64,000 nt of DNA from Pseudomonadota bacterium (GTDB lineage Bacteria; Pseudomonadota; Gammaproteobacteria; Burkholderiales; Thiobacillaceae): the NCBI GenBank assembly GCA_030653935.1, contig JAURYL010000113.1:1-64000 (forward strand), written 5' to 3'. The position numbers were made by a program, and so were the translations under genes. The notes under the pieces are model-generated. The model was not told the DNA's origin. It made no database searches and was given only the letters and a program-made list of their open reading frames with translations. Every line of letters begins with the position of its first letter. The stretch's first letter is position 1. Positions 1 through 64,000 of the stretch are shown here, piece by piece.

Positions 1-1462
1 ACGCGACCGGGTTGTCAATCCATGCCGCCCCGTTCCCCGCGCTCGCGGGGATGAACCGGGTGTCCCGATCCTGATCAAAGAGCACCCCGACCGTTCCCCG
101 CGCTCGCGGGGATGAACCGCAGATGATGAGCGCCACATCTGCCCATTGCAGCCCGTTCCCCGCGCTCGCGGGGATGAACCGACCATCCATCCGCCTTCCA
201 CCTTTGTGACCTTCCGTTCCCCGCGCTCGCGGGGATGAACCGTCTACAGCAGCGACCCGCGCGACCTGAGCAACCCGTTCCCCGCGCTCGCGGGGATGAA
301 CCGTGCCAACGATTGCCACTGACGCCAGCGGCAATCCGTTCCCCGCGCTCGCGGGGATGAACCGCGCGGATGGATACGCTCAATACCTATATTGAGCCGT
401 TCCCCGCGCTCGCGGGGATGAACCGGCCGGCCGTTAGTTCGCGGATGCGGACGTTGGCCGTTCCCCGCGCTCGCGGGGATGAACCGATAGAGCGCGACAA
501 CACAAGGGCCGCGCGGGACCGTTCCCCGCGCTCGCGGGGATGAACCGACCTGGAACGGCTGGTTAAAAGCCCGGAAACCCCGTTCCCCGCGCTCGCGGGG
601 ATGAACCGGCTGAGTTTGAAGGTTGCGTTCATGATCTTCTCCGTTCCCCGCGCTCGCGGGGATGAACCGACGCCATCCTACGCGCCTATTGTGCAAGCAA
701 ACCGTTCCCCGCGCTCGCGGGGATGAACCGGCATTATTCATGGCACCCGCCCCCGCAAATAACCGTTCCCCGCGCTCGCGGGGATGAACCGTGGCCACCC
801 TGGAAGCGAAACAGTTGGAGGCCCCGTTCCCCGCGCTCGCGGGGATGAACCGTACGTCAGCGACATCAACCGTGTGCCGTTCACCCGTTCCCCGCGCTCG
901 CGGGGATGAACCGCCGCCGAAATCGGTTTCATGGTCGCTGTGTTACCGTTCCCCGCGCTCGCGGGGATGAACCTATTACAGCCATCGTGAAGATTTATTG
1001 CAGGTTCCGTTCCCCGCGCTCGCGGGGATGAACCGCCTGACGAACGCTTACATGGACCAAGTACGTCCCGTTCCCCGCGCTCGCGGGGATGAACCGCCTA
1101 CCGCGATTGGTGTCGAGTTCCCGACGTACCGTTCCCCGCGCTCGCGGGGATGAACCGCACGTTTCGACGCTGGTCATGCAAGCGAGGCCCCGTTCCCCGC
1201 GCTCGCGGGGATGAACCGTAATCCTTCGCGTCGATGGTCAGGCAGATGTCCCGTTCCCCGCGCTCGCGGGGATGAACCGACCATCACAATCCAGGAAACC
1301 CCTGGACGCCGCCGTTCCCCGCGCTCGCGGGGATGAACCGAAACTCGACAAGCTCCAAGCCAGCGGCGCGGACCGTTCCCCGCGCTCGCGGGGATGAACC
1401 GCATGAGCTCCATGACTTTGCCGACCGATCTCCCCGTTCCCCGCGCTCGCGGGGATGAACCG
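1..1462 (+). CRISPR. Type I-E-like CRISPR array, 24 repeats, left end outside window
   Basis: Twenty-four copies of a 29-nt repeat (begins CCGTTCCCCGC, ends GGGGATGAACCG, with a CGCGCTCGCG hairpin core) recur every 61 bp from base 30 to 1462. Spacers are 32 nt, except one of 33 nt between repeats 2 and 3. Bases 1-29 are the end of a spacer, so the array continues to the left. All repeats are identical except the one ending at base 974, whose last base is T rather than G. The repeat belongs to the E. coli-type (I-E) class, in which the leader lies 5' of this orientation. The leader and any cas genes would therefore be left of the window. No two spacers match by eye. Confidence 0.97.
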
Positions 1463-1810
1463 GGCAGGCGAGACGCCTGCGCTACATACAGCCAACCATT
1501 CTCCGCGCTGGGGGCGATTCAAGCTGATGTGGAAACCCTGGTTGGCATGGCGGGGTGATCGTGAAATATCCGCCGTGGGAGCGGGCTTGCCCGCGATTGG
1601 CGACGCTTTGTATGCATCACCGTGGAATATCGCGGTGGGGGCGGGTTTGAAATCCGCCCCTACGGTGGGTCTCGTCATGCGGGGCAGCCGCCCTTGGCGT
1701 ACGGCTGCATTGGTTTGAATCGCATCCTGCGAACGCGGGGATGAACCGGGCAGGCGAGACGCCTGCTGCGCTACGTACAGCCAAGCGTTCTCCACGCGCG
1801 CGGGATGTCC
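1463..1810 (+). CRISPR. Degenerate trailer end of the array with duplicated spacer and split repeat
   Basis: After the last good repeat comes a 33-nt spacer-like stretch (1463-1495), then half a degraded repeat (CCATTCTCCGCGCT, 1496-1509). An interspersed element follows (about 1512-1725), then the other half (CGCGGGGATGAACCG, ending 1748). A second copy of the same spacer follows (1749-1784, with 3 extra bases and one substitution), then a last degraded repeat (about 1785-1810). Decay of repeats at the trailer end is normal. The split repeat and the duplicated spacer are not. Confidence 0.8.
1512..1725. repeat. Interspersed element, family A, copy 1, inside a CRISPR repeat
   Basis: About 215 bp with imperfect terminal inverted repeats (GGCGATTCAA at the left, TTGAATCGCATCC at the right). 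It contains internal palindromes such as GGGAGCGGGCTTGCCCGC and GGGGCGGGTTTGAAATCCGCCCC. A second copy of the same order and sequence lies at about 58071-58404. It has no convincing coding capacity; ORF 1455-1718 lies over it. Confidence 0.8.
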
Positions 1811-1838
1811 TTGGCGCCTGGCTGAATTCCGCTATTGA

Positions 1839-4800
1839 TTGCCATTAGTTCAATCGGGATATGCAAAAAGTGCTGTTCTGGTTGAAACTGCGCGTCTGAT
1901 GGATATCCGAAGACAAGCCCGTTTGATGATTGGTCTGGCCGGACGCTCGATTTGCTCGGGTTCGCCGTGGTCGGCGGGCCGGGTGTTGTTCTTGTTGGTC
2001 GCGGCCTGGCTGGTGTCGGGAGGGGTGTGCGCGGCGCCGGTGCCGGTTTTGATTGTGCATTCCTATAACCTGGAATATCCCTGGACCAAGCGGCAGCATG
2101 AGGGTTTTGTTCAGGCTTTGCGCGCGAACACGGCGGTGGACCCCGCGATTTCGACCGAGTCGCTGGATACCAAGCGCTATCCTTATGACGCGCGGTATGC
2201 CCGCACTTTCGCCGATTTTCTGCGCTTCAAGTACGCGGGTTTTCGCCCGTCGCTGATCTACGTGACGGATGACGATGCGTTGTTGTTCGCACGCGAGCAT
2301 CTCGCTGGGTTGTTTCCCGATAGCCCGGTATTTTTTTCCGGGGTGAATGATTTTTCCGTGCGCGCGTGGCTGGATCCGGCGCGGATGACCGGGGTGTTCG
2401 AGAAGAAGGAGATCGCGCCCAATCTGGCGCTGCTGCGGCAGTTGGATGCGGAGGCGCGGCGCATCGTTCTGGTGGGCGATGGCGGCGGTACTTATCGGTC
2501 GATCGAGCGGGAGGCGCGGCGGGATTTGGCGCGCTATCCGGAGATCGCGGCGACTTTTGTGGCGGCGCCGACGATTGAAACGTTGTTGGAGACCTTGCGC
2601 CGGCGGCCCGAGAAGTATCTGGTGCTGACGACCTTGGGTGGTTTGACCGACGCGGCGGGGCGGTTGCTGCCGTTGAAGGAGTCGATCAGTCGGATCGTGG
2701 CGCTGAACCGGTTCGTCATCCTGAGCATGGAGGATGTCTATCAGTTCGATGGGGTGCTGGGTGGTTTTGTCACCAGCGGCGAGCGCCAGGGGGAAAGCGC
2801 GGCGGCGCTGGCTCTGGCTTTTTTGCGTGGCGCGCCGCTGCCAAGCATTGCGCCGCAATTGCTCAGCCCGAATCACTATCTGATCGACGCCCGCGAGTTG
2901 GCGCGTAATGGTTTGGTTTTGCCGGCGCGGTTGCCGGGGGCGGTGGTGGTGGTGAATCAGCCATCGGGATTCATCGACCGCCATCGTGAGTCGTTGTTGT
3001 TGGCGATCTATCTGCTTGCCGCCGCGCTGTTCGTGGTGGTGCTTGCCAGTCTCTGGGTGGCGACGCGGAATAATCGCGAGTTGCGGTCGCGCGCGCTTCG
3101 GATCGAGGCGCAGTCGGCGTCCTTGCGTGAGAGTGAGGCGACTTATCGGGCTTTGTTCGAGGCTTCGGTCGATGCGCTGTATCTGCTTGACCCGGAGTCC
3201 GGGTTATTTGTCGATTGCAACGAGGCGGTGTTGCGCTTGCATGGACTCGATAGCCGCGAGCAGCTCATCGGTCGCACGCCGGAGAGCCTTTCGCCGGAAT
3301 TCCAGGCCAATGGCGCGTGTTCAAAAGACTTGGCGAATGCATACATTCAGCAGGCCTTCACAACGGGTTCGGCCACTTTCGAGTGGGTGCATTGCGCGTC
3401 CGACGGCTCGTCGTTCCCCGTGTTGGTGTCGCTGTGCGCGTTCTGGTTGAAGGGCAAGAAGCTCATCCTCGCCATCGCCCGCGATATCAGCGCGCAGAAA
3501 TCCGCCGAGGCGGAGTTGCGGGTCGCTGCAATCGCGTTCGAGTCGCAGGAGGCGATCATCATCGCCGATGAGAACAAGCTGATTCAGCGGGTCAATCCGG
3601 CGTTCACCAAGGTCACCGGTTATGCCGCCGCCGAGGTGATCGGGCGCACGCCTGAGGTGTTGAAATCCGGTCGCCAGGATTCGGCCTATTACCAGGCGAT
3701 GTGGAGCGCGGTGCGGGAACATGGCGAGTGGCGGGGCGAGATATGGAACCGGCGCAAGAGTGGGGATGTTTACCCGGAATGGCTGACGATTACGGCGGTC
3801 AAGGATGCGGCCGGCAAGGTGGTCAATTATGTCGGCATGTTCCAGGACATCACCGAGCGCAAGCTGGCGGAGGAGAAGATCCGCAATCTGGCGTTCTATG
3901 ATGCTTTGACCCAGTTGCCGAACCGGCGCCTGTTGCTGGATCGCTTGCACCAGGCCATTGCCATCGGCAGTCGCGGCAGGCATCACGGCGCGTTGTTGTT
4001 CATCGATCTGGATAATTTCAAGCTGCTCAACGATACCCAGGGCCATGACATCGGCGATCTGCTCCTGATCCAGGTGGCGCAACGCTTGCAGGCTTGCGTG
4101 CGTGAGGGCGATACCGTTTCCCGCCTGGGCGGCGATGAGTTCGTGGTGATGTTGGAGAATCTGGACGAGTCGCCGGCCGAGGCCGCCAATCAGGCGGAAA
4201 CGGTGGCCGTGAAAGTCCTTGAGTTGCTGAATCTGCCTTATGAACTCGGCGTGATCGAGCACCACGGCACGCCCAGCATCGGCGTCGCCCTGTTCCGCGA
4301 CAAGTCCGACGCGGTGGCCGATCCGTTGAAGCGGGCGGATCTGGCCATGTATCAGGCCAAGGCCGGGGGTCGCAACACCATTCGGTTTTTTGATCCCGCC
4401 ATGCAGGCGGCGGTGGAGGCCCGTTCGCACCTGGAGGCGGAGTTGCGGCGCGCCATTCCGCGCGGTGAATTCATCCTGCGCTGGCAGCCGCAGGTGGCGC
4501 CCGACGGGCGGGTGACCGGGGTGGAAGCGCTGGTGCGCTGGCTACATCCGGAACGCGGTCTGATCGCGCCGCAATACTTTATCGCGCTTGCCGAAGAAAC
4601 CGGCCTGATCATCCCGATTGGCTTGCAGGTGCTGCAACAGGCCTGCGAGCAATTCAAGATCTGGGCCGGCAGGGTGGATAGCGCGCATCTGAGCATTTCG
4701 GTCAACGTCAGCGCCCGCCAGTTTCACCACCCGGATTTCATCGATATGGTGGAGGCGGCGTTGGACGCGGCCCAGGCCGATGGCCACGGTCTGGTGCTGG

Positions 4801-5210
4801 AGATCACGGAAAGTCTGTTGCTGGAAAATGTGGATGAGGTCGTGCTCAGGATGCATGCGCTGAAGGCGCGCGGATTGCGCTTTTCCATTGATGATTTCGG
4901 TACCGGCTATTCCTCCCTGTCTTATCTGAAGCGGCTGCCGCTGGACGAGCTAAAGATCGACCGCTCCTTCGTCGAGGATATCGAGCACGATGCCAACGCC
5001 GCCGCCATCTGCGCCGCTTTCATCAGCCTGACGCACATCCTCGGCTTGAAGGTGGTGGCGGAGGGCGTGGAGACCGAAGCACAACGTCACCTGCTGTCCA
5101 GCGTCCATCGTTGCGACACCTTGCAGGGCTATCTATTCGGAAAGCCGATGTCGGCGATAGAGATCGACAGGATGTTGCGCGATAGGGAAATCGAGATGGC
5201 TCGGGCATAA
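1839..5210 (+). CDS. Membrane sensor protein: periplasmic ABC-substrate-binding-like domain, PAS-PAS-GGDEF-EAL
   Basis: This is a c-di-GMP signalling protein of up to 1123 residues. A signal-type hydrophobic segment (about 45-66) leads to a periplasmic domain (about 67-380) resembling ABC-transporter substrate-binding sensors. A transmembrane helix (about 385-407), two PAS domains (about 430-550 and 555-680), GGDEF (RLGGDEF near 762) and EAL follow. The EAL domain has EALVRW, NVSARQF, ITESLLL, DDFGTGYSSL and VAEGVE. Both catalytic signatures look intact, so synthesis and hydrolysis of c-di-GMP are both possible. The tracked start is TTG at 1839. ATG at 1899 or 1926 is more likely, but neither has a clear ribosome site. 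The ligand is not evident. The gene stands alone and converges on the tRNA. Confidence 0.9.
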   Translation: MPLVQSGYAKSAVLVETARLMDIRRQARLMIGLAGRSICSGSPWSAGRVLFLLVAAWLVSGGVCAAPVPVLIVHSYNLEYPWTKRQHEGFVQALRANTAVDPAISTESLDTKRYPYDARYARTFADFLRFKYAGFRPSLIYVTDDDALLFAREHLAGLFPDSPVFFSGVNDFSVRAWLDPARMTGVFEKKEIAPNLALLRQLDAEARRIVLVGDGGGTYRSIEREARRDLARYPEIAATFVAAPTIETLLETLRRRPEKYLVLTTLGGLTDAAGRLLPLKESISRIVALNRFVILSMEDVYQFDGVLGGFVTSGERQGESAAALALAFLRGAPLPSIAPQLLSPNHYLIDARELARNGLVLPARLPGAVVVVNQPSGFIDRHRESLLLAIYLLAAALFVVVLASLWVATRNNRELRSRALRIEAQSASLRESEATYRALFEASVDALYLLDPESGLFVDCNEAVLRLHGLDSREQLIGRTPESLSPEFQANGACSKDLANAYIQQAFTTGSATFEWVHCASDGSSFPVLVSLCAFWLKGKKLILAIARDISAQKSAEAELRVAAIAFESQEAIIIADENKLIQRVNPAFTKVTGYAAAEVIGRTPEVLKSGRQDSAYYQAMWSAVREHGEWRGEIWNRRKSGDVYPEWLTITAVKDAAGKVVNYVGMFQDITERKLAEEKIRNLAFYDALTQLPNRRLLLDRLHQAIAIGSRGRHHGALLFIDLDNFKLLNDTQGHDIGDLLLIQVAQRLQACVREGDTVSRLGGDEFVVMLENLDESPAEAANQAETVAVKVLELLNLPYELGVIEHHGTPSIGVALFRDKSDAVADPLKRADLAMYQAKAGGRNTIRFFDPAMQAAVEARSHLEAELRRAIPRGEFILRWQPQVAPDGRVTGVEALVRWLHPERGLIAPQYFIALAEETGLIIPIGLQVLQQACEQFKIWAGRVDSAHLSISVNVSARQFHHPDFIDMVEAALDAAQADGHGLVLEITESLLLENVDEVVLRMHALKARGLRFSIDDFGTGYSSLSYLKRLPLDELKIDRSFVEDIEHDANAAAICAAFISLTHILGLKVVAEGVETEAQRHLLSSVHRCDTLQGYLFGKPMSAIEIDRMLRDREIEMARA

Positions 5211-5300
5211 GCCGTCAAAGCATGCTCGAACGGGTGGCGTGATACCATGCGGCCCGTCCAGCGCGAGAACGGGAAAACCAGATGAAGTCGAACAGGAATG

Positions 5301-5340
5301 AAAAAAGCCGGCGTTGTCGTGAAGACAAGCCGGCTTTTTG
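5301..5340. terminator. Bidirectional rho-independent terminator
   Basis: A stem of AGCCGGC-TTGTC pairing with GACAA-GCCGGCT is flanked by A6 on the left and T5 on the right. It can therefore work in both directions. It sits between the GGDEF/EAL gene (+) and the tRNA (-), which converge. Confidence 0.9.
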
Positions 5341-5347
5341 TTTGACT

Positions 5348-5434
5348 TGGTGCCCAGGAGAGGACTCGAACCTCCACGCCCTTGCGAGCGCTAGGACCTG
5401 AACCTAGTGCGTCTACCAATTCCGCCACCTGGGC
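5348..5434 (-). tRNA. tRNA-Leu (anticodon CAG)
   Basis: An 87-nt class II tRNA on the minus strand. The acceptor arm GCCCAGG pairs with CCTGGGC, followed by discriminator A and encoded CCA (TGGT on the plus strand at 5348-5351). The anticodon stem-loop is CTAGG-TTCAGGT-CCTAG, giving anticodon CAG. A long variable arm and a T loop GGTTCGAGTCC are present. The ORF-track start for rnr at 5382 runs through this gene and is rejected. Confidence 0.97.
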
Positions 5435-5447
5435 CAAGAAGCCGCGC

Positions 5448-5475
5448 ATTCTACTGACCATTAAATTTATGTCAA
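5448..5475 (-). promoter_or_regulatory. Sigma70 promoter of tRNA-Leu, overlapping the rnr start codon
   Basis: Read on the minus strand: TTGACA (5475-5470), 16-nt spacer, TAGAAT (5453-5448). The tRNA 5' end is 14 nt downstream of the -10 box. The -35 box shares bases with the ATG of rnr on the other strand. Confidence 0.85.
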
Positions 5476-7943
5476 CGAAAAAAACATCCGCCAAAACCGA
5501 ACAAGTTACGCCCGCCACGCCCGCTAAATCTTCGCGGCCTCGTGCCGGCGCCAGGGCGAAACAGCCCGTCGCTCAACTCCTGGATACGCCGTCCATGCCG
5601 CCACCGACCGCGCCACCGATGACGACACCGATCGCGCCACCGGCGAAGTCGTCCGCGAAGCCGCCCCGGCGTGGCCAGAAGGCCTTGCGCTGGCAAGACC
5701 CGTTCCTGGAACGTGAGCGCGCCAAATATGGCCACGCCATGCCGAGTAGGGAGTTCATCCTGCAACTGGTGATCGAGGCGCCCGGCCCGGTCGAGGCCGA
5801 TGAATTCGCCGTGCGACTGGGCTTGGAGGCGGACGAGATGGATGCCTTCATGATCCGTCTGCGCGCCATGCAGCGAGACGGCCAGATCATGCTCAACCGC
5901 CGTGGCGCCCTGTGCCTGCCGGAGAAGATCGAGGTGAAGGCCGGTCGCGTCGACGGCCATGCCGATGGTTTCGGCTTCTTCATCCCGGACGACAAGTCGG
6001 GCGACATGTTCCTGCATGAGAAAGAGATGCGCGGCCTGCTCCACGGCGACCGCGTGATGGTGCGCGAACATGGCCTGGACCGGCGTGGGCGCAAGGAAGG
6101 CAAGGTGGTGGAGGTTCTGGAACGGGCCAATACCCATCTGGTGGGGCGCCTTTACCGGGAACGCGGCTACCAGTGGGTGGTGGCGGAGAACAAGCGCATC
6201 AGCCAGGACATCCTGGTGCCCGACCATCAGGATATGGGCGCTTCCAACGGCAATGTGGTGATGGTGGAGGTCGTTGATCAGCCGACCAAGCACGCGCCGC
6301 CGGTGGGCAAGGTCATCCAGATTCTGGGCAACTATGCCGATCCCGGCATGGAAATCGAGATTGCCCTGCGCAAACACGATCTGCCGAACGCGTTTTCCGA
6401 CGACGTCCTGGCGCAGGCCAAGAAGTTGCCCAAAGGCGTGCTGAAAAAAGACCTGGGCGCCGACCGCGAAGACGTTCGCAAATTGCCGCTGGTGACCATC
6501 GATGGCGAGGATGCCCGCGACTTCGACGATGCCGTGTATTGCCAGCCGGAAGGGCGCGGTTTCCGCCTCTGGGTGGCGATCGCCGATGTTTCCCACTATG
6601 TCCAGCCGGGTTCGCCACTGGATGTGTCGGCGCTGGAACGCGGCACCTCGGTGTATTTCCCGCGCCGGGTGATTCCCATGCTGCCGGAGGAACTCTCCAA
6701 CGGCCTGTGCTCGCTCAATCCCGAGGTTGACCGTCTGTGTATGGTCTGCGAGATGGAGATTTCCAGCTTCGGCAACATCAAGAAGCACCGCTTCTACCCG
6801 GCGGTGATGCACTCCAAGGCGCGCCTGACCTACAACCAGGTCTGGGACTGGCTTGAAGCCGGCGAGGCGCCCGAAGACAAGGCCTGGGCGCTGCCGCATC
6901 TGCAAAATCTCTACAAGTTGTTCAAGGTGTTGTTGAAGGCGCGTGGCAAGCGTGGTGCCATCGACTTCGAAACGGTGGAAACCAAGATGCTGTTCGATGA
7001 ACACGACAAGATCGAACGCATCGTCGCCACCACCCGCAACGACGCGCACCGCTTGATCGAGGAATGCATGCTGGCGGCCAACGTCTGTGCCTCCGAATTC
7101 CTGCAGAAGAAGAAGCATCCCGCCCTGTATCGGGTGCACGAAGGGCCGACGCCGGAGAAACTGAAGGCGTTGCAGGCATTCCTCGCCGAATTCGGCTTCT
7201 TCATCACCGGCGGCGACGATCCGCACGCCAAGGATTACGCGGAGTTGTTGCTCAAGTTGAAGGGGCGCCCCGACGAGCAGTTGCTGCAAACCGTGCTGCT
7301 GCGTTCACTGCGCCAGGCCGTCTACAGCCCGGAGAATGCCGGCCATTTCGGCCTGGCTTATGAGGCCTACACCCACTTCACCTCACCGATCCGCCGCTAT
7401 CCCGACCTGCTGGTACACCGCGCGATCAAGGCCTGTCTGAAGGGTGAGGTCTACAACCCCGGAAAATGGGAAGACATCGGCGGCCAATGCTCGAAGAACG
7501 AGCGTCGCGCTGACGATGCCACCCGCGACGTGGTGGCCTGGCTCAAGTGCTACTACATGCAGGACAAGGTCGGCGAGGAGTTCGACGGCGTCATTTCCGC
7601 CGCCGTCAGTTTCGGCATGTTCGTGGCCTTGAACGAAGTGTTCGTGGAAGGCCTGGTGCACGTCACCGAACTCGGCCAGGACTACTTCCACTTCGACGCC
7701 GCCCGCCACCAGATGCTGGGCGAGCGCACCGGCAAACGCTTCCGCTTGGGCGACAAGGTGCGCGTTAAAGTTGCGCGCGTCGATCTGGAAACCACCCGCA
7801 TCGACTTCTCTCTGGTGGACAATGCCGCCGTCCCCGCCTCCTCCCCGAAGGGGCGCACGAAGCCCCCCTCGCCCGCGGGCGGGAGAGGGGCTGGGGGTGA
7901 GGGGAATTCCACGCCATCGTCCAAGAAAGCCCGAAAGAAATGA
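5469..7943 (+). CDS. rnr: Ribonuclease R
   Basis: A 3'-5' exoribonuclease that degrades structured RNA and acts in rRNA/tRNA quality control (family knowledge). With the start at ATG 5469 (MSTKKTSAK) the protein has 824 residues. It has an Ala/Pro-rich N-terminal tail to about residue 75, a winged-helix region (PSREFILQLV), cold-shock domains, and the RNB catalytic domain with DGEDARDFDDAVYC near 345. A C-terminal S1 domain and a basic tail follow. The track start at 5382 lies inside the tRNA and is not used. The last ~30 residues include SPAGGRGAGGEG, translated from a dispersed palindrome. It overlaps rlmB by ATGA. Confidence 0.95.
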   Translation: MSTKKTSAKTEQVTPATPAKSSRPRAGARAKQPVAQLLDTPSMPPPTAPPMTTPIAPPAKSSAKPPRRGQKALRWQDPFLERERAKYGHAMPSREFILQLVIEAPGPVEADEFAVRLGLEADEMDAFMIRLRAMQRDGQIMLNRRGALCLPEKIEVKAGRVDGHADGFGFFIPDDKSGDMFLHEKEMRGLLHGDRVMVREHGLDRRGRKEGKVVEVLERANTHLVGRLYRERGYQWVVAENKRISQDILVPDHQDMGASNGNVVMVEVVDQPTKHAPPVGKVIQILGNYADPGMEIEIALRKHDLPNAFSDDVLAQAKKLPKGVLKKDLGADREDVRKLPLVTIDGEDARDFDDAVYCQPEGRGFRLWVAIADVSHYVQPGSPLDVSALERGTSVYFPRRVIPMLPEELSNGLCSLNPEVDRLCMVCEMEISSFGNIKKHRFYPAVMHSKARLTYNQVWDWLEAGEAPEDKAWALPHLQNLYKLFKVLLKARGKRGAIDFETVETKMLFDEHDKIERIVATTRNDAHRLIEECMLAANVCASEFLQKKKHPALYRVHEGPTPEKLKALQAFLAEFGFFITGGDDPHAKDYAELLLKLKGRPDEQLLQTVLLRSLRQAVYSPENAGHFGLAYEAYTHFTSPIRRYPDLLVHRAIKACLKGEVYNPGKWEDIGGQCSKNERRADDATRDVVAWLKCYYMQDKVGEEFDGVISAAVSFGMFVALNEVFVEGLVHVTELGQDYFHFDAARHQMLGERTGKRFRLGDKVRVKVARVDLETTRIDFSLVDNAAVPASSPKGRTKPPSPAGGRGAGGEGNSTPSSKKARKK
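7864..7905. repeat. Dispersed palindrome inside the 3' end of rnr
   Basis: CCCCTCGCCCGC-GGGCGGGAGAGGGG followed by CTGGGGGTGAGGGGA is a palindrome of a kind common in proteobacterial intergenic DNA. Here it is translated in frame as part of the RNase R tail. Confidence 0.65.
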
Positions 7944-8686
7944 GCCAAAGAGTCCTGATCCACGGTTTCCATGCCGTCACCGCGCGTCTGCGCCACCACC
8001 CGGAAAGCATCCAGGTCATCTACATGGATGAAAGCCGGCGCGACCGCCGCGCCAAGGACCTGGTCAAGGTCGCCGAGGACAAGAACGTGCGCGTGGTCAT
8101 GGCCAACGGCGCCCGCGTCGACGAAATGGCGCGCGGCAAGTCGCAAGGCGTGGTCGCCCAGGCCAGCCAGATCGAACTCGCCCGCGACCTCGACGAGGTG
8201 CTGGACGACCTGAGCGAACCGGCGCTGTTGATGGTGCTAGATGGGGTAACCGATCCACACAATCTGGGTGCCTGTCTGCGTAGCGCCGATGCCTTCGGCG
8301 TGCATGCCGTGCTGGCGCCCAAGGATCGTTCCGCCGGCCTCTCGGCGGTGGCGATGAAGGCGGCCAGCGGCGCGGCGGACTCGATTCCTTACCTGACCGT
8401 CACCAACCTGGCGCGGATTCTGCGCGACCTGAAGGATCGCGGCATTCTCATCATCGGCACCGACGACGAAGCGCCCGCCAGCCTGATGGACGCCGACTTC
8501 ACCAGTGCCGCCGCCCTGGTGCTGGGCGCGGAAGGCGCCGGTATGCGCCGGTTGACGAAGGAGCATTGCGACGTCCTGGTCAGCATCCCGATGTTCGGCC
8601 AGGTAGAAAGCCTCAACGTCTCGGTTTCCGCCGGGGTGTGCCTGTATGAAGCGCGCCGGCAAAGGACGCTGGCTGGGAAAAGGTAG
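7940..8686 (+). CDS. rlmB: 23S rRNA (guanosine(2251)-2'-O)-methyltransferase RlmB
   Basis: A SPOUT-class methyltransferase that 2'-O-methylates G2251 of 23S rRNA with SAM. The 248 residues match family length. The N-terminal substrate-binding domain covers about 1-75. SPOUT motifs are TDPHNLGACLRSADAFG (motif 1), LGAEGAGMRRL (motif 2) and SIPMFGQVESLNVSVSAG (motif 3, knot). The start ATG overlaps the rnr stop (ATGA), giving the translationally coupled rnr-rlmB pair typical of beta- and gammaproteobacteria. Its TAG stop lies within the first bases of a palindromic repeat. Confidence 0.96.
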   Translation: MSQRVLIHGFHAVTARLRHHPESIQVIYMDESRRDRRAKDLVKVAEDKNVRVVMANGARVDEMARGKSQGVVAQASQIELARDLDEVLDDLSEPALLMVLDGVTDPHNLGACLRSADAFGVHAVLAPKDRSAGLSAVAMKAASGAADSIPYLTVTNLARILRDLKDRGILIIGTDDEAPASLMDADFTSAAALVLGAEGAGMRRLTKEHCDVLVSIPMFGQVESLNVSVSAGVCLYEARRQRTLAGKR

Positions 8687-8738
8687 CGCCGGCTTCCAGC
8701 CGGCAGATTTAAAGACGCCGGCTGGAAGCCGGCGCTAC
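8683..8738. repeat. Palindromic repeat, family D (GTAGCGCCGGC...)
   Basis: GTAGCGCCGGCTTCCAGCCGGC and its inverse GCCGGCTGGAAGCCGGCGCTAC are separated by a short AT-rich loop. Other family D copies lie at 17589-17743 and 31720-31761. This copy supplies the rlmB stop codon. Confidence 0.85.
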
Positions 8739-8751
8739 GGGAATACCGCGC

Positions 8752-9297
8752 ATGAACCAGAAAGACGCCTGGAAACTGATCAACAACGCCGAACTGCTGC
8801 ACGGCGCCACTGAAATCGAATTGGCGCTCGACCATCTCGCCGCCCGCATCAGCGACGCCCTCGCCGATTCCTTTCCGGTCGCCCTCTGCGTCATGGGTGG
8901 CGGCGTGGTGTTCGCCGGCAAACTGCTGCCGCGCCTGGGATTTCCCCTGGAATTCGATTACCTGCATGCCACTCGTTACCGCAGCGGCACGCGCGGCGGC
9001 GAAATCGAATGGGCGGTGTTGCCGCGCATGGATTTGAGTGGTCGCACCGTGCTGGTCATGGATGACATCCTCGACGAAGGCCATACCCTCGCCGCCGCCA
9101 AACAACGCCTGCTGGAACTGGGCGTCGCCGACGTGAAAATCGCCGTGCTGGCGGACAAGGAACTCGGCCGCGAGAAGCCCATTACCGCCGATTTCATCGG
9201 CTTGTCACTCCCCGACCGCTACGTGTTCGGCATGGGCATGGACGCCTACGGACTCTGGCGCAATCTGCCGGGAATCTACGCAATGAAGGATGGTTGA
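8752..9297 (+). CDS. hpt: Hypoxanthine-guanine phosphoribosyltransferase
   Basis: Converts hypoxanthine or guanine plus PRPP to IMP or GMP in purine salvage. The 181 residues form a type I PRTase. The PRPP-binding loop is VLVMDDILDEGHTL (about 101-114). The pyrophosphate-loop region is CVMGGGVVFAG, the flexible loop contains ATRYRSG, and the C-terminal hood is DRYVFGMGMDAYGLWRNLPGIYA. The probable MTI/MTA phosphorylase downstream would release hypoxanthine or adenine, so the two genes may work together. Two unrelated small genes separate them. Confidence 0.9.
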   Translation: MNQKDAWKLINNAELLHGATEIELALDHLAARISDALADSFPVALCVMGGGVVFAGKLLPRLGFPLEFDYLHATRYRSGTRGGEIEWAVLPRMDLSGRTVLVMDDILDEGHTLAAAKQRLLELGVADVKIAVLADKELGREKPITADFIGLSLPDRYVFGMGMDAYGLWRNLPGIYAMKDG

Positions 9298-9341
9298 GAC
9301 TGGGTGGGTGATAGTCTTGGTTACCGCACAGGAGGTGTGAC

Positions 9342-9563
9342 ATGTACGCTGAACGCATCATTCTTGAAACGGATTCCCTTGGCCACCTGAAGCAGCAACC
9401 CCGGTTACCACCCAACAAGGCGGTTGAGGCCATCTTTCTGGTTCTCGACGAATCGGAACACCAGCTTGTCCGCCGCCCGCACCCTGAAATCGTCGGCAAG
9501 GTGCGAATCCTTGGTGACATCCTGGACAGCGTGCCGGAAATTGACTGGGATTTGCCGCGATGA
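9342..9563 (+). CDS. Small conserved-looking protein, possible antitoxin-like
   Basis: 73 residues starting MYAERIILETDSLG and ending in an acidic EIDWDLPR tail. A strong ribosome site (AGGAGG) lies 7 nt before the ATG. The core PPNKAVEAIFLVLDE resembles small proteins often found next to PIN toxins, but no toxin follows here. It overlaps a possible upstream ATG of the aspartyl-protease-like gene. No function can be assigned from sequence alone. Confidence 0.65.
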   Translation: MYAERIILETDSLGHLKQQPRLPPNKAVEAIFLVLDESEHQLVRRPHPEIVGKVRILGDILDSVPEIDWDLPR

Positions 9564-9628
9564 TCGCAGCACATACTCGGACGGTTACACAAACCGATCA
9601 TCAACCTATCGTCCCACAGGAGTCCGTG

Positions 9629-10009
9629 ATGGGTCTGGCCTATGCCACTTTGCAGTTGACCAATCTTTTCAATCGGAAGTCCGTCCAGGTCGAAGCCCTG
9701 GTCGATACAGGCGCGACATTCATGTGTGTCACCGAGGAGATCGCCACGCAACTGGGTTTCGATGTCACGGAAGTCAGCCAGCAAGTCGTCACCTTGGCGG
9801 ACGGCCATATGCGCAAGGTTCCGAAGATCGCGCCCATAGAAATCGCATTCGAAAACCGGTCTTACGTGACCGAGGCGATCGTGCTGGGCAACGAGCCTTT
9901 GCTCGGCGTCATACCGCTGGAGGCGATGGACTTGATCGTCGATCCCCGCCGGCAGAGGGTGGTGGTCAACCCCCAGCATCCCAATTATCCGGTCGCGCTG
10001 GCCAAATAG
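9629..10009 (+). CDS. Retropepsin-like aspartyl protease fold protein (clan AA)
   Basis: 126 residues with the single aspartyl-protease motif ALVDTGATFMCV (Asp-Thr-Gly near residue 30) and the hydrophobic-hydrophobic-Gly region LLGVIPLEAMDL. This is the size of half a pepsin, so it would act as a dimer. The start at 9629 (MGLAYATLQL) is chosen over 9560 because AGGAG lies 7 nt upstream and family members usually start MGL. It is co-oriented with the 73-residue gene before it. The substrate is unknown. Confidence 0.75.
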   Translation: MGLAYATLQLTNLFNRKSVQVEALVDTGATFMCVTEEIATQLGFDVTEVSQQVVTLADGHMRKVPKIAPIEIAFENRSYVTEAIVLGNEPLLGVIPLEAMDLIVDPRRQRVVVNPQHPNYPVALAK

Positions 10010-10118
10010 TGACAGAACCGGTGCGTCTGGCCAGGCGGCCACACGAGTCCTGTCCAAGTCCCCAATCACGCCATTCCGGCGGGATTTTTCGTAACCCACC
10101 TTCCAATCAATCGACATC

Positions 10119-10904
10119 ATGCTGGCCATCATCGGCGGTACCGGGCTGACCAAGCTGCCCGGCTTATCCATCACCCATCGACAAGTCATCCGCACCCCTT
10201 ACGGCGAACCGTCCGGGCCACTCACTTTTGGCGACCTCGACGGCCACCCCGTGGTGTTCCTGGCGCGCCACGGCTACGGCCACACCATTCCACCGCATCT
10301 GGTGAACTACCGCGCCAACATCTGGGCACTGCATGACCAGAAGGTCAGCCATGTGGTCTCCGTTGCCACAGTCGGCGGTATTCATGGCGACCTCGCACCT
10401 GGCTGTCTGGCTGTGCCGGATCAGATCATCGACTACACCCACGGGCGCGAAAACACTTTCGCCGACTATGGTGACAAACCGGTCACCCATCTTGATTTCA
10501 CCTGGCCCTATTGTGATGACATGCGGCAACGATGCATCGCGGCGCTGGAGCGGGCCGGCGAGAGTTTCATCAACGGTGGCGTCTATGCCAGCGTGCAGGG
10601 GCCGCGCCTGGAAACCAAGGCGGAGATCGACCGACTGGCCAAGGACGGCGCCGACATGGTGGGCATGACCGGCATGCCGGAAGCCTACCTGGCGCGCGAA
10701 ATCGGCCTCTGTTACGCGGCGGTTGCGGTCTCCGTGAACTGGGCGGCCGGTCGCGGCGACAGCGCTACCGCGATCTCGGCCGAGATGATCGAAGCCACCC
10801 TCGACGACGTCATGGGGCGCTTGCGCACGGTGCTGAGGAATCTTGCCTGCATGAGCTACGGTAAAGACGCTCCGGCCGGCAATGGCGGTGTTTGTTCGGC
10901 CTGA
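10119..10904 (+). CDS. Methylthioadenosine/S-methyl-5'-thioinosine phosphorylase
   Basis: A purine nucleoside phosphorylase family member (MTAP/PNP-II type) that cleaves 5'-methylthio-nucleosides with phosphate. The 261 residues start MLAIIGGTGLTKL (phosphate-binding GGTG). Phosphate and substrate motifs RHGYGHTIPPHLVNYRAN, SVATVGGIHGDLAPG, YASVQGPRLETKAEI and MVGMTGMPEAYLARE follow. It looks closest to the S-methyl-5'-thioinosine phosphorylase type known from Pseudomonas (PA3004). Such an enzyme yields hypoxanthine, the substrate of the HPRT encoded 1 kb upstream. MTA versus MTI preference cannot be read with certainty. Confidence 0.88.
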   Translation: MLAIIGGTGLTKLPGLSITHRQVIRTPYGEPSGPLTFGDLDGHPVVFLARHGYGHTIPPHLVNYRANIWALHDQKVSHVVSVATVGGIHGDLAPGCLAVPDQIIDYTHGRENTFADYGDKPVTHLDFTWPYCDDMRQRCIAALERAGESFINGGVYASVQGPRLETKAEIDRLAKDGADMVGMTGMPEAYLAREIGLCYAAVAVSVNWAAGRGDSATAISAEMIEATLDDVMGRLRTVLRNLACMSYGKDAPAGNGGVCSA

Positions 10905-10928
10905 TGCGGGAGATGTCTATCCGCATTT

Positions 10929-10985
10929 GTAGCGCAGGCGTCTCGCCTGCGTCTTTTAACCCGGCAGGCGAGACGCCTGCGCTAC
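10929..10985. repeat. Palindromic repeat, family B (GTAGCGCAGGCGTCTCGCCTGC)
   Basis: GTAGCGCAGGCGTCTCGCCTGC is followed by its inverse (ending GCCTGCGCTAC), separated by GTCTTTTAACCCG. Its right arm (10963-10986) is identical over 24 nt to the start of the terminal CRISPR spacer at 1463. Confidence 0.9.
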
Positions 10986-10997
10986 AAGACCGCTGAC

Positions 10998-11522
10998 ATG
11001 CCTATCCGCGACATCCTGCGCATGGGCGATGCGCGCCTGCTGCAAGTAGCCGAGAAAGTGGACGTTTTCGATACCTCGGAACTGCATGCGCTGGTCACCG
11101 ACCTCATCGAGACCATGCATGCCAACGACGGCGCCGGCCTGGCCGCGCCGCAGATCGGGGTGAATCTGCAAGTGGTGGTATTCGGTGTGGAGAGCAACCC
11201 GCGTTATCCGGATGCCGAAGTGGTGCCGTTCACGGTGTTGGTCAATCCGGTCCTGACAGCCTTGTCGGAGGAAGTGGAGGAGGGCTGGGAAGGCTGCCTG
11301 TCCTTGCCCGGCCTGCGCGGCAAGGTGCCGCGCCACACTCGTCTGCGCTACAGCGGCTTCGATCAATTCGGGCAGGCCATAGCGCGTGAGGTGAGCGGCT
11401 TCCATGCACGGGTCGTGCAACATGAAACCGACCACCTCTGGGGCATCCTCTATCCCCGGCGGATACGCGACCTGCGCAATTTCGGCTTCAGCGACGTGCT
11501 GTCACCCGAGCGCACGGCCTGA
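10998..11522 (+). CDS. def: Peptide deformylase
   Basis: Removes the N-formyl group from nascent proteins; an Fe(II)/metal hydrolase. The three family motifs are present: [11 protein letters not shown] (about 49-59), EGCLSLPG with the metal-binding Cys, and QHETDHLWG with the two metal His and catalytic Glu. The 174 residues match the usual length. It is preceded directly by a family B palindrome and stands alone before the flagellin promoter. It may be the main deformylase or a paralogue; no fmt follows it here. Confidence 0.95.
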
Positions 11523-11557
11523 ACCAGGCGCGGTTCAAAAAATATTTCAAAAAAACC

Positions 11558-11584
11558 TAAAGTTTTTTCAGCCATGACCGAAAA
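11558..11584 (+). promoter_or_regulatory. Sigma28 (FliA)-type promoter of flagellin
   Basis: TAAAGTTT (11558-11565), an 11-nt spacer, then ACCGAAAA (11577-11584). The consensus is TAAAGTTT-N11-GCCGATAA. It lies 80 bp upstream of the flagellin ATG, which has AAGGAG at 11651-11656. Confidence 0.85.
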
Positions 11585-11663
11585 CGGGGCAAGGCAAGGA
11601 AGTTCATCCAAGCCTCGGAGGCAGAAGCCCTCCCTCAATCGACCCTAGAAAAGGAGTTTTATC

Positions 11664-12584
11664 ATGGCAATCGGTGACATCAGCCTTACCTCTTCAATGC
11701 GTTCCAACTTGATGGGCCTGCAGAACACTTCAAGGCTGCTGGCAAGTACCGAGGAACGTCTTTCCAGTGGCAAGCGCGTCGGCACGGCAGTCGACAACCC
11801 CGCCAACTTTTTTGCGGCGCAAGGCCACAATACCCGCGCCAACCTGCTGACCGGCCTCAAGGACAACATCAGTGAAGCCATTCAGACGGTGAAGTCCGCG
11901 GATTCCGGCATCAAGGGCGTGCTTTCCACCATTGAAGCCCTGCGCGGTATCGTCACCCAGGCGCGTTCCGCCATCAACGACACGGTCAACAGCGGGACGA
12001 TCCTGGCCGGCTCGAACGCGGCGGATGCAACCGGCTTTACTGGTACTGCCGGCCTGACCGGGCAGTACAACCGCTTGGTCGAGCAGTTGAACAACCTGGT
12101 GACCGACTCCAGCTACAAGGGCACCAACTTCCTGACCAGCGGTAGCGTGACGCTGACGGTGAACCTGAACGAGAACGCCACGACCAAGATCGTGATGTCC
12201 GGCTTCAACTCCGGCGCCAGCGGCTTGGCCATTTCCGGTGGTGGTACTTCTCTGACCGTCGCGGGAACGACCGGTAGCATCACGGCAAAGGATCTCGACA
12301 GCGCGGCCGAACTGGATGCGATCGAGGCTACGCTGAATACCGCGATTGCGACCTTGCAAACCAAGGCCTCCGAGCTGTCGTCCAACCTCAATACGCTGAC
12401 GACCAGACAGACCTTCATTACCGACATGGTGAACACCTTGACCGTCGGTGCGACCAAGTTGACCGAGGCCGACACCAATGAGGAGGGGGCGAACCTGCTC
12501 TCGCTGCAAACCAAGCAGTCGTTGGGGACTACCGCACTGAGTATTTCCTCGCAGGCTGAACAGGGCATCTTGAGACTGTTCTAA
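11664..12584 (+). CDS. fliC: Flagellin
   Basis: The 306-residue flagellar filament subunit. The conserved N-terminal D0/D1 helices contain TEERLSSGKRVGTAVDNPANFFAAQ. The C-terminal coiled region holds TRQTFITDMVNTLTVGATKLT and ends QAEQGILRLF. The central Ser/Thr/Gly-rich D2/D3-like part (about 110-215) is short and a plausible O-glycan acceptor. Transcription is from the sigma28-type promoter. FlbT, FlaF and a pseudaminic acid pathway follow, pointing to FlaF/FlbT-controlled export or translation and to glycosylation. The N-terminal part looks closer to alphaproteobacterial-type flagellins than to E. coli FliC. Confidence 0.95.
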   Translation: MAIGDISLTSSMRSNLMGLQNTSRLLASTEERLSSGKRVGTAVDNPANFFAAQGHNTRANLLTGLKDNISEAIQTVKSADSGIKGVLSTIEALRGIVTQARSAINDTVNSGTILAGSNAADATGFTGTAGLTGQYNRLVEQLNNLVTDSSYKGTNFLTSGSVTLTVNLNENATTKIVMSGFNSGASGLAISGGGTSLTVAGTTGSITAKDLDSAAELDAIEATLNTAIATLQTKASELSSNLNTLTTRQTFITDMVNTLTVGATKLTEADTNEEGANLLSLQTKQSLGTTALSISSQAEQGILRLF

Positions 12585-12609
12585 TCGGGTGATGCTCGGT
12601 AACTTGACT

Positions 12610-12641
12610 CGTGTGAGCTCACGGGCTCACACGGGAGGAGG
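12610..12641 (+). promoter_or_regulatory. Hairpin directly before a strong ribosome site
   Basis: CGTGTGAGC (12610-12618) pairs perfectly with GCTCACACG (12625-12633) around a 6-nt loop. GGAGGAGGG follows immediately and the ATG is at 12647. There is no U-tract, so it is not an ordinary terminator. It could control translation or stabilise the flagellin mRNA end. Confidence 0.6.
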
Positions 12642-12646
12642 GTGAA

Positions 12647-13423
12647 ATGGTCACTGAAATCTCAGGGACTGGTGTTAGTCACTCGGTAGCTAGTCAAACT
12701 GGTACAACGGCCGCGCAACGGCCTGTTGGGACGGTTCGTCCGGATGATGCAGGGTTGTCGCGGCCAGGTGCGTCGCGTGACAAGCAGGTGCTGGCTTCCA
12801 CTCAGGTGGCGGGTACCTATGCACAGTTGCGCGTCCGTCAAGATGCTTTGAATCAGGCTGCGTCGGTGGTTCGCGAAGTGAGCGATACGGTTGAGCAATC
12901 GGACAAATTGCTGGGCAAGGTCGAGAATAATCTGGGTGAGATCGTGAAAATGTACCCGCCTTATCCGATTGACAGCCCGCAACGAATCTCTTTGCTTAAC
13001 GATATTTCTGGTTTGCGCAAACAGATTGAGGCACTGACTTTCCCGCCTTCGGATACGGTTGACGCCGTTGGACGCCTGCTTGGAAAGCAGGCAGACGCCA
13101 CTGATACGGCAGGCGATACTGCCACGAAGCTGGACACGCTTGCAGCCATCAGGGATCAGATGTGGGATATCCCCGCGCTTGACCCCCTGGCGGCAAGCAA
13201 TGCGGAAGTAAGCGAGGCGTTTGACCAGGTCAAAGCCACAAAGTCATCTCTTGAAGATTTGAAAAATGGCATGTGGGACGACGTGGCCAGTTTTGTGAAA
13301 CAGGCGCAGTCGCCTGAAGCGCAAAACGAAGCGGCCGGTGTCCGTGGTCAGCTTGCCGATCTTGGCAATCTTGGGATCGGTAGCAACGCAAGCCAGTTGA
13401 ACCAGGCTGTCGAGTCGAAGTAA
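12647..13423 (+). CDS. Unknown protein of the flagellin locus, predicted alpha-helical
   Basis: 258 residues, not recognised. The first ~45 residues are low-complexity Ser/Thr/Gln. Long heptad-like helices follow (about 60-100, including VVREVSDTVEQSDKLLGKVENNLGEIV as a feature). A Pro-rich turn MYPPYPID (near 103) and further helices with ISGLRKQIEAL and DQVKATKSSLEDLKN come next. No signal peptide or membrane segment is seen. It sits between flagellin and flbT with a strong GGAGG site, so a flagellar role (export partner, minor filament or hook-associated protein, or FlaG/FliD-like helper) is inferred only from position. Confidence 0.75.
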   Translation: MVTEISGTGVSHSVASQTGTTAAQRPVGTVRPDDAGLSRPGASRDKQVLASTQVAGTYAQLRVRQDALNQAASVVREVSDTVEQSDKLLGKVENNLGEIVKMYPPYPIDSPQRISLLNDISGLRKQIEALTFPPSDTVDAVGRLLGKQADATDTAGDTATKLDTLAAIRDQMWDIPALDPLAASNAEVSEAFDQVKATKSSLEDLKNGMWDDVASFVKQAQSPEAQNEAAGVRGQLADLGNLGIGSNASQLNQAVESK

Positions 13424-13439
13424 CGGAGAGGTAGGGCAA

Positions 13440-13838
13440 ATGCCTCTAAAACTTGATTTGCGGCCCCACGAGAAGTTGTTTCTCGGTGGGGCCGTTCTCG
13501 TTAACGGCGACAGTCGCTGTCAGTTGACTGTCCTGAACGATGTTCCGGTATTGCGCGAGAAAGACATCCTCAAGGAAGAGGATGCCGACACACCCTGTAA
13601 ACGGATCTATCTCGCGGTTCAGATGATGTACATGGATGCCCCCAGTCTGGCGCGCTACCACCAGTATTACTGGGAGCAGGTGAAGGCTGTGGTCGAGGTG
13701 GCACCCAGCACCACGGAACGAATCGGCAAGGTGAGCGATTTCGTGCTGGAAGGGCAGTATTACCAGGCGCTGAAAGCGGCGCGAGAATTGATTCGTTACG
13801 AACAGGAGTTGCTCAGCAATGCCCGCAAACCCGCTTGA
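13440..13838 (+). CDS. flbT: Flagellar biosynthesis repressor FlbT
   Basis: In Caulobacter, FlbT binds flagellin mRNA and ties flagellin translation to hook completion (family knowledge). The 132 residues start MPLKLDLRPHEKLFLGGAVLVNG, the classic FlbT opening, and contain RIYLAVQMMYMD and VLEGQYYQALKAARELIRYE. GGAGAGG precedes the ATG. The gene overlaps flaF by 20 bp. This pair is typical of alphaproteobacteria and uncommon in beta/gamma lineages. Confidence 0.93.
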   Translation: MPLKLDLRPHEKLFLGGAVLVNGDSRCQLTVLNDVPVLREKDILKEEDADTPCKRIYLAVQMMYMDAPSLARYHQYYWEQVKAVVEVAPSTTERIGKVSDFVLEGQYYQALKAARELIRYEQELLSNARKPA

Positions 13839-14196
13839 TGCCTACCGTAGCGTGGAAAAAGCCACGTTGTCGCAACGCGATCTCGAAGCGACCGTGTTGA
13901 CCAAGGCGGCCCAGCAATTGCAGCAGCTCAAGGATAACTGGACGCGCGAGGATCACGACGCACAACTCGAAGATGCGCTCAGCTACAACCAGCGTGTCTG
14001 GACCTTCTTTCAGGCGGAGTTGTCGGTGGAGGACAACCCATTGCCCGAGGAAATCAGGCGCAATCTGCTGGCCCTCAGTTTTTTCGTGGATCGCCGCTCC
14101 TTCGAGGTTCTGGCCTATCCGGCTCCCGAGAAGCTCGATATTCTCATCAGCATCAACAACAACGTCGCGGCGGGATTGCGCGGTGATGCCGGCTGA
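13819..14196 (+). CDS. flaF: Flagellar biosynthesis regulator FlaF
   Basis: FlaF acts with FlbT as a positive factor or chaperone for flagellin synthesis and secretion. The 125 residues include NPLDAYRSVEK, ARE-type helices, ALSYNQRVWTFFQAELSVEDNPLPEEIRRNLLALS and FVDRRSFEVL, all typical of the FlaF family. AGGAG lies just upstream inside flbT. It overlaps flbT, so the two are translated together. Confidence 0.93.
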   Translation: MPANPLDAYRSVEKATLSQRDLEATVLTKAAQQLQQLKDNWTREDHDAQLEDALSYNQRVWTFFQAELSVEDNPLPEEIRRNLLALSFFVDRRSFEVLAYPAPEKLDILISINNNVAAGLRGDAG

Positions 14197-14201
14197 GGTA
14201 A

Positions 14202-16389
<2,188 letters not shown>

Positions 16390-16393
<4 letters not shown>

Positions 16394-17091
16394 AACTCTG
16401 CGTGATTCCCGCGCGCGGCGGCAGCAAGCGGATCCCACGCAAGAACATCCGCCTGTTCGCCGGCCGCCCGATCGTCGCCTGGTCCATCCAGGCCGCGCTG
16501 GATTCCGGCTTGTTCGACCGCGTGATGGTGTCTACCGATGACCCGGAGATCGCCGAAGTGGCGCGTGCCCACGGCGCGGAAATCCCGTTCTTGCGCCCCC
16601 GCGAGTTGGCCGACGACCACACCGGCACCAACGCCGTGGCCAAACAGGCCATCCGCTGGCATGGTGAGCAAGGCATATCGGTGGAATACGCATGCTGTCT
16701 CTATGCCACCGCCCCGTTTGTGCGCGCCGCTGATCTGCGTGATGCGCATGAGCGTCTGGTGGATTCCGGCAAATCCTTCGTGTTCTCCGTCACCAGCTTT
16801 CCCTTTCCCATCCAGCGCGCGCTGCGGCTCAATTCCCAAGGTGAAGTGGAAGCGATGTACCCGGAATACCGCACCACCCGCTCGCAAGACCTGGAGCCGG
16901 CCTGGCACGATGCCGGCCAGTTTTACTGGGGCCGTGCGGAGGCATTCCTGAGCGACGAGATATTGTTCTCGCCCGCTTCCCTGCCGTTCATCCTGCCGCG
17001 GCATCGGGTACAGGATATCGACAGCGAGGAAGACTGGCTGCGCGCCGAGTTGATGCACCAAGCAATGTTGCTGTCGGAAAATGCGGCGTGA
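16390..17091 (+). CDS. pseF: Pseudaminic acid cytidylyltransferase PseF
   Basis: Activates pseudaminic acid to CMP-Pse with CTP. The 233 residues match the CMP-nonulosonate synthetase family. The nucleotide-binding N-terminus is VIPARGGSKRIPRKNI, with STDDPEIAEVA and FLRPRELADDHTGTN following. A late QDIDSEEDWLRAE is typical of PseF/NeuA. The ATGA overlap with pseC implies coupling. In simple pse operons pseG follows directly; here a toxin-antitoxin pair intervenes. Confidence 0.95.
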
Positions 17092-17144
17092 TTTGTGGCC
17101 ACAAAGGCCCCTGCGGGGGAGTCAACAGACTGATTGTTAATTAC

Positions 17145-17169
17145 ACTTACGATGTAATATGTGTACACA
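17145..17169 (+). promoter_or_regulatory. Promoter/operator of the Phd-type antitoxin
   Basis: A TAATAT -10-like box (17155-17160) overlaps the perfect palindrome TGTGTACACA (17160-17169). TTACAC...GATGTAA forms a further inverted repeat just upstream. YefM/Phd antitoxins are known to bind palindromes with a TGTACA core, so autoregulation is likely. Confidence 0.6.
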
Positions 17170-17193
17170 AATAACGGATTTTGAGGATAAATC

Positions 17194-17463
17194 ATGTCAA
17201 CCCATCAAATTTCTGTGCGCGACCTGAGAGGGCGGCTTTCCGACTGCCTTCATGCAGTCGCAGCGGGTGAGACGCTGCTGATTACATCGCGCAATCGCCC
17301 GGTAGCCCGTTTGCTTGCTGTTCAGGCCAGCCCGGAAGGGCTGCCCGATATACCTGGAGTGGCTTGGTCAACCGCGTCGCCACAGGTGAGCAGGCCCGTT
17401 GCGGAATGCCCGCCCATCACCGGTGAAACGTTGGCGGATTGGGTGATCGCCAACCGTCGCTAA
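17194..17463 (+). CDS. Phd/YefM-family antitoxin
   Basis: 89 residues with the Phd fold opening: HQISVRDLRGRLSDCLHAVAAGETLLITSRNRPVARL, a typical DNA-binding and dimerisation half. An extended C-terminal region (about 50-89) should bind and block the toxin. The partner PIN gene is 299 bp downstream rather than adjacent, because repeats lie between them. The TGTACA operator upstream fits autoregulation. Confidence 0.88.
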   Translation: MSTHQISVRDLRGRLSDCLHAVAAGETLLITSRNRPVARLLAVQASPEGLPDIPGVAWSTASPQVSRPVAECPPITGETLADWVIANRR

Positions 17464-17762
17464 CGATCATGGCGGCGAGGCCTGATGAAGCCCCCGATAA
17501 CGCTCCCAAGCTGCAGAACCAAACAGGTAGCCCGGATGGAGCGAAGGCGGAATCCGGGAAGGGGTGTGGCGCGTTCCCTGGATATCCCTGTAGCGCCGGC
17601 GCCCTCGCTGGCGTCCGGCCAGCGATGCAAAAGTGCGCCGCACCACCAGAACCGCCCATTGCGGGTGCAGATGGAGCGGCTTTGGGGACGCAGCGGTTGT
17701 CTCGTATTGCTGGCCGGACGCCGGCGAGGGCGCCGGCGCTACAGCCCCTAAGGAATGAGTGA
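17464..17762. repeat. Repeat-filled gap between antitoxin and toxin (family C half-element and family D)
   Basis: A left part (17516-17578) carries GAACCAAACAGGTAGCCCGGATG and a following stretch also present at about 29207-29270, i.e. half of a family C element. A right part (17589-17743) has TGTAGCGCCGGCGCC... at one end and its inverse ...GGCGCCGGCGCTACA at the other (family D with a ~70 bp loop). No gene is supported; ORFs 17417-17659, 17439-17762 and 17485-17751 are translations of repeats. Confidence 0.85.
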
Positions 17763-18212
17763 ATGTCTGCGCCGATCTGTTATTTCGACACCTCTGCTCT
17801 GGTCAAACTGTACGTTCTCGAAGCAGGTAGTAGCGAGATTGCCGCGTTGTTTGGCAGTTCAGAACGATGCGCATGCCATGAAATTGCCTACGTGGAAACA
17901 CGCGCGGCCCTGGCCAGTGCGTTGCGTGGCGGGCGTCTGGATAGCGTCGCCCACGCCGCTTGCGTCAGCCGTTTCGTTTCCGACTGGCAGACTTCCATTT
18001 CCTATGTGAGAACCGACCCAGACCTGTTGCTCCGGGCTGCGGAGTTGGCGGAAGGCTTTGCCTTGCGTGGCTACGATGCCATGCATCTGGCCAGTGCAGA
18101 TCGTTTGCTTACCGTTTTACCTGCCACCCTGTTCGTGAGTTTCGATCAGGTGTTGAACCGGGCTGCCAAGCTGCTCGGATTTACCTTGCCGCCCTTTGTG
18201 CCCATCGCCTGA
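17763..18212 (+). CDS. PIN-domain ribonuclease toxin (VapC-like)
   Basis: A 149-residue PIN domain with the expected acidic residues: CYFDTSALVKLY (first Asp), EIAYVETRAAL (Glu), GYDAMHLASADRL (Asp) and VSFDQVLNRAAKLLG (last Asp). PIN toxins cut tRNA or rRNA. The likely antitoxin is the Phd-type protein upstream. The pair sits between pseF and pseG and may have entered as a cargo module. It lacks its own evident promoter, and its ribosome site is weak (AAGGAATGAGTGA). Confidence 0.88.
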   Translation: MSAPICYFDTSALVKLYVLEAGSSEIAALFGSSERCACHEIAYVETRAALASALRGGRLDSVAHAACVSRFVSDWQTSISYVRTDPDLLLRAAELAEGFALRGYDAMHLASADRLLTVLPATLFVSFDQVLNRAAKLLGFTLPPFVPIA

Positions 18213-18222
18213 TGTCGGGAAC

Positions 18223-19257
18223 ATGAAAATCGCCTTCCGTGCCGATGCTTCCGTCCAGATTGGCGCCGGCCATGTCATGCGCTGTCTCGCCCTGGCTGGG
18301 GAATTGCGGCGACAGGGGGCAGAGGTATGTTTCTTGTGTCGTGACCTGCCTGGATATCTGCATGAGAGCATCGTTGCCCAGGGCTGCGGGTTGCGCCCGC
18401 TTGCAGAAAGCGGTGAATGGTCCTCTCGAACCGATGCGACGGCATCGCTGACCGTTTTGTCGGAGAAAATAGATTGGCTGGTAGTCGACCACTATGGGCT
18501 GGATACAGATTGGGAAACTGCATTGCGTGCGCGCGCGTCGCGTCTTATGGTTATCGACGATCTGGGACGTGCCCACGATAGCGATTTGTTGCTTGACCAG
18601 AATATTCTCGGCGGCGAAATGACCTACCAGTACCGGGTACCGCCAGCCTGCCGATGTCTGTTCGGACCGCGCTACGCGCTGCTGCGACCCGAGTTCGCGC
18701 AACAACGGGCACGGCTGAGGCGGCGCGACGGCCATATCCGTGAGGTACTGATCAGCTTCGGCGGCAGCGATCCTAGCGGCGAGACGACGACAGCCATGGA
18801 GGTGCTCGAAGCAATGCCAGACGCTGATATTGCTGCCGTGGTGGTACTTGGACCGGCGAATCCTCGCCGCCAGGAACTGTTGGCCCGATTCGGGCAGCAG
18901 CCTCGCTTGCGGCTGATCGAACAGACCACCGCTATGGCTGCGTTGATGGCGGCGGCCGATGTCGCGATCGGCGCAGGGGGCTCGACCACCTGGGAGCGCT
19001 GCTGCCTTGGCCTGCCGGCCATCGTGGTACCGGTCGCGGCGAATCAACTGGCGACAACTGCCGCCTTGGCGCGGCGGAGGGTTATCGAAATGGTTGCAGG
19101 ACCCGCCGCTCGGCGGATGGATATCATCGCGGTCCTGACTCGGCTCTTGGCAGAGCCCGGTCGATGTCGCGATCTGTCGGCTGCGGGAATGAAACTGGTG
19201 GACGGGCTTGGCATTCGTCGCGTCGCCGATGCCATGACGGCTCATGGAGGTGTGTGA
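18223..19257 (+). CDS. pseG: UDP-2,4-diacetamido-2,4,6-trideoxy-beta-L-altropyranose hydrolase PseG
   Basis: Removes UDP to give 6-deoxy-AltdiNAc, the substrate of PseI. The start is ATG 18223 (MKIAFRADASVQIGAGHVMRCL, the standard PseG opening with the catalytic-loop GxGHxxR). The track start at 18196 lies in the toxin gene. About 344 residues of GT-B-like fold. VLISFGGSDPSGETT and AIGAGGSTTWERCCLGLPAIVVP form the UDP site. It overlaps pseH at GTGATG. Confidence 0.94.
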   Translation: MKIAFRADASVQIGAGHVMRCLALAGELRRQGAEVCFLCRDLPGYLHESIVAQGCGLRPLAESGEWSSRTDATASLTVLSEKIDWLVVDHYGLDTDWETALRARASRLMVIDDLGRAHDSDLLLDQNILGGEMTYQYRVPPACRCLFGPRYALLRPEFAQQRARLRRRDGHIREVLISFGGSDPSGETTTAMEVLEAMPDADIAAVVVLGPANPRRQELLARFGQQPRLRLIEQTTAMAALMAAADVAIGAGGSTTWERCCLGLPAIVVPVAANQLATTAALARRRVIEMVAGPAARRMDIIAVLTRLLAEPGRCRDLSAAGMKLVDGLGIRRVADAMTAHGGV

Positions 19258-19808
19258 TGTTGAACCGAAGCGATTGCCGCTTGCGGCCAATGATTGAGGC
19301 GGATGCCGACAAGGTGTTTTCCTGGCGCAATCAGGAACGCATCCGCGCCAATATGTACACCGATCACGTGATCACTGGCGACGAGCATGCGATCTGGGTT
19401 CAGCGCGCTTTAGCCGACGCAACCGCCCGTTACCTGATCTTCGAATGGCAAGGGCAGCCGGCGGGTTTCGTTTCCATCACTGCCATTGATCCACGCCAGG
19501 GACGTGCTGTCTGGGCGTTCTACCTGGGCGAAACGACCTTGCCCCGCGGTGCCGGGCTGGCCATGGAATATTTGGCCCTGGAGTTCGCCTTTGAGGTCTT
19601 GGCGATCCGCAAGCTGATGTGCGAGGTCTTTGCATTCAACGCCCCGGTCATCAAGTTGCACGGGCGTTTCGGTTTCCAGCAGGAAGCCCTTTACAAGGCT
19701 CATGCGCGGAAGAACGACGACTTTGTGGACGTGGTCGGTCTGGCCTTATTTTGTGCTGACTGGATGGAGAACAAGGCCGGGTTATTCAAACTTGGATTCA
19801 CTTCATGA
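19257..19808 (+). CDS. pseH: UDP-4-amino-4,6-dideoxy-N-acetyl-beta-L-altrosamine N-acetyltransferase PseH
   Basis: The GNAT acetyltransferase of step 3, N-acetylating the C4 amine with acetyl-CoA. The start is ATG 19257 (MLNRSDCRLRPM), overlapping the pseG TGA by one base, with GGAGG upstream. The 183 residues hold the GNAT features SWRNQERIRANMY, FYLGETTLPRGAGLAMEYLALEFAF (acetyl-CoA loop) and KLHGRFGFQQEALYK. It overlaps pseI by 4 bp. PseH members can differ in acyl donor, so another acyl group is possible given the downstream ACP/ligase. Confidence 0.93.
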   Translation: MLNRSDCRLRPMIEADADKVFSWRNQERIRANMYTDHVITGDEHAIWVQRALADATARYLIFEWQGQPAGFVSITAIDPRQGRAVWAFYLGETTLPRGAGLAMEYLALEFAFEVLAIRKLMCEVFAFNAPVIKLHGRFGFQQEALYKAHARKNDDFVDVVGLALFCADWMENKAGLFKLGFTS

Positions 19809-20866
19809 CGCACCCTGAAATCGCTAGTGTTGCAATCGCCGGGCGGCACATAGGTCGTGACGCGCCGCCCTTCCTCATCGCCGAAATGTCCGGCAACCAC
19901 AATCAGTCGCTGGCGAGGGCGCTGGAAATCGTCGCGGCGGCGGCGCGCGCGGGCGCGCATGCCCTGAAGATCCAGACCTATACCGCCGACACCATGACGC
20001 TCGATCTGGATGAAGGCGAATTCCACATCGAACATCCGCTCTGGGGCGGGCAATCGCTGCACCGGCTCTATCAGCAGGCCTACACCCCCTGGGAATGGCA
20101 CCGGCCGATCTTCGAGCGGGCTCGGGAACTGGGCATGTTGGCCTTCTCGACGCCGTTCGACGAAACCGCCGTCGATTTCCTGGAAGCACTGGAGGTTCCC
20201 GCCTACAAGATCGCCTCGTTCGAGAACACCGACCTGCCGCTGATCCGCAAGGTGGCCGCCACCGGCAAGCCGATGATTATTTCCACCGGCATGGCGACGG
20301 TCGCCGAACTGGATGAGTCGGTGCGCGCCGCGCGCAGCGCCGGTTGCCGCGACCTGGTGCTGTTGAAATGCACCAGCACCTACCCTGCCACGCCGGAGAA
20401 CTCCAACCTGCTCACCCTGCCGCATCTGCGCGACCTGTTCGCCTGCGCGGTCGGCCTGTCCGACCACACCATGGGCCTGGGCGCGGCGGTAGCCAGCGTG
20501 GCACTGGGCGCCACGGTGATCGAAAAACACTTCACCCTGCGCCGCGCCGATGGCGGCGTCGATGCCACGTTTTCCCTGGAGCCCGAGGAGTTCGCGCAAC
20601 TGCGGGTAGAAAGTGAACGCGCCTGGCAGGCATTGGGCCAGGTGCGCTACGGTCCCAGCGAAGCGGAGAAAAATTCCCTGGTGTTCCGCCGTTCGCTCTA
20701 CGTGGTGCGCGATATGCGCGCGGGCGAAGCCTTCAGCCCCGCCAACCTGCGCGCCATTCGTCCCGGTCTGGGTTTGGCGCCAGGCCAGATCGACATCTTG
20801 TTGGGCAAGAAAGTGGCGCGGGACGTGCCTGCGGGCACTCCGGCATCCTGGGATTTGCTGGGATAA
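19805..20866 (+). CDS. pseI: Pseudaminic acid synthase PseI
   Basis: Condenses 6-deoxy-AltdiNAc with phosphoenolpyruvate to pseudaminic acid. The 353-residue NeuB-family TIM barrel contains FLIAEMSGNHNQSLARAL, HALKIQTYTADTMTLD, STPFDETAVDFLE and STGMATVAELDE. A C-terminal SAF/antifreeze-like domain (about 290-350, RSLYVVRDMRAGEAFSPANLRAIRPG) completes it. ATGA overlap with pseH. With this gene all six Pse enzymes (B, C, F, G, H, I) are present. Confidence 0.96.
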   Translation: MTHPEIASVAIAGRHIGRDAPPFLIAEMSGNHNQSLARALEIVAAAARAGAHALKIQTYTADTMTLDLDEGEFHIEHPLWGGQSLHRLYQQAYTPWEWHRPIFERARELGMLAFSTPFDETAVDFLEALEVPAYKIASFENTDLPLIRKVAATGKPMIISTGMATVAELDESVRAARSAGCRDLVLLKCTSTYPATPENSNLLTLPHLRDLFACAVGLSDHTMGLGAAVASVALGATVIEKHFTLRRADGGVDATFSLEPEEFAQLRVESERAWQALGQVRYGPSEAEKNSLVFRRSLYVVRDMRAGEAFSPANLRAIRPGLGLAPGQIDILLGKKVARDVPAGTPASWDLLG

Positions 20867-20964
20867 ACCGGAGCTCGCCGGCCACACGTTTCCGCAATCT
20901 CCAGTTCATGGAACAATGCGCCGCAAGCCAGCCCGCTGCCAGACCGATAACCGCCGAGGAATCC

Positions 20965-22023
20965 ATGCACTGCCCGAAGATCCTGGAATGCACCTTGCGC
21001 GATGGCAGCTATGTCATCGACTTTCAGTTCACGGTGGCCGATACCGAATCCCTAGTGCGCGCACTCGACCAAGCGGGCTTTCCCTATATCGAAGTCGGCC
21101 ACGGCATCGGCCTGGGCGCTTCCGAACAAGGCCGTAACGTCGCCGCCGCCAGCGATGTGGAATACATGCAGGCCGCCGCGCGTTCGATCAGTCGGGGCAA
21201 ATGGGGCATGTTCTGCATTCCCGGCATCGCCACGCTCGACCATGTGCGCCTGGCCGCCGATCACGGCATGGATTTCATCCGTATCGGCAGCAACGTCACC
21301 GAAGTGGACAGCTCCGCCCCGTTCATCGCCCTGGCGCGGGAACTCGGCATGGAGGTGTACGCCAACTTCATGAAGTCCTACGCACTCAGCCCGGAAGAAT
21401 TTGGCCGCCTGGCGGCGCGTTCCGCCGGCTTCGGTGCCGAGATGGTGTATCTGGTCGATTCCGCCGGCGGCATGCTGCCAAGCGAGGTGCGCGCCTATCT
21501 CCAGGCCACCCGTGCAGAGGCGCCGGGCGTCGCACGCGGCTTTCACGGCCACAACAACCTCGGCCTGGCCGTCGCCAATTCGCTGGCCTGTGCGGAGGAG
21601 GGGGTCGAGATGGTGGACACCTCGCTGCAAGGTTTCGGCCGCAGCGCCGGCAATACGCCCACCGAACAGTTCCTCAGCGCCCTCGTGCGTAGCGGCTGCG
21701 AACCCGAGATCGACCCGATCGAGGCCATGCATCTGGGCGAAACCCTGGTGCGGCCGTTGATTGAACGGCGTGGCCTCAGTTCGCTCGATATCGCCGCCGG
21801 CCAGGCGCAGTTTCACTCCAGTTACATGCCGGCAGTCCTGAGCGCGGCCAAGCGCCATCGCATCGACCCGCGCGCCCTGATCATCGAGTTGTGCCGGCAC
21901 GACAAGATCAATGCGCCGGACGCTCTGCTCGAACGTATCGCCGCCGACCTTGACGACCGCCATGTCGCTCAGCGTGCGTTGCCCTGGGGCGTTTACTACG
22001 GCGAGGAACAAAGCCGGGCATGA
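20965..22023 (+). CDS. HMG-CoA-lyase-like / 4-hydroxy-2-oxovalerate-aldolase-like TIM-barrel enzyme
   Basis: 352 residues of the DRE-TIM aldolase/synthase superfamily. CTLRDGSYVIDFQF carries the RDG signature, GFHGHNNLGLAVANSLA the metal-binding HxHN, and VDTSLQGFGRSAGNTPTEQ the late loop. Such enzymes split or join 2-oxo acids or acyl groups by C-C chemistry, but the substrate here is unknown. The start is ATG 20965 (MHCPKILE) because GAGGA precedes it; 20908 lacks a site. It overlaps the AMP-ligase gene by 4 bp, suggesting it makes the acid that the ligase activates. Confidence 0.85.
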   Translation: MHCPKILECTLRDGSYVIDFQFTVADTESLVRALDQAGFPYIEVGHGIGLGASEQGRNVAAASDVEYMQAAARSISRGKWGMFCIPGIATLDHVRLAADHGMDFIRIGSNVTEVDSSAPFIALARELGMEVYANFMKSYALSPEEFGRLAARSAGFGAEMVYLVDSAGGMLPSEVRAYLQATRAEAPGVARGFHGHNNLGLAVANSLACAEEGVEMVDTSLQGFGRSAGNTPTEQFLSALVRSGCEPEIDPIEAMHLGETLVRPLIERRGLSSLDIAAGQAQFHSSYMPAVLSAAKRHRIDPRALIIELCRHDKINAPDALLERIAADLDDRHVAQRALPWGVYYGEEQSRA

Positions 22024-23441
22024 ACGCCAGCGCACAACTCAACCGGATTTTCGCCGCGCGCTGGAACGCGCCGGCCCTAATCTGCGACGAGCGGGTTTTT
22101 TCCTACGGCGAACTTCATGCCCAGGCGGCCGGGATGGCCGCCTGGCTGGCAGCGCAGGGTTGCCGCAGCGGTGACAGCGTCGCCTTGCGGCTGCCCAACG
22201 GCTGGCCGTTCGCGGCGGCTTATCTGGCCTGTCTGCTGGGCCGGCATCGGATCATCCCGGTCAACCCGGAACTCAATCCAGACGACCAGACTTACATCCT
22301 CGAACGCACGCAACCGCGCATCGTTCTGGAAGATGCCGCCTTGCTGGCCGCCTTGCCCTCCCTGCCCAGTACGCAAGCGGCTTTCGACTACCCGCCGGGC
22401 AGCGTGGTTGCCATCTTCTTCACCTCCGGCACCACCGGGCGGCCGAAAGGCGTCTGCCATACCCTCGACGCGCTGGTCGGCAATGTCGTCGCCTTCAATC
22501 AGAGCCTGGGGCTGGATGCCGACACCCGCCTCTATCACCTGTTGCCGATGGCCTATATGGCCGGCTTCCTCAACACGTTGTTGAGCCCCTGGCTGGCCGG
22601 CGGCGTGGTGCTGCTGGGGCCACGCTTCCGGCCCGCCGACGCGTTGCAATTCTGGCAACGTCCGCTGGCCTGGAACGCCAATGCCCTCTGGCTGACGCCG
22701 ACGCTGGCCGCCATGCTGGCGCGGATGAGCCGCGACGCCGACATCGCGCGGCGGGCAGGTGCTGGCTTGCGCCAGGTGTTTTGCGGCACCGCGCCGTTGC
22801 CCGAAGCCACGCGCGCCGCCTTCCGCGCCACTTTCGGTTGTGACCTGCAAGAAAGCTACGGCATGAGCGAGGTGCTGCTGGTCGCCGCGCAAACCCGCGC
22901 CGAAGCCGCGCGGGGGACTGGCGTCGGCCGCCTGCTGCCGGGCGTGAGCGCCGCTTTCCGTGCCACGCCGGAACTGAATGCGCAAGAACTGGTGATCCAC
23001 ACGCCCTGGGCGCTGACCGGCTACCTGCTGGAACAGGGTGAAGGCTCGCCGCTACTGGATGATGGCGGCATGCCCAGCGGCGATCTGGGCGAAGTGGTCG
23101 AGGGGCGTCTCGCCATCACCGGCCGTCTGAAAGACCTGATCATTCGCGGCGGCCTCAATGTTTCGCCGGTCGCGGTGGAAGGCGCGCTGCTGCGCCAGCC
23201 GGGTGTGCTGGAAGCCGCCGTGGTCGGGTTGCCGCACGCGTTCTGGGGCGAATCCATTGTCGCCTGCCTGGTGGCCGAAGCGGGCCAGGATACGGCGACT
23301 TTACAAACGGCGTTGCAGGCGCGCTGTCAGGCCGAACTCGGCGAAGGTACGCGACCGGATCGATACGCCTGGCTGGACGCGTTGCCGCGCGCCAGTACCG
23401 GCAAGATTCAAAAATATCTGCTGCGGGAGCGTCTGGCTTGA
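22020..23441 (+). CDS. AMP-dependent acyl ligase (ANL superfamily)
   Basis: 473 residues. The ATP-binding P-loop-like motif FTSGTTGRPKGVCHT (about 138-152), YGMSEVLL (A5-like), GEVVEGRLAITGRLKDLIIRGGLNVSP (A7-A8) and STGKIQKYLLRE (catalytic Lys, A10) are all present. It should adenylate a carboxylic acid and load it on CoA or, given the ACP gene 1.3 kb downstream, on an acyl carrier protein. It is somewhat shorter than typical acyl-CoA synthetases (about 500-550). Overlaps of 4 bp with both neighbours place it firmly in the operon. Confidence 0.92.
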   Translation: MNASAQLNRIFAARWNAPALICDERVFSYGELHAQAAGMAAWLAAQGCRSGDSVALRLPNGWPFAAAYLACLLGRHRIIPVNPELNPDDQTYILERTQPRIVLEDAALLAALPSLPSTQAAFDYPPGSVVAIFFTSGTTGRPKGVCHTLDALVGNVVAFNQSLGLDADTRLYHLLPMAYMAGFLNTLLSPWLAGGVVLLGPRFRPADALQFWQRPLAWNANALWLTPTLAAMLARMSRDADIARRAGAGLRQVFCGTAPLPEATRAAFRATFGCDLQESYGMSEVLLVAAQTRAEAARGTGVGRLLPGVSAAFRATPELNAQELVIHTPWALTGYLLEQGEGSPLLDDGGMPSGDLGEVVEGRLAITGRLKDLIIRGGLNVSPVAVEGALLRQPGVLEAAVVGLPHAFWGESIVACLVAEAGQDTATLQTALQARCQAELGEGTRPDRYAWLDALPRASTGKIQKYLLRERLA

Positions 23442-24058
23442 TCCTCGGATTCGCCCATCTGGCCATCAATGTCGATGACCTAAGCGCAGCCGAAAGCGAA
23501 TGGCGGGCGCTCGGTTATGCGCGCGGCGCGCTGCATCGGGACGTTCCCAATCATCCCGCCAAGCGCGCCTTCACCCGCCACTACCAGCCGCTTCACGACC
23601 TGTTGTTATTGCACGCCGCCGGCCTGTGGCCGCTGGAGATCACCCGCCACGGCCCGACCCTGGGCGAAAACCGGCAACTGGCCTGGGCGCCCGACAGCCT
23701 CCATGCCGTGCTGCCCGAACCGGCGCCGCTGCGGACGTTGCTGCTGGAAGGGCTGGGTTTTCAGGGGGCGGGGAACGACCTCCGGCTGGATAGCCGCCTA
23801 CCCGGCTGGTCCTGCCGCCTCCACCTGGAAGCGGGCGATACCGAGCCGGTGCGGCTCGATGCCGCCGGCCCCACCTGTCTGGCCTTTTACTGCAACCGCA
23901 TCGAAGAAGATGCCCAACGCCTCCTTGGCCTGGGCGCCTCCGACTACAGCGGCGTTTTTGATCTCACCCTGGGCGAGCGCGCCATGAGCATTGCCATGCT
24001 GCGCGCGCCCGGTGGTCCCCTGTTGGAACTCGTCAGCCCGAGGACTCGAACCCCATGA
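23438..24058 (+). CDS. VOC-family (glyoxalase-like) protein
   Basis: 206 residues opening ILGFAHLAINVDDLSAAESEWRALGY, the standard vicinal-oxygen-chelate beta-alpha-beta start with a metal-type His. The second half (about 110-200, ending MLRAPGGPLLELVSP) forms another module with a terminal Glu. Enzymes of this fold do isomerase, epimerase, lyase or dioxygenase chemistry. In an acyl-modification operon an epimerase or isomerase on an acyl-CoA or acyl-ACP is possible but unproven. It is coupled by ATGA to both neighbours. Confidence 0.8.
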   Translation: MILGFAHLAINVDDLSAAESEWRALGYARGALHRDVPNHPAKRAFTRHYQPLHDLLLLHAAGLWPLEITRHGPTLGENRQLAWAPDSLHAVLPEPAPLRTLLLEGLGFQGAGNDLRLDSRLPGWSCRLHLEAGDTEPVRLDAAGPTCLAFYCNRIEEDAQRLLGLGASDYSGVFDLTLGERAMSIAMLRAPGGPLLELVSPRTRTP

Positions 24059-24729
24059 GCCACACTCCCCAGCGCATCGTCGATCTCACCATGTATCTCG
24101 AAGAGGGCATGCAGACCTTCCCTACCCACTGGCATCCCTTCGTCGAGATCACCCAGCTCGGCCGGCATGGCCTGGAGAACCGGGAAACCCGCAAGCTGGT
24201 GCTGGGCACCCACACCGGCACCCACATTGACGCGCCGCGCCATTTCATACCCGGCGGCATCACGGTCGATCAGATTCCCCTGGAACAACTGGTTGGCCCG
24301 GCCTCGGTGCTCGATCTCACCGCTTTCGGGCCGGGCATGGAAGTCTCTGCCGAAGACCTTGCGCGCGGCCTCGGCGAGCGGCCGGCGACACGCGTACTGA
24401 TGCGCTTCGACTGGGACCGCACCCTGGGCACGATGGGCTACTACAACGACTCCCCGTATCTCTCCGAGGAGGCCGCGCAATGGCTGGTCGACCACGGTTG
24501 CCGCCTGCTGGGTATGGATACCGCCATGCCGGACAACCCGAAGAACGGCCGCAATTGCGCCAAGGACTCGCCCAACCACAAGATCTTGCTGGGCAACGGC
24601 GTGATCCTGCTGGAATACATGGTCAACCTGGCCGCGCTCGATCAAGCCGTGGTGCAACTGGTGGTCGCCCCACTCAAGGTGCGCGGCGGCGACGGCGCCC
24701 CGGTGCGCGCCTTCGCCATCCTGGATTGA
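24055..24729 (+). CDS. Cyclase-family protein (kynurenine-formamidase-like metal hydrolase)
   Basis: 224 residues of the PF04199 cyclase/formamidase family. The metal-binding signature HTGTHIDAPRHF is near residues 60-71. RIVDLTMYLEEGMQTFPTHWHP opens the protein. DTAMPDNP and the late NLAALDQAVVQLVVAPLKVRGGDGAPVRAFA are typical of the family's end. Members hydrolyse amides, lactones or cyclic compounds. No tryptophan-pathway genes are nearby, so a role in the acyl or sugar modification block is more likely. It lies 5 bp before the ACP gene. Confidence 0.87.
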   Translation: MSHTPQRIVDLTMYLEEGMQTFPTHWHPFVEITQLGRHGLENRETRKLVLGTHTGTHIDAPRHFIPGGITVDQIPLEQLVGPASVLDLTAFGPGMEVSAEDLARGLGERPATRVLMRFDWDRTLGTMGYYNDSPYLSEEAAQWLVDHGCRLLGMDTAMPDNPKNGRNCAKDSPNHKILLGNGVILLEYMVNLAALDQAVVQLVVAPLKVRGGDGAPVRAFAILD

Positions 24730-24734
24730 GCGTC

Positions 24735-24974
24735 ATGGCCGATTACAGCGCCTGGTTGTTCGACTGGTTCCGGCAACGCGCGCCGCACATCGCACTGGCG
24801 CCCGACGACAACTATTTCAATGCCGGTGCGATCGATTCGTTTGGCGTGATCGAGTTGATCGAAGACCTGGAACAGGCCTTCAGCGTGCGTTTCAGCCAGG
24901 ACGATTTTCAGGATCGCCGCTTCTCCAGCGTGGCCGGGCTGTCGGCCCTGCTGGCCGAGAAAACAACGGGATGA
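24735..24974 (+). CDS. Acyl carrier protein
   Basis: 79 residues (start ATG 24735; the longer tracked ORF from 24480 is out of place). The phosphopantetheine site is AGAIDSFGVIELI, with Ser near residue 35, followed by LEQAFSVRFSQDDF. It is a stand-alone carrier, not the fatty-acid ACP by context. The upstream AMP ligase is the natural loading enzyme and the AAC(3)-like gene, which overlaps it by 4 bp, a natural acceptor transferase. Such dedicated ACPs occur in O-antigen and flagellin glycan clusters. Confidence 0.9.
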   Translation: MADYSAWLFDWFRQRAPHIALAPDDNYFNAGAIDSFGVIELIEDLEQAFSVRFSQDDFQDRRFSSVAGLSALLAEKTTG

Positions 24975-25792
24975 GCTCGCACTACAGCGCGGCCGACCTC
25001 GACGCGGCGCTGGCACGTCTGCCGCTGGCCCAAGGCGATGTGCTGTTCCTGCACAGCAACCTCGGCTTTTTCGGCCGTCCCGAAGGCATCGCGACCAGCC
25101 CGCAGCTTTGCCGCCTGTTCTTCGATGCCCTGATGCGGCGTTTGGGCGGCGACGGCACGCTCGTCGTGCCCGCTTTCACCTATTCGTTTCCACGCCGGCA
25201 GGTGTTCGACCCGGCCGAGCCGGTCTCCGAGATGGGCGCATTCGCCGAATGGCTGCGCCGGCATCCCGCCGCGCGGCGCTCTTGCGACCCCTGTTACTCG
25301 GTCGCGGCGGTGGGTGCCCAGGCCGAAGCGTTGACCGCACGGGCTCCGGAAAACAGCTTCGCGCCGGAGGGGTTCTTCGGCCGCTTCCTGGGCGCGAATG
25401 GCCTGGTGCTGAATCTCAACTTCGATGCCGGCTCCACCTTCCTGCATTACCTGGAGCGGCAACTCGGTGTGCCCTACCGTTTCGACAAGACCTTCGAAGG
25501 CCGCCTCCGCGAGCAGGGCGAAATCCGGCTGGCGAAAAGCACGATCTTCGTGCGCTATCTGAGCAGCGATGCCACCGCGCCGGTGTTCGAGCCGTTCCAT
25601 GCGCTGGCGCAAGAGGCCGGTCTTTTGGTCGAAGTGGCGTTGGGGCGCGGCCGGATGGGCTGCATCCGCGCGGCGGATTGCCGGCGCCTGCTGCGCGCAA
25701 CCCTGCCGCAACGGCCCTGGCTGCTTACGCGCGCCGAGGCGCTGGGCGTCATCCCCGAATTGATTCCGGAACCCACTTGTCAGCCCCTATGA
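24971..25792 (+). CDS. AAC(3)-like N-acyltransferase
   Basis: 273 residues of the aminoglycoside 3-N-acetyltransferase fold: GDVLFLHSNLGFFGRPEG, GGDGTLVVPAFTYSF, an equivalent of the catalytic-His region, and LNLNFDAGSTFLHYLERQLGVPYR. In sugar clusters such proteins acylate amino-sugars (N-acyl groups), so antibiotic resistance is not implied. Placed directly after an ACP, it may use an acyl-ACP donor. It is coupled to both neighbours by 4-bp overlaps. Confidence 0.88.
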   Translation: MSSHYSAADLDAALARLPLAQGDVLFLHSNLGFFGRPEGIATSPQLCRLFFDALMRRLGGDGTLVVPAFTYSFPRRQVFDPAEPVSEMGAFAEWLRRHPAARRSCDPCYSVAAVGAQAEALTARAPENSFAPEGFFGRFLGANGLVLNLNFDAGSTFLHYLERQLGVPYRFDKTFEGRLREQGEIRLAKSTIFVRYLSSDATAPVFEPFHALAQEAGLLVEVALGRGRMGCIRAADCRRLLRATLPQRPWLLTRAEALGVIPELIPEPTCQPL

Positions 25793-26511
25793 GCACACCC
25801 GACTACCAGGCCGGAAACCAGTGGACCGGCCACTTCGCCGGCCACTTCGCCAACCATGCGCTCGCCTACCCGGCGGAATACGTGATCCGCATCTTTCGCG
25901 GCAGTTACCCGCATCTGGCCATGCCCAAGCCGCAGTCGGGGCAGTCGGTGCTGGATGTCGGCTGCGGCGATGGCCGCCATCTGCCGTTCTTCGCCAGCCT
26001 CGGCCTGGATGCCCACGGCGTCGAGATCGCCGCGCCCATCGTCGAACAACTGCGCGGGCGCCTGGCGCCGCTGGGCATCGCGGCGGACCGTTTGCGGGTC
26101 GGCAGTTGCGCGTCGCTGCCCTTTGCCGATGCCACTTTCGACTACGTCATGGCCTGGAATTCCGCCTACTACATGAGCCTCGATGGCGCCGACTTCACCG
26201 CCCACGCGGCGGAGCTCACCCGTGTGCTGCGCCCTGGGGGCTGGCTGGTGATCTCGGTGCCGAAGCCCAGCGCCTTCATCTTCGCCGGCAGCGAGCCGGC
26301 CCCGACACCCGGTTGCCGCATCGTGCGGCAAGACCCGTTCGGGGTGCGCAACGGTGAAATGATGCGGGTGTTCCAGGACGGCGCCGAACTGGCCGCCGCC
26401 TTCGCGACCGAGTACGACACCTTCTGTCACGCCGACATCCACGACGATTGCTTCGGTTTTGCCTACCACTGGTTCCTCCTGGTCGCGCGCAAGAAGGAGA
26501 CGGCCGCATGA
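25789..26511 (+). CDS. SAM-dependent class I methyltransferase
   Basis: 240 residues; the start ATG 25789 overlaps the preceding stop, and the tracked start at 25108 lies in the acyltransferase gene. Motif I is SVLDVGCGDGRHLPFFASLG. HGVEIAAPIVEQL is the acidic loop, FDYVMAWNSAYYM motif II and LTRVLRPGGWLVISVPKP motif III. It resembles methyltransferases of surface polysaccharide clusters that methylate sugars or their acyl groups. It is coupled to the next gene by ATGA. Confidence 0.9.
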   Translation: MSTPDYQAGNQWTGHFAGHFANHALAYPAEYVIRIFRGSYPHLAMPKPQSGQSVLDVGCGDGRHLPFFASLGLDAHGVEIAAPIVEQLRGRLAPLGIAADRLRVGSCASLPFADATFDYVMAWNSAYYMSLDGADFTAHAAELTRVLRPGGWLVISVPKPSAFIFAGSEPAPTPGCRIVRQDPFGVRNGEMMRVFQDGAELAAAFATEYDTFCHADIHDDCFGFAYHWFLLVARKKETAA

Positions 26512-27863
26512 CGCCAGGAGAGGCCATGCACGCCCTGGCGCGCCGGCTCTGGCCGCTCAACCGCAGCCTGAGCGGCGAGGGCGTGCGGCAGACCCTGGCG
26601 ATATTGAGCGAATACCTGCCCGGCTTGCAGGTGCATGAAATCCCCAGCGGCAGCGCCTGTTTCGACTGGACCGTGCCGCGCGAATGGCGGGTGCGCGAAG
26701 CCTGGGTGAAGAACGCGGCGGGCGAGAAGGTGATCGACTTCGCCGCCAACAACCTGCACCTGATGGGCTACTCGACGCCCGTCGCTGCGGAAATGCCGCT
26801 GGCGGAACTGCAAGCCCACCTGCATTCCCTGCCGGAGTCGGCGGATGCGATTCCCTACGTCACCTCCTACTACCAAGAACGCTGGGGTTTCTGCCTCAGC
26901 CAGTTCGAGCGCGACCGGCTGGCCCCCGGCCACTACCGGGTGCATATCGACAGTGAATTGTTCGCCGGCAGTCTGACCTACGGCGAGTGGCGCATCCCCG
27001 GCGAGACGGATCGGGAAATCCTGCTCTCCACCTACGTCTGCCATCCCTCGATGGCCAACAACGAACTGTCCGGGCCCTGCGTCGTTACCTGGCTGGCGCG
27101 CTGGCTGCTGGAACAATCCACGCGCCGCTACGGCTACCGCATCCTGTTTCTGCCCGAGACCATCGGCTCCATCTGCTACCTCTCGCGCCATCTGGAAGAA
27201 CTCAAGGCGCGTGTGGCGGCGGGCTTCGTGGTGACCTGCGTGGGCGACGAGCGCACCTATTCCTATCTGCCTTCGCGCCAGGGCGACAGCCTCGCCGACC
27301 GCGTGGCCCTGCATGTGCTGCGCCACACCGAGCCTGCTTTCCAGCGCTACACCTTCCTCGATCGCGGCAGCGACGAGCGGCAGTATTGCAGCCCCGGTGT
27401 CGACCTGCCGGTGTGCAGCCTGATGCGCTCCAAATACGCGACTTATCCCGAGTACCACACCTCGCTGGACGACTTGAACCTGGTCACCCCGGCCGGTCTG
27501 GAAGGCGGCTATACCGCGCTGCGTCGCGCCCTGGAATGCCTGGAACAGGATTGCATCCCGCGCGCGACCACGCCGTGCGAGCCGCAGTTGGGCAAGCGCG
27601 GCCTCTATCCCACGCTGAGCACGCGCGAGTCGGGGCTCCAGGTGCGCGATATGATGAATCTGCTCGCCTATGCCGATGGCCATCACAGCCTGTTGGAGAT
27701 CGCCGAGATCATCTCGGTGCCCATGTGGACGTTGGTTCCGCTTGCCAGAAAACTGGCCGAGCATGGCCTGCTGGAAATACGCCACTTTGAAGGCAAGGAA
27801 AAAGACAAGCAGCGTAGCCCGGATGCAGCGCAGCGGAATCCGGGGAGGAAGGCGGTCACGTAA
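26508..27863 (+). CDS. DUF4910/DUF2172 aminopeptidase-like protein with C-terminal winged helix
   Basis: About 451 residues of the COG4310 type. A Zn-aminopeptidase-like core carries STYVCHPSMANNELSG (metal His, Asn/Asp), LFLPETIGSICYLS, DRGSDERQYCSPGVDLPV and YPEYHTSLDDLN. A winged-helix end (about 375-425, MMNLLAYADGHHSLLEIAEI) follows. Frequent in O-antigen and nonulosonate clusters, where its role is not settled; a deacylase or amide hydrolase on sugar intermediates is possible. The last ~16 residues ([15 protein letters not shown]) are translated from a family C repeat, so the C-terminus has been altered. Confidence 0.88.
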   Translation: MTPGEAMHALARRLWPLNRSLSGEGVRQTLAILSEYLPGLQVHEIPSGSACFDWTVPREWRVREAWVKNAAGEKVIDFAANNLHLMGYSTPVAAEMPLAELQAHLHSLPESADAIPYVTSYYQERWGFCLSQFERDRLAPGHYRVHIDSELFAGSLTYGEWRIPGETDREILLSTYVCHPSMANNELSGPCVVTWLARWLLEQSTRRYGYRILFLPETIGSICYLSRHLEELKARVAAGFVVTCVGDERTYSYLPSRQGDSLADRVALHVLRHTEPAFQRYTFLDRGSDERQYCSPGVDLPVCSLMRSKYATYPEYHTSLDDLNLVTPAGLEGGYTALRRALECLEQDCIPRATTPCEPQLGKRGLYPTLSTRESGLQVRDMMNLLAYADGHHSLLEIAEIISVPMWTLVPLARKLAEHGLLEIRHFEGKEKDKQRSPDAAQRNPGRKAVT

Positions 27864-27941
27864 GCTCCCGGATTCCGCTACGCTGCATCCGGGCTACATG
27901 GCTTGAATTGCGCCGCTTCGAAGGCAAGGAAAAAGACAAGG
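27771..27941. repeat. Family C palindrome flanked by a ~40-bp imperfect direct repeat
   Basis: The palindrome at 27814-27897 starts GTAGCCCGGATGCAGCG and ends CTGCATCCGGGCTAC. It is bracketed by two copies of a 40-bp stretch (27771-27810 and 27902-27941) that share GAAGGCAAGGAAAAAGACAAG and differ at several bases in their first half. It lies across the end of the aminopeptidase-like gene and the start of the next gene. Confidence 0.85.
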
Positions 27942-27948
27942 AAAACTC

Positions 27949-29175
27949 ATGGAAAAAGACCTGATCGATTGGAAGACCAATGCCTGGCAGGACCCGAGGA
28001 TGGCCGGCTGGTATCAGCAGCGCATGCTGGAAAACCGGGGCACCAACCGGCTGAAAAATCAGGTCGAGGTGGCGTTGTGCGCCCGCCACGTCGCCGGCAA
28101 CAAGTTGCTCGATGTCGGTGTCGGCAGTGGCCGCGCCTCTCTGCCGCTGGCGCGCGCGGGGTTTGACGTGACCGGCGTCGACAGTTCCCAGGCCATGCTC
28201 GATCAGACCCGTGCGCAGGCCGGGGAAACGCCGATCCGCTTGTTGCAACGCGACTTGGCCGACCTGAAATTCGCCGACGATGAGTTCGACACCGTGATGT
28301 CGCTCAACGTGCTGGTGCATTTTCCGCACTGGCAAGCAATCCTGGCCGAGTGGCAACGCGTGTTGCGGCCGAATGGGCGCATCGTCTTCGACATCCATTC
28401 CCAGGACCACGAGGACGCAGCGTGTGCCGCCAGGGGGTTACCGGCCAGGCCGCAGGATGGCGACAATTTCGTCGATTACTGTTCTCGCATCCGCGTCGCC
28501 GATCTGGTGGAAACCGCCACCCGGCTTGGTCTCACCCTGGTCGCGGTGATTCCCTATATCGGTGGCAACAGCAACACCTGGTTGGCCGGCACGCTGGCCG
28601 ATGGGCCGCGTTTCAATCGGCTGCTCTCCTGGCTGGTCAGCGATACTCGTTTGTATGACTTTGCCCTGTTCATCGAGCAGGAAATCTACGCTCACCTGAG
28701 CAGCCGGGTGACCGGCCGTTTCATGGTGGTGCTGGACAAGCGCCCCGATCCGGAGGGCAACCAGGCCTGGCTGGAACACGATAGGGCGCTGAATCGGGCA
28801 CTCGAAGGACCGCTTGATTTCGCCGCGCTTGCCGCGCTGGCGCCGAGCTTCGACGCGGACTGGCGCGAACGCCTGAATGCCCATCTCGATTGGCCGCGCA
28901 ACCGGGTGTTGCTCTACAACCTGCTTTCCGCTTGGGAGGCTTTCCCCGCGCATCTCGATCTGGCCTCCTTTCTGGAGCCGCGCCATGCCGAGGCCTTGCA
29001 GAACTGGCGTAAACAGGCGGCGACCGATGCGGCCACCACCCGCACGCTGCGTGATCTGGCAGCGCTGCCCGGCTTGAACGGCTGGCTGCGGCATCAAGAG
29101 GTGCCCTTGGCCGGTGGCCTGGAATATGACCTGACCCGCGCCATGCTGACCCGCTACTTTCACGCCTTCGATTGA
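27949..29175 (+). CDS. SAM-dependent methyltransferase with C-terminal extension
   Basis: 408 residues. The class I methyltransferase domain (about 40-160) has KLLDVGVGSGRASLPLARAG, VTGVDSSQAMLDQ, FDTVMSLNVLVHFPHW and RVLRPNGRIVFDIHS. The second half (about 160-408) shows no recognised motif. It contains NSNTWLAGTLADG and FALFIEQEIYAHLSSRVTGRFMVV and a helical end. The start sits 8 bp after the duplicated 40-bp repeat. The target is probably a glycan component, judged from the cluster. Confidence 0.86.
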   Translation: MEKDLIDWKTNAWQDPRMAGWYQQRMLENRGTNRLKNQVEVALCARHVAGNKLLDVGVGSGRASLPLARAGFDVTGVDSSQAMLDQTRAQAGETPIRLLQRDLADLKFADDEFDTVMSLNVLVHFPHWQAILAEWQRVLRPNGRIVFDIHSQDHEDAACAARGLPARPQDGDNFVDYCSRIRVADLVETATRLGLTLVAVIPYIGGNSNTWLAGTLADGPRFNRLLSWLVSDTRLYDFALFIEQEIYAHLSSRVTGRFMVVLDKRPDPEGNQAWLEHDRALNRALEGPLDFAALAALAPSFDADWRERLNAHLDWPRNRVLLYNLLSAWEAFPAHLDLASFLEPRHAEALQNWRKQAATDAATTRTLRDLAALPGLNGWLRHQEVPLAGGLEYDLTRAMLTRYFHAFD

Positions 29176-29217
29176 GCAAAGCAATGAACCCAAGCCGGAC
29201 GAGCCGGAACCAAACAG

Positions 29218-29298
29218 GTAGCCCGGATGCAGCGAAGGCGGAATCCGGGAAGGGGTGTGGCGCGTTCCCGGATTCCGCCTTCGCTGCATCCGGGCTAC
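29218..29298. repeat. Palindromic repeat, family C, full copy
   Basis: GTAGCCCGGATGCAGCGAAGG reads inward from the left and CCTTCGCTGCATCCGGGCTAC from the right, with a GGGAAGGGGTGTGGCGCGTTCCC middle. The left half and its 10 upstream bases recur at 17516-17578. Confidence 0.9.
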
Positions 29299-29364
29299 CC
29301 ATCTGCTCATGAAATGTGAAGACTTGAGCCATCATGAATTTCTCCGCCAACTGAGGTTTCCAGG

Positions 29365-32300
29365 ATGAAACAGACCGCCATTCTTTACTTCCTCTGGGGC
29401 CGTAATAACCACCTTCTGCGCTATTACCTGGAGGGGCGGCCGCGCGTGGTCCTGGCCGTCGGGGGCGCTTGCACCGAGGAACTGAGGCAGATGGTCGAAG
29501 CTGCCGGCAGCCAGCTCGTACCCTTGGAAACCCTGGTAGCGGAATCTCGCCTGGAATCCTTCCTGCAATCGGCGGCGGCCCTGGTGGCGACGTTCTCTGC
29601 CCGGAAGGGCGAGAAGGAATGGTGCGATTTTCTCGCCCGCCACGAACTGGAGGCCGACCGCTTTGATCCGCTGGTGGAGGAAGACCTGGAGCATCGTCTG
29701 TTCGATGCGATCAATCTGGTGGAAACCCTGGATGCGGCCCGCGAGCAGTTCCAGATCGAGTTGGTGGTGCTCAACGAAGACCTCAGGCTGCACAGTCGCA
29801 GCACCGCCGAATGGGCGCGCGCCCGTGGCATCCCCAGCCTGCATCTGGTGCATGGCCTGGCGCTGGGCGTGTCCTATACGGTGCACAGCGCCCTGCATTG
29901 CGATGCGATGGCGGTGTTCGGCGAGCGCGACGCAGAGGGCTATCGCAGCGTCGGCATTCCCGCCGAACGCATACACATCACCGGCAACCCGGCCTGGGAC
30001 AATTACGCCGACCTCAAGCAGGAAAAACCGCGCGTGCGCGAGGCCGTGTACAGCAAGTACAGCCTGAATCCCGAAGCGCCCCTGCTGTTGTTCGGCACCA
30101 CCTGGGCGGCGTCCCTGACGGCGTCATCCAACAGGGAGGTCCACGACGAAACCCTGGCGACCTTTTTCCAGGGCTGCCGGGAATGGATGGAGGCGGGGCA
30201 CGCCGCCAATATCGTGGTCAAGGATCGCCTCTCCAATAAGGAACATGGGCGCGAGGCGGTGGAGCGTATCGCCCTGGCGGCTGGCCTGTCTCCGTCGCAA
30301 TACGTTTACACCACGGAAGATACCAGCCTGCTGGTGACGGCGGCCGATGTGCTGGTGTCGGTGGACTCCACTCTATCGGTCGAAGCCATGCTGGCGGGCA
30401 CCCCGGCGATCAACCTGATGACCGAACTCGGACTGCGCATGGGCCCGAGTTTCGATGCCGAGTGCGGCATGCTGGAAGCCGGCCCGGGTGAGCTGCCCTT
30501 GCTGCTGGATTTCGTGCTGGGCGATGCGGATCTGCGTGGCGGTTTGGTCGAACTGATGTCGCTCAAGGCATCCGGCTACAACTTTGCCGTGGATGGCTCC
30601 GCCGCTGAGCGGGTGGCGAACTTGATGCGAGAGATGGCACGTGGTACGGCCGAGCCCCGGGTTTCACAACGCCCGCCAGGCGGCTACGTCTGGGAGCAAC
30701 TCTCCAACCTGGAAGACGCCGATTTGAAGGGCGCCTACCACGATCACCCGCGCAAGGAACTGCTGCTGCTCATGGCGCATGTGCCGCGCCGGGTGCTGGA
30801 CGTCGGCTGCGCGACCGGCGCCACCGGCGAACTGATCAAGACCGCCTGGCCGGACTCGCATGTGACCGGCATCGAACTCAACCGTGCGGCGGCGGCGCGC
30901 GCCGTGGAGCGGATCGACAAGGTGCTGGGCGAGAAGCTGGAGGACATCGACTTCGCCGCCGAGGGCATTGCGCCAGGTTCGATCGACACCGTGCTGCTGG
31001 CCGACGTGCTGGAACATCTCTACGACCCGTGGGACGCTCTGCTGCGCATCCGCCCGCTGCTCAGCGAAGATGCCCAGGTGCTGGTCAGCCTGCCCAACGC
31101 GCGCAACCTGTGGTTGCTCAACGAACTCGCCAGCGGGCGTTTCCCCTACGTGGCGGAAGGCCTGCTCGACATCACCCACATCCGCTGGTTTACCCGCGCG
31201 GAGATGGAAAAAATGCTGCGCGAAACCGGCTATCGCGTGGTGAAGAGCGCTCGCACGCCGACGGCCGGCTTGCAGGACCTGACCCGGCCGGCCGGCTGCA
31301 CCACGGTGGAAACCGAAAAGATCGTCCTCAAGGATGTGGACGACGAGGAATTCGAAGACCTCAAGGCGCTGCAGATCATGTTCCTGGCGCAGCCGCTCAA
31401 GGAGGGCGAGGCGGCGCAGACGCCCCCCCAGGATTTCTACCGTCTCTGGCAGATCGGCCACTCCTACCTCAAGCGCGATGCGCTCTGGGTCGCGGAGCGC
31501 ATGGAGGCCTTGTCGCACCGCCCGGTCTACCACCTCGCGGTGATCGTCCCGGAAGGGGGCGAGGCGCGCCTGGCCAACAACCTCAAGGCGCTCGGCCACC
31601 AGTTCTATCCGCACTGGAAGCTCACCATCGTGGCCAGCGAGCCGGCACCTTCCGCCCTGGCCAACATGGCTAACGGGCATGGTGGCGAGGCCACCCCAGA
31701 GAATGAAGCCGGGGGTTCCTGTAGCGCCGGCGCCCTCGCCGGCGAGGCGCCGGCGCTACAGGGTGCGAGCTTGTTTCCCGTTAACAGCGTGGCCAACATC
31801 GCCTGGATTCAGGCGCCCGCCGAGCAGCATCCGGCGGTGGCCAATCGTGCCCTGCTGGAGAGCGAAGCCGATTGGGTGGGCATGTGGGAGGCCGGCGACA
31901 AGCTGGCGCCGCACGCCTTGTTCGCCTTTGCCGACAAGGCCACGCGCCATCCGGAGTTTCAGGTGCTGTACAGCGACGAAGACCGGGTGGATGGCGAAGA
32001 CGCGCATTCCACGCCCTTCTTCAAGACCGATTTCAACCTGGAAATGCTGCGCGCGGCGCCCTTCGTGGTGGGTGGCCTGCTGTTGCTGCGACGCGATCTG
32101 TTCACCGAGTTGAACGGCTTCGATTTGGACATGGAAGGCGTCGAAGCCTTCGATCTCACCTTGCGCGCCTGGGAAAAGGTGGGCCACGGCGGCATCGGCC
32201 ACCTTGCCGATGTGCTCTACCACCGCCATGCCGAGGGCGGCCATAGCAGGCTCAGTGGCGAAGCAGTCGGCGCCGTACATCGGCGCGCGCTGGAACAACA

Positions 32301-34248
32301 TCTGGCGCGTTGCGGTCTCGCCGCGCGGCTGGAGGAGGGGCTGCTGCCCGGCACGCTGCATGTGCGTTACCCGGTGAACGGCGAACCGCTGGTATCCATC
32401 CTGGTGCCGACGAAGAATCAGGTCGATTTCCTGAAACGCTGCCTCACCTCGCTGATCGAGGGCACCGGCTATGGCCACTGTGAAATCCTGGTGCTCGACA
32501 ACGGCAGCGATGAGCCCGAGGCGGTGGCCTATCTGGAGGAACTGAAGGCGTTGAACTCGCCGCGCCTGAGGGTGCTGGACTGCGCCGGCCCGTTCAATTT
32601 CTCCGCCATCAACAACCGGGGCGCGCGCGAGGCGACGGGCGAATATCTGGTGCTGCTCAACAACGATACCGCCGTGCTGCATGAAGAATGGCTGGAGGAA
32701 ATGCTGGGCATCGCACAGCAGGCTGATGTCGGCGCGGTGGGCGCCAAGCTGCTCTATCCGGACGGCCGAATTCAGCATGCCGGGGTGATTCTGGGCATGA
32801 ACGATTCGCCGGCCGACCATCCTTTCATCGACCACAGCGCCGAGGATGACGGCTACTTCGGCCGTCTCAATCTTCCCCAGGAATATTCCGCCGTTACCGC
32901 CGCCTGCCTGCTGGTCAAGCGCGAGCGCTACCTGGAACTGGGCGGCCTCGACGAGCAGCGTTATCAGGTTTCCTACAATGACGTGGATTTCTGCCTGCGC
33001 CTGCGCCACAAGGGTTATCGCAACGTCTACACGCCGCATGCGCGCCTGCTACACGAGGGTTCGGTGAGCCAGACCGCCGGGGTCGAGACGAGCGCGAAAA
33101 CGGCCAAGCAGGCGCGTTTCGCGGCGGAACAGAAGCATTTTTACGACGCCTGGCGCCACGACATCGCCTTCGATCCGGCTTTCAACCGCAACCTGTCGAC
33201 GCATGGACGCGATTTCCTCATCGAAATCGCCCCGGCCCTGTCCTGGGACCCGGAGTGGCGGCCTCGGCCGCGCATCCTGGCGCACCCGGCCGACCGTTAT
33301 GGTTGCGGCGAATACCGCATCATCGCGCCGATGCGCGCCCTCAACGACGCCGGCCACATCATGGGCTGGGAAACCGGCAACTACCTGTCGCAGCCGGAAC
33401 TGTTCCGCATGGAGCCCGACACCATCGTGCTGCAACGCCAGGTGGACCCGCACCAGATCGAGTTCATCGAGCGCTACATCCGCCACAGCAAGGCGTTCCG
33501 CGTCTACGAAATCGACGACCTGATCACCAACATCCCGATCAAGAGCATCCGCAAGCAGGCTTTCGTCGAACAGAAAGACCTGCACAAGCGCTTCCGCAAG
33601 GGCATTTCGATGTGCCACCGCTTCATCGTCTCCACCGACTACCTGGCCGAGCAATACAAGGGTTACATCGACGATATCGTGGTGCTGCCCAACTACATCG
33701 AACGCGCTCGCTGGGGCGACCTGAAGCCGGCGCGCCGACACGGCGCCAGGCCGCGCGTGGGCTGGGCCGGTAGCGCCACCCACGACGGCGATCTGGCGGT
33801 GATCTTCGATGTGGTGAAAGCCACCGCCAAGGAAGTCGACTGGGTCTTCTTCGGCATGTGCCCGGAGGAAATCCGGCCCTATGTCGCGGAGTTCCACCAG
33901 GGCGTCAGCCTGGACGACTACGCGGCCACACTGGCCGGCCTGGACCTCGACCTGGCGGTCGCGCCCCTGGAGGACGTGCCGTTCAATCACGGCAAAAGCC
34001 ATCTCCGTTTGCTCGAATACGGCATCCTCGGCTACCCGGTGGTGTGTAGCGACCTCACCCCGTACCGTGGCGACTACCCGGTCACCCGCGTGCCTAACCG
34101 CTACAAGAATTGGGTGGAAGCGATCCGTAGCCATGTCGCCGACCGTGACGAACTGGTGCGACGCGGCGATGCCCTGCGCGAGTACATCCATGCCCACTGG
34201 ATACTCGAAGACCACCTGGATGAGTGGCTGAAAGCGTGGCGGCCATGA
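29365..34248 (+). CDS. Giant multidomain glycosyltransferase-methyltransferase fusion
   Basis: 1627 residues. Domain 1 (about 1-420) is GT-B/epimerase-like (SLHLVHGLALG, HITGNPAWDNY, VSVDSTLSVEAMLAGTPAINL). Domain 2 (about 440-650) is a SAM methyltransferase (VLDVGCATGATGEL, VLLADVLEHLYDPWD). Domain 3 (about 720-990) is GT2-like with YSDEDRVDGED. Domain 4 (about 1005-1270) is a second GT2 (VSILVPTKNQVDFLKRCL, LVLLNNDTAVL). Domain 5 (about 1300-1625) is a GT1-like C-terminal part (RYGCGEYRIIAPM, GWAGSATHDGDL). No membrane or signal segment is visible, so it is cytoplasmic. Residues about 768-811 come from an inserted repeat. It is a candidate flagellin or polysaccharide glycosyltransferase. 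Confidence 0.9.
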   Translation: MKQTAILYFLWGRNNHLLRYYLEGRPRVVLAVGGACTEELRQMVEAAGSQLVPLETLVAESRLESFLQSAAALVATFSARKGEKEWCDFLARHELEADRFDPLVEEDLEHRLFDAINLVETLDAAREQFQIELVVLNEDLRLHSRSTAEWARARGIPSLHLVHGLALGVSYTVHSALHCDAMAVFGERDAEGYRSVGIPAERIHITGNPAWDNYADLKQEKPRVREAVYSKYSLNPEAPLLLFGTTWAASLTASSNREVHDETLATFFQGCREWMEAGHAANIVVKDRLSNKEHGREAVERIALAAGLSPSQYVYTTEDTSLLVTAADVLVSVDSTLSVEAMLAGTPAINLMTELGLRMGPSFDAECGMLEAGPGELPLLLDFVLGDADLRGGLVELMSLKASGYNFAVDGSAAERVANLMREMARGTAEPRVSQRPPGGYVWEQLSNLEDADLKGAYHDHPRKELLLLMAHVPRRVLDVGCATGATGELIKTAWPDSHVTGIELNRAAAARAVERIDKVLGEKLEDIDFAAEGIAPGSIDTVLLADVLEHLYDPWDALLRIRPLLSEDAQVLVSLPNARNLWLLNELASGRFPYVAEGLLDITHIRWFTRAEMEKMLRETGYRVVKSARTPTAGLQDLTRPAGCTTVETEKIVLKDVDDEEFEDLKALQIMFLAQPLKEGEAAQTPPQDFYRLWQIGHSYLKRDALWVAERMEALSHRPVYHLAVIVPEGGEARLANNLKALGHQFYPHWKLTIVASEPAPSALANMANGHGGEATPENEAGGSCSAGALAGEAPALQGASLFPVNSVANIAWIQAPAEQHPAVANRALLESEADWVGMWEAGDKLAPHALFAFADKATRHPEFQVLYSDEDRVDGEDAHSTPFFKTDFNLEMLRAAPFVVGGLLLLRRDLFTELNGFDLDMEGVEAFDLTLRAWEKVGHGGIGHLADVLYHRHAEGGHSRLSGEAVGAVHRRALEQHLARCGLAARLEEGLLPGTLHVRYPVNGEPLVSILVPTKNQVDFLKRCLTSLIEGTGYGHCEILVLDNGSDEPEAVAYLEELKALNSPRLRVLDCAGPFNFSAINNRGAREATGEYLVLLNNDTAVLHEEWLEEMLGIAQQADVGAVGAKLLYPDGRIQHAGVILGMNDSPADHPFIDHSAEDDGYFGRLNLPQEYSAVTAACLLVKRERYLELGGLDEQRYQVSYNDVDFCLRLRHKGYRNVYTPHARLLHEGSVSQTAGVETSAKTAKQARFAAEQKHFYDAWRHDIAFDPAFNRNLSTHGRDFLIEIAPALSWDPEWRPRPRILAHPADRYGCGEYRIIAPMRALNDAGHIMGWETGNYLSQPELFRMEPDTIVLQRQVDPHQIEFIERYIRHSKAFRVYEIDDLITNIPIKSIRKQAFVEQKDLHKRFRKGISMCHRFIVSTDYLAEQYKGYIDDIVVLPNYIERARWGDLKPARRHGARPRVGWAGSATHDGDLAVIFDVVKATAKEVDWVFFGMCPEEIRPYVAEFHQGVSLDDYAATLAGLDLDLAVAPLEDVPFNHGKSHLRLLEYGILGYPVVCSDLTPYRGDYPVTRVPNRYKNWVEAIRSHVADRDELVRRGDALREYIHAHWILEDHLDEWLKAWRP
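31658..31799. mobile_element. Small insertion with 10-bp direct repeats, in frame inside the giant glycosyltransferase
   Basis: TGGCCAACAT occurs at 31658-31667 and 31790-31799, bracketing 122 bp. The insert starts GGCTAACGGG, ends CCCGTTAACAGCG (partial inverted ends) and carries a family D palindrome (about 31720-31761). Insert plus one direct repeat is 132 bp, exactly 44 codons, so the reading frame is kept. Confidence 0.8.
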
Positions 34249-34250
34249 AC

Positions 34251-34413
34251 CGAGATTGTCCATTAGCCCTTTATCCACGAAACGTAGGGTGCGCTCGCAA
34301 GGAGCACGCCGGATTCGTAAGCGCTGAAGCGCAACGACTCCGCTGCGCCGTGCGCACCATTAAGCGTAAATCGGTGCGCACGGCGCACCCTACGTTCCAA
34401 TGAACAATCTCGG
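34251..34413. mobile_element. Small inverted-repeat element with 6-bp direct repeats at a gene junction
   Basis: The ends are CGAGATTGTCCATT (left) and AATGAACAATCTCG (right), inverse of each other with small differences. Inside is GTAGGGTGCGC...GCGCACCCTAC. ATGAAC precedes it (34245-34250) and follows it (34414-34419). It separates the stop of the giant glycosyltransferase from the start of the next gene. Confidence 0.85.
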
Positions 34414-35550
34414 ATGAACGCCATGCGCCCCTTCGACCCCGCCCCCGACCTGCTTGCGGATGCCCAGGCGGTCAACGACTTCATGAGCCAGGGCATGGCG
34501 TGCTTCGAGGCCTTGGCGACAACATTCGGCCTGGCGGATGACCCTGAGGGCGCCCTGCAACTGGGCATCGCCCTGCAAGCCTATACCAAGGACGATGCTG
34601 ATCTGGGCGCGCTCACCCTCAAGGCCTTTGCCGCGAGCGCAAGCCGGTTGCCCGCGTTGAGCCGGGTGTTCGAAGTGCTCTACAAGGCGATCAACAGCGA
34701 TTCGTTGGTGGACGCCACGCACTGGGCGCAACTCGCGGTTGAACTCTATGGCGAGCAGCCACAGGCAGCGGAAGCGCAACGACTGATCCTGGAGTTCTTC
34801 ACCTATTTCGGCCTCTGGAACAACGCGCTCAGCGTGCATGCGCTGCTGCCGGCTGATCTTTTCGAACCCTGGCGTCGCCACCTCATGCTCAGTCGCGCGC
34901 GCGCCGAGGGCTATCAGCCGAAGCGCCGCTTCAGTTTCGTGTTGCTCACCTGGAATCGCGCCGATCTGCTTGATCGCTGCCTCGCGGAAATCCGCGCCAA
35001 AGCGGGTAGCGAGGACTACGAAATCCTCGTCGGCGTCAACGCCAGCAGCGATCACACCGCTCAGGTGCTGGAAAAGCACGGCATCGAGCGGGTGTACTGG
35101 AATGCCCGCAACGACTCCATCGACTACTACCGCGTTCTGTTCGACGCGGCCCACGGCAACACGATCATCGAAATCGACGACAACATCGTCGAACTGCCGC
35201 GCGACTTCGATCTGGTCCTGGAACGCCATCTCGCGGTTTTCCCCGACTACGGCTACATCGGTTTTCAACCCACCCGCCTGGACAGCGAAAGCGGGGCGCG
35301 CAGCCTCATGACAGGCGCGCCGGACGAGGAATACCAGTTGCTGGAGCGCGACGGCCTGACCCTGCATGTCGGCCCCACCTGGGGTTGCTGTGCAGCCATC
35401 ACGAAACGCGACTGGCTGGATATCGGCGGTTTCTATGGCCTGCGCCTGAGCAAGGCTCTCGGCGAGGAACCCCAGATCACGCGAAAACTGCGTTTGCACG
35501 GCAGAGGTGCGGCTTTGCTACGTGGCGAAACATTACTGAAGTCGTATTGA
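34414..35550 (+). CDS. GT2-family glycosyltransferase with N-terminal helical domain
   Basis: 378 residues. The N-terminal ~160 residues are helical, TPR-like in spacing (ALQLGIALQAYTKDDADLG, LYKAINSDSLVDATHWAQLAVELYG). The GT-A domain (about 170-378) opens FSFVLLTWNRADLLDRCLAEIR. IIEIDDNIVELP holds the likely metal-binding DD, and GPTWGCCAAITKRDWLDIGGFYG the acceptor loop. It probably overlapped the giant glycosyltransferase by ATGA before the element inserted. TPR-like plus GT arrangement recalls flagellin glycosyltransferases such as Caulobacter FlmG, but this is analogy only. Confidence 0.87.
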   Translation: MNAMRPFDPAPDLLADAQAVNDFMSQGMACFEALATTFGLADDPEGALQLGIALQAYTKDDADLGALTLKAFAASASRLPALSRVFEVLYKAINSDSLVDATHWAQLAVELYGEQPQAAEAQRLILEFFTYFGLWNNALSVHALLPADLFEPWRRHLMLSRARAEGYQPKRRFSFVLLTWNRADLLDRCLAEIRAKAGSEDYEILVGVNASSDHTAQVLEKHGIERVYWNARNDSIDYYRVLFDAAHGNTIIEIDDNIVELPRDFDLVLERHLAVFPDYGYIGFQPTRLDSESGARSLMTGAPDEEYQLLERDGLTLHVGPTWGCCAAITKRDWLDIGGFYGLRLSKALGEEPQITRKLRLHGRGAALLRGETLLKSY

Positions 35551-35636
35551 CCGGTAGGCTGCCAGGTTGTTGACCTGATGGTCGTCCGAGCGAACTATTC
35601 GGGGCATGGTAACAAACGATTTTTGGAAATCTGACC

Positions 35637-35906
35637 ATGAAGCCTCGCACCTCTGCTGGACAGCGTAGTTCAACCCAGACGCCGCGCCGCGAATGCGCCC
35701 GCGATTCCGTCGCCGATGTGGACCCGATGAGCATCGATGTCCGCATCGGCGACCACTCGGAAGCGCCGCTGGAGCACTGGCAAGACCAACTCAAGGAAAA
35801 GCAACGCAAGCGCGGCCCGCGCTCGAAAAAACCGGAATCCCCAAACCGGCCGCCACCGGCGCCAGACGCGCTGATCGACGATTACGCCGGGCCACGCGCA
35901 GCGTAG
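35637..35906 (+). CDS. Possible small basic protein
   Basis: 89 residues, rich in Arg, Lys and Pro (LKEKQRKRGPRSKKPESPNRPPP), with a short acidic middle. There is no recognised domain and the ribosome site is weak (GGAAATCTGACC). Its TAG stop comes from the start of a dispersed repeat. It could be a real small protein or chance. Confidence 0.35.
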   Translation: MKPRTSAGQRSSTQTPRRECARDSVADVDPMSIDVRIGDHSEAPLEHWQDQLKEKQRKRGPRSKKPESPNRPPPAPDALIDDYAGPRAA

Positions 35907-36000
35907 CCCGGTAGCCGGATGGGTTGAGCGATAGCGAAACCCATCATGCGACGGTGCGGATGGGGTTGATGGGTTTCGCTATCGCTCAACCCATCCTACG
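35903..36000. repeat. Palindromic repeat, family F (GATGGGTTGAGCGATAGCG)
   Basis: GATGGGTTGAGCGATAGCG... (35918-35945) and its exact inverse (35968-35995) form a 28-bp stem around a 22-nt loop, preceded by GTAGCCCGGTAGCC and ended by CTACG. It lies between the glycan island and the flagellar DUF2802 operon. Confidence 0.9.
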
Positions 36001-36094
36001 ACTACTTTATCGGCAGTGCCTCATTGGCAGGGGGCCGGCCCGTGGCGTCGTTGCTTCGCGGCAGTCATGCGCATTCAACGGCCGTTTCCTGGAT

Positions 36095-36121
36095 TAAAGA
36101 ATTCCCCCCATAGGCCGTTAT
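36095..36121 (+). promoter_or_regulatory. Sigma28-type promoter of the DUF2802-fliK-fhlB operon
   Basis: TAAAGAAT (36095-36102), an 11-nt spacer, then GCCGTTAT (36114-36121). Six of eight bases match consensus in each box at the exact spacing. It lies 42 bp upstream of the first ATG. Confidence 0.75.
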
Positions 36122-36163
36122 GGCCTTGTCTCCCGCCCCTTTTTTATCGGACAACGCGTTTTT

Positions 36164-36532
36164 ATGTTGGATCAACTCACCCTTTCCGGTCGTGAACTGC
36201 TCGTTTTCGTGATCCTCGCCGGGGTCTTCGCCACGGTGTTGTATCTCCTGGAAACGTTGCTGTTCTCGCGCCGCCGCAAGTCCGCCGCGCGGATGGAACA
36301 GGACGCGCGTTTTTTGGCCCTGCAAGTCGAACTCGCCGAGGTCAGGACGCGGCTGGAGTTGCTGGAGGCGAAGCCACCGGTGGAATCCTCGTTCGACACC
36401 CAGGCCGTCACTTATGCCGAGGCCATGCGTCTGGCGCGGGAAGGCGTCTCGGCGTCCGATCTGGCCGGGCGGCTCGGCATCTCCCGCAGTGAAGCCGAAC
36501 TCATCATCGCCTTGCGGCACGCCGATTCATGA
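36164..36532 (+). CDS. DUF2802 family membrane protein
   Basis: 122 residues: an N-terminal transmembrane helix (about 12-32, LLVFVILAGVFATVLYLLETLLF), a coiled-coil stretch (about 42-66) and a C-terminal HTH-like part (YAEAMRLAREGVSASDLAGRLGISRSEAELI). This layout is typical of DUF2802, usually encoded among flagellar and chemotaxis genes in beta/gammaproteobacteria. The function is unknown. It overlaps the FliK-like gene by 4 bp. Confidence 0.88.
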   Translation: MLDQLTLSGRELLVFVILAGVFATVLYLLETLLFSRRRKSAARMEQDARFLALQVELAEVRTRLELLEAKPPVESSFDTQAVTYAEAMRLAREGVSASDLAGRLGISRSEAELIIALRHADS

Positions 36533-37734
36533 ATCTCTCCGCCCTGCCGCAGTTGCTCACCGCCTGGCTGAAAACTCAGGGCGCCGAGTTGCTGGAGGCG
36601 GGCAAGAACGCGCCGGCGGCGAACAAGGAAGCCTTTCAGCCGGGTGCGAGTTATCAGGGCAAGGTGCTGGAAAACCTGGCGAACGGCCGCAACCTGGTCC
36701 AGGTCGGTGGCCAGAACGTCAGCATGGCCTTGCCGCGCGGCACCCAGGCCGGCGACACGGTGCGCCTGACCTTTCTCCATAACACGCCGCGTCCCACCTT
36801 CATCATGGAACGGCCGGCGGTCAGCGCCGTGCAGCCGGTGCGGCTGTCGCAGAGCGCGCAGCAACTCACCGCCCTGGCGCAACTGGCGCGACCGAGCGCC
36901 ACCGCTTCGGCGGCGCCACCGCCCACCTCGCCCAGCGCCGCGCAACTCGCGCAGGCCGGCGTTGCCGCGCAACGGCCCATCCTCGGCAATACCGCACCCT
37001 TGGCGAATCCGCCTTCGCTCAGCGGCGGCGGCACCTTGCCGATGAACGCATTGACCGGCGCTTTCGCCTCCGCCACCGCCCTGACCGGCGGCACACCGGT
37101 CGCCGGCACCCGCGCCGGCCTTGCCGCCGGCAGCACCACTTCCAACCTCGCCGCGCTGCAACCTGGCGTCTCCGACAGCCAGGCGGCCCTGCCGCAACGC
37201 CTGCACCAGACCTTGCGCGAAAGCGGTTTGTTCTACGAGGCGCACCTGGCGCGCTGGTCGCGCGGCACCTTCGAGCTGGCCGATCTGCGCAATGAACCCC
37301 AGTCCCGCTTCGTCGCCGGCGGCCATGCCATGGCCACGGCCGCCGGTCTCACCGGCATGCCGGAGGAAGCCGCGCGCCTGGCTGGTCGCCAGTTGCTGAT
37401 GCTGGAAGGCGCGCCGTTCTTCTGGCAGGGCTTTGCCTGGCCCGGACAGTGGTTGGAGTGGCAGGTGCGGGAACAGTCGGGTGGCGCGGGCGACGGCGAG
37501 GACGACGTCAATACCTGGGCCACCGAATTGCGCCTGACCCTGCCGCGCATGGGTGGCATCACCGCCCGACTGTCGCTGGCGGGCGAGCGGCTCACCGTCG
37601 GCTTGAGCGCGACCGAGACCAGTACCCAGGAAGCGCTGCGCGCGGCCTTGCCGGCGCTGGAGCAGGCGTTGACGGCGGCGGGCCTGAAACCGGCCGGACT
37701 CGGGGTCGGTCAGGCGGATGCGCTCGCGGCCTGA
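36529..37734 (+). CDS. Flagellar hook-length control protein (FliK-like)
   Basis: 401 residues. The long Ala/Pro/Ser-rich low-complexity middle (about 95-220) is as expected for a molecular ruler. The C-terminal domain (about 300-395) has LRLTLPRMGGITARLSLAGERLTVGLSATETSTQEALRAALPALEQALTAAGL, matching the Flg_hook fold. A second and more classical fliK lies at 60594, so this one may serve another role or be a paralogue. It overlaps the FhlB-like gene by 17 bp. Confidence 0.85.
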   Translation: MNLSALPQLLTAWLKTQGAELLEAGKNAPAANKEAFQPGASYQGKVLENLANGRNLVQVGGQNVSMALPRGTQAGDTVRLTFLHNTPRPTFIMERPAVSAVQPVRLSQSAQQLTALAQLARPSATASAAPPPTSPSAAQLAQAGVAAQRPILGNTAPLANPPSLSGGGTLPMNALTGAFASATALTGGTPVAGTRAGLAAGSTTSNLAALQPGVSDSQAALPQRLHQTLRESGLFYEAHLARWSRGTFELADLRNEPQSRFVAGGHAMATAAGLTGMPEEAARLAGRQLLMLEGAPFFWQGFAWPGQWLEWQVREQSGGAGDGEDDVNTWATELRLTLPRMGGITARLSLAGERLTVGLSATETSTQEALRAALPALEQALTAAGLKPAGLGVGQADALAA

Positions 37735-38005
37735 GCCTGTTTCCCAGGCCGTCGCCCTGGTCTATGACCCGGACGACGGCGCGCCCCGCGTCCTCGCCAA
37801 GGGACGCGGCCTTCTGGCCGAGGAGATCATCGCCCGTGCCCAGTCCGCCGGCGTCTTCGTGCATGAATCGCCGGAACTGGTCTCGCTGTTGATGCAGGTG
37901 GACATGGACGCGCGTATTCCCCCGGAGTTGTACATCGCCGTGGCGGAGTTGCTGGCCTGGCTGTATCAACTGGAGCAGCAGGTTGAACCTGGAAACGGCG
38001 GTTGA
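37718..38005 (+). CDS. FhlB-like protein (FlhB C-terminal-domain homologue)
   Basis: 95 residues similar to the cytoplasmic C-terminal part of FlhB/EscU: VALVYDPDDGAPRVLAKGRGLLAEEIIARAQSAGVFVHESPELVSLL, with DARIPPELYIAVAELLAWLY following. There is no NPTH autocleavage motif and no membrane part. Such stand-alone FhlB proteins accompany FliK-like genes and are thought to affect export specificity. Confidence 0.88.
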   Translation: MRSRPEPVSQAVALVYDPDDGAPRVLAKGRGLLAEEIIARAQSAGVFVHESPELVSLLMQVDMDARIPPELYIAVAELLAWLYQLEQQVEPGNGG

Positions 38006-38042
38006 ACGGTACGAGCGGGATGAGTTGGAAATGGCCGCTTTG

Positions 38043-38180
38043 GGAAGCGCTGTTTTATTCCGTCATGCCCGCGAAGGCGGGCATCCAGATTGTTGATTTA
38101 ACTGGGTTCCCGCCGCAGCCTGCCCTCGAATGGGGTAATCGGGGGCGGGAACGACGGATGAGGAATAAATCAGCGTTTCC
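38043..38180. mobile_element. Small inverted-repeat element (MITE-like), family G
   Basis: GGAAGCGCTGTTTTATTCC (38043-38061) and the inverse of GGAATAAATCAGCGTTTCC (38162-38180) match at 17 of 19 bases. Inside is CGTCATGCCCGCGAAGGCGGGCAT, a common repeat type. It fills the gap between the fhlB-like gene and the convergent NusG-II gene. Confidence 0.8.
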
Positions 38181-38543
38181 TTAGTAGTTGAGCGTGTCGT
38201 AACCCGCCGCCGCGTTTTCGACGCTGACCCGATTGGGCAGGCAGACGGCGGCGCCGCCCGGGGGGATCCAGCCTTGTCGCACGCAGAGTTGACGCGGACT
38301 GGGGTCGTCGGCGACGCGGACACGGCCGCCGTGAATCTCGATGCGGCTGGTGCCCAGCGGGCCCTTGATTTCCAGTTGGCGATTCAGACGCAGGCTGGCT
38401 TCTTCCACCACCTTGCCGTCCAGCCGCACAACCACGCGGCCTTCCAGGCTGTCAGCCTGGCGCAGCCAGAGACCAGCGACCAGAGCGAGCCCGGCGAGCA
38501 GAATCAGCCAGTCGCCCGGACGCGGCGGCGCGAGTCGTAACAT
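38181..38543 (-). CDS. NusG domain II-containing membrane-anchored protein
   Basis: 120 residues. An N-terminal transmembrane helix (about 12-28, LILLAGLALVAGLWL) leads to a beta-rich domain with LEIKGPLGTSRIEIHGGRVRVADDPSPRQLCVRQGWIPPGGAAVCLPNRVSVE. This is the NusG_II pattern including the paired Cys. The function is unknown; similar proteins occur near Rnf and respiratory genes. It lies 4 bp downstream of rapZ on the same strand, so it may be co-transcribed. Confidence 0.85.
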   Translation of the reverse strand: MLRLAPPRPGDWLILLAGLALVAGLWLRQADSLEGRVVVRLDGKVVEEASLRLNRQLEIKGPLGTSRIEIHGGRVRVADDPSPRQLCVRQGWIPPGGAAVCLPNRVSVENAAAGYDTLNY

Positions 38544-38547
38544 GGGT

Positions 38548-39381
38548 TCAAGACAGCTCCCGATGCCGGATCAGGACCTGCTGGACTTCATGGAAGTGGT
38601 CGGCCAGGACTTCCGCGATATACACGGAACGGTGCTGGCCGCCGGTACAGCCGATTCCGACGGTGAAGTAGCTGCGGTTGTCCTTGATGTAGGCGGGCAG
38701 CCACTTGGCGACGAAGGCGCGAATGTCCTCCAGCATGGCTGTCACTTCCTTCTGGCCTTGCAGGTAGGCGATGACCGGGGCATCGCGGCCGGTCAGCGGT
38801 TTGAGATAGGGGTCGTAATGCGGATTCGGCAGGCAACGCACGTCGAATACCAGGTCGGCATCCATCGGGATGCCGTGTTTGAAGCCGAACGATTCAAACA
38901 CCAGGGTAAAACTGGCGCTGTGCAGATCGAGGAAGTCCTTGATCCAGGTGCGCAGGTTGTTGGCGGAGAGGTCACTGGTGTCCATCAGGTGCGCGTTTCC
39001 GGAGATTCGCGAGAGCATTTCCCGCTCCTGGCGGATGCATTCCTCCAGCGAGCGTTCGCCGGTGTTGAGTGGGTGGCGCCGCCGGGTTTCCGAGAATCGC
39101 GTGACCAGGGTTTCATCCTTGGCGGTCAGGAAGATGATCCGCAGGTCGACCTTGCTGCGCAGACGCTCCAGTTCATCCGGTAACCCGACCAGGGTGGCGC
39201 CGCTGCGCGAGTCGATGCTCAGGGCCGCGTCCTGGATGCCGAGCAGGCGCAGATACTCCACCGCTTCCGGGAGCAGGGCCGCGGGCAGGTTGTCGACGCA
39301 ATAGAAGTTTGCGTCTTCCATCGCCTTGAGGGCGACACTCTTGCCGGACCCGGATAGTCCACTGACGACGACGACACGCAT
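38548..39381 (-). CDS. rapZ: RNase adapter protein RapZ
   Basis: A nucleotide-binding protein (YvcJ/RapZ) that in E. coli guides RNase E to GlmZ sRNA and controls glucosamine-6-phosphate synthesis. The 277 residues have the P-loop GLSGSGKSVAL, then FLTAKDETLVTRFSETRRRHPL, FESFGFKHGIPMDADLVFDVRCLPNPHYDP and a C-terminal CTGGQHRSVYIAE sugar-phosphate-type site. In many proteobacteria it sits beside hprK/ptsN; here those are 11 kb away. Its link to UDP-GlcNAc supply is relevant to Pse and LPS synthesis. Confidence 0.96.
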   Translation of the reverse strand: MRVVVVSGLSGSGKSVALKAMEDANFYCVDNLPAALLPEAVEYLRLLGIQDAALSIDSRSGATLVGLPDELERLRSKVDLRIIFLTAKDETLVTRFSETRRRHPLNTGERSLEECIRQEREMLSRISGNAHLMDTSDLSANNLRTWIKDFLDLHSASFTLVFESFGFKHGIPMDADLVFDVRCLPNPHYDPYLKPLTGRDAPVIAYLQGQKEVTAMLEDIRAFVAKWLPAYIKDNRSYFTVGIGCTGGQHRSVYIAEVLADHFHEVQQVLIRHRELS

Positions 39382-39494
39382 GACTTCAAAACACCGCTGT
39401 TGTGGGATACGGAATTATCCGGATATTGCCTGTTGCATGTGGCAATACGCTTTCCCTGGTTGTGATCTGATCGCGCCGGGTTGCGTGGCCGCGC

Positions 39495-40499
39495 CTATTC
39501 ATCGGCGGTTTTTTGGTAGCGTGCGAGGGTGGCAGCGGCCTGTTCCCGTACCCGGGTTCGCAGTTCTTCGGGCGCCAGCACCTCGCAATCCGGACCGTAT
39601 TTCAGGATGTCCATGATCAGTTCCCGGTCGTCCGCATAGGGCAATTCCAGCAGATAGGCGCCATCGTCTTGCAGGTGGCCTTTCTGTTTTGGGTGCCACT
39701 GCTCGCTGGTCAGCCAACGCGCGCGTTCGGGTGTGAAGCGCAGTCGCGCCCAGCGTACCCGACCACCGGAAAAGATGCCGTAACCGGCGCCAAGCACCTG
39801 GTTCAGCGATTTTTCCGCGATGTCGCGCGCGGGTTTTTCCAGAATCTCCGCGCGTTCGATGGCGTCCACGGAAAAATTGCGCAGCCCTCGGCGCAGATGG
39901 CACCAGGCATCGAGGTACCAGTTCTCGCGGTAATGCACCAGGCGCAGCGGCGAGACCTCGCGCTCGCTGACCGCATTGCTGCCGCGGGCGTGATAGGTGA
40001 TGAGCAGCCGCTTGCGTCGCAACAGCGCGGAGCCAACACGCTCGAACGCGTCGAGGTCCATTTTTCGCGCCGCCAAGCCGAGGATGCGGACGCGTTTTCG
40101 CACTTCCTCGGCGGTGTCGTCGGCCGTGCCCATGAGGCCGTTGAGACGCGCCATCAAGGGCTGCACATGCGGCCCGAGCAAGCCGCCCTGGTCCAGGCTG
40201 GCGAGCAGATGGCGCATCGTCAGCAGGGCATGGATTTCCCGGGCATTGAACCAGAGGCCGGGCAGTTTGAACTGCCCACCGCCGCGCGCCGCGCCCTCGC
40301 CACCCCGCCCGGAATAGCGATAGCCGCGCGCGTCGCGATCCCAGACGATGGGCGCGTTGAGGCGCGCGCGCAGGTAGAGCAGGTCACGTTTGAGGGTGGC
40401 GCGCGAAACCTCCAACGCCGCCAGCAAGTCCTCGAAAGGCACCACAAGGCGTTCGGCGAGCAGTTGGTCGATCTTGTAGAAACGTTCGGTGCGATCCAT
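39495..40499 (-). CDS. WYL-domain transcriptional regulator (HTH_11/DeoR-type)
   Basis: 334 residues. N-terminal HTH: FEDLLAALEVSRATLKRDLLYLRARLNAPIVWDRDARGYRY. The WYL domain (about 160-235) has LLITYHARGSNAVSEREVSPLRLVHYRENWYLDAWCHLR. A WCX extension (about 240-330) ends in DCEVLAPEELRTRVREQAAATLARYQ. WYL regulators sense ligands such as nucleic acids or c-di-GMP-like molecules in some systems. The target is unknown, and no defence genes adjoin it. Confidence 0.9.
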   Translation of the reverse strand: MDRTERFYKIDQLLAERLVVPFEDLLAALEVSRATLKRDLLYLRARLNAPIVWDRDARGYRYSGRGGEGAARGGGQFKLPGLWFNAREIHALLTMRHLLASLDQGGLLGPHVQPLMARLNGLMGTADDTAEEVRKRVRILGLAARKMDLDAFERVGSALLRRKRLLITYHARGSNAVSEREVSPLRLVHYRENWYLDAWCHLRRGLRNFSVDAIERAEILEKPARDIAEKSLNQVLGAGYGIFSGGRVRWARLRFTPERARWLTSEQWHPKQKGHLQDDGAYLLELPYADDRELIMDILKYGPDCEVLAPEELRTRVREQAAATLARYQKTADE

Positions 40500-40648
40500 T
40501 CGGGAATCCTAGTGGCCTGCCGGTTGGCGTATCTCGCCAACCCGGGAAATCGTGCTCAGGCCGCGCCGTGAGCGGCTTCCCGTGTGGCTCATCTGGTGAG
40601 CCCTTGGGCGCGCATCATATCTCCACCCTGAACGTATTGGAGACCGAA

Positions 40649-40801
40649 ATGAATACCACCGATCTGACCGCTCGCCTTTCCCGTGTGATCTACCCCCTGA
40701 TGATCGCGGCCGGCGTGGTCTGGGGCGCGACAGGTGAGGCGGGAACGGCGCTGGCGGCGCTGACCCTGGGGCTTGCCGGCGCGATCAGGCTGACGCGTTA
40801 G
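40649..40801 (+). CDS. Small membrane protein
   Basis: 50 residues from ATG 40649 (MNTTDLTARLSR), preceded by GGAGACC; the tracked start at 40568 is less likely. Two short hydrophobic stretches (IYPLMIAAGVVWGATG and ALAALTLGLAGAI) suggest a small two-helix membrane protein. It converges with and overlaps the OsmC gene by 17 bp. No function is recognised. Confidence 0.6.
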   Translation: MNTTDLTARLSRVIYPLMIAAGVVWGATGEAGTALAALTLGLAGAIRLTR

Positions 40802-41222
40802 CGGCATCTTCCTCGATGATCTCGAAGTCATGGGTCATCTCGGCGGTCTTGCCCAGGATGATGCTGGCGGAACAGTATTTTTCCGCCGACAGTTTGATGG
40901 CGCGATCAACCAGTTCCGGTTTCACGCCGCGTCCGCGCAGCGTGAAGTGCATGTGGATCTTCGTGAACACCTTGGGATGATCACCGGCCCGTTCGGCGCT
41001 CACTTCCACCTCGCAGGCGGTCACGTCCTGGCGGCTTTTTTTCAGGATCATCACCACATCCACCGAGGTGCAGCCACCGGCGCCCATCAACAGCATTTCC
41101 ATCGGCCGCGGCCCCATGTTGCGGCCGCCGATTTCCGGCGAACCGTCCATGATCATGGCGTGGCCGCTCTCCGACTCGGCCATGAAACAGACGTTCTCGA
41201 CCCATTTGACGCGGGATTTCAT
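40785..41222 (-). CDS. OsmC-family protein
   Basis: 145 residues of the OsmC/Ohr fold (YhfA type). Motifs are GPRPMEMLLMGAGGCTSVDVVMILKKSRQ with the first reactive Cys, and a second Cys in SAEKYCSASIILGKTAEMTHDFEI. Proteins of this family reduce organic peroxides or have unknown roles. YhfA-like members lack a proven substrate. The gene is downstream of the DUF218 gene on the same strand with a 14-bp gap, so it probably shares its transcript. Confidence 0.88.
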   Translation of the reverse strand: MKSRVKWVENVCFMAESESGHAMIMDGSPEIGGRNMGPRPMEMLLMGAGGCTSVDVVMILKKSRQDVTACEVEVSAERAGDHPKVFTKIHMHFTLRGRGVKPELVDRAIKLSAEKYCSASIILGKTAEMTHDFEIIEEDAANASA

Positions 41223-41236
41223 TGCGATTCTCCTGA

Positions 41237-41983
41237 TTAAAAACGAAAGCGATACCAGACCAGGCCGATGCCTTCATGCATGGCCAGGTAACTGTCGTAA
41301 AGGCCCTTGGCGCTGGGCACGAAATCCATCAGTGTCGGGCCGTGGTCTAGCGAATAGCCGGTCCCGGCCGCGACCACAAGCAAGCCTTCCCGCTCGAATT
41401 CCGGCAACGCGCGCGGTAAATGCCAGGCGTGGCTGACCAGATAAATGCGCCGGATGCCCGCCATTTTCAGCAACTTGGCGGAGAACATCGCATTTTCGCG
41501 TGTGGTGTTGGAACGTTCTTCCACCCAGCGCACCTTCACGCCGAATTCACGTTCCAGTACCTCTCGCATCAGCTGTCCCTCGGGTCGACCGCCCTCGGGG
41601 CTGCCGCCGGTCACCAGCAGCGGCTTCCCCAGCTTGCGCGCCAGCCAGGCGCCATAGCGAACCCGCTCCAGGGTGAGCCTGCCCACCGTGTCGCCGCCGT
41701 ATTCCAGCGTATCGGAATACCTGCCGCCGCCCAGAATCACGATGGCATCGGCCTCCGAACCGGTGAGTGGGGTGGCGGGCGGCTTCAAGGCATCGAGCAT
41801 TTTCTCCGCCACGAAGGGCGTCGCCAGCAGGCACAATGCGGCCAGGCTGAAACCGATCAAGGCCTTGCCCAGCCGTCGCCGGCGCTTGAGCAGCAGCAGC
41901 CCGAAACCGCCGACAAGCAGCAGATTCAGCGGCGGCAGCAGGAACGCCGCGATGAAATTGGTGACCAACCAAGTGAGTGACAT
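41237..41983 (-). CDS. YdcF/ElyC-like DUF218 membrane protein
   Basis: 248 residues. Two N-terminal membrane helices (about 8-31 and 38-58) precede a DUF218 domain with [56 protein letters not shown] and [17 protein letters not shown]. ElyC of E. coli, a relative, affects peptidoglycan and envelope precursor metabolism. The start [10 protein letters not shown] is kept; it is divergent from rplM. Confidence 0.88.
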
Positions 41984-42027
41984 GGGCCGCGATTATCCGG
42001 ATGCCTTCCTTTTCGGCAAATACCGGT

Positions 42028-42057
42028 TTGACATGAAAATAGAAAACCCAATAGAAT
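42028..42057 (+). promoter_or_regulatory. Sigma70 promoter of rplM-rpsI
   Basis: TTGACA (42028-42033), an 18-nt AT-rich spacer, then TAGAAT (42052-42057), 38 bp before the rplM ATG. This leaves a leader of about 30 nt. Confidence 0.85.
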
Positions 42058-42095
42058 CCGCCGCTTTCCGAAGTCCCCAATTCTGGTACATAGAT

Positions 42096-42524
42096 ATGAA
42101 AACCTTCTCCGCTAAGCCCCACGAAGTCCAGCATGACTGGTACTTGGTGGACGGCACCGACAAGGTGCTGGGACGTCTGGCGTCCGAGATCGCTCACCGT
42201 CTGCGCGGCAAGCACAAGGCCATCTTCACGCCGCACGTTGATACCGGTGACTACATTGTCGTGGTCAACGTCGAGAAACTGCGCGTGACCGGTAACAAGT
42301 CCGAAGGCAAGAAATACTACAGCCACACCGGTTACCCCGGCGGCATCAACGAGACCACTTTCGGCAAGATGCAGGACCGTTTCCCCGGCCGCGCGCTGGA
42401 GAAGGCCGTTAAAGGTATGCTGCCCAAGGGTCCCCTGGGCTATGCAATGATCAAGAAACTCAAGGTCTATGCCGGCGGCGCTCACCCGCACACCGCGCAG
42501 CAGCCCAAAACTCTGGAAATCTGA
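42096..42524 (+). CDS. rplM: 50S ribosomal protein L13
   Basis: 142 residues, start ATG 42096 ([20 protein letters not shown]); the tracked start at 41673 is in the divergent gene. Family motifs are [32 protein letters not shown] and [13 protein letters not shown]13 is an early 50S assembly protein. It is followed 8 bp later by rpsI, the universal pair. Confidence 0.98.
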
Positions 42525-42532
42525 GGTCCTGA

Positions 42533-42925
42533 ATGATCGGTAACTACTACTACGGCACCGGCCGCCGCAAGAGCTCCGTCGCTCGCGTGTTCATGAAGGC
42601 GGGTTCCGGCAACATCGTCGTCAACGGCAAGCCCGTCGACCTCTACTTTGCCCGCGAAACCGGCCGCATGATCGTGCGCCAGCCCCTGGTGCTGACCGAG
42701 CGTACCGCCACCTTCGACATCATGGTGAACGTCAACGGCGGCGGTGAAACCGGCCAAGCCGGCGCGGTTCGCCACGGCATCACCCGCGCCCTGATCGAAT
42801 ACGACGCGGAGCTGAAGAGCTCGCTGAAAAAAGCCGGTCTGGTGACCCGCGATGCCCGCGAAGTGGAACGCAAGAAAGTCGGCTTCCACAAGGCGCGCCG
42901 TCGCAAGCAGTTCTCCAAGCGTTAA
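42533..42925 (+). CDS. rpsI: 30S ribosomal protein S9
   Basis: 130 residues, starting [20 protein letters not shown] and ending in the typical basic tail RRKQFSKR that reaches the P-site t[22 protein letters not shown] is conserved. Co-transcribed with rplM and closed by a strong terminator. Confidence 0.98.
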
Positions 42926-42945
42926 TTCGCTTTGGATATTCGAGA

Positions 42946-42968
42946 AGGCCGCCCGAGGGCGGCTTTTT
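42946..42968 (+). terminator. Rho-independent terminator of rplM-rpsI
   Basis: GCCGCC and GGCGGC form a stem around CGAG, followed by TTTTTCG. Confidence 0.9.
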
Positions 42969-42996
42969 CGTTTCTGTTTCTAGGAGATTTAGAGCC

Positions 42997-43076
42997 GTAG
43001 CCCGGATGCAGCGCAGCGGAATCCGGGGGTTGCACGCTCCGAATCTCCGGATTCCGCTACGCTGCATCCGGGCTAC
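42997..43076. repeat. Palindromic repeat, family C
   Basis: GTAGCCCGGATGCAGCGCAG at the left and its inverse-like CTACGCTGCATCCGGGCTAC at the right. It lies between rpsI and argC. Confidence 0.9.
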
Positions 43077-43114
43077 GTGTTTGGTTCCGGCTCTTCCGGT
43101 TTAGGAGATTTAGC

Positions 43115-44143
43115 ATGATCAAGGTAGGCATCGTCGGCGGCACCGGCTACACCGGGGTCGAACTACTCAGGCTGCTCGCGCAGCACCCCGAGGTCGAACT
43201 GACCGCCATTACTTCGCGCAAGGAATCCGGCATGCCGGTGGCGGACATGTTTCCGTCGCTGCGCGGCCGCGTTTCCCTGGCCTTCACCACACCGGACGAA
43301 GCGCCGCTGAAATCCTGTGACGTGGTGTTCTTCGCCACCCCCAACGGCATCGCCATGCAACAGACGCGTGAACTGCTCGATGCCGGGGTCAAGGTCATTG
43401 ACCTGGCCGCCGACTTCCGCATCCAGGACATCGCCGAGTGGTCGAAGTGGTATGGCATGGAACACGCCTGCCCGGATCTGGTGGCGGAAGCGGTCTATGG
43501 CCTGCCCGAGATCAACCGGGAAAAAATCAAGGGCGCGCGTCTGATCGCCAACCCCGGTTGCTATCCCACCGCCGTGCAACTGGGCTTCTTGCCGCTGGTC
43601 GAGGCCGGCGTGGTCGAGACCGGCTGGATGGTGGCCGACTGCAAATCCGGCGTCTCCGGCGCCGGCCGCAAGGCGGAAATCGGCGCGCTGTTCGCCGAGT
43701 CCTCCGATACCTTCAAGGCTTATGCCGTGCCGGGGCACCGCCACTGGCCGGAAATTCGCCAGGGCCTCAATCGAATGGCTGGAAACGATGTCGGGCTGAC
43801 CTTCGTGCCCCACCTCACCCCCCTGATCCGCGGCATCCACGCCACCCTGTACTGCAAGCTGAGCCGCGACGTGGATTTGCAGGCGCTGTTCGAGGCGCGC
43901 TATGCCAACGAGTACTTCGTCGACGTGTTGCCCGCGAAGTCGCATCCCGAGACCCGTTCCGTGCGCGCGTCCAACCTGTGCCGCATCGCCGTGCACCGGC
44001 CACAGGGAGGAGACACCGTGGTGGTGTTGTCGGTGATCGACAACCTGGTGAAAGGCGCGGCCGGCCAGGCGGTGCAGAACATGAACCTCATGTTTGACCT
44101 GCCGGAAAACATGGCGCTCACGCAAATTCCGGTAATGCCTTGA
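43115..44143 (+). CDS. argC: N-acetyl-gamma-glutamyl-phosphate reductase
   Basis: An NADPH-dependent enzyme of arginine synthesis (third step). The 342 residues have the Rossmann opening [20 protein letters not shown], the catalytic Cys loop [13 protein letters not shown] (Cys near 149), and HFVPH-type [19 protein letters not shown]. The position after rplM-rpsI and before erpA is typical of betaproteobacteria. Confidence 0.97.
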
Positions 44144-44175
44144 TTTTTGTGCACGTATCCCCACTTAGCCCGTGG

Positions 44176-44204
44176 TTGACGGGCGCCGCCCCGGCGCCAA
44201 TAAT
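44176..44204 (+). promoter_or_regulatory. Probable sigma70 promoter of erpA
   Basis: TTGACG (44176-44181), a 17-nt GC-rich palindromic spacer (GGCGCCGCCCCGGCGCC), then AATAAT (44199-44204), 37 bp before the erpA ATG. The palindromic spacer could be an operator. Confidence 0.65.
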
Positions 44205-44240
44205 GCCCCGCACTTAGACCTGACATAGGAGTATCGCGAT

Positions 44241-44588
44241 ATGAATGCCGCGACCGAAATGAGTCCCTTCACTTTTACCGACAGCGCCGCCAGCAAGGTG
44301 AAGTCCCTGATCGAGGAAGAAGGTAACCCTGACCTGAAACTGCGCGTTTTCGTTACCGGCGGCGGTTGTTCCGGCTTCCAGTACGGCTTCACCTTCGATG
44401 AAGTGACCAACGAAGACGACATGATCATGGAAAAGAACGGCGTCACCCTGCTGGTCGATCCGATGAGCATGCAGTACATGATGGGCGCCGAAGTCGACTA
44501 CACCGAGGGCCTCGAAGGCGCTCAGTTCGTCATCAAGAACCCGACCGCCACCTCCACTTGTGGCTGCGGCTCTTCTTTCTCGACCTGA
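44241..44588 (+). CDS. erpA: Iron-sulfur cluster insertion protein ErpA
   Basis: An A-type Fe-S carrier delivering clusters to apo-proteins. The 115 residues carry the three ligand Cys: [13 protein letters not shown] and the C-terminal [10 protein letters not shown]. The N-terminal [17 protein letters not shown] is typical. It has its own promoter upstream and a terminator downstream. Confidence 0.96.
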
Positions 44589-44605
44589 TCCCGGTTCGAC
44601 CCATC

Positions 44606-44628
44606 AAGGCGGCGCAAGCCGCCTTTTT
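44606..44628 (+). terminator. Rho-independent terminator after erpA
   Basis: AAGGCGGC-GCAA-GCCGCCTTTTTC is a perfect stem with a four-base loop and a T-run, between erpA and yacG. Confidence 0.9.
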
Positions 44629-44643
44629 CGTTTGGAGACGCCG

Positions 44644-44832
44644 ATGGCGGAGAAATACAAGAAGGTGGCCTGCCCCACCTGCAACAAGGCTGTGGAATGG
44701 CGCCCGGAAAACGCCTGGCGGCCATTCTGTAGCGAACGCTGCAAGATGATCGATCTGGGTCAGTGGGCCGACGAGAAGTTCAAGTTGCCCGTACAGGAAA
44801 TGGATGCGCTCGATGAATATCTGGGCGAATAG
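44644..44832 (+). CDS. yacG: DNA gyrase inhibitor YacG
   Basis: 62 residues from ATG 44644 ([19 protein letters not shown]); the tracked start 44560 runs through the terminator. The four-Cys zinc finger [10 protein letters not shown]...[14 protein letters not shown] is complete. YacG binds GyrB and inhibits gyrase. Its last 29 bases overlap the start of the ligase gene, so the two are probably co-expressed. Confidence 0.94.
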
Positions 44833-45652
44833 CCTGCTGCTTGCCTGTTTGTTGCTGGCGCCGTTGCCAGCGTTGGCGGAATTGCCCACTCTGGCGCACG
44901 CCGAGACCTATCGCGCCGGCATCGATCCCACCGGGTATTGGGTCAGTGAAAAACTCGATGGCGTGCGCGCCGTCTGGGATGGTGAGCAATTGCACTTTCG
45001 CAGCGGTCGCCTGATTGCCGCGCCGAGTTGGTTTACCCAGCGTTTTCCCGCGAGAGCACTCGACGGCGAACTGTGGATGGGACGCGGCCAGTTCGAGCGG
45101 CTTTCCGGTGTCGTGCGCTGTGAAACACCGGATGACGCTGAATGGCGCCAGGTGCGTTACATGCTGTTTGAATTGCCGGGGGCCGAGGGCGATTTCAGCG
45201 AACGGGTCACAGCGATGCGCGAGATCGCCGCCCAGGCCGGCTTGCCGTGGTTGCAGGCGGTCGATCAGGTGCGCTTTGCCGATCAAGCGGCGCTGCAACG
45301 CCGCTTTGACGAAGTGGTGAAGGGCGGTGGCGAGGGCTTGATGCTGCATCGCGCAGATGCACCCTACCGCGCCGGCCGGAGTGACGACCTGCTCAAGCTG
45401 AAGCCCTGGGACGATGCCGAAGCGGTGGTGGTCGCGCACTTGCCGGGCAAGGGTAAATACGCCGGCAAGCTGGGCGCGCTGCTGGTCGAACTGCCGGATG
45501 GCCGGCGGCTGCGTATCGGCAGCGGTTTCAGCGATGTTCAGCGCACCGATCCGCCTGCTGTCGGCGCCACCATCACTTATCGCTATCGCGGCTTGACGGC
45601 AACAGGCCTGCCGCGCTTCGCCACCTTCCTGCGCGCGCGCGAGGCATTTTGA
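44804..45652 (+). CDS. Periplasmic ATP-dependent DNA ligase (LigE-type)
   Basis: 282 residues. The signal peptide [21 protein letters not shown] would be cleaved after ALA (about residue 25). The catalytic motif I is [16 protein letters not shown] (Lys near 48). ALDGELW is motif [15 protein letters not shown] motif IV and [12 protein letters not shown] motif V. A C-terminal OB fold follows. Length and layout match minimal Lig E enzymes, which are exported and linked to repair of extracellular or incoming DNA. ATG 44813 is an alternative start. It overlaps the radical SAM gene by 4 bp. Confidence 0.9.
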
Positions 45653-47544
45653 ACACGCTCAACTCCATGCGCATCCTCTCCGTCATCCCACCGATGACGC
45701 AGCTCAATACCCCTTATCCGTCGACGGCTTACCTGACCGGCTTTCTGCGTTCGCGTGGCGTCGACGCTGTGCAGGAGGATCTCGCCCTGGCCCTGGTGCT
45801 GCGGTTGTTCTCGCCCGAGGGGTTGCGGGCGATCCGTGCCTGCCTCATGGCGTTGCCGAAGCGCACGCCGCTGCTCAAGGCCTTTGACGCGCAATTTGAC
45901 CGTTATCTCGCCACCATCACTCCCGCCGTGGCCTTCCTTCAAGGTCGCGATCCGAGCATCGGTCACCGTATCGCCGGACGGAATTTCCTGCCGGAAGGGC
46001 CGCGCTTCGCTTCCCTCGATGCCTACATGGATGAGGAGGGCGGTGATCCGCTGGCCTGGGCTTTCGGCGTGCTCGGGGTACAGGATCGCGCCCGCCATTT
46101 CGCCACCCTTTATTTGAATGACGTCGCCGATGTGTTGCGCGAGGCCGTCGATCCGCGCTTCGAGTTCGTGCGTTATGCCGAGTCCATCGCGCAAAGCCAG
46201 CCCACTTTTGAACCGTTGGCCGAGGCGCTCGCGGCGCCACTCAACCTGGTCGACAGCACCCTGCGCGATCTGACCCTGGAAGCGGTGGCGCGGCATGCGC
46301 CGAACCTGGTGCTGCTGTCGGTGCCGTTCCCCGGCAATGTCTATGCGGCGTTTCGTATCGCTCAGGCGATCAAGGCGCGGCACCCGGAAATCGTCATTGC
46401 GCTGGGTGGCGGTTTCGTCAACACGGAACTGCGCGAGTTGAGCGAACCCCGCGTTTTCGATTACTTCGACTACGTCACCCTGGATGATGGCGAGCGCCCG
46501 CTCCTGGCCTTGCTGGAACACCTGCGCGGTGAACGGCAGGAAGATCGGCTGGTGCGGACGTTCTTGAGGACCGAGGGAACGGTCCGCTACATCGACGCCG
46601 GCGAACCCGACATTCCCTTCGCCGAAGTGGGCACCCCAACCTGGGACGGCCTGCCGCTGGACCGCTATCTGTCGATCCTGGACATGCTCAACCCCATGCA
46701 CCGGCTCTGGTCGGATGGGCGCTGGAACAAGCTGACCGTGGCGCATGGTTGTTACTGGAAAAAGTGCACCTTCTGCGATGTCTCGCTGGATTACATCTCG
46801 CGCTACGACGGTATTGCCGCAGCCATGCTGGTGGACCGTATCGAAACCATCATCGAGGAAACTGGGCAGAGCGGTTTTCATTTCGTTGACGAGGCCGCGC
46901 CACCCAAGGCCTTGAAAGCGTTGGCGGATGAACTGCGGCGGCGCAATCGCGCGATTTCCTGGTGGGGCAACATTCGCTTCGAGAAGTCGTTCACCCCGGA
47001 GCTGTGCCGGCAGCTGGCGGACAGCGGTTGCATCGCCGTCTCCGGTGGCCTGGAAGTCGCCTCGGACCGTCTGCTCAACCTCATGCAGAAAGGGGTTTCA
47101 GTCGACCAGGTGGCGCGAGTGACGCGCGCCTTCACCGATGCCGGCATCCTGGTGCACGCCTATCTGATGTACGGTTTCCCGACACAAACGGTGCAGGACA
47201 CGGTGGATGCGCTCGAATATGTACGGCAACTGTTTGCAGCGGGGTGCATCCAGTCCGGCTTTTTCCACCGCTTCGCCTGCACGGTGCATTCGCCCGTGGG
47301 GCAGCATCCGGAACAGTTCGGCGTCACCCTGCAACCCCTGCCCGCCATCACTTTCGCCAAGAACGATGTCGCTTTCATTGACCCGACCGGGGTGGACCAC
47401 GATGCCCTCGGCGTTGCGCTGAACAAGGCGCTGTACAACTACATGCACGGCATCGGACTGGATGAGGATGTCCGTTCCTGGTTCTTGGAACGTGTTCCCC
47501 GTACTCGCGTGCCGCGCCACTTCATCGAGCGGGCGCTCGGCTGA
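45649..47544 (+). CDS. Radical SAM protein with B12-binding-like domain
   Basis: 631 residues. The N-terminal part (about 8-290) is cobalamin-binding-like (ILSVIPPMTQLNTPYPSTAYLTGFLRSRG, IVIALGGGFVN). The radical SAM domain (about 355-560) carries GCYWKKCTFCDVS, a Cys-x4-Cys-x2-Cys variant rather than the common x3-x2. GGLEVASDRLL and AYLMYGFPTQT follow. The substrate is unknown; relatives do methylation or C-C chemistry. The start overlaps the LigE gene. Confidence 0.88.
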   Translation: MNTLNSMRILSVIPPMTQLNTPYPSTAYLTGFLRSRGVDAVQEDLALALVLRLFSPEGLRAIRACLMALPKRTPLLKAFDAQFDRYLATITPAVAFLQGRDPSIGHRIAGRNFLPEGPRFASLDAYMDEEGGDPLAWAFGVLGVQDRARHFATLYLNDVADVLREAVDPRFEFVRYAESIAQSQPTFEPLAEALAAPLNLVDSTLRDLTLEAVARHAPNLVLLSVPFPGNVYAAFRIAQAIKARHPEIVIALGGGFVNTELRELSEPRVFDYFDYVTLDDGERPLLALLEHLRGERQEDRLVRTFLRTEGTVRYIDAGEPDIPFAEVGTPTWDGLPLDRYLSILDMLNPMHRLWSDGRWNKLTVAHGCYWKKCTFCDVSLDYISRYDGIAAAMLVDRIETIIEETGQSGFHFVDEAAPPKALKALADELRRRNRAISWWGNIRFEKSFTPELCRQLADSGCIAVSGGLEVASDRLLNLMQKGVSVDQVARVTRAFTDAGILVHAYLMYGFPTQTVQDTVDALEYVRQLFAAGCIQSGFFHRFACTVHSPVGQHPEQFGVTLQPLPAITFAKNDVAFIDPTGVDHDALGVALNKALYNYMHGIGLDEDVRSWFLERVPRTRVPRHFIERALG

Positions 47545-47600
47545 ACAGCGCCTGGCTTGGTATATCCTCGCCACTGACGAGATTCCAGGAGGGTTTGTAG

Positions 47601-49247
47601 ATGGCGAACATCCTTCCCGACGGCTGGCGGGCGCTGCAAGTCACCGGCGCGGCGGCGCGCGAGATCGAAACCCTGGCCGAGCTCGCCGAGGCACTACCGG
47701 ATGCCTATACCGTCTACCACGCGGTGCACTGGACGCAGCTGGAGCACGGCTTCTCGGTATATGGCGAAATCGACTTCGTGGTGGTCAACCCGGCCGGTGA
47801 CCTGCTGCTGATCGAGCAGAAGAGTGGCTTCCTCGTCGAGACAGCGGACGGTCTGGTCAAACGCTACGCGGAAAAGGAGAAGCGCGTGCCGATACAGTTG
47901 GCGCGTACCGTCGCCGCTCTGCGTGGCAAGCTGCATGCGCGCCCCGGCTGCCAGGCCGCGCATGTGGATTACCTGCTGTATTGCCCGGATTACACGGTGC
48001 GCCAGGTGGAGACGGCCGGCATCGCGCCGCAACGCATCGTCGATGCGCGGCGCAAGACGCAACTGGGCGCGATCATCCAGGGCATTCTTCCCGCCGCTGA
48101 ACGCGCCAGCCAGGCCACGGAGGTGCATCGCTTTCTGCGCGGGGTGCTGCAACTGGAAACCGATGTCAGCGCCCTGGTCGGCCATGCCCGCGCCCTGGTC
48201 ACCCGCGTGTCCGGCGGCCTCGCGCACTGGGCGCGGCAACTCGAGTTCACGCCGCACCGGCTGCGGGTGATCGGCACCGCCGGTTCCGGCAAGACGCAGT
48301 TGGCGCTGGCCGAATTCGCCGCCGCGCTGGCGGTCGGGCGGCGGCCCCTCTACGTCTGTTACAACCGGCCGTTGGCGGATCATTTTTCCCATATCGCGCC
48401 GGCCGGGGGCTGGGTCGGCACCTTCCACATGCTGTGTGACCAGCGTCTGCGCGAACAGGGGGTGCCGCCTGATTTCACCCAGCCCGACGCCTTCGAGCGG
48501 CTGATCGACGAGGCCGCCGCCTTGCCGCCCACCGAGGCGTGGCGGTTTGATTGCGTGATCGTCGACGAGGGCCAGGACTTTACGGAGGCCTGGCGCGATC
48601 TGGTGCTGCGCCATGCGCGGCCACAGGCGCGCCTGCTCTGGCTGGAAGACCCGATGCAGAACCTCTACGCGCGGCCGCCGGTGGCCTTGCCGGGTTGGGT
48701 CTCCCTGCATGCGCGCGGCAATTACCGCAGTCCGCGCCCGGTGGTGCGGTTTCTGCAATCGCTGCTGCCCGAAGGTGCCGGGCTGGAGGCGGCGGGGCCG
48801 CTCGGCGCGGGCGGGCTGGAACTGCTGGTGTACCGTGACGCGGTGGAATTGAAGGAGCGGGTCAAGGAGGCGATTCGCCTGTGTTATGCCGCCGGCTACC
48901 GCCGCGATGATCTGGCGTTGCTGAGTTTTCGCGGCCGCGAGCAATCCTTGCTGTTTCCCTACAGCCAACTGGGGCCGCATACCCTGAGAACCTTCACCGG
49001 CCGCTACGACCTGCTCGGCCACCCGCTGTTTTCCGAGGGCGATGTGCTGCTGGAGACGGTCTATCGCTTCAAGGGCCAGTCGGCCGCCGCCGTGGTGTTC
49101 GCGGAAATCGACTTCGAGGAATTGGACGAGAAGGCGCTGCGCAAGCTGTTCGTCGGCGCCACCCGCGCCATGATGATGCTGGTGCTGGTGGTATCGGAGC
49201 GGGCTGCGGGGCAATTGCGGATTTCGGATTTCGGATTTCGGATGTGA
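47601..49247 (+). CDS. NERD-domain superfamily I helicase
   Basis: 548 residues. The N-terminal NERD nuclease-related domain (about 20-130) has GEIDFVVVNPAGDLLLIEQKSG with the D-x(n)-ExK core. The UvrD-like helicase part has Walker A VIGTAGSGKTQLAL (about 223-236), Walker B FDCVIVDEGQDFTEAW, and late motifs ETVYRFKGQSAAAVV and LRKLFVGATRAMMML. It could process DNA ends. NERD-helicases also appear in defence contexts, but no partner genes are here. The C-terminal residues LRISDFGFRM are translated heptamer repeats. Confidence 0.88.
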   Translation: MANILPDGWRALQVTGAAAREIETLAELAEALPDAYTVYHAVHWTQLEHGFSVYGEIDFVVVNPAGDLLLIEQKSGFLVETADGLVKRYAEKEKRVPIQLARTVAALRGKLHARPGCQAAHVDYLLYCPDYTVRQVETAGIAPQRIVDARRKTQLGAIIQGILPAAERASQATEVHRFLRGVLQLETDVSALVGHARALVTRVSGGLAHWARQLEFTPHRLRVIGTAGSGKTQLALAEFAAALAVGRRPLYVCYNRPLADHFSHIAPAGGWVGTFHMLCDQRLREQGVPPDFTQPDAFERLIDEAAALPPTEAWRFDCVIVDEGQDFTEAWRDLVLRHARPQARLLWLEDPMQNLYARPPVALPGWVSLHARGNYRSPRPVVRFLQSLLPEGAGLEAAGPLGAGGLELLVYRDAVELKERVKEAIRLCYAAGYRRDDLALLSFRGREQSLLFPYSQLGPHTLRTFTGRYDLLGHPLFSEGDVLLETVYRFKGQSAAAVVFAEIDFEELDEKALRKLFVGATRAMMMLVLVVSERAAGQLRISDFGFRM

Positions 49248-49308
49248 TTTATGCGCGCTTGCGCGCGTCCGAAATCCGAAATCCGAAATCCGAAATCCGA
49301 AATCGAAC
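49217..49308. repeat. Heptamer tandem repeats in inverted arms
   Basis: The left arm has three to four tandem GGATTTC units (ending the helicase gene). The right arm has five CCGAAAT units. They are separated by GTGATTTATGCGCGCTTGCGCGCG, so the arms can pair into a long hairpin. The right arm ends at the hprK stop (convergent genes). It could terminate both. Confidence 0.85.
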
Positions 49309-50285
49309 TACTCTTCCGATTCCGCGATGGCGATACGCTGGCGCTCGGCGAATTCTTCGGCGGAATGGAAGCCGCGCATTTTCAGGGTGTGGTTGCGCAC
49401 CGCGACCTCGACCAAAACGGCCAGGTTGCGGCCGACGGCGACCGGGATGCGTACTTCCGCGATTTCGATGCCGAGGATGACGCGGCTGCTGGCGGCCATG
49501 TTCAGGCGGTCAAGTTCTTGCCAGGGTTTGTCGCCATTTTCCACCGGGCTGAGATGGATGATCAGCTTGAGGTTCTTTCTGTGTTTGACGGCGGTTTCAC
49601 CGAACAGGCGGCGGATGTTGAGCACGCCGAGGCCGCGCACTTCCATGAAATCCAGCAACAGTGACGGGCAGCGGCCTTCCAGGGTGTCGGGGGAGACGGC
49701 GAAGACTTCGAGCGCGTCGTCCGCCACCAGACGATGGCCGCGCGTGATCAGTTCCAGCGCCAGTTCACTCTTGCCCACCGCCGGGTCGCCGGTGATCAGC
49801 ACCCCCAGCCCGGAAACCTCGAGAAACACGCCGTGCAGCACGGTGGAAGGGGCCAGCGCCTGGGCCATGATGTGCGACAGCAGACTCATCAAGGCGGGGC
49901 CCGGCTCGGGGGAGGTGAACAACGGTGTGCTGCCGCGCTCCGCCGCCTCGATCATGGCCTCCGGGACCTGTTCGCCATTGGCCACCACCACGGCCGCCAG
50001 TTCGGTGGAGAACAGGTTGGCGATGGAGAGTGCCTGGTCGGCGGGCGAAAGCCGGCGCAGATAGTCCATTTCGGCGCAGGCCAGGACCTGTACCCGATTG
50101 GGGTGGATGAAATTCAGGTGTCCGACCAGTGCCAGCGTCGGTTTTTGTACCGTGTCCGAGTTCAGAACCTTGTCGCCGCCGCCGCGGCCGGCAACCCAGG
50201 ACAGGCGCAGTCGCTCGCCGGCCCGGCGAAACAGTTCCGAGACTGTGATGTCGTGTGTGGTTACATGCTCGGTCACTGTGTCCAA
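49308..50285 (-). CDS. hprK: HPr kinase/phosphorylase
   Basis: Phosphorylates and dephosphorylates HPr at Ser46. 325 residues. The P-loop GDPAVGKSELALEL (about 162-175), the catalytic HRLVADDALEVF region and the signature MEVRGLGVLNIRRLFGETAVK are present. The N-terminal domain (1-135) is the MurF-like HprK_N. It overlaps ptsN by 13 bp in the rpoN-hpf-ptsN-hprK block, typical of betaproteobacteria. No PTS transporter is visible, so it is part of the nitrogen-type PTS. Confidence 0.96.
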   Translation of the reverse strand: MDTVTEHVTTHDITVSELFRRAGERLRLSWVAGRGGGDKVLNSDTVQKPTLALVGHLNFIHPNRVQVLACAEMDYLRRLSPADQALSIANLFSTELAAVVVANGEQVPEAMIEAAERGSTPLFTSPEPGPALMSLLSHIMAQALAPSTVLHGVFLEVSGLGVLITGDPAVGKSELALELITRGHRLVADDALEVFAVSPDTLEGRCPSLLLDFMEVRGLGVLNIRRLFGETAVKHRKNLKLIIHLSPVENGDKPWQELDRLNMAASSRVILGIEIAEVRIPVAVGRNLAVLVEVAVRNHTLKMRGFHSAEEFAERQRIAIAESEE

Positions 50286-50728
50286 TCACTGATCAGGCGC
50301 CGCAACGCCTCGGCGTCGGGCGCGGCGCGCAGGCTGGCACGGAAATCTTCATCCGAAAACATGGCGGCCAGTTCGCCGAGGATCTGCAAATGCACATCGG
50401 TAGCGGCGGCGGGGGCGAGGAGGACGAAGACCAGGTCGACCGGCAGGCCATCCGGCGCGTCGAAGTCGATGGGTGTTTTCAGACGCAGGAAAGCACAGGC
50501 GGTGTCCTGGAGGTGCTTGATCCGGCCATGTGGGATGGCGATGCCATAACCGAGGGCGGTAGAGCCGAGCTTCTCACGGGAAAACAGGCTTTCGAACACT
50601 TCGCTCGAGGCAACATCGTGGCTGTTCTGGACCAGTTGGGCGGCTTGCTCGAACAAGCGTTTCTTGCTGGTTGTCTCGCACTCGGCCTCAACATTGGCGA
50701 GCGTGAGCAGGGGGGATATCAGATTCAT
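50273..50728 (-). CDS. ptsN: PTS IIA-like nitrogen regulatory protein PtsN
   Basis: EIIA(Ntr), phosphorylated on a His by NPr. 151 residues, with the active-site region LGYGIAIPHGRIKHL (His near 66) and LLAPAAATDVHLQILGELAAMF. It regulates K+ transport and nitrogen or envelope functions in relatives. It lies between hpf and hprK, all on the minus strand. Confidence 0.95.
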   Translation of the reverse strand: MNLISPLLTLANVEAECETTSKKRLFEQAAQLVQNSHDVASSEVFESLFSREKLGSTALGYGIAIPHGRIKHLQDTACAFLRLKTPIDFDAPDGLPVDLVFVLLAPAAATDVHLQILGELAAMFSDEDFRASLRAAPDAEALRRLISDWTQ

Positions 50729-50854
50729 ATTTCAGGGCCTTGAATAGGCGCTGGCACGAAAACGGCGACGGGCTTCACTTTCCTTCGTGGCGTCCGCATC
50801 CGTGGCGGACTTGCCATCAAGGGAAGTGGTATCCCCTTTTCCGTGCCAGGAGGT

Positions 50855-51187
50855 TCATTCGACTTCGATGCTCTGGCCTTTGACGCCGCCGGACTCACGA
50901 TGCACGTTGCCGGTTTTTTCCTTGTGCTTGAGGATCTGGCGGTCGAGCTTGTCGGCCAAGGAGTCGAGCGCGGCGTACATGTCGGCATCGATCGATTCAA
51001 CGTAGATGTCCTTGCCGGGTACATGAACGTTGACTTCCGCCTTGTGCGCCAGCTTTTCCACCGAAAGAATGACGGAGACGTCGATCACCTGATCGAAATG
51101 CCGGGTGACCCGATCCATCTTCTCCTCCACATAGCCCCGGATGGCGGGGGTTATATCCAGATGATGGCCGGTAATGGTGAGATTCAT
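50855..51187 (-). CDS. hpf: Ribosome hibernation promoting factor (short HPF)
   Basis: 110 residues of the HPF/YfiA family: NLTITGHHLDITPAIRGYVEEKMDRVTRHFD, KAEVNVHVPGKDIYVESIDADMYAALDSLADKLDRQILKHKEK. It binds idle 30S subunits and promotes 100S dimers. GGAGCAATT precedes the ATG. It sits immediately downstream of rpoN (39 bp), as in many proteobacteria. Confidence 0.95.
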   Translation of the reverse strand: MNLTITGHHLDITPAIRGYVEEKMDRVTRHFDQVIDVSVILSVEKLAHKAEVNVHVPGKDIYVESIDADMYAALDSLADKLDRQILKHKEKTGNVHRESGGVKGQSIEVE

Positions 51188-51226
51188 GAATTGCTCCTTT
51201 TAAGTTTGCGGGTGATTACGCGCGGG

Positions 51227-52621
51227 TCACATTGACTTGCGTTGGTTGGCGGGAGGAATGCTCAGCAAATCCCGATATTTTGCGATGGTACGCCGGGCGA
51301 CGACGAAGCCCTGTTTGCCCAGCAACTCGGAGATGGCGCTGTCCGAGAGCGGTTTGGCATGGTTCTCCGCGTCGATGAACTGTTTGATCAGCGCGCGCAT
51401 GGCGGTGCTGGAGGCGGCGCCGCCTTCCTCCGTGGCCAGCGCGCTGCCGAAAAAGTACTTGAATTCGAAGAGACCGCGCGGGGTCATCATGAACTTCTGG
51501 GTGGTCACGCGGGAAATGGTGGATTCGTGCAGTTCCACCGTTTCGGCGATTTCCTTGAGCGTGAGCGGCCGCATCGCCACTTCGCCGTGTTCGAAGAACA
51601 TGCGTTGGCGGTCGACGATGGCCTGTGAGACTTTCAGGATGGTCTCGAAACGCTGCTGCACGTTTTTGATCAGCCAGCGCGCCTCCTGCAACTGGGTGGA
51701 CAGCGAGGCGCCGCCCTCGCGGTTGTTGCGCAGGATGCCGGCATACATCTCGTTGATGCGCAGCTTCGGCACGGCGTTCGCGTTGAGGCTGACCATCCAC
51801 AGCCCTTTCACCTTTTTCACGAAGACGTCCGGCACCACATAGCGCGTGTCCACCGGCGCATAGGCGGCGCCAGGGCGGGGTTCGAGCGAGGTGACCAACT
51901 GGCGCAACTGCATGAATTGCGAGTCGTCCAGGTTGAGCAGTTTTTTCAGCTTGCCGTATTCGCGGTCGGCCAGCAGGACGAGGTGCTCGCGCACCAGGGT
52001 CTTCGCGGCCTGGAGATGGGGGGTATCCCCGGGCAAGGCGTTTAGTTGTAGCCAGAGACATTCGCCGAGGTCGCGGGCGCCGATCCCGGTCGGTTCGAAG
52101 CTTTGCAGCATGCCGAGCGCGGCATGCAGTTCGACCGGGTCGATCTCCAGTTCCTCGGGCAGGAGTTCGGCCAGTTCTTCCAGCGAGGCGGTGAGATAAC
52201 CATCGTCGTCGAGGGCTTCGATCAGGAAGGCGATCAACTGGCGGTCACGCGTGGTCAGCGGCGTCAGGCCGAGCTGTTCGGCCAGATGCTGGCGCAGGTT
52301 GCCGGATTCGGCCTGCTGGAAGCCATGCTCGTCGTCATCGTCGTCCGGGGCCGGGCCCACCGCGCGGTCGCCCCAGGCCATTTCCTCGTAGACCTCGTCG
52401 CGCTGCTCCTGGCGCACGGCTTCATCCGCCGGCGCCTCGCCGGCGGGGCCATCGAAACTGTCCTCGCCGTCCAGGCGCTCCAGCAACGGGTTGTCCTGCA
52501 ACATCTGCGAGATTTCCTGACCCAGTTCCAGGGTGGAAAGCTGCAACAGCCGGATCGACTGTTGCAGTTGCGGGGTCAGGGTCAGCTGCTGGTGCAGCCT
52601 GAGCTGGAGGCTCTGTTTCAT
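51227..52621 (-). CDS. rpoN: RNA polymerase sigma-54 factor RpoN
   Basis: 464 residues. Region I is Gln/Leu-rich (LRLHQQLTLTPQLQQSIRLLQLSTLEL). An acidic region II (DDDDDEHGF) separates it from the core-binding domain. The DNA-binding HTH precedes the RpoN box ARRTIAKYRDLLSIPPANQRK (within ~450-464). This is the standard length. It directs nitrogen, flagellar and other enhancer-dependent genes. Located between lptB and hpf, as is usual. Confidence 0.97.
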   Translation of the reverse strand: MKQSLQLRLHQQLTLTPQLQQSIRLLQLSTLELGQEISQMLQDNPLLERLDGEDSFDGPAGEAPADEAVRQEQRDEVYEEMAWGDRAVGPAPDDDDDEHGFQQAESGNLRQHLAEQLGLTPLTTRDRQLIAFLIEALDDDGYLTASLEELAELLPEELEIDPVELHAALGMLQSFEPTGIGARDLGECLWLQLNALPGDTPHLQAAKTLVREHLVLLADREYGKLKKLLNLDDSQFMQLRQLVTSLEPRPGAAYAPVDTRYVVPDVFVKKVKGLWMVSLNANAVPKLRINEMYAGILRNNREGGASLSTQLQEARWLIKNVQQRFETILKVSQAIVDRQRMFFEHGEVAMRPLTLKEIAETVELHESTISRVTTQKFMMTPRGLFEFKYFFGSALATEEGGAASSTAMRALIKQFIDAENHAKPLSDSAISELLGKQGFVVARRTIAKYRDLLSIPPANQRKSM

Positions 52622-52723
52622 GCGCGCGGCGGGCTGCCTGTTGCGTTCATTGGAATGCCATCATGGGGCGGGCGCTGGCCGAAAACGGGGCTTGCGGGGG
52701 AGGGGGTACGCGGCGAATTCATG

Positions 52724-53448
<725 letters not shown>

Positions 53449-53452
<4 letters not shown>

Positions 53453-53976
53453 GGCCGCTCGGCCGGCGCGGCCTGACCGCTCTTCGGCAGAATTACCGCG
53501 CGTACCCGGCCCGGGCTGCCGCTGATGCTGCCTTGCGCCTGGAAGGATTCGGTCTTGGCGTCGTAGCTGATGAGATTGCCGCGGAGATCGTCGTCGCCCC
53601 GCTTCAGGCGCGCCTGGCCGGTCAGCTTCAGTTTCTCGGCGCGGCCGTCATACTCCAGACGGTTGGCCCAGCCTTCGGCGAATTCGCTCTTGCCTTCCAG
53701 TTTCTGGCGGAAATACACCGGCTTGCCCGAGGCTTCGCCGCTGGCGAAGCCTTGATCGTCCTGGCGCACGTCGATGCGCTCGGCGGTGATCAGCAGCGAG
53801 CCCTGGCTGAGCACGACATGGCCTTCATAGATGGCGACCTTCTTGGCGTCGTCGACCCGCGCCGTATCCGATTCGATGTTTACCGGCTTGCCCTTGTCCG
53901 CCTTCTCCGCCCAGGTGGGCGCGGCAACGGCGAGCAGCAGGGAAAGCAGGATAAAAGTCTTAGCGTGATTTTTCAT
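53449..53976 (-). CDS. lptA: LPS transport periplasmic protein LptA
   Basis: 175 residues from ATG 53976 ([23 protein letters not shown], a clear signal peptide cleaved after TWA); the longer tracked start is within lptC. The OstA-like beta-jellyroll repeats include [35 protein letters not shown]. It forms the periplasmic bridge for LPS. It overlaps lptC by 17 bp. Confidence 0.95.
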
Positions 53977-54535
53977 AAAGGCCTCGAACGCCGCCGGTGA
54001 GTTCCAGCCGCTGATTGCGCTCATCCGCGTACAGGCCACCCGCGTGGATGACCGATTTGCCCTGGCGCAGGGTGACGGGTTTGTTGCTGTTGAGTATGCC
54101 CGCATCCGGGACCACGCGCAGATGTTCCCCGCTCAGGATGAAGGCGGATTGCTCCGGCGTGGCGCCGCGAACGGCCCGCGCCTCGCCGAGGAAATGGATG
54201 CTGTCGCGATCACCGAAAATCAGGCCACGTTTGGCGCTGATCTCGATCGGCGCCCGTTTGGCGCTGGTCAGCCGAATTTCCGGGCTATCCAGTTCGCTGG
54301 TGTCGTCGTCCATGTAATGCACCATGCGTTGGGCGGTGAGGGTGTGCCGCAATGTGCCCTCGATATCGTAGGTTCGTACCTTGAATTGCTCGACGATGTA
54401 GTCAGGATCATGCGTGAAGCCGACATCGTCCAGGACCCGCGAAGGTTTGGCCAACTGGTTCAGCCAGGCGCTCATCAGCGCGATCATGGCCGCCAGCGCG
54501 AGCGGCAGCCAGTGCACATGATGACCGCCTGTCAT
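53960..54535 (-). CDS. lptC: LPS export system protein LptC
   Basis: 191 residues. A single N-terminal membrane helix (about 8-24, LPLALAAMIALMSAWL) anchors a periplasmic OstA-like domain with FTHDPDYIVEQFKVRTYDIEGTLRHTLTAQRMVHYMDDDTSELDSPEI. It connects LptBFG to LptA. It overlaps kdsC by 4 bp. Confidence 0.93.
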   Translation of the reverse strand: MTGGHHVHWLPLALAAMIALMSAWLNQLAKPSRVLDDVGFTHDPDYIVEQFKVRTYDIEGTLRHTLTAQRMVHYMDDDTSELDSPEIRLTSAKRAPIEISAKRGLIFGDRDSIHFLGEARAVRGATPEQSAFILSGEHLRVVPDAGILNSNKPVTLRQGKSVIHAGGLYADERNQRLELTGGVRGLYEKSR

Positions 54536-55062
54536 CGATCGTAGCGCGCCATTTGCGCGGCCCAGGTGCCCTGGGCGCGCATGATCAGCTCACAGACTTC
54601 ACGCGCGGCGCCGCGCCCGGCGTTGGCGCGGGTGACGTAATGGCAACGCGCCTTCACCTCATCCGCCGCGTCCGGCACACAGACCGCCAGGCCGCAGCGG
54701 CGCAGCACCGGCAGATCCACCACGTCATCGCCCATGTAAGCGATTTGCTCGGGGGCGAGATTGACGCTGGCGAGCAGTTGCTCGAACGCCTCCAGTTTGT
54801 CGTCGGCGCCCTGAAACAGGTGGACGATGCCCAGATTGCGCGCCCGGTACAGCACCACTTGCGAGGTGCGCCCGGTGATGATGCCGGTTTCCACACCGGC
54901 GTCGCGCAGCATCTTGATGCCATGGCCGTCGCGCGAGTTGAATGCCTTGTATTCCTGGCCGTCGTCACCGAAAAACAGGCTGCCGTCGGTGAGCACCCCA
55001 TCGACATCGAACACGATCATGCGCACCGCGCGCGCTCTTTCCTGAATCGCTTCCTGGCTCAT
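54532..55062 (-). CDS. kdsC: 3-deoxy-D-manno-octulosonate 8-phosphate phosphatase KdsC
   Basis: A HAD-family phosphatase making KDO. 176 residues; motif I VFDVDGVLTDGSLFFGDDG (nucleophile Asp), motif II TGRTSQV, and motif III IAYMGDDVVDLPVLRRCGL. It acts after KdsA and feeds KdsB for LPS core. It overlaps kdsD by 4 bp. Confidence 0.96.
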   Translation of the reverse strand: MSQEAIQERARAVRMIVFDVDGVLTDGSLFFGDDGQEYKAFNSRDGHGIKMLRDAGVETGIITGRTSQVVLYRARNLGIVHLFQGADDKLEAFEQLLASVNLAPEQIAYMGDDVVDLPVLRRCGLAVCVPDAADEVKARCHYVTRANAGRGAAREVCELIMRAQGTWAAQMARYDR

Positions 55063-56045
55063 ACCACTCCCGCTCGAAGAAGGTCGTGCATGTTGAGTGC
55101 TCCGCTAAGCTGTCCTGACGCATTGACGGCAAGCAGACCGTTGACCTTGAATTGTTCCATCATTCGCGCCGCTTCCACCGCCAGCACGTCTTCGAGGATG
55201 GTGCGCGGGTCGGGTTTCATCACCTCCGCGATCATCGCCCGCCGCACATCGACATCGTTGTCCAGCAGGCGCCGCAGGTCGCCGTCGGTGAAGACGCCGA
55301 GCAGGTGGCGATCGTCATCGATGATCGCGGTCATGCCCAGGCCCTTGCGGGTCATTTCCAGCAACGCCTCCTTGAGGCTGGCGCCCACGCCCACCATCGG
55401 CAGTGCCGCGTCCTTGTGCATGAGGTCGCGCACATGTACCAGCAGGCGCCGGCCGAGCGCGCCCCCCGGATGGGTGCGGGCGAAGTCCTCGGCGGTGAAG
55501 CCGCGCGCGTAAAGCACCGCCACCGCCAACGCGTCGCCCAGGGCGAGGGCCGCCGTGGTGCTGGCGGTGGGCGCGAGATTGAGCGGGCAGGCTTCCTGCG
55601 CGACGCTGGCGTCGAGATGGATGTCCGCCTCGCGCGCCAGGGTGGAGGCGGGATTGCCGGTCATGCTGATGAGGTGGGCGCCGCGCCGCTTGAGTAACGG
55701 CACGATGGCGGCGATTTCCGCGCTCTCGCCGGAGTTGGACAGGGCGATGACCACATCCTGGCCGGTGATCATGCCGAGATCGCCGTGGCTGGCCTCGGCC
55801 GGATGCATGAAGAAGGCGGGGGTGCCGGTGCTGGCCAGGGTAGCGGCGATCTTGCCGCCGATATGCCCGGATTTGCCCATGCCGGAAACCACCACGCGGC
55901 CCTGGCAGCGCAGGATCAACGCGACCGCCTCCGGGAAGGATTGATCGAGTCGATCCCGCAAGCCGTTGACGGCGTCGGCCTCGATTTCCAGCGTGCGGCG
56001 CGCAAGCTGGAGGATGTCGGCGGGGGAGGTGGTTGTGGATGTCAT
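55059..56045 (-). CDS. kdsD: D-arabinose-5-phosphate isomerase KdsD
   Basis: Converts ribulose-5-phosphate to arabinose-5-phosphate, the first KDO step. 328 residues from ATG 56045 (MTSTTTSPADILQLARRTL); the tracked start at 56570 is in the divergent antiporter. The SIS domain has GMGKSGHIGGKIAATLASTGTPAFFMHPAEASHGDLG, and ALSNSGESAEIA. Two CBS domains (about 210-270 and 280-328) follow. First gene of the kdsD-kdsC-lptC-lptA-lptB run. Confidence 0.95.
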   Translation of the reverse strand: MTSTTTSPADILQLARRTLEIEADAVNGLRDRLDQSFPEAVALILRCQGRVVVSGMGKSGHIGGKIAATLASTGTPAFFMHPAEASHGDLGMITGQDVVIALSNSGESAEIAAIVPLLKRRGAHLISMTGNPASTLAREADIHLDASVAQEACPLNLAPTASTTAALALGDALAVAVLYARGFTAEDFARTHPGGALGRRLLVHVRDLMHKDAALPMVGVGASLKEALLEMTRKGLGMTAIIDDDRHLLGVFTDGDLRRLLDNDVDVRRAMIAEVMKPDPRTILEDVLAVEAARMMEQFKVNGLLAVNASGQLSGALNMHDLLRAGVV

Positions 56046-56085
56046 AATGGGCCGAGAGTATAGCCTCCCAGCCCAAGCACACTCC

Positions 56086-58044
56086 ATGCCCAGTACCCTC
56101 GAACTCACCCTGATTCTGCTTGCCAGCGGCGTTTTCGCCGTCGCCTGGCTGAAAGCGCTCGGCTTGCCGGCGCTGGTCGGGTATGTGCTGATCGGCGCCG
56201 CCATGGCGCCTTTCCTGCCACGCTTTAGCCACGATTCCCCGGCCAGCCACCTGGCGGAGTTCGGCGTGGTGTTCCTGATGTTCTCGATCGGCCTGGAGTT
56301 CTCGCTCTCACGTTTGAAGACCATGCGCCAGGCTGTTTTCGGCCTTGGCGGCATGCAGGTCGCCCTCACCATGTTCATCATCATGGCCCTGGGCTTGTTA
56401 TTTGGTCTGCCCTGGGAGCAGGGGCTGGCCATCGGCGGCGTGCTCGCCATGTCGTCCACCGCCATCGTCAGCAAATTGCTGTCAGAGCGGGACGAACTGG
56501 ATAGCGAACACGGTCGCCTCATCCTCGGCGTGCTGCTGTTCCAGGATATCGCGGTGGCGCCGCTGATCATTTTCGTGCCGGCGCTGGCGCAGAGCGCCGG
56601 CCTCGGTGAGGCCTTGCTCTACGCCAGCCTGAAGGCGGCCCTGGTGCTGGTCGTGATCCTGGTGATCGGGCAACGCGTGATGCGGCCTTGGTTCCAGTGG
56701 ATTTCCCAGGCCAAGTCCGCCGAGCTGTTCATGCTCAACGTGCTGCTGATCACCCTGGGCCTGGCCTATGTCACCGACCAGGCGGGGCTGTCCCTGGCGC
56801 TGGGCGCCTTCCTCGCCGGCGTCCTGATCGCCGAAACCGAATACCGCTACCAGGTGGAAGCCGACATCCGGCCCTTCCGTGATGTGCTCATGGGGCTGTT
56901 CTTCGTGTCCATCGGGCTGATGCTCGATCTCGGCGTGGTGGCCGGGCACTGGGGTGAGGTGCTCGGCATCATGTTGGCCCTGGTCCTGGGGAAATTTCTG
57001 GTGGTGGCGCTGTTGACCGGCCTCTTCACACGTTCCTGGCCGGTCGTGCTGCGGGTCGGACTCGGCCTCGCGCAGGCCGGTGAATTCGGTTTCGTGCTGC
57101 TGGCGCTGACCCTCGGCAGTGGCCTCATCGACGCCGAATCGCATCAGACCCTGTTGGCCGCGATGGTGCTCTCCATGTTGACCGCGCCGCTGATCGTGAT
57201 GCTCGGCAATATCCTGGCGAAGCGGCTGGAGGGAGGCGCCTGGGTGGAACAGGCGCGCGATGTGCATGAAATCGCCACCCGCGCCTTCGGTATCCAGAAA
57301 CACGTCATCGTCTGCGGCTATGGGCGCAGTGGGCAGAGCCTGGCGCGCCTGCTCGAATCGGAAAAAGTCCCCTTCATCGCCCTCGACGACGATCCGCGCC
57401 GGGTGCACGCGGCGGCCCAGGCTGGCGACCGCGTTGTTTTTGGCGACGCCTGCCGCGCCGAAGTGCTGATGGCCGCCGGTGTGCACCGCGCTCGCGCCGT
57501 GGTGATCAGCTTTGCCCACTTGCCCTCCGCCCTCAAGCTGATTGCCGCCGTCCAGCAATTGAAACCCGACGCTCCGGTGATCGTGCGCACCGTCGACGAT
57601 AGCGACCTCGACGCCCTGCGCGCGGCGGGCGCCGCCGAAGTGGTGCCGGAAGTCATCGAAGGCGCGCTGATGCTGGGTTCGCAAACCCTGCTCATGGCCG
57701 GTGTGCCGCTGGCGCGCGTACTCAAACGCATCCGCCAGGTCCGTGAAGCGCGCTATGGCGCCATGCGAGGCTATTTCCGCGGCCTCACCGACGATCTCGA
57801 CGATGAAGCCGGTGGCGAACGCCTGGCTTCCATCCTGGTCGACAGCCGCCTCGGCCAGTTGGGAAAATCGCCGCTGGACCTCGATCTGGCCAGCCTTGGC
57901 GCAACCTTCGTCAACCTCCGTCGGCGCGGCGCCCAGGGTACCGAATATGGTCCGGAAACCAGTCTGGAAGCTGGTGACATCCTCATCCTGCGGGGCGTGC
58001 CGGAAGCACTGGCGGCGGCGGAAATGCGTCTGGCGGAAGCGTAG
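56086..58044 (+). CDS. CPA2-family cation:proton antiporter with RCK domains (KefB/YbaL-like)
   Basis: 652 residues from ATG 56086 (MPSTLELTLILLASG); ATG 56047 is an alternative. About twelve membrane helices (1-385) include EFGVVFLMFSIGLEFSLSRLK and LGLAQAGEFGFVLLAL. A TrkA-N/RCK domain (about 405-525) has HVIVCGYGRSGQSLARLLESE. A TrkA-C domain ends the protein. It exchanges K+ or Na+ for protons and is probably gated by NAD(H) or a nucleotide. It is divergent from kdsD with a ~40-bp gap, the pair often conserved. Confidence 0.92.
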   Translation: MPSTLELTLILLASGVFAVAWLKALGLPALVGYVLIGAAMAPFLPRFSHDSPASHLAEFGVVFLMFSIGLEFSLSRLKTMRQAVFGLGGMQVALTMFIIMALGLLFGLPWEQGLAIGGVLAMSSTAIVSKLLSERDELDSEHGRLILGVLLFQDIAVAPLIIFVPALAQSAGLGEALLYASLKAALVLVVILVIGQRVMRPWFQWISQAKSAELFMLNVLLITLGLAYVTDQAGLSLALGAFLAGVLIAETEYRYQVEADIRPFRDVLMGLFFVSIGLMLDLGVVAGHWGEVLGIMLALVLGKFLVVALLTGLFTRSWPVVLRVGLGLAQAGEFGFVLLALTLGSGLIDAESHQTLLAAMVLSMLTAPLIVMLGNILAKRLEGGAWVEQARDVHEIATRAFGIQKHVIVCGYGRSGQSLARLLESEKVPFIALDDDPRRVHAAAQAGDRVVFGDACRAEVLMAAGVHRARAVVISFAHLPSALKLIAAVQQLKPDAPVIVRTVDDSDLDALRAAGAAEVVPEVIEGALMLGSQTLLMAGVPLARVLKRIRQVREARYGAMRGYFRGLTDDLDDEAGGERLASILVDSRLGQLGKSPLDLDLASLGATFVNLRRRGAQGTEYGPETSLEAGDILILRGVPEALAAAEMRLAEA

Positions 58045-58070
58045 CAGTCAAGTCCCGCCTCTTTATGGGG

Positions 58071-58404
58071 TGCGATTCAAACTGCTGTGGAAACCAGGGT
58101 TGGCATGGCGAGGTAAGGAACGGGTACGAAATAACTTGCACATTCTGGCTGCACTGGCGGGCGCGCGTGCAGCGTTGCCGGTCGCTTGCAGGGAATGGCC
58201 ATGCGGCGCGACCGGCGCCTTGCATCGCATCCCGCCGGCACACCCATAATTGCACAAGTTATTTCGCACCCGTTCCTAATCGTGAAACACCCGCCGTGGG
58301 AGCGGGCTTGCCCGCGATTGGCAACGCTTTGTATGCATCGCCGTGGAATATCGCGGTAGGGGCGGGTTTGAAACCCGCCCCTACGCCGGGTCACCTCAAT
58401 TTGA
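58071..58404. repeat. Interspersed element, family A, copy 2 (interrupted)
   Basis: Same sequence order as 1512-1725: GTGCGATTCAAACTG, GTGGAAACCAGGGTTGGCATGGCG, then CGTGAAACACCCGCCGTGGGAGCGGGC, ..., CGCCCCTACG, ending TTTGAATCGCACCC. It is interrupted at 58116-58276 by another element. No gene is present here. Confidence 0.85.
58116..58276. mobile_element. MITE-like element with 22-bp terminal inverted repeats, nested in family A
   Basis: The left end AGGAACGGGTACGAAATAACTTG is matched by the right end (the inverse of CAAGTTATTTCGCACCCGTTCC) with one mismatch. TA stands on both sides (58114-58115 and 58277-58278). The uninterrupted family A copy at about 1545-1560 lacks it. Confidence 0.85.
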
Positions 58405-58450
58405 ATCGCACCCGGTACATGGTCGGCCACGGGATGCCTGGGGAAAAAGG

Positions 58451-58619
58451 CTAGCCCGGATATTTCATGAATTCGCGTGATGGTCGCGCAGTCCATTGTT
58501 TGTACGGGGGATTTTGCGAAGGAGCGGCGTAGTGATTCATACGCCCGACTGAGCAAGGTTTCCTGTGCGGACAAGGGGCCAGCGAGGGCGCGCGAGGATT
58601 CATGAAATATCCGGGCTAG
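58451..58619. mobile_element. MITE-like element with perfect 22-bp terminal inverted repeats, family H
   Basis: CTAGCCCGGATATTTCATGA and two more bases at the left are exactly inverted at the right end (58598-58619). The 169-bp element has no ORF of note. It ends about 80 bp before the MFS gene start. Confidence 0.9.
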
Positions 58620-58702
58620 AATGGCGCGGTTTTTTCGCTCCCGTGGTATCCGGCTCGACGCGAGCCCGCCCCCCCTCCATGCCCCGCTCCGACTCCAATC
58701 CG

Positions 58703-60061
58703 ATGACTTCCACCGAACGCCGCGCCGCCGCGTCACTGGCCGGTATTTTCGGGCTGCGCATGTTGGGTATGTTCCTGATCCTGCCGGTGTTCGCGCTCTA
58801 CGCCAAGACCCTGCCGGGCGGCGATAACCACACCATGATCGGTCTCACCTTGGGCATGTACGGCCTGACCCAGGCGCTCTTGATGATTCCCTTCGGCATG
58901 GCCTCGGATCGTTTTGGGCGCAAGCCGGTGATCATCGTCGGCCTGTTGATCTTCGCCCTGGGTAGTTTTTACGCGGCCAACGCCGACGATCTCATGGGGG
59001 TGCTGATCGGCCGCGCGCTGCAAGGCGCCGGCGCCATTTCGGCGGCGCTGACGGCCTTGCTGGCGGATCTGACGCGCGAGGAAAAACGCACCCAGGCGAT
59101 GGCCATGATCGGCAGCACCATCGGCCTGGCCTTCGCCGTTTCCATGGCGGCCGGGCCGGCGTTCTACAGTTGGATCGGCGTGCCCGGCATGTTCGCCATG
59201 ACCGGCGTGCTGGCGCTGCTGGCGATTCTGGTGGTCAAGTACGTCACCCCCAACCCCGGCAAGACCGCCTTCCACTCGGACGCCGAGGCCAACCCGGCGC
59301 GGCTCGGTGATGTCTTGCGCCAGGTCGAGTTGTTGCGTCTGAACTGGGGTATCTTTTCGCTGCACGCGGCGCAGATGGCGATGTTCATCGTCGTGCCCTT
59401 CGCGCTGGTCGATGGCGGGCTGGATGCGATCCACCACTGGCAGGTTTACCTGCCGGTGCTGCTGGCGTCGCTGGTGTTGCTGGTGCCGGTCATCATCTAT
59501 AGCGAAAAACGTGGCGAACTGAAGAAGGTATTCGTGGCCGCCATTGCCCTCATGTTCGTTGCCCAGATCGGCCTGGCCTTCTCCATGCACTTGTTCTGGG
59601 GCGTGGTGGCGTCGTTGTTCATCTATTTCGTGGCATTCAATATCCTGGAAGCCAGCCTGCCTTCGCTGGTCTCCAAGATTGCCCCGCCCGAGGCCAAAGG
59701 CACGGCAATGGGCGTCTACAACACCTCGCAGGCCCTCGGCATGTTTTTCGGCGGTCTCGCCGGCGGCTGGCTGGCGCACTACCAGGGCTTCGCCGCCGTG
59801 TTCGTATTTTGCGCGGCGTTGATGGCGATCTGGTTGTTGCTGGCCGCGCGCATGGTGCCGCCGCCGCGAGTGAAGACCCAGATGTTCCATGTCGGCGCCC
59901 TGAGCGCCGTGGAAGCACAACGTCTGGCGACCAATCTCACGGTTTTCGCCGGCGTCGAGGCGGTGACCGTGTTGCCGGATGAAGGCGCCGTGCTGCTCAA
60001 GGTGAGCCAGAACGGTTGGGACGAGGAAGGCGTGAAACATTTACTGCAAGGAGGACATTGA
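58703..60061 (+). CDS. MFS transporter with C-terminal ferredoxin-like (YAM) domain, YajR-like
   Basis: About 452 residues; start ATG 58703 (MTSTERRAAASLAGIFGLRMLG) or 58679; the tracked start 58565 lies in a repeat. Twelve membrane helices; motif A is GMASDRFGRKPVI. The C-terminal domain (about 385-450) SAVEAQRLATNLTVFAGVEAVTVLPDEGAVLLKV is the YAM-type ferredoxin-like fold of YajR efflux pumps. The substrate is unknown. It runs directly into ssb (1-bp gap), which carries AAGGAGG inside this gene's end. Confidence 0.9.
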   Translation: MTSTERRAAASLAGIFGLRMLGMFLILPVFALYAKTLPGGDNHTMIGLTLGMYGLTQALLMIPFGMASDRFGRKPVIIVGLLIFALGSFYAANADDLMGVLIGRALQGAGAISAALTALLADLTREEKRTQAMAMIGSTIGLAFAVSMAAGPAFYSWIGVPGMFAMTGVLALLAILVVKYVTPNPGKTAFHSDAEANPARLGDVLRQVELLRLNWGIFSLHAAQMAMFIVVPFALVDGGLDAIHHWQVYLPVLLASLVLLVPVIIYSEKRGELKKVFVAAIALMFVAQIGLAFSMHLFWGVVASLFIYFVAFNILEASLPSLVSKIAPPEAKGTAMGVYNTSQALGMFFGGLAGGWLAHYQGFAAVFVFCAALMAIWLLLAARMVPPPRVKTQMFHVGALSAVEAQRLATNLTVFAGVEAVTVLPDEGAVLLKVSQNGWDEEGVKHLLQGGH

Positions 60062-60535
60062 ATGGCTTCGGTGAACAAAGTGATTTTGATCGGCAACCTG
60101 GGGAAAGACCCGGAAACCCGTTATATGCCCAGTGGCGAGGCGGTGACCAACATCACGTTGGCGACCACGGATACCTGGAAGGACAAGAACAGCGGTGACA
60201 AACGCGAGGCCACCGAGTGGCATCGGGTGGTCTTTTTCCGCAAGTTGGCTGAAATTGCCAGCCAATACCTGCGCAAGGGCTCCCAGGTTTATATCGAGGG
60301 CTCACTGAAGACGCGCAAATGGCAGGATCAGTCCGGCCAGGATCGATACACCACCGAGATCGTCGCCGATGAAATGAGAATGCTCGGTTCGCGCCAGGGC
60401 GGCGCCAACAGCGGCACCGCCGACTATGACGCGCCGCCGATGGAAAGCGCACCGCGCGGCAAGCCTGCCGGTGGAGCCGCCGCAAGCGCCCCGGGTGGCG
60501 GCTTCGGTGAGATGGACGACGATATTCCCTTCTAG
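60062..60535 (+). CDS. ssb: Single-stranded DNA-binding protein
   Basis: 157 residues. The OB fold (1-110) starts [25 protein letters not shown] and has [31 protein letters not shown] flexible Gly/Ala/Pro linker leads to the acidic tip MDDDIPF that binds repair and replication proteins. MFS-ssb order is common in betaproteobacteria (ssb next to uvrA or an MFS gene). Confidence 0.97.
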
Positions 60536-60593
60536 AACGTTTGAGCCGGCATGGAACCTGCTTATCTGCCAGGCGAATGAACTGGAGATAATC

Positions 60594-61670
60594 ATGGCTG
60601 ATTTCATGACCGTGTTGGCGGCTTCCCAGAAACAAGCGCCCACGGCGGCCCATGGCAAGGCTTTGGCGGGGCTGCTGCCGGAAGGCCTGTTCGAGAACGT
60701 GCTTTCCGCGCAGATGGGCGCGGCGGAAACGCCGGCGCTCTTGCCGCCGTTGCTGTTGTCCGAACAGGTCACGCTGGCAGACCAGCCACCGGCCAGGAAG
60801 CCGCCGCCGCAGCAGATTGTCGAGGCGGAAAAAGCGGCGGACGTCGCACTGTTGCCAATTGCCGTGGCCAATGTGGCGGTCAAGGCCGCGTCCGCTACGT
60901 CCGCTACGGATGCCGACGAGCCCGCGGCCGAGTTGGCGCCGCGTGTGCTTCGAACCATGCAGTCGAAAATGGCGCCGGAGATGGCGGCAACTTCTGCCGC
61001 TTCCGGGGTTGGGCAAAGGCAAGAATTGCCGTTGACGCCGGCGCAACAAGTGCTTGCGCTGGGCGGTGCCCAGGCCAGCACCCAGGCCGCCGCTTTGCTG
61101 GAAGGGGGCGGCGAGGTGTTGCCGCCGTTGACGGCTGTGACCACGCCGGTGGAGGCGGGCAGACCGCTGGACCCGTCCGTGCTCGCCGCCACGCGCCAAC
61201 TCGGCCCGTTGGAGCAATTTGCGCGAACCGCTGAAGCGCCCATCCGCGCCACGCTCGATGCGCCCTTGCGTAGCCAGGGCTTCCCCGCCGAGTTTTCCGA
61301 AAAGATCGTCTGGTTGGTTGGGCGCCAGGCGCAATCGGCTGATCTTTCCTTGAATCCACCGCAATTAGGCGCATTGGAAGTGCGCCTGTCGCTCTCCGGG
61401 AGTGAGGCGGGCGCGCAGTTCTACTCGCCGAACCCGCTGGTCAGGGAGGCCATCGAGTCCGCGTTGCCCAGGCTGCGCGAGTTGATGGCGCAGGCCGGCA
61501 TCATGCTCGGTGATGCGCAAGTGCGCGACGAGGCATTTTCCCGAGACGAGGCGGGCGGTTCCGCGCGCGCCGGAGCCAAGCTGACCGCCGACGAGGCGAA
61601 TGCCGCGCTCGCGCCCTTGGCTGGTGGCGTGGTTCGCGCCGGCCTGGGCCTGATCGATCTCTACGCGTAG
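60594..61670 (+). CDS. fliK: Flagellar hook-length control protein FliK
   Basis: 358 residues from ATG 60594 (MADFMTVLAASQK) with TGGAGA upstream; the tracked start 60426 is inside ssb. The N-terminal Ala/Pro-rich ruler region precedes the Flg_hook domain (about 225-315): EFSEKIVWLVGRQAQSADLSLNPPQLGALEVRLSLSG and LRELMAQAGIMLGDAQV. These are the standard FliK signatures. The fliK-fliL-fliM-fliN order is the conserved flagellar operon. Confidence 0.93.
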   Translation: MADFMTVLAASQKQAPTAAHGKALAGLLPEGLFENVLSAQMGAAETPALLPPLLLSEQVTLADQPPARKPPPQQIVEAEKAADVALLPIAVANVAVKAASATSATDADEPAAELAPRVLRTMQSKMAPEMAATSAASGVGQRQELPLTPAQQVLALGGAQASTQAAALLEGGGEVLPPLTAVTTPVEAGRPLDPSVLAATRQLGPLEQFARTAEAPIRATLDAPLRSQGFPAEFSEKIVWLVGRQAQSADLSLNPPQLGALEVRLSLSGSEAGAQFYSPNPLVREAIESALPRLRELMAQAGIMLGDAQVRDEAFSRDEAGGSARAGAKLTADEANAALAPLAGGVVRAGLGLIDLYA

Positions 61671-61778
61671 CGAGCTTGTTGGTGTTTCATGGTCGACCCA
61701 TGAGCTGTTGGCCCCAGTGAAAATGGGCCATATCCGCCGTCTCCGAGTAAATCCCGACAGGTTTTCGGGGGGATAGCC

Positions 61779-61805
61779 TCAAGAATTTCCGCGTGGTTCC
61801 GATGA
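61779..61805 (+). promoter_or_regulatory. Possible sigma28-type promoter upstream of fliL
   Basis: TCAAGAAT, an 11-nt spacer, then TCCGATGA, in the 255-bp gap between fliK and fliL. Five and six of eight bases match the FliA consensus. No second convincing signal was found in this gap. Confidence 0.4.
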
Positions 61806-61925
61806 AGGCTCGGAAGGTGCTTGCCTTCCCGTCTTGCGTGTCGTAATAAAGAACTTAAGCTTTTTTCACGAACACGCTGTTTTTGTGTGATATTTTGCTT
61901 GTAATGCTATTCGGAGAGAGACGAC

Positions 61926-62456
61926 ATGTCCAAAGAAGCCGCACCGGCTGAGGCTGAAGCCCCCAAGAAAAAAGGAAAACTGCTCATCATCATCATTGCC
62001 GTGCTCGCGGTGGTGCTGATCGGAGGCGGCGCGGGCGCCTATTTGTTGCTATCCAAGCCGGCCAGCGAGAAGAAAGCCAAGGCGGATCACGGCGACGAGG
62101 AAGCCGCCGCCGACGAAGGGGATGAAGAGGAAGAGGAGGATGGCAAACCCCCGGTTTACGAGAAACTGGAAACCTTTACCGTCAATCTGGCCGACCAGGA
62201 ATCCTACCTCCAGACCGAAATTCAATTGATGGTCGCGGATTCCAAGGTGCAGGGAAAGATCAAGGCGCACATGCCCGAGGTACGCGATTCCCTGATTCGT
62301 CTGCTCTCCAGCAAGACCGCCGAGGAACTGGCTCAACCCGAGGGCAAGGCCAAACTGGCCGAGGAAGTCGGGAAAGCGGTCAACGAAGTGCTGGGCGTGA
62401 AGAAGAAATCCAAAGGGGTGAAGAAAGTGTTGTTCGCGGCATTCATCATCCAGTAA
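61926..62456 (+). CDS. fliL: Flagellar basal body-associated protein FliL
   Basis: 176 residues. A Lys-rich cytoplasmic start, one membrane helix (about 20-42, LLIIIIAVLAVVLIGGGAGAYLLL), an acidic linker (EEAAADEGDEEEEEDG) and the periplasmic FliL domain (YEKLETFTVNLADQESYLQTEIQLMV). FliL assists the stator at the basal body. GGAGAGAG precedes the ATG. Confidence 0.95.
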   Translation: MSKEAAPAEAEAPKKKGKLLIIIIAVLAVVLIGGGAGAYLLLSKPASEKKAKADHGDEEAAADEGDEEEEEDGKPPVYEKLETFTVNLADQESYLQTEIQLMVADSKVQGKIKAHMPEVRDSLIRLLSSKTAEELAQPEGKAKLAEEVGKAVNEVLGVKKKSKGVKKVLFAAFIIQ

Positions 62457-62481
62457 GGACAGGGCGGACGGTAGAGGCGCC

Positions 62482-63480
62482 ATGGCTGACGACATCCTTT
62501 CCCAGGAGGAGGTTGACGCCCTGCTGCGCGGGGTGACCGGCGAGCCTGACGACGCGGCCGCGGAGGAGGGCAGCGGCGGGGTGCGCGCCTATGACATCGG
62601 TCGTCAGGAACGGATCGTGCGTGGGCGCATGCCGACGCTGGAGATCATCAATGAACGATTCGCGCGCAATTTCCGCGTTGGCCTGTTCAACCTGATCCGC
62701 CGCAACGCGGAGATTTCCGTCGGACCGGTGACCGTCATCAAGTACAGCGAGTTCGTGCGCAACCTGGTGGTTCCGACCAACCTGAACATGGTGCACATGA
62801 ACCCGCTGCGCGGCACCGCCCTGTTCGTGTTCGATCCGAATCTGGTGTTCCTGGTGGTGGATAACCTGTTCGGCGGTGACGGCCGCTATCACATGCGTGT
62901 GGAAGGGCGCGATTTCACACCCACCGAGCAGCGCATCATCCGGAAAATGCTGGACGTGGTCTTCGAGGAAATGAAGAAAGCCTGGGAATCCATCTATCCA
63001 GTTGAATTTGAATTCGTGCGTTCGGAGATGAATACCCAGTTCGCCAATATCGCCACGCCGACCGAGGTCGTGGTGGTGAATACCTTCAATATCGAGCTGG
63101 GTTCCGGCGGCGGCGATTTTCACGTCTGCATGCCCTACAGTATGATCGAGCCGATCAGAGACCAGCTCACCAGCACCATGCAGGCCGACCGCGCCGAGCT
63201 GGACGAGCGTTGGGTCTCGCAGATGTCGTTGCAGGTGCAGGACGCGGAAGTGGAACTGGTCGCGAATCTCGGCCAGGCGCCCGTGACCCTGCGTCAGATT
63301 ATCGATCTCAAGGTGGGTGATGTGATCTCCCTGGAAGTACCCGAAGCCGTGGTGGCGGAAGTCGATGGTGTGCCGCTGTTCCAGTGCCACTATGGTCAGA
63401 AGAACGGACAGTTGGCGCTCAAGGTTGATCGTGTGCTCAATGGCCCGGATCGCATGGCCTGTGTCGGGAGCAAGCGATGA
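62482..63480 (+). CDS. fliM: Flagellar motor switch protein FliM
   Basis: 332 residues. The N-terminal CheY-P binding motif is DDILSQEEVDALLRGV. The middle CheC-like domain has ERIVRGRMPTLEIINERFARNFR and DNLFGGDGRYHMRVEGRDFTPTEQRIIRKML. The C-terminal SpoA domain (about 250-325) ends it. It is part of the C-ring. It overlaps fliN by 4 bp. Confidence 0.97.
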   Translation: MADDILSQEEVDALLRGVTGEPDDAAAEEGSGGVRAYDIGRQERIVRGRMPTLEIINERFARNFRVGLFNLIRRNAEISVGPVTVIKYSEFVRNLVVPTNLNMVHMNPLRGTALFVFDPNLVFLVVDNLFGGDGRYHMRVEGRDFTPTEQRIIRKMLDVVFEEMKKAWESIYPVEFEFVRSEMNTQFANIATPTEVVVVNTFNIELGSGGGDFHVCMPYSMIEPIRDQLTSTMQADRAELDERWVSQMSLQVQDAEVELVANLGQAPVTLRQIIDLKVGDVISLEVPEAVVAEVDGVPLFQCHYGQKNGQLALKVDRVLNGPDRMACVGSKR

Positions 63481-63998
63481 GCGAAGAAGCGGAAAAGAAG
63501 GAAGACATCTCCGCCGACGACTGGGCCTCCGCGCTGGCCGAGCAGGAGTCGACCGGGACGGATTCGACGGATGCCGCCGCCGACGACAGCATGGACGACT
63601 GGGCCGCCGCCTTGGCGGAGCAGGATGTCGCGGACAAGGCGACCGCCGCCACCGCCCCGGCCACACCCGAGGCCGCGCCAACCGCGAAGGCGCAGATTTT
63701 CCAGAATTTTGATACCGGCGCCGTCGCGCCGGCGGCCAACAATCTCGACCTGATCCTCGATATTCCCGTCCATCTCACGGTGGAGCTAGGTCGCACCAAG
63801 ATCGCCATACGCAACCTGCTGCAACTGGCGCAAGGTTCGGTGGTTGAACTGGACGGCCTCGCCGGCGAGCCGATGGATGTGTTGGTCAACGGTTGCCTGA
63901 TCGCCCAGGGTGAGGTGGTGGTGGTCAATGACAAGTTCGGCATTCGCCTCACCGACATCATCAGCCCGGCCGAACGCCTGCGTCGGATCAACAAATGA
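63477..63998 (+). CDS. fliN: Flagellar motor switch protein FliN
   Basis: 173 residues. An acidic, low-complexity N-terminal extension (about 1-80) holds DDWASALAEQE and DDWAAALAEQD, an internal repeat. The C-terminal SpoA domain is DLILDIPVHLTVELGRTKIAIRNLLQLAQGSVVELDGLAGEPMDVLVNGCLIAQGEVVVV. The extension is longer than in E. coli (137 aa). The gene is complete, 2 bases before the window end; the operon probably continues with fliO/P. Confidence 0.96.
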   Translation: MSEEAEKKEDISADDWASALAEQESTGTDSTDAAADDSMDDWAAALAEQDVADKATAATAPATPEAAPTAKAQIFQNFDTGAVAPAANNLDLILDIPVHLTVELGRTKIAIRNLLQLAQGSVVELDGLAGEPMDVLVNGCLIAQGEVVVVNDKFGIRLTDIISPAERLRRINK

Positions 63999-64000
63999 GC

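Follow-up and report, generated by a model that had tools for sequence, protein, structure and literature searches.

An alphaproteobacterial-type flagellin-flbT-flaF cassette in a betaproteobacterial genome and a candidate FlbT recognition hairpin in its flagellin leader

We found a run of four genes, all on the plus strand, that begins with a flagellin of alphaproteobacterial type in a genome assigned to the Thiobacillaceae. The genes lie in a 64,000-nucleotide stretch of contig JAURYL010000113.1 (the window, meaning the whole stretch of DNA that was analysed). The flagellin gene (11664..12584; 306 aa; PF00669, 9e-12; PF00700, 2.5e-6) is followed by orf258 (12647..13423; 258 aa), flbT (13440..13838; 132 aa; PF07378, 1.5e-43) and flaF (13819..14196; 125 aa; PF07309, 9.6e-34), and the last 20 bases of flbT are shared with the start of flaF. 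A preliminary description of this DNA had placed a flagellin, flbT and flaF set here, and the Pfam matches to all three families bear it out; orf258 was absent from that description.

The FlbT protein matched model positions 1-125 of 125 of PF07378 with 148 bits (cut-off 27), placing it in the family. It fell below the cut-offs of two NCBIfam equivalogs (NF009432, 128.4 vs 153; NF001995, 112.9 vs 125). That is, it is homologous to these equivalogs yet scores under their thresholds for functional equivalence. FlaF exceeded its curated cut-offs (PF07309, 116 bits vs 23.6; NF009435, 121.8 vs 91). By synteny and by the trees described below, the linked flagellin, FlbT and FlaF are of the type found in the alphaproteobacterial FlbT/FlaF filament system. 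The flagellin is the sole filament flagellin found in the genome; a second Flagellin_N match, on contig C58, grouped with FlgL-like sequences in the tree. In this genome FlbT therefore has no second, regulatory flagellin of the FljJ kind to lean on.

The gene between flagellin and flbT matched no family in Pfam or NCBIfam. Its product has a conserved core, KxYPPxxxxxxR...LR...P, and is encoded in every betaproteobacterial module long enough to show the gene. We did not find it near flbT (within about 9 kb) in 40 alphaproteobacterial loci. Clear matches in a sample of the phylum came only from the two betaproteobacterial families that carry FlbT; this search scored few candidates per genome, so rare alphaproteobacterial homologues could have been missed. 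Weak matches in two genomes (G097 and G282; 21-22 bits) were judged to be chance. The predicted fold is mostly helical with low confidence (AF2 pLDDT 65), and the predicted structure had no fold match in the PDB at E<=0.001.

Three adjoining genes of nonulosonate type follow flaF on the plus strand (14241..17091), encoding a dehydratase (PF02719), an aminotransferase (PF01041) and a cytidylyltransferase (PF02348). We infer from these families a pathway that likely serves flagellin glycosylation, and the genes are candidate members of the same operon. They open a large nonulosonate and glycosylation region (14241-35550, plus strand) that contains genes for a dehydratase, a DegT aminotransferase, a cytidylyltransferase, a NeuB synthase, an AMP-binding enzyme, a cyclase and a 1627-aa protein with methyltransferase and GT2 domains. 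Within this region a gene for a PhdYefM-type antitoxin is followed by one for a PIN-domain toxin (17194-18212, plus strand). Further along, at 36529-38005 on the plus strand, a second FliK-domain protein, separate from the main fliK at 60426-61670, precedes a short protein that matches only the C-terminal part of FlhB.

Transcription of the flagellin gene appears to start from a sigma28 (FliA) promoter, TAAAGTTT-N11-ACCGAAAA, at 11558..11584 on the plus strand. Its first base, 11558, is 106 nt before the flagellin ATG, and the predicted transcript would begin near 11591. The site has 14 of the 16 sigma28 consensus bases; base-shuffled upstream regions had 9.5 on average and 11 at most. In the other betaproteobacterial modules, the flagellin copies that adjoin the promoter mostly scored 12.5-16 of 16; their sites were 105-115 nt from the ATG, apart from one at 130 nt. 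There were two exceptions: one module (L074) scored 11 and another (L075) had no clear sigma28 site. Regions upstream of alphaproteobacterial flagellins scored at the level of shuffled sequence. FliA was above its curated cut-off in all sampled betaproteobacteria with FlbT, including the window's genome (G000:C97:6380-7042, E 4e-78), and in none of 14 sampled alphaproteobacteria. The preliminary description had proposed both a sigma28-type promoter and a mixed regulatory circuit, and these results agree with it on both counts. Flagellin transcription in a system of the alphaproteobacterial kind would be independent of FliA and sigma28, and here a conserved promoter and a FliA gene are both present. 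The acquired genes would thus have been set under the late-flagellar switch of the host.

The basal body of the host is betaproteobacterial. The window contains fliM (62482..63480, plus strand), a vertical marker about 50 kb downstream of the cassette, and its product grouped with betaproteobacterial FliM. Since this gene is on the same contig as the cassette, the cassette is not a binning artefact, and contamination of the bin is ruled out. The FliM tree split beta- and gammaproteobacteria from alphaproteobacteria with full support (100/100), and the FlbT-bearing betaproteobacteria were on the betaproteobacterial side. Close relatives of the window's FlbT (82-98% identical) came from records titled Hydrogenophilales, Gallionellaceae, Tepidiphilus and Pseudomonadota, titles that are unreliable for such metagenome-assembled genomes. 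The host is best described as similar to Thiobacillaceae or Hydrogenophilales, and the FliM position upholds the betaproteobacterial setting that had been read from gene order.

FlbT has a narrow distribution in this part of the phylum. Of 399 genomes sampled in the order, 12 had it, and these 12 came from just two families, the window's (f1) and f21; this count rules out FlbT being widespread in the order. Wide presence in the class had been named beforehand as an outcome that would speak against transfer, and it was not seen. In the phylum sample 114 of 398 genomes had FlbT. Three of these belong to the window's class and to the same two families; the remaining 111 belong to other classes, and we read them as Alphaproteobacteria because the matching named control was Caulobacter. 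Closer to the window, FlbT was present in 19 of 23 genomes of its genus (the window's own counted) and in 7 of 14 from other genera of its family. We found no paper on FlbT in betaproteobacteria in the literature searched.

We searched 64 genomes for the flagellin chaperone FliS and the cap protein FliD. Neither was found in any of 21 FlbT-bearing betaproteobacteria, including the window's genome, and both were present in all 24 flagellated betaproteobacteria that lack FlbT. Five of these 24 belong to the window's family and have a canonical FliC. Both proteins were also absent from 13 of the 15 FlbT-bearing alphaproteobacteria searched; the two exceptions (G366 and G416) may hold a second flagellar system. 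The lack of FliS and FliD is a mark of the alphaproteobacterial FlbT/FlaF system, and the window's genome has it. As judged from gene content, the transfer is a replacement of the filament module (flagellin, cap and chaperone) rather than an addition of regulators. The host kept its own basal body and its own FliA/sigma28.

Two relatives differ from this pattern. In the FliM tree one member of the window's family (G031; loci L079 and L168) nested among those that carry FlbT (99/86). It has FliC, FliD and FliS, and its flagellin was closest to that of another family (99/90). This combination suggests at least one reverse swap of the cassette. A member of the window's genus (G020; loci L108 and L111) has FliM, and no filament flagellin, FlbT, FliS, FliD or FliA was found above cut-off. 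Its flagellum is probably being lost, or there is a gap in the assembly.

The leader of the flagellin mRNA contains a conserved RNA element that reaches the start codon (11615..11666, plus strand; 47 bits, E 4e-14 with the covariance model described below). Its hairpin, GGAGGC-AGAA-GCC(C)TCC, is at 11617..11633, with the AGAA loop at 11623-11626 and one bulged C in the window's species; a scan for perfect stems missed this hairpin because of the bulge. A second AGAA (11647-11650) lies in CCCTAGAAAAGGAG at 11643..11656 and overlaps the Shine-Dalgarno sequence AGGAG (11652-11656). The other betaproteobacterial leaders are similar: downstream of the promoter and about 36-47 nt ahead of the ATG lies a hairpin whose stem sequence differs widely and whose AGAA loop is invariant, followed at the Shine-Dalgarno sequence by a nearly invariant CCnAGAAnAGGAG.

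The stems of these hairpins covary. Among ten betaproteobacterial hairpins, all 8 of 8 stem pairs changed on both sides, 92.5% of cells paired, compared to 66.7% in shuffles, and the covariation score was above that of all 500 shuffles and of all slid versions. Hairpins were counted on fixed-length segments, since whole-leader MAFFT alignments shifted some AGAA loops by one column. Because the ten hairpins had been chosen in one register, we made a further test with no selection on pairing. Sites were chosen solely for their loop letters and their position, and 3' arms were permuted among sites, a procedure that removes sequence relatedness only partly. Betaproteobacterial sites had 5.09 paired bases, compared to 1.81 (sd 0.37) after permutation. 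Alphaproteobacterial ARAA sites at -60 to -20 had 2.68, compared to 1.09 (sd 0.14). In both cases 0 of 2000 permutations were as high. The covarying leader element is shared by the two groups. Controls from flagellins of the FliS type gave no signal, with only six sites in range. Pairing of the second AGAA had no covariation support in betaproteobacteria (410 of 2000 permutations as high), and the primary sequence of that region was almost invariant across the modules. The window's leader as a whole folded no better than shuffled sequence (z 0.77).

The hairpin is largely confined to flagellins. A strict ARAA hairpin was found before 15 of 29 alphaproteobacterial flagellins (52%) and 8 of 16 betaproteobacterial flagellins (50%), and before 7 of 474 and 4 of 251 other genes of the same loci, respectively (1.5-1.6%). 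It was found before 1 of 29 FliS-type flagellins. Alphaproteobacterial loops were mostly CAAAA or CAGAA. A covariance model (R1) built from ten betaproteobacterial leaders, with the window's leader excluded, recovered held-out betaproteobacterial leaders along with the window's. It gave one strong match in the window's genome (E 4e-13; next best 0.03). In 433 kb of alphaproteobacterial loci its six best matches all ended at a start codon; five of them open clear flagellins, and the best one (L035) opens an unusual flagellin-like frame. Part of the score stems from the Shine-Dalgarno sequence and the start codon.

FlbT binds the 5' UTR of flagellin mRNA, and FlaF acts as a chaperone for flagellin secretion (PMC3930126, PMC7591256). 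A 2015 review left the RNA motif for FlbT blank and the mechanism unresolved, and it noted that FlbT of Brucella was reported as an activator, not a repressor (PMC4347634). The shared leader element is consistent with FlbT acting through the flagellin 5' UTR. The AGAA hairpin is a new candidate for the FlbT recognition element, because it has an invariant loop on varying stems, is confined, in the set of genes examined, to flagellins from genomes with FlbT, and appears to have crossed classes with flbT. The leader element offers a concrete candidate, in sequence and structure, for the FlbT motif, and a handful of point mutations would suffice to test it. About 40% of FlbT-linked alphaproteobacterial leaders have no strict hairpin, so in those lineages FlbT may read a looser or a different feature. 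The original Caulobacter study reportedly considered a loop in the leader of fljK. If that loop is the AGAA element, the novelty would be the general code and not the element.

It is possible, though we think it unlikely, that the filament swap is real and the hairpin is not a site for FlbT. The hairpin could instead be a structure for mRNA stability or ribosome access in the highly expressed flagellins of this lineage, inherited with the gene. Element and flagellin would have been transferred together, so the linkage to FlbT is not independent; some FlbT-linked alphaproteobacterial flagellins do without the strict hairpin; and the second AGAA, given its overlap with the Shine-Dalgarno sequence, could be conserved for ribosome binding. 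However, invariant loop letters on a freely changing stem, as in the betaproteobacteria, are the mark of a protein that reads the loop, FliS-type flagellins are also highly expressed and all but one of those examined lack the hairpin, and FlbT is known to work by way of the flagellin leader. It is very improbable that CsrA binds the leader and that FlbT and FlaF act on the flagellin protein only. Betaproteobacterial leaders do have GGA triplets, and flagellin leaders of other bacteria are under CsrA control (PMC4894983), but the conserved loop is AGAA in betaproteobacteria and ARAA in alphaproteobacteria, not GGA.

The trees point to the Alphaproteobacteria as the source of the cassette. In the flagellin tree the 22 FlbT-linked betaproteobacterial flagellins formed one clade (99/98) within the alphaproteobacterial flagellins (100/99), adjoining families f71, f98, f66 and f110 (97/86), and on the opposite side were FliC of betaproteobacteria that lack FlbT and of E. 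coli; the bootstrap of this tree was not fully settled, and it was rooted on FliC to judge the nesting of the betaproteobacteria. Forcing the FlbT-linked flagellins together with other beta- and gammaproteobacterial flagellins cost 42 log units and was rejected (p-AU 0.008). In the tree of FlbT and FlaF the betaproteobacteria were again one clade (97/97), in a group (100/98) with families f63, f95, f77, f86, f73, f98, f71, f66 and f106. This tree had no outgroup, so the direction of transfer rests on the flagellin tree and the distribution. The nearest alphaproteobacterial families differed between the two trees, which together point to no one donor family. A locus from another genome of the window's genus (L066, genome G016, 5871-9809) has flagellins that group with family f21 (100/96) and an additional flagellin-flaF pair upstream, a hint that the cassette has moved between members of the clade.

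The preliminary description had suggested transfer and proposed that trees of these proteins be set against that of FliM. Flagellin and FlbT with FlaF grouped with alphaproteobacteria and FliM with betaproteobacteria, and the trees and the narrow distribution support transfer. On these sequences, the reading holds that the cassette was acquired horizontally and that its flagellin, flbT and flaF came from Alphaproteobacteria. Least probable of all is that the ancestor of both classes already had flbT, flaF and this type of flagellin, all of them lost elsewhere in the class: the betaproteobacteria do form a single clade in both trees, but this history requires that almost every other family sampled in the order and class has lost them, the betaproteobacterial flagellins nest within alphaproteobacterial diversity in the FliC-rooted tree, and other betaproteobacteria, even in the window's family, use the complementary FliC-FliD-FliS set.

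The account we favour, and consider probable as a whole, is a swap of the filament cassette. An alphaproteobacterial flagellin-flbT-flaF set, with orf258 between flagellin and flbT, would have replaced the native fliC-fliD-fliS on a betaproteobacterial hook-basal body. FliA of the host would transcribe the cassette with sigma28 specificity after hook completion. By analogy to Caulobacter, FlaF would substitute for FliS as the export chaperone of flagellin, and the cap protein FliD would be dispensed with, as in most of the sampled FlbT-bearing alphaproteobacteria. FlbT would recognise the AGAA-loop hairpin in the flagellin leader, and probably also the second AGAA at the Shine-Dalgarno sequence, and, acting as a repressor as in Caulobacter, would block translation or destabilise the flagellin message until export is possible. 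We propose that the leader element came along with the genes and was set under the host promoter. It would follow that one class can take over filament, chaperone and regulator from another as a single unit and still keep its native basal body and transcriptional switch. We are evenly divided on a broader notion, that the ARAA-loop hairpin is a general FlbT code in the flagellin mRNAs of Alphaproteobacteria and of this betaproteobacterial clade, moving within a transferable filament cassette that needs only a change of promoter to suit a foreign basal body.

Four known systems bear comparison with the one in the window. The flg-Rhizobiales RNA motif (RF01736), which has several stem-loops, is a candidate cis-regulatory RNA of Rhizobiales (PMC2864571, PMC3765529). 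The leader element is not a member of that family, nor does any other Rfam family describe it: Rfam gave only one unrelated family, below its cut-off, in positions 11450-14300 of the window at E<=5, and no match in 16 alphaproteobacterial loci at the gathering threshold. Control of flagellin by CsrA and FliW also ties flagellin synthesis to export post-transcriptionally through the mRNA leader, but the proteins are unrelated, and CsrA targets GGA whereas the window's element presents an AGAA loop. The canonical betaproteobacterial fliC-fliD-fliS operon has the same place in the assembly order, the same sigma28 promoter logic and the same host basal body. In contrast, all three of its protein families are replaced in the window, and those of its leaders that were examined as controls have no AGAA hairpin. 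The FlbT/FlaF system of Caulobacter and other Alphaproteobacteria is alike in having these protein families beside the flagellin, in doing without FliS or FliD, and in the presumed regulatory target in the flagellin leader. Caulobacter, however, has RpoN control and no FliA (PMC3930126), whereas the window has a sigma28 promoter and its genome has FliA. The window's system also differs from that of Caulobacter in having a single filament flagellin, with no FljJ-like regulatory flagellin, and in combining the cassette with orf258 and with a betaproteobacterial host and basal body.
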